Shown piece by piece: positions 1 to 25,920 of a DNA stretch of 25,920 nucleotides. Numbering within the stretch: the first letter of the stretch is position 1; each line of letters opens with the position of its first letter. Source of the DNA: a virus. A model generated the notes under the pieces. It was not told the origin of the DNA. It searched no databases and saw only the letters and a list, made by a program, of their open reading frames with translations. Location of the stretch: IMG/VR virus record IMGVR_UViG_3300037117_000081, positions 1 through 25,920 of that record, one strand, 5' to 3'. The position numbers and the translations under genes are program-made.

Positions 1-285
1 GCAAGGCTCGACGTGGGCGACGCCGAGGCCAAGATGCTCACCGTGCGGATCAACCGGGCCAAGGGGACGCACGTGGCAGTGCGTATGGCCGAGCTCGTCA
101 AGCAACTGGTCGATGACCACGGCCTGCCGCCCGAGGAAATAGCCGCCGGCATAGGCGCCGGCCTCGACGAGGTGGACTTGCTCTACCAGGACTCAATTTT
201 CAAGTCGCGCAACCTGGCGGACGCGCCGTATTCCAAAGCATGGTATCCCGCAGAAAGCGGGCGGAAGAATGCACCAGCCGGCTAA
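1..285 (+). CDS. ParB-like nuclease-domain protein, 3' part only
   Basis: The frame is open from base 1, so the gene begins outside the window; the GTG at 13 is only an internal codon. The visible 94 residues start with a segment (DAEAKMLTVRINRAKG) that matches the part of phage and plasmid ParB/Srx-fold proteins in which a conserved Asn-Arg pair follows the DNA/nucleotide-binding core. A helical region with a GLPPEEIAAGIG stretch follows, resembling the HTH-like segment of these proteins. The C-terminus (YSKAWYPAE) looks like the end of phage ParB-domain proteins. It converges with the leftward HNH-like gene, overlapping it by 4 nt. Such proteins in phages are usually DNA-binding or nuclease accessory factors of the early or packaging region; the specific role here is not visible. 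Confidence 0.6.
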   Translation, partial: ARLDVGDAEAKMLTVRINRAKGTHVAVRMAELVKQLVDDHGLPPEEIAAGIGAGLDEVDLLYQDSIFKSRNLADAPYSKAWYPAESGRKNAPAG

Positions 286-734
286 AACTCGATGGTGCTC
301 TGCCCGGTGCGTTGCGCCGCGGCCTTGCGTCCCTCGTCAAGCATTGCCTGAAATCCCGGCAACGGCCGGCCGAGGCTTTGGTACGGCTCGAACGTGCCGT
401 GTAGCTGCTGGCTGGCGAACAGGGGAAAGTTCCGCGTGTGGATCGGCGCGAACCGCTTGCCGGCCGTCAGCGCTTTGCAGTATTCGGCAAAGGCGGCGGG
501 GTATCGGAAACGGCAGTGAAGGATCATGTGACAGCGGTAACAGAGGCCCCACCGCCCAATGTGATCCCCGTAGGGTTTCGAGTAGTCCTCGGTGTGGGCC
601 TCAAGCCAGCCATCAGTCTGCTCGCAGGCTTCGCACTTCGTGGGCCGGCTCCGCACACTGCTGGCGTACTGCGCGTTCTCCCATCGCTGTGAGGCCGCTC
701 GTTCGTTGCTCGTGAACCCGTTGTAGCTATTCAT
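282..734 (-). CDS. HNH-like zinc-binding protein
   Basis: A 150-aa protein. Residues 34-73 hold a CxxC (C34, C37), a His in AHTEDY (H47), a second CxxCH (C65, C68, H69) and a further His (H73). This spacing is that of small HNH-endonuclease-like (beta-beta-alpha-metal) phage proteins, with the four Cys likely binding structural zinc and the His residues at the would-be active site. The rest is unrecognised. The ATG at 734 has GGAG five nt upstream. It is the last gene of the leftward cluster, and its start overlaps the stop of the 727-921 gene by 8 nt, so translation is probably coupled. Catalytic activity is inference: some of these proteins have lost nuclease function and only keep the zinc fold. 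Confidence 0.55.
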   Translation of the reverse strand: MNSYNGFTSNERAASQRWENAQYASSVRSRPTKCEACEQTDGWLEAHTEDYSKPYGDHIGRWGLCYRCHMILHCRFRYPAAFAEYCKALTAGKRFAPIHTRNFPLFASQQLHGTFEPYQSLGRPLPGFQAMLDEGRKAAAQRTGQSTIEF

Positions 735-921
735 CGTCGCTCCATCCGTTGTTGCTCTCGATCAAGTATTGTTGGCCCGGCAAGTCATGCAATCCCAAAA
801 ACAAATCGCCCTGCCGCGTGTTCTCGGCATTGTCGTAGCGCTTGGGTTTGCGCTTGGGTGCGTCGTTCCGCAGGTGGTACACGGTGCCGTCGCCAAGCTG
901 GATGAATTCGGACTGTGCCAT
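727..921 (-). CDS. hypothetical early phage protein, 64 aa
   Basis: A small, highly polar protein with no recognised family. The N-terminus (MAQSEFIQLGDGTVYHL) reads like a short beta-hairpin, followed by a basic stretch (KRKPKRYD) and an acidic C-terminus (WSDDE). The ATG at 921 is preceded by a GAGGTGA Shine-Dalgarno-type stretch that contains the stop of the upstream gene, so the two are probably translationally coupled. Being packed between SD-preceded genes on the same strand is the main reason to believe it. No function can be assigned. Confidence 0.5.
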   Translation of the reverse strand: MAQSEFIQLGDGTVYHLRNDAPKRKPKRYDNAENTRQGDLFLGLHDLPGQQYLIESNNGWSDDE

Positions 922-924
922 CGC

Positions 925-1140
925 TCACCTCACCGTCAGGGTAAATCCGGGGTATCGAAGAACGGTCTCGGAATCATTACGGTCGACCTGGCCAGCAAGC
1001 CCATACAATTCGCGGATGTCATGCTCGACCTCGCTCCGCGTGCCCTCGCAACTCTCGGACCAGCACACGGGGCCGTCCAGGTGTCCGGCATAAATTGCAA
1101 GGGCGTTGCGTTCGGAGTAGTGGGTAATCGTGGTGGCCAT
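925..1140 (-). CDS. hypothetical early phage protein, 71 aa
   Basis: A short protein of the leftward cluster with no recognised family. The ATG at 1140 is chosen over a TTG one codon earlier. The protein has several charged and aromatic residues and a single CxxxxC (VCWSESC), no membrane segment and no signal peptide. Its SD is weak. It lies 3 nt from the next gene and about 12 nt from the previous one, which fits a compact operon. No function can be assigned. Confidence 0.45.
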   Translation of the reverse strand: MATTITHYSERNALAIYAGHLDGPVCWSESCEGTRSEVEHDIRELYGLAGQVDRNDSETVLRYPGFTLTVR

Positions 1141-1152
1141 CAATCGGTCGCG

Positions 1153-1515
1153 TTAGTCTCGGAGGAAATGGGTCATCAGCCACACCAGTTCGCGGGCCGC
1201 ATCGCCTGTGAGGCAGTCAAAGCCATTGTTGGCAACGCAATTGTAGGGCAACCCGCCGAGCGTTCTGGTCGCGGCGTCTCGCATCGTATAGTTGCCCGGT
1301 GCAATTGCCTCTCGCAATATCTCCTCGGCCGTGGCCGGCTCGGTCGGCTCGTTGTAGGTGCGGATGAAGGCATTCGCGTTGCAAGCCGAGACCCGCGCCA
1401 GCACTTCGGACCATCGTCGCACGTCCGCCTTACCGTCGGTGCTCGCCAGCGATCCGCCCACCGCAGCAGCGGCCAAGTTCCCCAGTTCCCTCGCTTCGTA
1501 AAAAATCACGCTCAT
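1153..1515 (-). CDS. hypothetical early phage protein, 120 aa
   Basis: Unrecognised, mostly helical and Ala-rich, with no transmembrane segment. An upstream TTG would add five residues, but the ATG at 1515 (MSVIFYEARELG) has a strong AAGGAG six nt upstream and is the better start. It contains four scattered Cys without a clear zinc motif. It follows the 1540-1905 gene by 24 nt, so it is presumably co-transcribed from the promoter at 1944-1975. No function can be assigned. Confidence 0.55.
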   Translation of the reverse strand: MSVIFYEARELGNLAAAAVGGSLASTDGKADVRRWSEVLARVSACNANAFIRTYNEPTEPATAEEILREAIAPGNYTMRDAATRTLGGLPYNCVANNGFDCLTGDAARELVWLMTHFLRD

Positions 1516-1539
1516 GTCAGTCTCCTTCAAAAAAAGTGG

Positions 1540-1905
1540 TTACTCGGCAGCAGCCATGATTTCCTCAACGCTAATCGTCAGCACGGGCGCCGGCGTCCAT
1601 TCCAGATCGCCGTAGCAAACCGGCTGGCTCAAGCTCGTGGTGGCGCACCAGTGGCCGCCCGGCTCATACACTCGCACCAGCCCAGCGGTCGGCCCCGTCT
1701 CGCGGATCGCATCGCAGGCTTGCCACAGGGCCTCGGTAAAAGCGCGTCCAATCTTCGGGTCTCCGTCGCCCAACAGTGTGGATTGCGCTACGCTCCTGTT
1801 GCGCTTGTCCAAGGTCGGCTCAACAGCGGCCAGCCAACCGGCGCCACAAGTCTGGCTGTTTCCGTACATGCAAATTTCGCCCACTATTCTGGTTTTCGCA
1901 CTCAT
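1540..1905 (-). CDS. hypothetical early phage protein, 121 aa
   Basis: The frame is open back to an ATG at 1953, but that codon lies inside the -10 element of the promoter/operator at 1944-1975 and has no SD. The ATG at 1905 (MSAKTRIVGE) has GGGGA six to seven nt upstream and sits about 33 nt after the predicted transcription start, so it is preferred. The protein is unrecognised: it has a Cys near residue 20, an alpha/beta middle (FTEALWQACDAIRETGPT) and a C-terminal acidic helix. As the first gene after a dedicated operator-controlled promoter it may be among the most abundant early products. No function can be assigned. Confidence 0.55.
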   Translation of the reverse strand: MSAKTRIVGEICMYGNSQTCGAGWLAAVEPTLDKRNRSVAQSTLLGDGDPKIGRAFTEALWQACDAIRETGPTAGLVRVYEPGGHWCATTSLSQPVCYGDLEWTPAPVLTISVEEIMAAAE

Positions 1906-1943
1906 GGTCGTTCCCCGGTTAGCGGTGTTGTTTCCCATGTCTT

Positions 1944-1975
1944 GATTATGCATAAAAGCATAACTCTTGCAATGG
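1944..1975 (-). promoter_or_regulatory. leftward promoter with operator, copy 1
   Basis: Read on the minus strand: ATTGCA (1973-1968), a 17-nt spacer, and CATAAT (1950-1945). The 32-nt element matches the element at 3071-3102 at 26 of 32 positions, including a shared AGCATAACT core (1957-1965). The inverted repeat seen in the second copy is degraded here, leaving TGCA arms only. It lies about 40 nt upstream of the SD-preceded start at 1905, the right place to drive the 1905-to-282 gene string. Promoter strength and the binding protein are inferred. Confidence 0.6.
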
Positions 1976-2013
1976 GTAAAACGGTCGCATGGACAAAACT
2001 CGTGAAGTTTTTT

Positions 2014-2595
2014 TCATGCGTACCACGATCGGTAGTGCGATTCCCAAGGATGCACAACGCTCGCTACGCCGAACTCCATCGAAAGTCCGCAGTCGGTGAT
2101 TCGCTTTTTGATCGGCGGGCCAATGTACTCACCGGGCGCGGGGCACGTGCTGTCGGCCATGCCGTGCGGGCTGTCGCTGCCTGGCACCGTGCGCTGGGCT
2201 ATTTCGCGGATCACTACCATGAGCCCATTGCGTTCGATGACTTCAAAGTATTCGCTGTTCGTCTGCTCGTATCCCCACGAGTAATGCAGGATCGTGCCGA
2301 CCACAATTTCGCGGGCCTTCTCTTGGGTCCGGGTCGCTCGCTCGATCTTGCGGCTCGCGGCGCGTTCAATCCGGCTGTCCTCGTCGCGCTTGGACTGCTC
2401 GATAAAGGCGTCAGCGCTCTCGTCATTCACGTAGAGGTAGTACGCCAGCGGCTTGAGGGCCTTACCGCGCCAGAGCTTCACGGTGAATCGCTGGCCGCCG
2501 CTGGGCGTCTCGTAGGATTCCTTGAGCCAGGCCAGCGTCTTGTATCGCTGAGCCTCAGCCGGCGGGCCGCTGTGCAATTGGGTTCGGTATCGCAT
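2014..2595 (-). CDS. conserved phage-type hypothetical protein (SWGYEQTN motif)
   Basis: A 193-aa protein. Residues 1-60 look like a small domain predicting a plant-lectin-like or ligand-binding beta fold of no known family. A charged helix (KRDEDSRIERAASRKIERATRTQEKAREI) follows, then the stretch VVGTILHYSWGYEQTNSEYF, a motif I associate with uncharacterised proteins of phages and plasmids. The C-terminal third has no recognised motif. The ATG at 2595 has AGGGGA eight nt upstream. It starts 12 nt after the 2608-3039 gene, so the two form a pair under the promoter at 3071-3102. The role is unknown; an early host-takeover or replication-support protein is only a guess from position. Confidence 0.6.
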   Translation of the reverse strand: MRYRTQLHSGPPAEAQRYKTLAWLKESYETPSGGQRFTVKLWRGKALKPLAYYLYVNDESADAFIEQSKRDEDSRIERAASRKIERATRTQEKAREIVVGTILHYSWGYEQTNSEYFEVIERNGLMVVIREIAQRTVPGSDSPHGMADSTCPAPGEYIGPPIKKRITDCGLSMEFGVASVVHPWESHYRSWYA

Positions 2596-2607
2596 GTCGT
2601 TCGTCCC

Positions 2608-3039
2608 CTAAAATTCGGTGGTGTAGTCATACTCGGCAACGTGCCCAGTACGGATGTCGTCAAGCAGACGGTCGATCGCTTCGCGGTAGGTGTCCTCGGC
2701 TGGCGGCAGCCGGTCGAACGGCTCACGCAACAGGTCAAACAAGCGCTGGCACTTGTCGTCGTCATCCAACTCGGGAAACCAGCTAGCCAACTCTTGGGCC
2801 ATGCTGTCGAAGCCCGGAATGTTCGTCATGTCGCCGCAGTTAAACGCACGGCGATTCCGGTTCTTAAACTCCCGCACGTTCATTCCGCCGTACATGGAAG
2901 CCGCCGCGTCTCGAATGTTCCATTTCCACTCGCGTTGCAGCCGCTCTTGCTCCCGCAGTTCGCCATAATGTGCGGCGATTTGCTCAGCAGTCAGGCCCAT
3001 CGCGGTCACTTCGTCTTGGCGGTAGTCGTTAGTAATCAC
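2608..3039 (-). CDS. hypothetical early phage protein, first gene of the leftward operon
   Basis: A 143-aa protein without a recognised family. The start is taken as GTG at 3039 because GGAG lies seven nt upstream; the first in-frame ATG (3000) has no SD. The middle (FDSMAQELASWFPELDDDDKCQRLFDLLREPFDRLPP) is acidic and helical; there is no membrane segment. Its 5' end abuts the divergent control region shared with the rightward XRE gene. The predicted leftward transcript starts around 3065, giving a leader of roughly 26 nt. Being first after the operator suggests immediate-early expression when repression is lifted; the function is unknown. Confidence 0.6.
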   Translation of the reverse strand: MITNDYRQDEVTAMGLTAEQIAAHYGELREQERLQREWKWNIRDAAASMYGGMNVREFKNRNRRAFNCGDMTNIPGFDSMAQELASWFPELDDDDKCQRLFDLLREPFDRLPPAEDTYREAIDRLLDDIRTGHVAEYDYTTEF

Positions 3040-3068
3040 TTGTCCGCTCCGTTTGCGTTATGTATAAT
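3040..3068 (+). promoter_or_regulatory. rightward promoter of the XRE regulator gene
   Basis: TTGTCC (3040-3045), a 17-nt spacer and a perfect TATAAT (3063-3068). The predicted start (about 3075) falls at the edge of the inverted repeat 3076-3098, so a protein bound there would block it. It lies between the divergent starts at 3039 (minus) and 3129 (plus). The -35 matches consensus at only four positions. Confidence 0.5.
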
Positions 3069-3070
3069 TG

Positions 3071-3102
3071 CATTATGCACAAGAGCATAACTTGTGCAAT
3101 AG
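3071..3102 (-). promoter_or_regulatory. leftward promoter with palindromic operator, copy 2
   Basis: On the minus strand ATTGCA (3100-3095), a 17-nt spacer and CATAAT (3077-3072). The spacer is occupied by an inverted repeat with perfect 8-bp arms (TGCACAAG at 3076-3083, CTTGTGCA at 3091-3098) around a 7-nt centre. A repressor here would cover the leftward -35/-10 spacer and the start point of the rightward promoter, a classic divergent switch. The adjacent XRE protein is the obvious candidate ligand (inference). Confidence 0.6.
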
Positions 3103-3128
3103 TCCAATTCGTCCACGGAGCAAAAATA

Positions 3129-3356
3129 ATGAAAAAGAATCCTGAAAACATCGAGGATCAACTACGGGCGGCAATCGAGGGCTCGGGCTTGACGGTCAAT
3201 GCGATCGCCAATGCGGCTGGCGTTCAGCAATCGACGTTGTTTCGTTTCGTCACGGGCGCGACATCCATCCAGATGCGCAGCGCGGCGAAAGTGGCCGCCC
3301 TGTTCGGGATGAGCCTCACGAAGCCGCGAAAGGTGACGCGCGCTGCCAAGAGCTGA
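3129..3356 (+). CDS. small XRE/Cro-type HTH regulator
   Basis: A 75-aa protein. Residues 10-62 read as a five-helix lambda-repressor-like domain; the HTH covers about 22-41 (LTVNAIANAAGVQQSTLFRF) with the usual Ala in helix 2, Gly at the turn and Ser-Thr-Leu opening the recognition helix. The C-terminus is a short basic tail. The frame extends upstream to 3060, but the ATG at 3129 has GGAG eight nt away and lies downstream of the promoter and operator, so it is preferred. There is no dimerisation or peptidase domain, so it is Cro-like in size. It probably controls the two divergent promoters beside it, and perhaps the related elements further right. A small-terminase role is less likely given the regulatory setting. 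Confidence 0.75.
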   Translation: MKKNPENIEDQLRAAIEGSGLTVNAIANAAGVQQSTLFRFVTGATSIQMRSAAKVAALFGMSLTKPRKVTRAAKS

Positions 3357-3375
3357 TTGGACCCCGTAGGCCGCT

Positions 3376-5517
3376 ATGGCCAAGATCGACGAAGCCAGGG
3401 CAAAAGCCGATGTTCTACGCAAGCAACTGGCACAACTTGATAGGCTCACCGGACAAACTGACCTCCGCGAGCGAGAAGCAGCCCGCAAGCGGACCGAGCG
3501 CGCGGCCGTCAAGACGGTCACTATTCATGAGTGTGAGGACAGAGCCAGACGACTCAGGCTGGAGGCCGATGATGAAGCCTGGCTTATGTGGTATTTCGCG
3601 CCCGAGAGTGGCAGCGAGGCGCCGTTCACCTACGAGTTCGCGGGCCAGCAGCGAACGATGATCAAGGCAATCGGCGATGCGATTACGTTCGGAGACGACA
3701 AGGCGTTGGCCGCGTCTCGCGGTGAAGGGAAAACGATGATCTTCGAGAGGTTGACGCTCAAGTACACGCTGGCGGGCGTGATCAAGTTTTCCGTGCTGTT
3801 CGCCGCGACGGGGTCCGCCGCCCAAGACTCGCTCGAATCCATCAAAGCCGAGCTTGAATGCAACGTCCGGCTGCTGGCCGACTACCCGGAGGTGTGTGAG
3901 CCCGTTCGAGCGCTAGAGAACACGCCGAATCGTGCGCATTATCAGCTAGTAAGCGGCAGGCGGTTCGACACTGGCGAAGAGTTCGAGCGAGTATCGTCGG
4001 GGTTCTCGTGGTGTGGGCACGAAATCTACATGCCCAAAGTCCCCGGCGCGCCTGCGGCCGGCGCCATCATTGCCACTCGCGGGCTGGACTCTGCCATCCG
4101 TGGCATCAAGAAGAAGGGCCGGCGCGTCGACCTGGCCGGCATCGACGACCCGGACACCGAAGAATCCGTCCGCAGCCCTGAACAGGCCCAAAAACTTGAG
4201 GATCGGATCGAGCGGGCCATCGCCGGACTTGGCGGTCAGCAGCGCCGCGTCGCTCGCGTGATGCTCACCACGATCCAGAATCGCACGTGTGTATCCCACA
4301 AGTTCACCGACCCGCTGCAAAAGCCGTCATGGAACGGCCTGCGGATGCGATTCCTGATTACACCGCCAGAGCGCACGGACCTTTGGGAAGAGTACGTTCG
4401 TTTGCGTCAAATCGACTGGCGCGCCGGCACGACGGCAGCCCATGACTTCTACGTCGCAAACCGTGAAGAGATGGAACGCGGCGCCGAGGTGGCCAACCCG
4501 AACCGCTTCACGGCGCGGCAGATTTCGGCCCTGCAATTCTACTATGACGAAGTCGCCAGGCTGGGGCCCGAGGCGGTGGCGACGGAGCTTGATAGCGATC
4601 CGCCGGAAGAAGAAGGGCCGCAAACGTCGGGGATCACGGCGGCGCTGGTGGAAAGCCGAACGAACGGCCTTGAGCAGCGGACCGTGTCCGTGGATGAGCA
4701 TGTACTGGTCGCAGCGATCGACCTTGGAAAATACGCATGTCATTGGGTCGTGCAATCCTGGCTTCCGCGCGCCGTCGGTCTCACGGTCGACTACGGAGTG
4801 CAGGAAGTCGTCGGGACCGGCCACGGTGACGATCGTGTCGCCGTCAATCGAGCGATCTACAACGCGCTCATGGCGTGGCGCGACGACCTGTTGCGAATTC
4901 CCTATGCCGACATCGACGGCCAAGAGCACCGCATTCAATTGGCCATGATCGATTCTGGAGATTTCAGCGAAGCGGTTTACCAGTTTGTCCGCGACGTGGG
5001 CGGACTCCCCTTCGTTGCAGCCAAGGGCACCGGCGATGACAAGTTCCGAATGGGTGAGGAGTCCGAAGATCGCAAGCTGTTCGATCATTGCTACGCGAAG
5101 CATCTGATCAATGATGGCATCTGGCTCTACAACTTGGACACCAATCACTGGAAGCACTGGCTTCACGACCGTTTTTTGACCCCGACGTTCAACGGCGACG
5201 GCACGTTTAGGGACGGTTCTCTCTCGATTTGGTCGCCGGGCGTGCCCGGACAACACCATTCATTCGGTCGCCATCTTGTCGCCGAGCAGTGGCAAGAGGA
5301 GTTTATCGAGGGCAAGGGCTGGGTCCGCGGCTGGAAGAAGCTCAACAAGAACAATCACTGGCTCGACGCTTCATACATGGGCTGCGCGGCGGCCGGCGTG
5401 AAGGGCGTCAAGCTGCTCGCCGACGTGCGACGGCCAGCGCCACGGTCGAGCAGGCCAGCGAATCGGTTTCAGTCACCTGGCGGCGTACCCTACATGATTA
5501 CACAGAGGAGCGCATAG
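3376..5517 (+). CDS. terminase large subunit
   Basis: The DNA-packaging motor, 713 aa: an N-terminal ATPase that threads DNA through the portal and a C-terminal RNase-H-fold nuclease that cuts it. The Walker A is ASRGEGKT (113-120). The Walker B is VDLAGIDDPDTEE (251-263), with the DD pair at 257-258. Nuclease acidic residues are seen in AAIDLG (D449), AMIDSG (D526) and HWLDASYMG (D664). An HHSFGRHLVAEQW stretch precedes the last acid. The first 60 residues are a charged coiled-coil-like helix that could contact a small subunit. It follows the XRE gene by 19 nt and heads the packaging/head module, with the portal some 1.9 kb downstream. Length and order fit the lambda gpA-like group, though the sequence is divergent. 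Confidence 0.9.
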   Translation: MAKIDEARAKADVLRKQLAQLDRLTGQTDLREREAARKRTERAAVKTVTIHECEDRARRLRLEADDEAWLMWYFAPESGSEAPFTYEFAGQQRTMIKAIGDAITFGDDKALAASRGEGKTMIFERLTLKYTLAGVIKFSVLFAATGSAAQDSLESIKAELECNVRLLADYPEVCEPVRALENTPNRAHYQLVSGRRFDTGEEFERVSSGFSWCGHEIYMPKVPGAPAAGAIIATRGLDSAIRGIKKKGRRVDLAGIDDPDTEESVRSPEQAQKLEDRIERAIAGLGGQQRRVARVMLTTIQNRTCVSHKFTDPLQKPSWNGLRMRFLITPPERTDLWEEYVRLRQIDWRAGTTAAHDFYVANREEMERGAEVANPNRFTARQISALQFYYDEVARLGPEAVATELDSDPPEEEGPQTSGITAALVESRTNGLEQRTVSVDEHVLVAAIDLGKYACHWVVQSWLPRAVGLTVDYGVQEVVGTGHGDDRVAVNRAIYNALMAWRDDLLRIPYADIDGQEHRIQLAMIDSGDFSEAVYQFVRDVGGLPFVAAKGTGDDKFRMGEESEDRKLFDHCYAKHLINDGIWLYNLDTNHWKHWLHDRFLTPTFNGDGTFRDGSLSIWSPGVPGQHHSFGRHLVAEQWQEEFIEGKGWVRGWKKLNKNNHWLDASYMGCAAAGVKGVKLLADVRRPAPRSSRPANRFQSPGGVPYMITQRSA

Positions 5518-5519
5518 CG

Positions 5520-5804
5520 ATGGCACACGAACTGACGATCTACAGTGAGCACTGCAAGTCATGCAAGGGCGCCAAGTCGATCGACAACCCCGCATGGGGT
5601 AAGTTCGTCGCCGGCTTGAGCGCTACAGAACTCTCGGCGGGCGTAAAGAGCGACATACCGCAGAAGATTCCCTGCCCGGAATGCAAGGGGCTCGGGGTCA
5701 AGATGAACGATCACTTTTGGGAACTACGCACGTTGTTTAAGGCGGCCGATTTACTAGACCAGAATAAGGAACCGATGAATGAACAGGAAACGACCCGAGT
5801 TTGA
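5520..5804 (+). CDS. small zinc-finger-like phage protein
   Basis: A 94-aa protein. It has two DnaJ-like CxxCxG knuckles (C12/C15 in CKSCKG and C52/C55 in CPECKG) about 40 residues apart, enough for one zinc site. The frame is open further upstream inside the terminase gene, but the ATG at 5520 with GAGGAG nine nt upstream, two nt after the terminase stop, is clearly the start. Its 3' end overlaps the next gene by 26 nt. It may be a terminase-associated or DNA-binding accessory protein; position is the only hint. Confidence 0.65.
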   Translation: MAHELTIYSEHCKSCKGAKSIDNPAWGKFVAGLSATELSAGVKSDIPQKIPCPECKGLGVKMNDHFWELRTLFKAADLLDQNKEPMNEQETTRV

Positions 5805-6150
5805 TCCTGCGACCGAGCTACCGAGCATCGATCAGCCAGGCGGCGTGAAGACCGCGCCCAAGGAAATTGAAGATGCGGCGACTGATCACGATCCGCCAGC
5901 GGAGCCGGCGGTGGCCCCCGCGCGCGTCAAGGTGGAGCAATTTACCATTGAGGTGCCGTTGGCCGCCTTAAACCCGGAGGCATATCTGCGTCGTCAATTG
6001 CACCTATCAACTATGACGAATGAGCAGGCGGTCACTTGGCGCCGGATGTTCAACGGACTGCTAGAGACCAATGCGAAGCTCAAAAGCGGATTGCACGTGC
6101 GAAGTGATGCCGACGCATTTCGTTGGCTGATGGAACAGGCGCGGCCATGA
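5779..6150 (+). CDS. hypothetical packaging-region protein, 123 aa
   Basis: Unrecognised. Residues 1-50 are Pro/Ala/acidic-rich and probably disordered. Residues 52-123 look folded: a short beta segment (VEQFTIEVPLAAL) then helices (AYLRRQLHLSTMTNEQAVTWRRMFNGLLE, DADAFRWLMEQ). AAGGA lies eight nt before the ATG at 5779, and the start overlaps the preceding gene by 26 nt. It ends 18 nt before the convergent glycosylase-like gene. Small proteins of this type occur near the terminase in many phages; it could be a DNA-recognition or head-assembly accessory, but nothing in the sequence proves it. Confidence 0.6.
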   Translation: MNRKRPEFDPATELPSIDQPGGVKTAPKEIEDAATDHDPPAEPAVAPARVKVEQFTIEVPLAALNPEAYLRRQLHLSTMTNEQAVTWRRMFNGLLETNAKLKSGLHVRSDADAFRWLMEQARP

Positions 6151-6168
6151 AAACGACTGGGTAGCGGC

Positions 6169-6885
6169 CTAAGTCGAAAAATGGTTTGTTGAGTTTGGCA
6201 CGCTCGTTGTGGCGTCGAGATGATCTTTCATTTTCGTCCAGTCGCCCGCGCTGCCATTATTCTGCTTCCAACGCGAGCCAGTATGTACCTGATACCAAAC
6301 CCGGGCTGATTCAAAACAAAAATCATTCTCTTTGGCAACCTTCGCTGACCGAACGCGAGGTAGCCCGAGTGCTTCTCGTAGAGCATTGAAAGTTTCAACT
6401 CCGAGTGCAATTACGATTTTCGGTCTGATGATGCTGATTTGCGGCAACGCAAAATCGCGCGCGGCTCTGACCATGTGCTCTCGCTTTATTCGAGAACTTG
6501 CATTGCCACGCTTGATGAAGGGGAATAGATTCGTGGCGTAAACGTCTGAAAGCGAAAGGCCCAGCGATTCTCTTAGCAGTTCTTTGAGTTTGCGGTTTGT
6601 AGGCCAGTTTTCATCATGTCCAAGGTCAGCACGATCCGGCTTGAATGGTCCGCGTAGCTCGTCGTCGCAGCTCCAATCTTGGAGCATCACAAACACCTCA
6701 GAATCGACGTTGCACGCCGACTGCGTATAAGGCGAAACGAAATCGCGCTCGTATTTGCCGCAGTGGTAGTCGCCAATGCAGTAATAGCCGTCTAGCTTCT
6801 CGTTCTGCCGTTTCCGTGCGAGGGCCAGAAGCAATCTCTGTTTTTCCGCCCTTATGTCGGGGGTTCCATCTGGTGCTTCGTGCAT
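6169..6885 (-). CDS. uracil-DNA glycosylase superfamily protein
   Basis: A 238-aa protein. VFVMLQDWS (64-72) sits where this superfamily has its G-x-D/E-P water-activating motif. It is followed by PTNRKLKELLRESLGL (95-110) and VYATNLFPFIK (115-125), the characteristic beta strand ending in Asn. A helix and the strand IIRPKIVIALG (152-162) follow. The C-terminal HTGS (201-204) corresponds to the DNA-intercalating HxS/T motif. Family members excise uracil or related damaged bases. The gene is inverted relative to the late operon, between terminase-associated and head genes, and its DNA looks less GC-rich than its neighbours. This is a moron-like insertion; it may protect phage DNA or counter uracil-based or base-modification defence (inference). 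No clear SD is visible. Confidence 0.65.
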   Translation of the reverse strand: MHEAPDGTPDIRAEKQRLLLALARKRQNEKLDGYYCIGDYHCGKYERDFVSPYTQSACNVDSEVFVMLQDWSCDDELRGPFKPDRADLGHDENWPTNRKLKELLRESLGLSLSDVYATNLFPFIKRGNASSRIKREHMVRAARDFALPQISIIRPKIVIALGVETFNALREALGLPRVRSAKVAKENDFCFESARVWYQVHTGSRWKQNNGSAGDWTKMKDHLDATTSVPNSTNHFST

Positions 6886-7057
6886 GTCACGATCTTAACC
6901 TTGCTCACCAGTGACTTCCAGAAGGTGCGTCCTTTGAGGCGTGTCTGGAACAGCGCCGCGCTACGGGGGTGAGTTGACGCCGCACCTATTTTGTCCATTT
7001 CACGGCATTCGATCGTTTCACAAAAGGCCCTGCATGATCTCGCGTTAATCTGAGGTC

Positions 7058-7381
7058 ATGCCACCGCCCTACGCGAACCAAGCCGCTGCGCTCGCCGACT
7101 ATCAGGCCAACGTCAACTACGAATACGCCAAGAGCGTTTCGATGGCGCAGGCGTTCGTGACTGCCGGTATGTGCCTGTTGGCGCTCCGGCCCGATGGCGC
7201 GGCCAATCGGGGTACGCAACTCACGATCAACAATCGCACGATCCAAAGTGAGATTGATCGAGCCCGAATCTACATCAATCGCGTTCGGCGCATCGGCTCC
7301 GTGAAGACGCTTGGCGTCGACTCGTCATTTCGCGGTCAAGCCGTCTCTCTATCGAACGACCCGCTTGAGGTGCCCACCTGA
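7058..7381 (+). CDS. small protein at the gpW (head-tail joining) position
   Basis: A 107-aa protein directly before the portal gene, sharing a TGATG junction with it (stop 7379-7381, portal ATG 7381). The N-terminal half is helical (AAALADYQANVNYEYAKSVSMAQAFVTAGMCLLAL). A beta-type stretch follows (RGTQLTINNRTIQSEIDRARIYINRV), then a C-terminal tail. Lambda gpW, at the same place, is also a short protein with helices around a beta hairpin. Sequence identity to gpW is not evident, so the call is positional. The SD (GAGG two nt upstream) is poorly spaced. Confidence 0.5.
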   Translation: MPPPYANQAAALADYQANVNYEYAKSVSMAQAFVTAGMCLLALRPDGAANRGTQLTINNRTIQSEIDRARIYINRVRRIGSVKTLGVDSSFRGQAVSLSNDPLEVPT

Positions 7382-9093
7382 TGGTGCGCGGGGCACCCAA
7401 GCGCGAGACCGTGGCCAGCGCCTTCGCGGGCCTGAAATCCGACTACTTCAAGCAAAAGCGCGAAGAGCGCGAAAAGTCGGACAGCCGCGATACGTCTGGA
7501 GTTGGGGGTGCGAAGGCCGACTATAACGCGGCCAAATACAGCGTCTACCGTCGCAACCGAACCGGCTATCTGGCGATGGGGTCCGGCGCCGACTGGCACT
7601 ACCGGATTGAGTTGCAATATCTGCGGATCATGGAGCAAGCCCGCGACATGGCCCGCAACGACGCCATGATCGGCCAGGGAATCGAGCGGCTGTGCAACAA
7701 CCTTGTCGGCGATGGCTTCATTCTCAATCCGGCAACGGGCGATAAGACGCTCGACGGCGATTTGTTGGGACGGTTCACCGAATGGTCACGTGACGCCGAT
7801 CAATGTGACCTGGCCGGCGAACGCACGTTTCACGACATGGAGTTGGACGTTCCACGGCAGACATTCATTGACGGCGACATTGTGGGCCTGCTCACGCGCG
7901 CCGGATCGATCCAACTTGTCGAAGCCCACCGCCTGCGGACACCGATGCGAACGCGGCGCAATGTAGTGCATGGCGTCCTGATGGACGAAAACCGCAAGCG
8001 GCTCGAATATTGGATCAGCAAGGATGATGTTGACCCGCTCCAGCAAATCAGGCTGGTCAGCCAAGTCGATCGCTATCCGGTGCGCGACGCCGATGGAAAT
8101 CGGCAGGTCGTGCATGTGTTCGACCCCAAGCGCATCAGCCAGACGCGCGGCATGACCGCACTGGCGACGATCTTCGATGAATCGGGCATGTGGCAAGACT
8201 TGAATTTCGCCAAGCTTTGCCAGGCGTTGGCCGTGTCTTGCTTCGGCGTGATTCGCACCCCCGGCAAGGGCTCGGAAGACACCCCGTCGGTCGACCAACA
8301 GTACGGGACGCGCACCACCACGACGCAGCCCGACGGCTCGACCAAGATCACCGAGGCGTTGACGCCCGGGATGCAAATCCAAGCCGAAGAAGGCGAAAAA
8401 GTTGAAGCCTTCTCGCCCAGCGTGCCCAATGCCGAATTCTTCGACCACGCGCATCTGATTCTGACGCTGATTGGAATCAACATCGGACTGCCGCTGGTCA
8501 TGTTCTTGATGGATGCCAGCGAGACCAACTTTTCTGGCTATCGGGGCGCAATCGAAGAGGCGCGTAAGGGCTTCCGCGAGCATCAACGGTGGATCATCGA
8601 GCGGTTCCATTCGCCGGTCTATCGCTGGAAGGTGCGCGATTTCATGGCGCAAGACCCGGCCCTTGAACGAGCCGCCGCCGCGACTGGAATCAACATCTTG
8701 GGCCACGCCTGGCAACCGCGAGCATGGCCCTACATTCAGCCGCTCGAAGATGCGAAGGCCAATCTGCTGCGCGTCACGGGTATGCTCGCCAGCCCGCGAC
8801 GTGTCACCGGAGAAGGCGGTGGCCAATGGGCCGAGCTCGTCAATGAGTGCGTCGAGGATCGAGCCCTTGCGATTCGTCGCGCCAAGGTCGAAGCCGCGAG
8901 CATCAACAAAGAATTCAACGACGGCGCGCCGGTCACTTGGCACGACTGCCTAACGCTGCCGCTGCCGGAGGGCGTGACCATGACGCTGCAACCCGACTCG
9001 GAAAAGCAAGGCGCGGCCGAAAAAGCCCCGCCCAAAAAGACTAACGGAGCGCAACAAAATGGCGCAGCAAGACTCAACGGACATCTCGCTTGA
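7381..9093 (+). CDS. portal protein (lambda gpB type)
   Basis: A 570-aa protein forming the dodecameric portal at the capsid vertex through which DNA is packaged and ejected. The order of segments is that of lambda-type portals. An N-terminal region has ARNDAMIGQGIERLCNNLVGDGF (about 90-113). Then come the wing (FIDGDIVGLL, VEAHRLRTP), a VVHVFDPKRISQTRGM stretch near residue 245 matching the RPGQxRGxP-type segment of the family, the stem/crown helices, and LGINIGLPLVMFLMDASETNFSGYRGAIEEARKGF around 365-400. The C-terminal 40 residues are a Lys/Ala/Gly-rich tail. The size is close to lambda gpB (533 aa). The last 35 nt overlap the protease gene. Confidence 0.88.
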   Translation: MVRGAPKRETVASAFAGLKSDYFKQKREEREKSDSRDTSGVGGAKADYNAAKYSVYRRNRTGYLAMGSGADWHYRIELQYLRIMEQARDMARNDAMIGQGIERLCNNLVGDGFILNPATGDKTLDGDLLGRFTEWSRDADQCDLAGERTFHDMELDVPRQTFIDGDIVGLLTRAGSIQLVEAHRLRTPMRTRRNVVHGVLMDENRKRLEYWISKDDVDPLQQIRLVSQVDRYPVRDADGNRQVVHVFDPKRISQTRGMTALATIFDESGMWQDLNFAKLCQALAVSCFGVIRTPGKGSEDTPSVDQQYGTRTTTTQPDGSTKITEALTPGMQIQAEEGEKVEAFSPSVPNAEFFDHAHLILTLIGINIGLPLVMFLMDASETNFSGYRGAIEEARKGFREHQRWIIERFHSPVYRWKVRDFMAQDPALERAAAATGINILGHAWQPRAWPYIQPLEDAKANLLRVTGMLASPRRVTGEGGGQWAELVNECVEDRALAIRRAKVEAASINKEFNDGAPVTWHDCLTLPLPEGVTMTLQPDSEKQGAAEKAPPKKTNGAQQNGAARLNGHLA

Positions 9094-10408
9094 GATTGGG
9101 GCGATTCGGTCGCTCGTGCCGCGCATCGCCGATTATTTCGGCGTGTGGGCGATGCACCCCGAGACGCTGTTGGCTGCTGCCTACCACGTCCAGAACATGG
9201 ACCTGCGCAGGCATATCGAGGCCAACGCCGGGGGCAGCTATTCGCAGGGCCGCTACGGTGTTGAGTCGGGCGGCATTGCGGTGATCGAAGTGGCCGGCAC
9301 GTTGATGAAATCAGCAAGTTCGGTCGGCGATGCCTCATCGACGATCGACCTGCGAAAGCAAGTCCGAACTGCCGCCCAAGACCCAGACATTACGGCGCTC
9401 CTACTGCGGATCGACAGCCCCGGCGGCACAGTTTCCGGCACGAAAGACTTGGCGGACGAGGTACGCAACGCCACGAAGGCAAAGACGGTCTACGGCTACA
9501 TCGAAGATATGGGCGCCAGCGCCTCGTACTGGGTTGGCAGCCAATGCACGAAGCTTTTCAGCAACGACACGGCCACCATCGGCTCCATCGGCACGCTGTT
9601 GGTAGTCGAGGAAAGAGAGGGAAAAGTCCATGTTATTTCCACTGGCAGCTACAAGGGAGCTGGAACTCCCGGATCAAAAATCACTGAGGAACATATTGCA
9701 GAGTGGCAGCGCAACGTCAATGCCCTCAACGAGCACTTCCTGCAAGGTGTCTCCACCGGTCGCGGGCTCTCTCTCGCCAAAGTCCGGGAGCTTGCCGACG
9801 GCCGAGTGCATATCGGACTCGAAGCCAAAAACCTCGGGCTGATCGATGCCGTTCAGTCCTTCGACGAAACACTTTCACAACTTCAAGCGCAAGGGAGCCA
9901 AGCTATGGCCGCGACCACGGACCCCGTCTCCGCCACGATTCACCAACTGCGCGACGCCTGCCCTGGCGCCGATTCTGCATTCCTGTTGGGGCAACTTGAG
10001 GCCGGCGCGACCGTCTCGACGGCGCAAAAAGCCTGGATGGTCGAGCAGAACAAGCAGCTCACCGCCGAAAAGAAGGCCCGAGAAGAGGCCGAAGCGATTA
10101 TCAAGCGTCCCAAGGCCAGGCCAGGCGTCCGGCCCCTCAGCAGCGGCAAGCGCGCCAAGACCAAGCCGGACGACGAAGAGGAAGGCGACCCGGAGGACGA
10201 GGACATGGACGGCGGAGGCGAATGCACGCCCGAGCAGTTCACCGGGGAAATTCGCCGGCAGATGGCCCGTGGCGCCAATCGAGCCACGGCTGTCAAAGCC
10301 GCCGGCCGTCGATTCCCGGATTCGCACAAGGCTTATTTGCTGGCGACCAACAAAAAGAAGGTCCACGCGAAAATCAACGATCGCTTCGACGACGACTTGG
10401 ATGATTGA
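9059..10408 (+). CDS. S49-family head maturation protease (lambda gpC type)
   Basis: A 449-aa protein. Residues 70-265 form a ClpP/SppA-like Ser-Lys peptidase. LLLRIDSPGGTVSG (114-127) gives the oxyanion strand, GASASYW (152-158) carries the likely nucleophile S154, and TGSYKGAGTP (195-204) carries the likely general base K199. In phages these enzymes process capsid, portal and scaffold during assembly. Residues 283-449 form a separate Lys/Glu-rich region that can be made alone from an internal start (see 9905-10408), as lambda Nu3 is made inside C. GGAG lies nine nt before the ATG, which overlaps the portal gene by 35 nt. Its place between portal and decoration/capsid genes matches lambda. 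Confidence 0.87.
   Translation: MAQQDSTDISLEIGAIRSLVPRIADYFGVWAMHPETLLAAAYHVQNMDLRRHIEANAGGSYSQGRYGVESGGIAVIEVAGTLMKSASSVGDASSTIDLRKQVRTAAQDPDITALLLRIDSPGGTVSGTKDLADEVRNATKAKTVYGYIEDMGASASYWVGSQCTKLFSNDTATIGSIGTLLVVEEREGKVHVISTGSYKGAGTPGSKITEEHIAEWQRNVNALNEHFLQGVSTGRGLSLAKVRELADGRVHIGLEAKNLGLIDAVQSFDETLSQLQAQGSQAMAATTDPVSATIHQLRDACPGADSAFLLGQLEAGATVSTAQKAWMVEQNKQLTAEKKAREEAEAIIKRPKARPGVRPLSSGKRAKTKPDDEEEGDPEDEDMDGGGECTPEQFTGEIRRQMARGANRATAVKAAGRRFPDSHKAYLLATNKKKVHAKINDRFDDDLDD
9905..10408 (+). CDS. nested scaffold protein (Nu3-like, in-frame internal start)
   Basis: The in-frame ATG at codon 283 of the protease gene is preceded by AAGGGAG with a 7-nt gap, a better ribosome site than that of the protease itself. 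The 167-aa product would have a helical N-terminus (VSATIHQLRDACPGADSAF), a charged helix (LTAEKKAREEAEAIIK), a basic/Pro linker, an acidic block (EEEGDPEDEDMDGGG) and a basic C-terminal domain (EIRRQMARGANRATAVKAAGR). Length and composition suit an internal scaffold with a capsid-binding basic C-terminus. In lambda, Nu3 arises in the same way from the 3' end of C. Expression as a separate product is inferred from the ribosome site and synteny. Confidence 0.6.
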   Translation: MAATTDPVSATIHQLRDACPGADSAFLLGQLEAGATVSTAQKAWMVEQNKQLTAEKKAREEAEAIIKRPKARPGVRPLSSGKRAKTKPDDEEEGDPEDEDMDGGGECTPEQFTGEIRRQMARGANRATAVKAAGRRFPDSHKAYLLATNKKKVHAKINDRFDDDLDD

Positions 10409-10470
10409 ACCGGGTCGGCGCTGAGTCACCCAAACCATTTACCGCACATTTTTTGCAAAGGTAGCAAGCC

Positions 10471-11334
10471 ATGACAATGGGACAAGGTTTTGAAACCCCC
10501 GTGATTACCCTGCCGCAGTCGGGCGGTTTTTCGCCTTATCTGCGAGTCGTCCTTTCCGGCGGCACGCTGGCTCTGGCTGGCGCGACCGATCGAGAAATCG
10601 GGACGATTGCCCTGCCGGTTCCGGCAACCGGCGTGGGCTCTGGAACCACCGCTGCGGTCCTGACGAACGGCAGCGAGGGGCCGCCCTACATGGTGGCCAA
10701 TGGTGCCATCTCGCAATTCGCGTCCGTCTACGGCGCGGCGGGAGGCAAGGTCTCGGCCACGCCCAACGGCAACTTCATCGGCATCGCACTCACCGCCACC
10801 GCCAACGACGGCGAATGGGTGATCGTGTTGCGCACGAAAGGCGGCCAGCAATACTTGTTCTCGAATGTTGCTGCGAGCACCGCGCTGACCGGGATTGCGG
10901 CCAATACGGCGACGATCTTCGATCAGAATTACACCCTGCCGGCAAATCTGCTCAAGGCTGGCGATCTATTGAAGATCGTCGCGCAAGTGATCATGACGGC
11001 CGTTCACTCGACCGATACGCAGCAATTCAATCTGAAAATCGGCTCGACGGTCCTGATCGGCGATGTCGCGGCCAATCCGACGACCAATGACATCTTTTTG
11101 GCGGAATTCACTCTCCAGGTCCGCACTGCGGGCGCGACTGGAACGTGCGTCGGCACCGGTCTAGTGACCCGTGGAACGCCGGGGACCGCGACCGCGACGC
11201 CAGGAATTCTTGCGAGCACCACGCTCAACACGACCATTGCCCAGCAAATCGGCGTTTGGGACACGTGCAGCGTGCTCAATGGCGGCAACTCCGCGCGTCT
11301 CGACGTGTTGACCATCGAAAGGATTGCGAGCTAA
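10471..11334 (+). CDS. capsid decoration protein fused to a second beta-rich domain
   Basis: A 287-aa protein in the lambda gpD position, far longer than gpD (110 aa). Residues 1-121 resemble DUF2190-type or gpD-like decoration proteins: an N-terminal arm, then VYGAAGGKVSATPNGNFIGIALTATANDGEWVIVL with the typical G-V/I-A pattern. Residues 128-287 are a second domain (FSNVAASTALTGIAANT, NYTLPANLLKAGDLLKI, LKIGSTVLIG, RLDVLTIERI), Thr/Ala/Gly-rich with alternating hydrophobics, like jelly-roll domains at the surface-exposed end of phage structural proteins. AAAGG lies nine nt before the ATG. The second domain probably projects from the capsid and may bind glycans or host surface (inference). 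Confidence 0.65.
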   Translation: MTMGQGFETPVITLPQSGGFSPYLRVVLSGGTLALAGATDREIGTIALPVPATGVGSGTTAAVLTNGSEGPPYMVANGAISQFASVYGAAGGKVSATPNGNFIGIALTATANDGEWVIVLRTKGGQQYLFSNVAASTALTGIAANTATIFDQNYTLPANLLKAGDLLKIVAQVIMTAVHSTDTQQFNLKIGSTVLIGDVAANPTTNDIFLAEFTLQVRTAGATGTCVGTGLVTRGTPGTATATPGILASTTLNTTIAQQIGVWDTCSVLNGGNSARLDVLTIERIAS

Positions 11335-11352
11335 CGACGAATTGATGTGACA

Positions 11353-11460
11353 CCCGGAAGGTGCGGGGCCGAGCCGACGGGCGACGCCCCGATATTTTCA
11401 CCTGCCGAGTGTCTTACCCGTAAATCAAAACGCCTTCCGGGGGATCAATAAGGAATCCCC
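11353..11460 (+). promoter_or_regulatory. structured 5' leader of the capsid gene
   Basis: Three pairings are visible. CCCGGAAGG (11353-11361) pairs with CCTTCCGGG (11433-11441). Within that loop CGGGGC (11364-11369) pairs with GCCCCG (11386-11391). Next to the start codon GGGGAT (11440-11445) pairs with ATCCCC (11455-11460), leaving the SD AAGGA (11450-11454) in its loop. The first and third share bases 11440-11441 and so compete slightly. The layout suggests an mRNA stability or translation-control leader for the most abundant protein; the function is inferred. Confidence 0.45.
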
Positions 11461-11462
11461 AC

Positions 11463-12449
11463 ATGGCCGGTCCCTCAGCATCTACAGCCGTCAATCGATG
11501 GGAGCTCTCCATGCCGTTCATGGAGTTCGACCTCGAAATGAACAAAAAGTCCTACGTCGGACACAAGGTTCTTGTGCCCCGGCCGGTAGGCATTCAGGCC
11601 GCCAGCGTCGGCAAGCTCAAGCCCGAATTCTTGCTCGCGCAGATGGATACCAAGCGCTCTCCCGGCGCTGGCTATAAGCGCGGCGACTTCCAGTTCGATT
11701 CATTCTCCTACGCGACCGAGGAATATGGCGAAGAGGAGCCGCTGGACGATCGCCAGGTTGCGATGTACGCGGACATTCTCGACGCGGAGACGATCCACTC
11801 GGCCCGCGCTGCGAGTTTCGTGCTCGATCACTACGAACGCGATTGCGCCTCGACGCTCTACAACACCACCACGTTCACCGGGGCTCTTACCGCTGCGGTG
11901 GCCGCCAAGTGGAACGATTGGGTGAACGCCACGCCGATCCAAGACATCGTCGTGAACCGCGAAAAGGTCATCGTCAACAGCGGTCTCGTTCCGAACACGT
12001 TGCTGATTAACAGCTATCAGTTCTGGAATCTGGTGAACACGGCTCAGATCGTGGATCGGATCAAGTACACCGAAACGGCCACGCAAACGGAAGTTGCCGG
12101 CCAACTGGCGGCCGTGCTTGGCGTCGAACAGGTCATTGTCGCCGGCGCTCTGACCAACACCGCCGCCACCCCCACCGCAGCCGCAATCTCGCGCATCTGG
12201 TCAAACAGCTACGCGATGCTCTGCTGCGCGGCGAAAACCGAGGATCCTCAAGAGCCCTGCATCGGCCGCACGTTCATGTGGACGGGCGATGGTCCGGGCG
12301 CGCCGGGAACCGACGAGCAGTTGGCTCTCATCATGGAAGAGTACCGGGAAGAGAAGGTACGCGGCAGCGTGTTTCGTGGTCGCAACGACCGAGAAATCGT
12401 GTTGATGTATGCGGCGGCCGGCCTGCTGCTGACCGGGGTGATTGCTTGA
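11463..12449 (+). CDS. major capsid protein (HK97 fold, lambda gpE position)
   Basis: A 328-aa protein, near the length of lambda gpE (341). There is no long N-terminal delta domain, which fits a separate scaffold made from the protease gene. Recognisable HK97-fold segments are the E-loop region with YATEEYGEEEPLDDRQVAMYAD (about 83-104), the spine helix (LDAETIHSARAASFVLDHYERDCASTLYN), the P-domain strand VIVNSGLVPNTLLINSYQFWNLVN and the A-domain region with EVAGQLAAVLGVEQVIVAGALTNTA. The motif EYGxEEPxDDRQ recurs in capsid proteins of diverse siphoviruses. AAGGA lies eight nt before the ATG, in the loop of a leader hairpin. It follows the decoration gene, as in lambda. Confidence 0.85.
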   Translation: MAGPSASTAVNRWELSMPFMEFDLEMNKKSYVGHKVLVPRPVGIQAASVGKLKPEFLLAQMDTKRSPGAGYKRGDFQFDSFSYATEEYGEEEPLDDRQVAMYADILDAETIHSARAASFVLDHYERDCASTLYNTTTFTGALTAAVAAKWNDWVNATPIQDIVVNREKVIVNSGLVPNTLLINSYQFWNLVNTAQIVDRIKYTETATQTEVAGQLAAVLGVEQVIVAGALTNTAATPTAAAISRIWSNSYAMLCCAAKTEDPQEPCIGRTFMWTGDGPGAPGTDEQLALIMEEYREEKVRGSVFRGRNDREIVLMYAAAGLLLTGVIA

Positions 12450-12471
12450 TGTTGTGAATTCATCGGTCCGC

Positions 12472-12511
12472 CTCGTCGGGCGCTGGCACCGCCTACCAGT
12501 CGCTCGACGAG
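12472..12511 (+). other. long hairpin after the capsid gene
   Basis: Arms 12472-12486 and 12496-12511 pair over about 15 bp with one G-U wobble and one bulged T (12500) around a 9-nt loop; the outer seven pairs (CTCGTCG with CGACGAG) are perfect. No T-run follows, so it is not an ordinary intrinsic terminator. It lies 23 nt after the capsid stop and could protect the 3' end of a processed capsid mRNA or slow polymerase (inference). Confidence 0.55.
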
Positions 12512-12530
12512 CGCGCCGTTTAGGCCAGAC

Positions 12531-12890
12531 ATGACCGACTACGACAGCTTATTCGCCCAAATGGGCGTACCGATTCTGGAAGAAAAATTCGGTGAACCGC
12601 TCATTTACTTCCCGCGCGGCAAGTCGCCACGGCCCATCACTGGCACTGTTGAGCGCGGCGAAATCGAGCAAGTGTCGGGCCAGGACAATGTATTCGCGCA
12701 AAGACTCACGGTGTCTGTCCCCAATAGCGCCGCAGGGATATGGAGCGGGGACATCGACACCGGCGGAGACGAGATTGAGGTTGCCCTGCGGCTCGGTGCA
12801 ACGGATGCGGCCTTTGGGCCGAAGCGACGACGAATCGCGCGGCTAGTCAGCGATCATTCGGGAATGACGGTTTTCGAGGTTGACGGCTAA
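12531..12890 (+). CDS. head-tail joining protein (lambda gpFII position)
   Basis: A 119-aa protein, the size of lambda gpFII (117 aa) and in the same place after the capsid gene. The N-terminus (MTDYDSLFAQMGVPILEEKFGEPLIYFPRG) followed by a beta-rich body (ITGTVERGE, NVFAQRLTVSVP, DEIEVALRLG, RIARLVSDHSGMTVFEVDG) is the pattern of small phage head-completion/stopper proteins. In virions these sit under the portal and seal the capsid until a tail attaches. It directly abuts the next gene (TAA then ATG). The family call is from pattern and position. Confidence 0.65.
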   Translation: MTDYDSLFAQMGVPILEEKFGEPLIYFPRGKSPRPITGTVERGEIEQVSGQDNVFAQRLTVSVPNSAAGIWSGDIDTGGDEIEVALRLGATDAAFGPKRRRIARLVSDHSGMTVFEVDG

Positions 12891-13415
12891 ATGGACGATT
12901 CGGCGCTCACCATCACGGCTACCTTCGAGGTCGGCAGCGACCTGGCCAGCGCCATCGCTCCAGACTCATCCGCCGGCAACAAGGCAATCGGCGGCGGGAT
13001 CAAGGTGGCCGCCCTTTCGGCGGCGATCGTGAAGCGATTCTGGATCACGGAATCGAATTTGGCACCGTTCCTCGCCCGCTGCTGCCCGAACGGGGTTTTC
13101 AAAGGCGATGCGAGCGTTCGCAGCGCCAAGCGGATTAAGGTGCCGCTCAAATACTTCGTCGCCCGAAAGACCGATCGTGGCGTCTCTGTGAGCATCGACC
13201 GCAACCGTCCGGCGCGGTTCGTGCTGGGCGGCTTCGGCATCGACGACAGATACTTGGGCAATAACGTGTTTCAGCGGCGCGGAGCGGAGCGTTTGCCAAT
13301 CCACAAGGTAGGCGGCAAGCAACTTTGGGCAATGATCGTCGCGTCTGGCGCCGTCGGCCCGCAGCCTGATTCTCCCACGCTTCGAGTGCTCGGCCTGGCG
13401 GGGGACATCGAATGA
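12891..13415 (+). CDS. tail completion protein, gpZ-like
   Basis: A 174-aa protein. An N-terminal helical part (LASAIAPDSSAGNKAIGGGIKVAALSAAIVKRF) is followed by RIKVPLKYFVARKTDRGVSVSIDRNRPARFVLGGFG (81-116) and VFQRRGAERLPIHKVGG (126-142). The last motif, V-F-x-R-x-G-x-x-R-L-P-I-x-K, is the most typical feature of the prophage minor tail protein Z family, which helps finish the tail end that meets the head. Its neighbours (FII-like before, U-like after) are those of lambda Z. It starts right after the previous stop and overlaps the next gene by 4 nt (ATGA). Confidence 0.75.
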   Translation: MDDSALTITATFEVGSDLASAIAPDSSAGNKAIGGGIKVAALSAAIVKRFWITESNLAPFLARCCPNGVFKGDASVRSAKRIKVPLKYFVARKTDRGVSVSIDRNRPARFVLGGFGIDDRYLGNNVFQRRGAERLPIHKVGGKQLWAMIVASGAVGPQPDSPTLRVLGLAGDIE

Positions 13416-13924
13416 GCGCCGTTCCAGTAATTGAAGGCATTGCCCTAATCATCGTCCAGCGGATGAAGGCCCTCACAATCGTCAACGGCTATGCCTTCGA
13501 TGTCGGGGAAGTGTCTCGGCCGACCAATACCGCGAGCGTTCCCAAGGGCGTAGATAAGGCCGTCATGATCCTCCAGCGTGACAAGGAATCGTTCGCGGAC
13601 ATCGAGGCAAACTCATTCGTCAGCGGGTTCCGGCAAGTGTTCGAGGTGACCATCTTCGACATCCCAAGCAATAAGGACGTTTCTCCGGTCGACACACGAA
13701 TCAACCTGGTGGAGTCAGAGGCGATCATTGCGTTGACGCTCGGAAAAGACCCCGACGCTAACTGGCAGCAGTTCGTCGACAACGGCGATGCGCTGGCGGT
13801 CGACTCGCGGATCGCCGCCGCGCGACGCATCCCGAGCGCCGATGGAATTTTCTCAGGCGTGATTATTGATTACGAGGTCGATTACCGCACCCCGGCGAAC
13901 GACCCGTACACCGCACTCGGCTAA
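13412..13924 (+). CDS. tail terminator, gpU-like
   Basis: A 170-aa protein. The opening (VPVIEGIALIIVQRMKALTIVNGYAFDVGEVSRP) is typical of siphovirus tail-terminator proteins: a helix, an N-G-Y turn and the first strand of a beta sheet. Strands RQVFEVTIFD and GVIIDYEVDYR follow. Such proteins form the hexameric ring that stops tail-tube growth at the tape-measure length and docks to the head. It overlaps the gpZ-like gene through an ATGA junction, and a terminator-bearing intergenic region separates it from the tail-tube gene. The lambda homologue in this slot (U) is 131 aa. Confidence 0.72.
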   Translation: MSAVPVIEGIALIIVQRMKALTIVNGYAFDVGEVSRPTNTASVPKGVDKAVMILQRDKESFADIEANSFVSGFRQVFEVTIFDIPSNKDVSPVDTRINLVESEAIIALTLGKDPDANWQQFVDNGDALAVDSRIAAARRIPSADGIFSGVIIDYEVDYRTPANDPYTALG

Positions 13925-13962
13925 TTGAAAGAAAAACCGGAACCAGAAAACCAAAACAAGGG

Positions 13963-13981
13963 GCCGCCCACACCGGGCGGC
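13963..13981 (+). other. short GC hairpin before the tail-tube gene
   Basis: A perfect 7-bp stem (GCCGCCC at 13963-13969, GGGCGGC at 13975-13981) with a 5-nt loop and no T-run. It precedes the terminator at 14048-14087 in the same 176-nt intergenic region and may be part of a larger leader structure. Confidence 0.5.
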
Positions 13982-14047
13982 GTCATCGACCGGGTTGAAA
14001 GCGGGATTGATCCCCCGTTAGACAGCCCAAACCTGTTGCTGCCCGTT

Positions 14048-14087
14048 GGGGGGCCGCGCGATGTGCGTGCGGCTCCCCATTTTTTTT
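14048..14087 (+). terminator. intrinsic terminator directly upstream of the tail-tube gene
   Basis: The arms 14048-14060 and 14066-14078 pair over 13 bp with two G-U wobbles and a 5-nt loop, followed by A and eight T (14080-14087). This is a textbook rho-independent terminator on the plus strand. Only 13 nt separate the T-run from the ATG at 14101, too few for a new promoter, so tail genes must be expressed by read-through or antitermination. Confidence 0.8.
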
Positions 14088-14100
14088 AAGGGCCAGCAAC

Positions 14101-15036
14101 ATGACGGTTTACTCCCCGCTGCTCAAGCAACGCCGCATTCTGGCCGCGAAGATCGAAACCACCGTCGGAACGGACGCCACCCCCAGCGCTTCCGACGCGG
14201 TATTCAACATCTTCGACGCGACGATCGACCCCGACATCGCGTTCGAGCAGCGCGAACGGCAAACGAGTTTCTCGCCGCTGAACGGCACGGTCGGACTCTA
14301 CAAGGGCACTTGCAAGTTCAAGACGGAGTTGATCGGCGGAGCGACGGACCCCGCTTGGATGACGGTATTCATGCCGACTTGTGGATGGGTCGCCAGTTCT
14401 CACGTCTGGTCACCTCAGACCAACGCGCCGGGCGCCGGCGGCGTCAAGACGCTCACCATCAGCGTCTACGAAGATGGCACGCTCAAAAAGCTGGTCGGCG
14501 CGATGGGCAATTGGGAAATGACGATGAATGCCGGCCAAAGGATCATGATCGAGTTTAGCTATCAGGGCGTGTGGGTAGCCCCGGTCGATGCGGCGTTGAT
14601 TACGCCGACGAGCATCACGACCGCGCCGCTGCTTTTCAAGTCGTCGGGCCTGCTGATCGGCGGTTCGTGGATTCCGCGCGTCAGTCAGTTGACGCTCAGC
14701 GCCGGCAACGACGTGCAGATGCGCGAGGATTCCACCGGCTCGGGCGGCCTTCTGTCGGCCTACATCGCTGGGCGGCGCATGACGGGCAAGTTTGACCCGG
14801 AAGCAACGACCGTGGCTCACAACGACGCCTACGGACAGTTTTTGGCCGGCACGCAACAGAGCTTGGCGCTCGCGCTGGGCACGACCGGCAACGCCATTGC
14901 GATCGCGGCCCCGGCGATGCAGATTTCCAAGCCCACCGAAGGCGACCGGAACAAGCTGCAAACCGATCAGCTTGAATTCCAACTCAACGGCTCCAGTTCG
15001 GCCGGCGACGACGAAGCAACGATCACCAACAGCTAA
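14101..15036 (+). CDS. major tail tube protein (lambda gpV position)
   Basis: A 311-aa protein. The N-terminus (LLKQRRILAAKIETTVGTDATPSASDAVFNIFDATIDPD) is a recurrent opening of phage tail-tube proteins. The body alternates strands and Gly/Thr turns (YKGTCKFKTELIGG, KTLTISVYEDGTLKKLVGAMGNWEMTMNAGQRIMIEFSYQGVW), the beta-sandwich tube fold. Residues about 175-300 repeat this style and end with a strand-rich segment (LQTDQLEFQLNGSS). Monomers stack as hexameric rings around the tape measure. AAGGG lies eight nt before the ATG, immediately after an intrinsic terminator. It stands in the slot of lambda V (246 aa). Confidence 0.78.
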   Translation: MTVYSPLLKQRRILAAKIETTVGTDATPSASDAVFNIFDATIDPDIAFEQRERQTSFSPLNGTVGLYKGTCKFKTELIGGATDPAWMTVFMPTCGWVASSHVWSPQTNAPGAGGVKTLTISVYEDGTLKKLVGAMGNWEMTMNAGQRIMIEFSYQGVWVAPVDAALITPTSITTAPLLFKSSGLLIGGSWIPRVSQLTLSAGNDVQMREDSTGSGGLLSAYIAGRRMTGKFDPEATTVAHNDAYGQFLAGTQQSLALALGTTGNAIAIAAPAMQISKPTEGDRNKLQTDQLEFQLNGSSSAGDDEATITNS

Positions 15037-15046
15037 AGGACCAACG

Positions 15047-15334
15047 ATGGCGCAAGACAAGCACGGCAACGAGCTGAAAGCGGGCGACAAAGTGTTGTTC
15101 AAAGAGGCGTTGCATGTCGTGCGCAACACCTACTCGGGTGCGTTTCACGACGTAGCGATTGTCTCGCCAGAGTCAGACGCCGGAAGCGCATTCGGCGTCG
15201 ATTCGCGCGTGTTGGAACTGAATGACTCCGCTGCAACGCTCGATCTCAACCCGGACGGCACGCCGAAAACTTTTGTCACCGGCGAAATGAGCCAAAACAC
15301 CGAGGCGGTCAATGCACCGTCCGATCAAACCTAA
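15047..15334 (+). CDS. small beta-rich protein of the tail operon
   Basis: A 95-aa protein. The frame opens earlier inside the tail-tube gene, but AAAGGA six nt before the ATG at 15047 fixes the start. Residues 1-60 (GNELKAGDKVLFKEALHVVRNTYSGAFHDVAIVSPESD) read as a small SH3- or KOW-like barrel with two turns; the C-terminal third is polar and probably flexible. It lies between tail tube and the G-like chaperone, where lambda has no gene. It might decorate the tail tube or modulate assembly; no family was recognised. Confidence 0.6.
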   Translation: MAQDKHGNELKAGDKVLFKEALHVVRNTYSGAFHDVAIVSPESDAGSAFGVDSRVLELNDSAATLDLNPDGTPKTFVTGEMSQNTEAVNAPSDQT

Positions 15335-15353
15335 CCACGATTCGAGGATACCC

Positions 15354-15827
15354 ATGCCCCGCTGTTTGCACCCAGACGACACTTTCCCAATTGTTCTCAA
15401 AAGCGACGAGCATTTTCCGCTCGCTGAGCAGCCCTTTTTCAGCTTTCGCGCCCTGTCGATTCTCAAGTGGCGCAGCGCGATGAAGATCATCCAGATGATG
15501 GAGAACCTCGATACCGAAAATCCCGAGAACGTGGGGCCGGCGATCGACGCCATCTGCGAGGTCTTGCGAATGGGCTTGGTCGGCTGGGGGAACATGCTTG
15601 ACCACAACGTTGCGGAGGGTGCGGAGCCGATCTGGATTCCTTATGACCCGACGAAGCTCGATGACTTGATCGATTTGGGAGAAGCGATGGAGTTGATGAA
15701 AAAGATGATGGATGCCTGCCAGGTCACGCCCGCGGATAAAAAAAAATTAGGATCGCAGCGTACATCCGCACGCGCAGCCTCTGTAGGTCATGCACGCAAC
15801 GGTGCGTCGACCCGCCAACGGAGGTGA
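15354..15827 (+). CDS. tail assembly chaperone, gpG-like
   Basis: A 157-aa zero-frame product. Residues 1-131 are a compact acidic helical protein (FFSFRALSILKWRSAMKIIQMMENLD, GPAIDAICEVLRMGLVGWGNML, LDDLIDLGEAMELMKKMMDACQ) typical of the chaperones that coat the tape measure before tube assembly. GAGGA five nt upstream selects ATG 15354 over an in-frame ATG at 15312. After the A9 run (15738-15746) the zero frame continues as a basic, low-information tail to the TGA at 15825-15827, while the -1 frame carries a Cys-rich sequence. It lies directly before the tape measure, like lambda G/GT. Confidence 0.7.
   Translation: MPRCLHPDDTFPIVLKSDEHFPLAEQPFFSFRALSILKWRSAMKIIQMMENLDTENPENVGPAIDAICEVLRMGLVGWGNMLDHNVAEGAEPIWIPYDPTKLDDLIDLGEAMELMKKMMDACQVTPADKKKLGSQRTSARAASVGHARNGASTRQRR
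15738..15746 (+). other. candidate -1 frameshift site (A9 run)
   Basis: Nine consecutive A form three zero-frame Lys codons, giving the heptamer A-AAA-AAA at 15740-15746. The -1 frame is closed by TAA at 15737-15739 and is open from 15740 to 16090, so the only place where ribosomes (or slipping RNA polymerase) can enter it from the zero frame coding for the chaperone is at or after this run. A TTAGGATCGCAGC stretch follows. A downstream pseudoknot was not established. Confidence 0.65.
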
Positions 15828-16090
15828 TGTGGGTAGAAGTTCCGTGCTCAGGCTGCGACGGACTGGGCTGCGACGAATGCGACGGCCGCGGGCATTTTTT
15901 GCTTACCGAGTGCCCTGTGAAAGGCATCGACGACGACTTGCAAAATGCCTTTGCCATCGCGGACTTGTTCTTCGAGGGTATATCGCCCGCCCCCGGTGGC
16001 TCGTTGGATCAAACCAAGTGGTTTATGGATTTCTCTACGCGGATGCGGTCCGAAGAAAACCGAATCAACGCGGCGAAAAACGAGAAGTAA
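15740..16090 (+). CDS. frameshift extension of the tail chaperone (gpT-like part), zinc-knuckle
   Basis: Read in the -1 frame from the A9 run, this adds 114 residues, giving a fusion of about 245 aa. The extension begins IRIAAYIRTRSLCRSCTQRC and continues WVEVPCSGCDGLGCDECDGRGHFLLTEC. The eight or more Cys include CxxC and DnaJ-like CxxCxG knuckles. The first CxxC lies upstream of the GTG/ATG at 15824-15829, so initiation there would remove half of a likely zinc site; this favours frameshifting. The C-terminal half is helical (FAIADLFFEGI, WFMDFSTRMRSEENRINAAKNEK). In lambda, the T part of GT recruits tail-tube subunits. It ends 3 nt before the tape measure. Confidence 0.65.
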   Translation, partial: KKIRIAAYIRTRSLCRSCTQRCVDPPTEVMWVEVPCSGCDGLGCDECDGRGHFLLTECPVKGIDDDLQNAFAIADLFFEGISPAPGGSLDQTKWFMDFSTRMRSEENRINAAKNEK

Positions 16091-16093
16091 GTC

Positions 16094-17956
16094 ATGCCTA
16101 ATGCGGCGAACACATTACTGCTCGGGGCGAGAGATTCGGCCTCCGACATCCTCAAGAGCTTTTCCGCGAATGCCGCGAAGTATTTCAAGGCTGTGGGGAA
16201 CGAAGCCCAGATAATGACGAAAGAGGCGTCGAACATTGCAAAAGTTCTTGTTCCGATTGCCAATCTCGCGCGGCTGGCACTGGCCGGCGTGGCATCGTTC
16301 CTCAAGATATTTGTTCTCGGCGGCCAGCTCGTCAAAGAGGCTTGGAACGGCGTTGCCGCAATCCTCGGGCTGATCGGAACGCTGTTCAACATCCTCAAGT
16401 CGATTCTGGTTGGAATTGTTTCGATCCTCAAGGCGGTCGCCAATGCCGTTCTGGCGGTGTTTCAGACGCTCGCCAGTGCCGTCGGCTCGCTCGTCGGCCA
16501 TATTCATTCCCACCTCGGCACCATCGCCAAGTATGTACTCGGCACGCTGGCGATTGTCGGCGGTGCGTTCGTGGCTGCCGCGCTCGCGGCGGAGCATGCC
16601 TGGCAGCCCGTGGCACAGATCCTCGGCCGGCTCAAGATCGGCGGCGCCGGAAACCTTCTCGGCGACTTGCGCACGTTCGCGCTCGAAACATCGCGCGGGC
16701 TCGTCATTTCGACCAAGGAAGTGCTTTCGCTGGCCGAGGCTGGATTGCACCTGAAGGTGCCCGTCGACCAGCTCAAGGCCATGACCGCGGCCTCGATCGG
16801 CCTGGCGTCGGCGCTGGGCATCTCGGCTGCGGAGGCGATGGACAAGCTGGCGAATGCCACGGGCCCGGCTCTGGAAAAGCTCAAGGCCCTGGCCCAACAG
16901 GGCATCGACCTGGCCGGCGAAAAGGTCAGCACGTTCACCGGCTTGTGGCAGCAGTTCAAGAACGTGCTGGCGAATAACGCCCAAGTGCTGGGGGAAAAGA
17001 TTGCGCCAGGCATCGCCAAGATCGTTGACTCGATCCGGCCGCTGCTAGGGCTGCTGGAATCGACCGGGGATGGCTTCGCCAATGTGTTCAACATGATTGC
17101 CGACAACCTTGCGCCGATTCTCACAAAGCTCGTCGGCTGGTTCGCGGCGGCTTTTGCCGGCTTTGTCGCGTTCGGCCAGACGGTTACACAAAACTGGACA
17201 GCAACGTGGGCGCTAGTCGAAGCCCTGTTCGCTTATTACGTCGAGACGATCAAAAACATTCTTGTCAATTTCTTCACGGTCACATTGCCGGCTTATTTCA
17301 ACTGGTTCAAGGATTTCGTCGCGGCGTGGCTGCCGGTGCTAGGCGAGGGCTTGAAGGTCGGCTTCGTCAACCTGTTTAAGAATCTTTTGGATATCGCCAA
17401 GATCGGTTGGGGCGCGCTCGTTTCCTACATCAAGGGCGACCAGCTTGCCGCTGATATCCAAATGCAATTTCTCGGAATCGGTTGGAGCCGCAGCCTTGCC
17501 GAAGGCTTCAAGAGCGCCATCACGCCCGAATTGCCCACGATCGCTGACCGCGTTGCGACTTCGTTGGAGAAGGCACTTGCTAAACGCGCCGCGACCATCG
17601 GCATCGCGTTCGCCCGCGTCTTTGGTTTCAACTTCGACAAGCAGCTCGAAGGCTTCAACGAAATTCTTAATAAGAAGGGTGGCGACAAGCTCAAAAACGA
17701 GATTGGCAAGCTCAAGGCCCTGGCCGGCGCCAGTTCAGGCCACAACAACACGAGCACTCTGCTCGAAAGCCGAACCCTTGTCGGCCCGGTGGGCGGTGGC
17801 GTTTCCCCCGAGGTCAAAGTGCTCCAGAAAATCGTTGCGATTGTGGCCGGCGCTAAGCAAGGGATCGAAGACGCCGCCAAGCAAAAGGCCGATGCGGACC
17901 GCGCCCTGCTCGGCGCTGTTCAGGGCGCGAACGTGGGAGTTTTGGACATCAACTAA
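16094..17956 (+). CDS. tape measure protein
   Basis: A 620-aa protein. It is rich in Ala/Leu/Lys with long amphipathic and hydrophobic helices, especially 47-165 (repeated AVANAVLAVFQTLASAVGSL-like segments) and 330-420, and no enzymatic motif. At about 0.15 nm per residue it would set a tail near 90 nm. Hydrophobic stretches are usual in tape measures and may insert in the host membrane on ejection. The C-terminal 100 residues are polar and include a Gly/Ser/Asn linker. It follows the G/GT region, as lambda H does. Its stop overlaps the next start (TAATG). It is shorter than lambda gpH (853 aa). Confidence 0.85.
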   Translation: MPNAANTLLLGARDSASDILKSFSANAAKYFKAVGNEAQIMTKEASNIAKVLVPIANLARLALAGVASFLKIFVLGGQLVKEAWNGVAAILGLIGTLFNILKSILVGIVSILKAVANAVLAVFQTLASAVGSLVGHIHSHLGTIAKYVLGTLAIVGGAFVAAALAAEHAWQPVAQILGRLKIGGAGNLLGDLRTFALETSRGLVISTKEVLSLAEAGLHLKVPVDQLKAMTAASIGLASALGISAAEAMDKLANATGPALEKLKALAQQGIDLAGEKVSTFTGLWQQFKNVLANNAQVLGEKIAPGIAKIVDSIRPLLGLLESTGDGFANVFNMIADNLAPILTKLVGWFAAAFAGFVAFGQTVTQNWTATWALVEALFAYYVETIKNILVNFFTVTLPAYFNWFKDFVAAWLPVLGEGLKVGFVNLFKNLLDIAKIGWGALVSYIKGDQLAADIQMQFLGIGWSRSLAEGFKSAITPELPTIADRVATSLEKALAKRAATIGIAFARVFGFNFDKQLEGFNEILNKKGGDKLKNEIGKLKALAGASSGHNNTSTLLESRTLVGPVGGGVSPEVKVLQKIVAIVAGAKQGIEDAAKQKADADRALLGAVQGANVGVLDIN

Positions 17957-18906
17957 TGGGCGTTCTCTCAGTCACCACGAAGATTGCCAGCGATCTTGGA
18001 GCCCGCTCGCCGGACAACAAGACGTTCCAGACGACCGCGCGCCTGACGCAAGACGTGATGGTGTCTGATCCGGCCAACGATGATCAGAACGTCGTTCTGT
18101 CCGATCTGCGCGTGGTCCAGATTCGCTCGCCCTATCCGGGCGGCGGCTGGCTGCGCTGCGAGAACGTCAACGCCCGTAAGATGTCACCGTTTCGCTATGA
18201 AGTTGATTCGGATTTTTCTTCGCCATCGAAGCCCGGCAAGTCACCGCTCGACAATCCGCCGGACTTCAAATTCGGGTATGTCACGACCGAAGAAGAATTC
18301 GATATGGATGCCGACCAGCAGCCCATTATCTTCTACGCCACGGGCGAGCGGCCGAATCCGCATATCCGCGAGCCGGTCTACGACGACCTGATTACGGTCA
18401 AGCGCAACCTGCCCACGGTCGACCCGGTGTTGCTCAGCACTTACCGGCGCGCGGTCAGTTCCGACTATTGGTACGGATTCCCCCCCGGCACCGTGCGCGT
18501 CGTCACGCTCGAAGCCAATAGCGTCAACGACGACACATTCAGTTACTTCTCGGTTGACGCCGCCTTTCAGATTCGCCGGGGCGCCCCTCGCACTACCGAT
18601 CTGAAAGCTTGGTATCGGCGTGTGCTGGCGCAGGGCATGAAGGTCAACCGCCAGAAGCCCGGCACTGCGGGGGCCTTTCCGGCTGACTTCGATCTTGGGG
18701 TCAAGGGCTGGGATGCGAAGGGAAAGGACACCACCGAGCCCGTCATGCACGCGATTGTCGCGGGGCCTGGGGCCTACACGGGAAAAACCTATTTCGTGGG
18801 CCAGCAGATCGACGCAAACGATTGGCGCGACGCTCAGTGGTACGAATACAAGATTTTCAATCCACTGCCGATCGCCGCACTCGGGGCGATTGCCACGCTC
18901 GCTTAA
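17956..18906 (+). CDS. tail-tip region protein, unrecognised (316 aa)
   Basis: It sits immediately after the tape measure, where siphoviruses encode distal-tail and tail-tip proteins, but no Dit (gpM), gpL or gpJ motif was seen. The sequence is beta-rich with many charged and aromatic residues (VVQIRSPYPGGGWLRCENVNARK, FKFGYVTTEEEFDMDADQQPIIFYATGERP, VRVVTLEANSVNDDTFSYFSVDAAFQI). The C-terminus is hydrophobic (PLPIAALGAIATLA). It shares a TAATG junction with the tape-measure gene, implying coupled synthesis. It could be a divergent distal tail protein; structure prediction would decide. Confidence 0.6.
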   Translation: MGVLSVTTKIASDLGARSPDNKTFQTTARLTQDVMVSDPANDDQNVVLSDLRVVQIRSPYPGGGWLRCENVNARKMSPFRYEVDSDFSSPSKPGKSPLDNPPDFKFGYVTTEEEFDMDADQQPIIFYATGERPNPHIREPVYDDLITVKRNLPTVDPVLLSTYRRAVSSDYWYGFPPGTVRVVTLEANSVNDDTFSYFSVDAAFQIRRGAPRTTDLKAWYRRVLAQGMKVNRQKPGTAGAFPADFDLGVKGWDAKGKDTTEPVMHAIVAGPGAYTGKTYFVGQQIDANDWRDAQWYEYKIFNPLPIAALGAIATLA

Positions 18907-18918
18907 AGGACTCGACCG

Positions 18919-19401
18919 ATGGCCGTCACTGTGACCTCGACGCTGGCATTTGGACTGGGGGCAACCGAAGGTCTCGACGCAATGACGCTGCCGAGCTTGA
19001 CGCAGCGCAATCTGCAAAGCGCCGGCTTTCCGTTCAGCGTCACGCTCAATGCCACCTCAGTTCCACCAGGATCGCTCTATTCAGCGTTTCAAATCACCGG
19101 GGCCGGCAGCGGCACGATCGACTTGACGAGCCTTCAATCGACGCACGGTACGATGACGGCCCTGGGGCTGACACTGCGCGGCATTGCCATCCAAAACACA
19201 GGGGCAACCCCGTTTCAAATCAAGGCCGGCGCGTCGAACCCCTACCCGATCGGCACGAATCACGTCGTCGTTGTTGCGCCAGGCGGCTACGACCAGAAGT
19301 ATTTCGCCGCCGGGCTCGCGGCCGTGGGTAGCGGCGCCAAGACGCTCGACTGGACCGGCAACGCGGCGGATACCTACAACATCGCACTTCTGTTCGGATA
19401 G
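18919..19401 (+). CDS. beta-rich tail-end structural protein, 160 aa
   Basis: Thr/Gly/Ala-rich with short alternating hydrophobic stretches (MAVTVTSTLAFGLG, YSAFQITGAGSGTIDLTSL, MTALGLTLRGIAIQNTG, TYNIALLFG), like a small beta-sandwich virion protein. The segment LRGIAIQNTGATPFQIKAG...NPYPIG...VVVAPGGY resembles phage proteins with one exposed jelly-roll. AAAGGA lies eight nt before the ATG. It lies four nt before the next gene. A minor tail or fibre-attachment role is likely from position; no family was recognised. Confidence 0.55.
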   Translation: MAVTVTSTLAFGLGATEGLDAMTLPSLTQRNLQSAGFPFSVTLNATSVPPGSLYSAFQITGAGSGTIDLTSLQSTHGTMTALGLTLRGIAIQNTGATPFQIKAGASNPYPIGTNHVVVVAPGGYDQKYFAAGLAAVGSGAKTLDWTGNAADTYNIALLFG

Positions 19402-19404
19402 GCG

Positions 19405-21396
19405 ATGACCGACCGCACCTACAGGCTGAGTCAAAAAACCGGCGACAATCTCAGGCGCGTCTTTGATCGCGTTCTCAAGTCGCCGCCTGGCAGGCCGCCA
19501 GAGGCCCGCGTGACGGTTTCGCCGGAATCCGACGGCATCACGTTCCAGAACGTCGGCTCCTATGCGATCAATCCCTATGAGATCATGCGCGTCGATGGCA
19601 CGGTGATGTACGGCGGCTTCCCGATCCGCTCCTGCCAAACACCGGACGCGGTGTTTCCTGGCGCGTGGCTCATCAACGGAGAGGCCACGATCCAGCCGGG
19701 CGACACGGGCACCGCGCAGACGGGGCTCTACCAGTTTGCCGCATACGACACCGGAAGTCCCGCCGCTGGCGACCGCTTGGGCTACAAATCCGGTCAAGGC
19801 ACGCTGACCGTGGGCGGATTGGGCGGCTTCATTGTTCACGAAATTTGGGACAGCACGCAAAAAATAGCGGTCGTCGAGTTCACGGCGTTGACGGCCGTTT
19901 TCGGTAAGCCAATCAGTGCGATCCCCGGGTTTAACTCCGGGACGAATATCCCCGGCTCGGGGTCCGTCATTGCATGGTGTTGGAATGGCACTGAATTGGC
20001 CGCCACGTCGTTGGCCTTCACCGCGTACAACTTCGCCCCGGTAAAGATCACCGATGACCAGTTGCAAGAGTTCGTGATGGCCAATGGCCTGTTTCTTGTC
20101 CCCACCCCCGAAAATTACATCTATCTGGCCCTCAATGTAGACCCCGATATTGCCCCTGGCGCGAGCGGTGACTTTACGTTGTCGGACGGCGACACGGTCA
20201 CTGCTGAAAACATTGGTGCTGACACGATTCTGGCGGGCGATCAGGCTGTGGTATTTCAGGACTTGGCAACCTTGGACTTCTATGCGTTCAAGGGCCGCGC
20301 CGCGCCGGTGCGGTTCGAGTTGACCGCTGACTTGGTCTATGCCACGCCCCCAGGCAGCGATAACGCAAAGATCGTCGTGTGGGATGCGGGGTCCAGCTCG
20401 TATGTTCCGACGGGCGCCACGATTCGCGTGTTCGACTTCACCGTTGACGGAGCCTACGGCACGTGGAGCGGCAAGGCGCCATCAGGCGGAATTAGCGGCT
20501 ATCAGGGCTGGGCGATTGAAGAACCGGACTCAGGCGCGTACGAAATCATCTGGATGGAGCAAAAGGCGCAGCTCATCAGCTTTCGCCTCTATCAACGATT
20601 GCAAACGTCGGACGCCTCACAGTCGGCGTGCGTCGTGACCGCGTTTTGGAACGGCCGCGACCCGGACCCGACCAGCGCCGGTATCTCGGTTTACAATCTG
20701 GCGCTCGACTATTCCGGCCTCTACAAATTCTCGGGCGATGCCAACGCCGTGGGCTACGCCGTCTGGAATGAAAAGACCAGTAAGTACGAAATCATTTCGC
20801 TTGAGGGAGACGGCCGCAATTGGGTGCTGTTCAAGAATCAATCGGGCTACTCGGTTTCGCTCGGATACGTGCTGGGCGTGACCGGAATCACGCGCGACGG
20901 AAACAGCCATACCAACAAGCGCAACATCTACACGGTCGAGCGACCGAGCACCACGTTTCGCCGAACCTATTTGATTTGCGGCTATGGCACCGTGGCGAAC
21001 AATGCAATCGGCTTGGCGTTTGGATTCGACGGGCCGATGGAGGCCACGATTGGCACCGGCACGCCCGCCAACGGGGAGGGCTGGGGCCCGAAGCCGGGCG
21101 ACTTTGGGCTCTGGGTCGGCTGGCCCGGTTTCGTCGTTGACGGACTGAACACAGACGATGGCCTAGCTGTCGTGCGCTTCCAGCCGATCATGCAATTCTA
21201 CGGCCGCTCGACGGGCTCGACGGCAACGAACAACAACACCACGGCGTACAAAATCTACACGGGCGGCGCCGGTGGCGAGGCGGACTCCGGTTTCACCGTT
21301 CCCTCGGCCTATCTGCGCGGAGTTGGCATCGTGAATAACGATTGGATTTGGGGCAGTTGGGCTAACAATCAATGGTACATCGGGAAGCTTTGCTAA
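19405..21396 (+). CDS. large tail-end structural protein, possible receptor-binding protein
   Basis: A 663-aa protein, the largest after the tape measure. A short N-terminal helix (LSQKTGDNLRRVFDRVLKSP, 8-27) could anchor it to the tail; the rest is beta-rich with several apparently separate domains. There are aromatic, Asp/Gly-rich stretches (ISGYQGWAIEEPDSGAYEIIWMEQKAQLISFRLYQ; SGLYKFSGDANAVGYAVWNEKTSKYEIISLEG) that echo each other weakly, suggesting tandem modules near residues 350-480. The C-terminus is Gly/Trp/Asn-rich. No peptidase, lyase or collagen motif was seen. Position and composition favour a tip or receptor-binding protein, but this is inference. Confidence 0.55.
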   Translation: MTDRTYRLSQKTGDNLRRVFDRVLKSPPGRPPEARVTVSPESDGITFQNVGSYAINPYEIMRVDGTVMYGGFPIRSCQTPDAVFPGAWLINGEATIQPGDTGTAQTGLYQFAAYDTGSPAAGDRLGYKSGQGTLTVGGLGGFIVHEIWDSTQKIAVVEFTALTAVFGKPISAIPGFNSGTNIPGSGSVIAWCWNGTELAATSLAFTAYNFAPVKITDDQLQEFVMANGLFLVPTPENYIYLALNVDPDIAPGASGDFTLSDGDTVTAENIGADTILAGDQAVVFQDLATLDFYAFKGRAAPVRFELTADLVYATPPGSDNAKIVVWDAGSSSYVPTGATIRVFDFTVDGAYGTWSGKAPSGGISGYQGWAIEEPDSGAYEIIWMEQKAQLISFRLYQRLQTSDASQSACVVTAFWNGRDPDPTSAGISVYNLALDYSGLYKFSGDANAVGYAVWNEKTSKYEIISLEGDGRNWVLFKNQSGYSVSLGYVLGVTGITRDGNSHTNKRNIYTVERPSTTFRRTYLICGYGTVANNAIGLAFGFDGPMEATIGTGTPANGEGWGPKPGDFGLWVGWPGFVVDGLNTDDGLAVVRFQPIMQFYGRSTGSTATNNNTTAYKIYTGGAGGEADSGFTVPSAYLRGVGIVNNDWIWGSWANNQWYIGKLC

Positions 21397-22287
21397 ATGT
21401 CACCCATCGGACCAAGTAGCTGTTGCTGCCCAAAACACGTCTACTCGAAGCAGGGCGATGCCAAGATCATCAAGTGTGACGTGGCCGGAAATATCGCATG
21501 GAGGTCGGCCGTGCCTTATGGCTCGTTCGATATGGATCGAATCGGCGGCACGCTCTATGCAATGGGCGGAAGCCACAACATTGATGCCCTCGACCCGTCC
21601 GGTACGGCTACGACGATTGCGACCTACTCGGGAACCTACACGGGAACCGAATTGCGCGTCTGCAACGCAAATGGCACCGTGTTTTTCATCGCGTCATCGT
21701 CCGGTCACAATGCGCATTTCCTGTTTAGCATGGCGCTTAACGGGTCGGGCCTCGCGTTGCTGTGCGACGTGAGCACATTCACCGGAAACAATTGCACGGT
21801 TCAAGGAATTGCCCAGCACGCGGACACCGGGAAAATTTACGTCACGGCCTGGTTTGCCACCATCTCCAGTCTCGACGCTTACATTCTCGAAATCGCCGCT
21901 GGCGGTGGATCGGCAACGACGCTACTCCATACGACGAGCTCTAGCTCCGTTTACGCGGCGCCAAAGACGCTCGATATTGATTACGCCGGCAGTCTGCTTT
22001 GCTGGGGGCAAGATACGACTTTCGGTTTAGCCGGCAAGCTCCATACGTGTAGCCTAACCGGAAGCGGCCTAGCGACGTACACCTACGGCGACACGGTTCA
22101 AATGGGAAGCCTGCAAGTCAATAATCTCGACAGGCTGATTTACTATTTCCTCGGCACGTCCGGGGGCACCGGGCGCACGATCACGACCAGCGGTTCCAGC
22201 GACACGCAATTTGCAAACGCGATTCAAAACGGCGCCGGGCGCCTCGCCGAAGATTGGCCGACTGATGGACACTATGGCACGTCCTAA
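21397..22287 (+). CDS. beta-propeller-like tail protein
   Basis: A 296-aa protein. It begins SPIGPSSCCCPKHVYSKQGD, where a Cys triplet may bind metal or form disulphides. It then shows repeated blocks of about 40-45 residues with the pattern small-beta, Gly-turn, L-x-Y/V-A/T-x-W/G, D-x-x-G/S-G (DRIGGTLYAMGGSHNIDALDPSG; TELRVCNANGTVFFIASS; ADTGKIYVTAWFAT; DYAGSLLCWGQDT; NLDRLIYYFLGTSG). This is the signature style of NHL/YWTD-type propellers, about six blades, a shape used in carbohydrate or protein recognition. It directly follows the previous stop (TAA then ATG). It is probably a tail-fibre or adhesin subunit. Confidence 0.5.
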   Translation: MSPIGPSSCCCPKHVYSKQGDAKIIKCDVAGNIAWRSAVPYGSFDMDRIGGTLYAMGGSHNIDALDPSGTATTIATYSGTYTGTELRVCNANGTVFFIASSSGHNAHFLFSMALNGSGLALLCDVSTFTGNNCTVQGIAQHADTGKIYVTAWFATISSLDAYILEIAAGGGSATTLLHTTSSSSVYAAPKTLDIDYAGSLLCWGQDTTFGLAGKLHTCSLTGSGLATYTYGDTVQMGSLQVNNLDRLIYYFLGTSGGTGRTITTSGSSDTQFANAIQNGAGRLAEDWPTDGHYGTS

Positions 22288-22585
22288 GCTGGGCGAACCA
22301 ATCCCCGCCCTTTACTCTCTGCCGTTGCTGAGGCAGCTCAAGAACTTCACGGTGGCCGCAATCGGCCATACGTTGAACGGCGCGCCGACTTGCACCCAAG
22401 AGCAAATCGACGCTCGCTATGCGATCTGTCGCGGATGCCCGCTGCATCGGCCAGACATGCAAAACCCGGCAGTTGGAATTTGTACGCACCCCGAATGCGG
22501 ATGCACGGTCACGCGGGAGGATCGCTTTTTGAGCAAGCTCGGGTGGGCCGACCAGGATTGCCCGCTCGACGAGTGGCCGAAGTAA
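22265..22585 (+). CDS. small zinc-binding phage protein
   Basis: A 106-aa protein with a C-terminal set of Cys residues: CRGCPLH, GICTHPECGCTV and QDCPLDEW. The order CxxC ... C..CGC ... CP..xW is that of a widespread family of small phage zinc-ribbon proteins of unknown role (similar in pattern to DUF6171). The ATG at 22265 overlaps the preceding gene by 23 nt; a second in-frame ATG lies three codons on, and neither has a clear SD, suggesting coupled translation. It ends the rightward structural module. Confidence 0.6.
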   Translation: MDTMARPKLGEPIPALYSLPLLRQLKNFTVAAIGHTLNGAPTCTQEQIDARYAICRGCPLHRPDMQNPAVGICTHPECGCTVTREDRFLSKLGWADQDCPLDEWPK

Positions 22586-22760
22586 ACGCACCGCGAAAAG
22601 CGAAGTGTGCGGCAGCCAAGAATTCCTCGGCCTCTCGATCGATCCTCGTCCGAAGTTTTCTCATGGCGGCCTCGGTCTGCTCAACCAGCCGCTCCGCCTC
22701 ACTCGAAACGCATTGCGCCGCGACTTGATTCTTTATTGCGCGCGAACTGAGTTGTTTCAT
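22509..22760 (-). CDS. possible leaderless small protein behind an operator-controlled promoter
   Basis: An 83-aa frame. The first 55 residues look like a real helical protein (MKQLSSRAIKNQVAAQCVSSEAERLVEQTEAAMRKLRTRIDREAEEF). The last 25 are basic and low in information because they run antisense over the zinc-protein gene (77-nt overlap). It lacks an SD, but a minus-strand TTGACA-17-CATAAT promoter (22795-22767) predicts a transcript starting almost exactly at the ATG (22760), which would be leaderless. It is divergent from the P63C gene. If real, it would be a phage-regulated small helical protein. The call depends largely on that promoter. Confidence 0.4.
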   Translation of the reverse strand: MKQLSSRAIKNQVAAQCVSSEAERLVEQTEAAMRKLRTRIDREAEEFLAAAHFAFRGAFTSATRRAGNPGRPTRACSKSDPPA

Positions 22761-22765
22761 GCGTG

Positions 22766-22798
22766 CATTATGCTTGAGCGGGCAAGCATTGTCAATAG
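22766..22798 (-). promoter_or_regulatory. leftward promoter with palindromic operator, copy 3
   Basis: On the minus strand a perfect TTGACA (22795-22790), 17-nt spacer and CATAAT (22772-22767). The spacer holds a perfect inverted repeat: ATGCTTG (22770-22776), six nt, CAAGCAT (22783-22789). The outer bases (CATTATGC at the left, CAATAG at the right) are the same as those of the element at 3071-3102, although the centre differs. The arms recur at 25007-25026. A repressor bound here would block the promoter. Confidence 0.65.
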
Positions 22799-22816
22799 AA
22801 GGCGGCAGGTATATTT

Positions 22817-22854
22817 CGGCACGTATTGCTTTATACGTGCCGGCAAGTATACTT
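22817..22854 (+). promoter_or_regulatory. control region of the P63C gene: two palindromes and a promoter
   Basis: A perfect 10-bp inverted repeat (CGGCACGTAT at 22817-22826, ATACGTGCCG at 22833-22842) is followed by a 10-bp palindrome AAGTATACTT (22845-22854). The latter contains TATACT (22848-22853), a good -10; a weak -35 (TTGCTT, 22826-22831) stands 16 nt before it. AAAGGAA precedes the ATG at 22898. The palindromes cover the promoter, so they are likely operators for a second, different regulator. Confidence 0.5.
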
Positions 22855-22897
22855 GGGTTGCTGGACGAGTCGATAGATTCACAAAAGGAATTCTGTA

Positions 22898-23914
22898 ATG
22901 GCCGAGAAAGTCACGAGCATGTCAGAACTGGCCGCGATGGGCGGAAAGGCCAGGGCCTTATCCCTAACGCCAGAGGAACGCCAAGACAGCGCTAGAAAGG
23001 CAATTGCCGCGCGATGGAACAAGGACATCCCCCTGGCTACCCACGGGTCGCCGGACCGCCCGCTCAAGCTAGGTGAAGTGGAAATCCCGTGTTACGTTTT
23101 GGCCGATGGTCGCCGCGTTCTGTCTCAGCGCGCCATGGTTAGCGCGATTGGCATGGCGCGCGGTAGTAGCGGTGGAAAGGGTGGTGACCGTCTCGCCAAA
23201 TTCGTAGCTGGTGATCGCCTTAAAGACTTTGTAACTGAACAGTTACGCGCGGTGACCGAGAACCCGGTAAAGTTTCGTACTCCAAAGGGCAATCTTGCCT
23301 ATGGATATGAGGCGACAGTGTTGGTTGATATTTGCGATGCGGTCCTTTCGGCTCGCAAAAAAGGGCTCTTGCAAAAACAACAACAAGACATCGCGGATCA
23401 ATGCGAGGCGCTCGTTCGTACCTTTGCAAAAGTCGGAATCATCGCGCTAGTCGACGAAGTTACCGGATACCAAGAGATACGCGATCGGGAAGCTCTCCAG
23501 CAAATTCTGGACAAGTATTTGCGAAAAGAATTCGCCGCTTGGGCTCGGGCCTTCCCGGATGAGTTTTATCGTGAGATTTTCCGGCTTCGGGCCTGGAACT
23601 GGCAGGGCATGAAAATCAATCGGCCGCAGTGCGTTGCGGCATATACGAAGGATTTAGTCTATGCCCGCTTAGCGCCTGGAATCCTTAAAGAACTGGAGGC
23701 CAGGAATCCAGTCACGACAGCCGGGCGACGAAAAGCCAAGCATTATGAATGGCTCACAGAGGATATTGGACACCCGGCTCTAGCCCAACATTTGCATGCT
23801 GTAGTCGGCCTCATGCGGGCGGCGGATGAATGGAATCAATTCATGCGAATGATGAACCGTTCGTTCCCAAAACGTGGTGATACGCTCCAATTGGAACTAT
23901 TCAACCGCGATTAG
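22898..23914 (+). CDS. P63C-domain protein with N-terminal GGKARA module
   Basis: A 338-aa protein. Residues 9-40 are a small basic helical module (ELAAMGGKARALSLTPEERQDSARKAIAARW) also found in the convergent 23901-24149 protein. Residues 60-185 (IPCYVLADGRRVLSQRAMVSAIG, NLAYGYEATVLVDICDAVLSARKKG) are the usual N-terminal part of these proteins. The P63C domain follows (about 186-285: DEVTGYQEIRDREALQQILDKYL, WARAFPDEFYREIFRL, RPQCVAAYTKDLVYARLAPGILKELEARNP). P63C proteins are widespread in phages and plasmids and biochemically obscure. AAAGGAA precedes the ATG. The gene has its own palindromic control region. It overlaps its convergent neighbour by 14 nt. Confidence 0.85.
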   Translation: MAEKVTSMSELAAMGGKARALSLTPEERQDSARKAIAARWNKDIPLATHGSPDRPLKLGEVEIPCYVLADGRRVLSQRAMVSAIGMARGSSGGKGGDRLAKFVAGDRLKDFVTEQLRAVTENPVKFRTPKGNLAYGYEATVLVDICDAVLSARKKGLLQKQQQDIADQCEALVRTFAKVGIIALVDEVTGYQEIRDREALQQILDKYLRKEFAAWARAFPDEFYREIFRLRAWNWQGMKINRPQCVAAYTKDLVYARLAPGILKELEARNPVTTAGRRKAKHYEWLTEDIGHPALAQHLHAVVGLMRAADEWNQFMRMMNRSFPKRGDTLQLELFNRD

Positions 23915-24149
23915 ACCACCGTGCCGCCGCCGCCTTTTTTGCGATCGCTTTGCGTTTGGCAGGCGTCAATGATTCGGCTCGCGCCTTGCCGCCCTTGATG
24001 CCGCCCAGCTTGCCGAGCGCGACGGCGGCAGGGTTCTTGGCCCTGGCAACCTTCTTAGCCTTGGGCGGCTCGGCATCCGGCGTTACGGCGTCTAAAACGG
24101 ATCGTGCAAGTTGTTGAGTGTCGCGCTGATTGCTGTTGCGCTTCGTCAT
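23901..24149 (-). CDS. small basic GGKARA-module protein of the Fic operon
   Basis: An 82-aa protein. A polar N-terminal half rich in Lys/Ala/Pro (PPKAKKVARAKNPAAVALG) leads to LGGIKGGKARAESLTPAKRKAIAKKAAAARW (48-78). This is a recurrent bacterial module that reads as two basic helices after a Gly turn, possibly nucleic-acid-binding. The start codon overlaps the Fic stop (ATGA), so both are translated together; GGGA lies upstream. The 3' end overlaps the convergent P63C gene, which bears the same module at its N-terminus. Its job is unknown; a third component or regulator of the Fic unit is plausible (inference). Confidence 0.65.
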   Translation of the reverse strand: MTKRNSNQRDTQQLARSVLDAVTPDAEPPKAKKVARAKNPAAVALGKLGGIKGGKARAESLTPAKRKAIAKKAAAARWSNRG

Positions 24150-24799
24150 GTTGTTCCCGTTGCTGCACTATGGACTGATACCAACTGTACAGCCAACTGG
24201 CCGGCGATCAGCTTCTCCATTTCGGAGACATCGAGCATCCCGCCAGCCCAGGCGGCATCAGCAGCGTCCAAGGCTTCATAGTACGGTTGCCGCTTGGCAA
24301 CAATCTGCTCAGGAATGGTCACTGTGCCCGGCAAACGATAGCCAAGCCGCACGCATAATGCCAAGTACGATGTCGCACGCGATGTCCTGCCATTTCCGCC
24401 TGCGAAGGGATGAATCCAATTAATCCGCCACATTAGATATGCGGAGACATGGATTGGCGTCTTGTCGGTCGCGCCAGTGGCGTAATCACACATTTGCTCG
24501 ACGAGATCAGCGACCTCCTCGGGCGGCGGTGGCTGGTGACTGGTGCCTTCGATGCAGACGGGGCCAGTGCGGTAATTTCCAGCGCACGTATAAATTTCTT
24601 TGATTGCCAGTCGTTGAAATTTCTGGATTACGGATGGACGCAAGGCCAGCGTCCCATTAGACGAGTCGACGAGGCGCAAGACCTCATCGAACTGAATAAG
24701 GCCGTTCCTGGCCTCTAAAGCGGCTTTTTGAACTGGGTCTGTGAATAGCTGGTGTGAATCCGGCCTGCTATCCCTCTGTACGTCCGTTCGCCGCATCAT
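24146..24799 (-). CDS. Fic-family protein (probable AMP-transferase, toxin-like)
   Basis: A 217-aa protein. The core motif HPFAGGNGRTSR (130-141) matches HPFxxGNGRxxR in full, including the catalytic His and the anion-binding GNGR. The flap region is AGNYRTGPVCIEGTSHQPPPPEEV (73-96). Fic enzymes with an intact motif usually transfer AMP from ATP to Ser/Thr/Tyr of target proteins; phage and plasmid ones often behave as toxins. No internal inhibitory [ST]xxxE[GN] motif was found, so inhibition should come from a partner, and the overlapping upstream gene (24768-24968) is the natural candidate. AAGGG lies five and eight nt before two consecutive ATG codons at 24799 and 24796. It is followed by the ATGA-coupled basic protein. 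Confidence 0.85.
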   Translation of the reverse strand: MMRRTDVQRDSRPDSHQLFTDPVQKAALEARNGLIQFDEVLRLVDSSNGTLALRPSVIQKFQRLAIKEIYTCAGNYRTGPVCIEGTSHQPPPPEEVADLVEQMCDYATGATDKTPIHVSAYLMWRINWIHPFAGGNGRTSRATSYLALCVRLGYRLPGTVTIPEQIVAKRQPYYEALDAADAAWAGGMLDVSEMEKLIAGQLAVQLVSVHSAATGTT

Positions 24800-24968
24800 C
24801 AGAGCCCTTCAAGAGTCGCGCAGCTTCCTTGACGGTGTCGCGCGTGATCTGCTCGTTCTCAAAATGCGTATTGCCATAGGCAAAGCTAATTCTCTGCTCC
24901 TCGGATTGCTCCTTGGTCATTTCAACTTGACGTGCGGCCTCGATAAGATGGAGCAATTCGGCTGTCAT
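24768..24968 (-). CDS. small partner of Fic, candidate antitoxin
   Basis: A 66-aa helical protein just upstream of Fic, overlapping it by 32 nt. The middle (EEQRISFAYGNTHFENEQITRDTVKEAARLL, 23-53) is a pattern I associate with small proteins encoded beside Fic genes. The canonical class I inhibitory motif [ST]xxxE[GN] is not present. The closest match is SFAYGN (28-33), with Gly in place of the Glu that displaces the ATP gamma-phosphate; ITRDTVKEAARLL may be a second helix. GAGGTG lies upstream of the ATG at 24968. If it is the antitoxin it would use a different mode of inhibition; this is inference from operon position and size. Confidence 0.6.
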   Translation of the reverse strand: MTAELLHLIEAARQVEMTKEQSEEQRISFAYGNTHFENEQITRDTVKEAARLLKGSDDAANGRTEG

Positions 24969-25006
24969 GGTTCACCTCACTTGTGCTTCGATACTTCCAT
25001 GTGCGG

Positions 25007-25026
25007 GTGCCTGCCCGCTTAAGCAT
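25007..25026 (-). promoter_or_regulatory. operator-like element upstream of the Fic operon, copy 4
   Basis: On the minus strand this 20-nt stretch matches the palindrome of copy 3 (22770-22789, plus strand) at 17 of 20 positions, including the ATGCTT arm and the AGCGGGCA centre. The second arm is degraded (AGGCAC). It lies 39 nt upstream of the Fic partner start. No convincing -35/-10 pair was found around it. Confidence 0.5.
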
Positions 25027-25189
25027 TGGGCCAGAGTTTACATCGGCCGTCCCGGCCTGTCCACTGGAATCCCTCCTACTCATTCTAACTCCCCTAAACG
25101 CAAGGGGAATCGTTTGTGGCGGCTCAAATCCAGGCCGCAGGGGGTGCTTGTTTGGAGGCTGGAGCGCCTCCTCGCCCTATACTGGCCCC

Positions 25190-25405
25190 ATGAGCGAAGG
25201 CCCGAAACGCAAGCCGCGCCGCCAATTCACGCTAGGCGTTCTATTCGTAGTCGTCACCGAAGCCTGCATGGCGGCCGCTTTCTGGCGATGGGTAAGTCCC
25301 GATGAGCGAATCGGGCTCTTGATCGTCATGGCGATCCTTGGCGGTGGCTTTTGCTTGGTGTGGCTCATCGCGTGGCTTCATTCCAAGCTATTCCGGAAAA
25401 TCTGA
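25190..25405 (+). CDS. small membrane protein, planctomycete-like
   Basis: A 71-aa protein. A basic N-terminus (PKRKPRRQF) leads into a hydrophobic helix (about 13-32), a short charged loop (RWVSPDER) and a second helix (41-63), ending in basic residues. The RRQFTLGVLFVVVT pattern resembles many short unannotated Planctomycetota proteins. The frame opens upstream, but ATG 25190 is preferred: a TATACT (25178-25183) lies just 6 nt before it, so a leaderless transcript is possible, and no SD is present. It may be a host gene, marking the edge of the phage region. The function is unknown. Confidence 0.55.
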   Translation: MSEGPKRKPRRQFTLGVLFVVVTEACMAAAFWRWVSPDERIGLLIVMAILGGGFCLVWLIAWLHSKLFRKI

Positions 25406-25648
25406 TTTCAGACTGACGCACCACCGAACCGCGTCTTGCCGTAATTCTGGCAGCGGCCCGTGTAGTCGCAAGCATCTTCCATTGGGGGGTCGCAGCGACT
25501 TGCATTGTGCGCTTGCTGGGATTGGCCAGGTTCCCTGGGCGCCACGCAGGGGCCATACGCGAATTGTAACGCAAAGACATTAATATCAATAACTTACATC
25601 AATCTGCATTGCTAGAATACATCCATCAATACAGATCGCGTGTAATAA
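25406..25648 (+). other. gene-free, AT-richer intergenic region
   Basis: No supported gene is seen between the membrane protein and the HTH gene (25406-25709). GC falls sharply after about 25560. An extended -10-like TGCTAGAAT (25610-25618) lacks a -35. No tRNA, att duplication or intrinsic terminator was recognised. A short minus-strand frame (25365-25589) has no SD or protein-like composition. Confidence 0.5.
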
Positions 25649-25676
25649 TTGACATCGATATAACAGATGCTATGAT
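25649..25676 (+). promoter_or_regulatory. strong sigma70-type promoter of the HTH gene
   Basis: A perfect TTGACA (25649-25654), a 16-nt spacer, then TATGAT (25671-25676) preceded by TG at 25668-25669 (extended -10). The predicted start lies about 27 nt before the SD-preceded ATG at 25710. Confidence 0.75.
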
Positions 25677-25709
25677 GGGGCCTTCGCCCGCTAGCTTGGA
25701 GATTTGTCG

Positions 25710-25920
25710 ATGGCAATCAGCACCTATTCCTCCGTGCCCGACGATTACTCGGACCGAATAAAGCGGATTCGAGGTCGCCTTGCGCTCACGCAACAAGCGT
25801 TGGCGGATCGCTTGGGCATTTCCTTCGCCACGGTGAATCGCTGGGAAAATGGCCAAACGAAGCCCTCCCGGGTGTATTGGGGGCAGATCGAAGGGCTCAC
25901 GCTTGATCTTGAGCCACATG
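25710..25920 (+). CDS. XRE-HTH N-terminus of a protein running off the window
   Basis: 70 codons are visible. Residues 11-63 (DDYSDRIKRIRGRLALTQQALADRLGISFATVNRWENGQTKPS) are a textbook XRE HTH: LTQQALADRLGIS is helices 2 to turn, FATVNRWENGQ the recognition helix. GGAGA lies seven nt before the ATG. The N-terminal style (VPDDYSDRIKxIRxRLxLTQQxLAxxLGxSFATVNRWENGQTKPS) is one I associate with the first domain of large multi-domain proteins, such as some helicase- or methylase-containing defence proteins, as well as with stand-alone regulators. What follows is outside the window. Confidence 0.75.
   Translation, partial: MAISTYSSVPDDYSDRIKRIRGRLALTQQALADRLGISFATVNRWENGQTKPSRVYWGQIEGLTLDLEPH

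Follow-up and report, generated by a model that had tools for sequence, protein, structure and literature searches.

A very probable G/GT frameshift and a cysteine-rich T family, not catalogued before, in a tailed phage and its relatives

In phage lambda, the G/GT slip site is the heptamer G_GGA_AAG. The lambda locus lies between the genes for the tail tube and the tape measure, its two frames overlap, and a -1 shift near the end of G yields two products, G and GT; this -1 frameshifting is widely conserved in long-tailed phages (review PMC5009743). In tail chaperones, frameshifting amounts to 6-7% (PMC3711429). As for A-rich sites, A_AAA_AAG is highly shift-prone in E. coli (review PMC5009743), and A_AAA_AAA in another gene gives 10% frameshifting with 7 A's and ~40% with 9 A's, runs of more than 7 A's being known to support transcriptional slippage (PMC3711429). 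The DNA analysed here, called the window, is the 25,920 nt virus contig IMGVR_UViG_3300037117_000081 of IMG/VR. It contains two overlapping frames located between the genes of the tail tube protein and of the tape measure protein, and upstream of them the terminase, portal, head protease and major capsid genes follow in the usual order. Judged by this gene order, the window gene occupies the place of lambda G/GT. It differs from its lambda counterpart in the slip site, A_AAA_AAR, and in a cysteine-rich T part with eight invariant cysteines. A previous reading of the sequence without database searches had suggested that a zinc-binding T-like domain would be an unusual version of GT. This holds in comparison with lambda, but a related T domain with four cysteines occurs in a few isolates.

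These isolates came to light when phages with related tail tubes were examined for T frames. In JP1, P24 and RcZahn (Agrobacterium, Alteromonas and Rhodobacter phages), T is found at the same place, behind an in-register -1 site, and has a CxxC..C..C pattern. Unlike in the window, the slip site is A_AAA_AAC and four cysteines, instead of eight, are conserved, probably as one zinc site. In RcZahn (L145), the in-register A_AAA_AAC lies at the G/T overlap at positions 3951-3957, and the annotation lists T as a gene of its own; in P24 (L146), it lies at the G/T overlap at 3763-3769, and T is unannotated. A scan with the four-cysteine T gave 27 more loci, 20 of them distinct, with A_AAA_AAC in register in 19 of the 20, the last one being a partial match. 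The C-terminal parts of the eight-cysteine and four-cysteine families are homologous (G.LP..GG..DQ; hhalign probability 96%, E 1e-9, 48 columns); the N-terminal knuckles are not confidently aligned. With eight cysteines and A_AAA_AAR, the window family falls outside the four-cysteine class, and profile comparison makes its T a sister family of the latter rather than a member. The eight-cysteine T therefore belongs, as a single branch, to a wider T superfamily whose branches vary in cysteine number and in the final base of the heptamer. Synechococcus phages S-LBS1 and S-CBS1, Rhodobacter phage RcWaterboi and Thiobacimonas phage vB_ThpS-P1 also have a tail tube of phrog_290, a G-like gene (matching phrog_313 in S-LBS1), an overlapping -1 frame and then the tape measure gene. 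However, their T belongs to another family, without conserved cysteines, and their slip sites are, for instance, A_AAA_AAC or G_GGA_AAC.

Table 1. Features of the G/GT locus and its neighbours in the window.
Feature	Position	Strand	Remarks
Tail tube protein gene	14101-15036	+	Pfam Phage_tube_2 PF18906; phrog_290
Small ORF between tail tube and G genes	15047-15334		
Shine-Dalgarno-like GAGGA preceding gene G	15345-15349	+	read from sequence; putative function
Gene G-like tail assembly chaperone	15354-15827	+	frame 0, 157 aa
TAA closing the -1 frame directly 5' of the slip site	15737-15739	+	
A9 run	15738-15746	+	only A run of at least 8 in the window
Slippery heptamer A_AAA_AAA	15740-15746	+	in register with frame 0
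T-like extension	15740-16090	+	-1 frame, 116 aa + stop; stop TAA 16088-16090
First knuckle, C15-xx-C18-xxx-C22 of the extension	15782-15805	+	invariant 39/39
GGAGGTGATG, Shine-Dalgarno-like, overlapping the frame-0 TGA and the in-frame ATG 15827	15820-15829	+	possible, poorly spaced re-initiation site
Second and third knuckles, C36-xx-C39 and C44-xx-C47	15845-15880	+	invariant 39/39
Eighth invariant cysteine, C58	15911-15913	+	invariant 39/39
Tape measure protein gene	16094-17956	+	620 aa; phrog_1272 E 3e-9

The features of the locus are collected in Table 1. Frame 0 starts with ATG 15354, runs through ...GCG GAT AAA AAA AAA TTA GGA... and ends with TGA 15825-15827. Near the end of G, an in-register heptamer of the X_XXY_YYZ type, which reads as two AAA codons in either frame, opens the -1 frame. 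The GT fusion would join 15354-15746 to 15746-16090 (131 + 114 = 245 aa). The CRSC knuckle (extension codons 15-18, 15782-15793) is encoded 5' of the first ATG, GTG or TTG of the -1 frame, since the first possible starts in this frame are GTG 15824 and ATG 15827. The sequence-only reading had taken the A9 run as the hinge between G and the extension, with a -1 frame that is shut exactly at 15737-15739 and then stays open over 15740-16090, a 245-residue fusion, and one CxxC knuckle upstream of any internal start. Sequence and frame translation bear out all of this to the base. The sole other A/T homopolymer of at least 8 in the window is a T8 run at 14080-14087, shortly 5' of the tail tube start.

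Elsewhere in the window, several genes deserve mention. Between the terminase and portal genes, 5517-5801 (+) encodes a small protein with CKSC...CPECKGLG, weakly DnaJ/BSD2-like but below cut-off, which is a second probable zinc protein. Among the head genes, but on the other strand, 6169-6885 (-) encodes a uracil-DNA glycosylase superfamily protein, and 22211-22585 (+) encodes a cysteine-rich protein of 124 aa (CRGCPLHR...CTHPECGCTV) without a Pfam match. A Fic/DOC family protein (24149-24799, -; PF02661, E 7e-18) is followed by a basic protein of 82 aa without a family match (23901-24149, -), and the two possibly form a toxin-antitoxin-like pair. The pattern GGKA..LTP..R...KA...RW of the 82-aa protein recurs at the N-terminus of a P63C domain protein (22898-23914, +; E 2e-32).

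Relatives were collected by scanning IMG/VR with T. The window protein recovered 23 loci, a first profile 80 and a wider profile 80, for a total of 119 loci, some contigs being counted twice. After T had been clustered at 90% identity, 39 representatives remained, and pairwise T identity is 30 to 87% among the first 31 of them. Many loci were recovered by a C-terminal peptide pattern, so that the slip site was no part of the search. A_AAA_AAA or A_AAA_AAG stands in register exactly at the start of the conserved T frame in all 39 representatives and in all 119 loci, with A_AAA_AAA in 26 and A_AAA_AAG in 13 of the representatives. In the G genes of the 39 representatives, the heptamer occurs 39 times at the slip point and 0 times elsewhere, over 4558 codon steps. 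Because of this, and because the A9 run is the sole A run of its length in the window, the arrangement is far beyond chance. The run varies from A6 to A9 among relatives (A6 in 2/39, A7 in 12/39), yet its phase with respect to the codons is fixed (P ~1e-7 if random, from the 19 representatives in which the phase could fail, their independence being only roughly true). In 12 of the 39, a stop just 5' of the slip site closes the -1 frame, typically one of the GATAA type that the window has too. Frame 0 ends 7 to 163 nt past the slip site, often within 7-28 nt. Just after the slip, variation at the three codon positions of the T frame is 0.36, 0.17 and 0.58, position 3 being the most variable and position 2 the least, which is the pattern expected if the T frame is coding. 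The homologue alignment that the sequence-only reading had proposed as a check thus finds both the A run and the -1 frame kept in 39/39 non-redundant relatives. No relatives were found by searching with the G protein of the window alone, no T was found in two scans of cellular genome contigs with the T profiles, and tblastn with four T sequences against 50,697 phage records gave no convincing eight-cysteine match.

Taken as a whole, the locus is very probably a G/GT pair of a tailed phage, expressed by -1 slippage of a minority of ribosomes on A_AAA_AAA, with a T part that probably adopts a two-zinc fold with eight cysteines. Most ribosomes would finish at the stop of G, giving the short chaperone. 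The remaining minority would slip back by one base on the heptamer, where two lysine tRNAs can re-pair on AAA AAA, and would continue in the -1 frame to produce GT. By analogy with lambda, the G part may coat the tape measure protein whereas the T part may recruit the tail tube subunit, in a putative chaperone role. The site, its in-register conservation, the conserved coding -1 frame and cysteines, and the gene order are read directly from the DNA, whereas for the window phage itself we infer the ribosomal mechanism, the binding of zinc and the chaperone role. Shared by this phage and dozens of relatives, the mechanism is almost certainly ribosomal -1 frameshifting, and comparison across the family makes a strong case for it. 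It would account at once for the fixed phase, for slip sites of the A6 and A6G kinds, and for the presence of stem-loops downstream of the slip site. Runs as short as A6, together with the fixed phase, favor ribosomal slippage over both transcriptional slippage and re-initiation.

The stem-loops were sought as the sequence-only reading had suggested, and were found in the family but not in the window. At 7-47 nt past the slip site, the RNA folds with a mean of -13.6 kcal/mol, as compared to -11.5 kcal/mol in synonymous codon shuffles, and 0 of 300 shuffles was as strong (z about -5 across sequences). Within genes, the same segment has a mean z of -1.16 (se 0.20), the strongest of 14 windows along T, the 13 others ranging from -0.53 to +0.39; windows along G range from -0.85 to +0.04. 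Most relatives therefore carry a predicted downstream stem-loop that goes beyond codon-level expectation and is under selection. No single consensus stem was found for all relatives: alifold predicted none, and a hairpin fixed at i+j=50, considered as a common element, did no better than codon shuffling; the stem-loops are thus lineage-specific. L063, L082 and L105 have very strong hairpins in two parts (-21 to -26 kcal/mol, ~10-65 nt past the slip site), clearly unlike the shorter hairpin of the RCGEL group. In the window, on the other hand, the downstream RNA forms a weak stem (z +0.9), and the putative 3' stimulatory structure of most relatives is not seen. The longer A9 run could lessen the need for such a stem. 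By eye, no Shine-Dalgarno-like stimulator is apparent in the 36 nt 5' of the slip site.

These data bear on transcriptional slippage, which the sequence-only reading had left as a possibility. RNA polymerase would add one A in some transcripts, which would then be read straight into the T frame. The A9 run of the window is long enough for polymerase slippage, and the weakness of the window stem also fits. However, the A6 and A7 relatives keep the same arrangement although slippage is not expected on A6, polymerase slippage has no need of a run in fixed phase with the codons, the downstream stem-loop is selected in the family, and the sister four-cysteine family uses A_AAA_AAC, with A6 as well. 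The family thus has runs too short for polymerase slippage, although the window taken by itself has A9. With A_AAA_AAG at a third of the representatives, the relatives favor the ribosome, and transcriptional slippage as the explanation of the locus is unlikely, even if some of it may occur in the window with its A9 run and weak stem.

Considerably less probable is the view that G and T are two genes, T being translated after termination and re-initiation at GTG 15824 or ATG 15827. At 15820-15829, GGAGGTGATG overlaps the stop of G and offers a Shine-Dalgarno-like GGAGG as well as a TGATG overlap, which would suit such a mechanism. Nevertheless, only 2 nt separate GGAGG from the ATG, the methionine of ATG 15827 is not conserved in relatives, and a start at this place would lose the invariant C15, C18 and C22 as well as the conserved KKIRIAAYIR. 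Moreover, the frame-0 stops of relatives are widely scattered past the slip site, about half of 31 representatives, window included, encode the first two knuckle cysteines 5' of the first ATG, GTG or TTG in the T frame, and none of the 39 representatives has an independently started second gene. The preference for slippage over re-initiation that had been drawn from the window alone is thereby strengthened. Finally, homopolymer runs such as A9 are error-prone, but the idea that a sequencing or assembly error hides one continuous frame can be set aside, since 119 loci from many metagenomes, on independent contigs with 6 to 9 A's, keep the same -1 relation, and not one of them is a single-frame G-T fusion.

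Ribosomal slippage would thus yield two proteins sharing the G part. The model of the window G (pLDDT 86) is confident up to about residue 122, the tail read in frame 0 only being at ~62. Beyond residue 131, the residues of this tail are not conserved, whereas T is. G had been described as an acidic, helical, G-like protein; the predicted fold is mixed alpha/beta and not purely helical. The window G itself has no significant family match. Among its homologues, that of one relative (L002) scores 21.3 bits against the cut-off of 21.1 for Pfam Phage_TAC_4 (PF08748), a family matched at E<0.1 by 2 of 31 G homologues, and the tail assembly chaperone families phrog_313 and phrog_8233 are each matched weakly by 7 of the 31. 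Foldseek with the G model returned nothing convincing.

In the T part, C15, C18, C22, C36, C39, C44, C47 and C58 are invariant in 39/39 sequences, as are G51, P83, G86, G87 and Q91. From the spacing of these conserved cysteine sets, which is of the metal-binding kind, T is probably a two-zinc domain with four cysteines per zinc. The T model (pLDDT 85.9, pTM 0.74) is confident and combines an N-terminal helix and C-terminal helices with a cysteine-rich core that contains two short strands. Neither Pfam nor PHROGs yields a good match to T. Against solved structures, sequence comparison gave only weak matches that look like an effect of cysteine composition, such as PheRS alpha, and Foldseek and VIA-align with the model gave no convincing one; a missing structural match does not make the fold new. 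The knuckle spacing resembles CxxCxGxG of the DnaJ CXXCXGXG zinc domain (PF00684), but the likeness is limited to the motif (12.4 bits for L023, cut-off 32.7) and membership was rejected. The literature search turned up no paper on a T domain that binds zinc or is rich in cysteines; the KS10 paper, considered as a precedent, has both words but for different genes. The eight-cysteine T family is therefore previously uncatalogued, and apparently absent from the isolates and libraries searched.

We judge the G/GT frameshift of the locus to be real; its cysteine-rich T represents a family that had not been catalogued. The frameshift itself is the textbook part; the eight-cysteine T family and the strictness of the slip site are the new detail. 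Such a gene may be missed or wrongly split by gene finders. The 39 representatives also form a varied set of natural frameshift cassettes that share one design, A_AAA_AAR followed by variable stem-loops. The T part of GT evolves fast, T families are hardly catalogued, and little is known in general of the contact between T and the tail tube. The present T, whose core is rigid and probably stabilised by zinc and whose motifs (G.LP..GG.LDQSAW) are invariant, would be suited to structure work. It is conceivable, though we lean slightly the other way, that a widespread group of uncultivated phages uses a GT with a two-zinc T, of a family for which Pfam, PHROGs and the isolated phages searched gave no match, in which zinc or the redox state of the eight cysteines would be needed to recruit the tail tube, making tail assembly metal-dependent.
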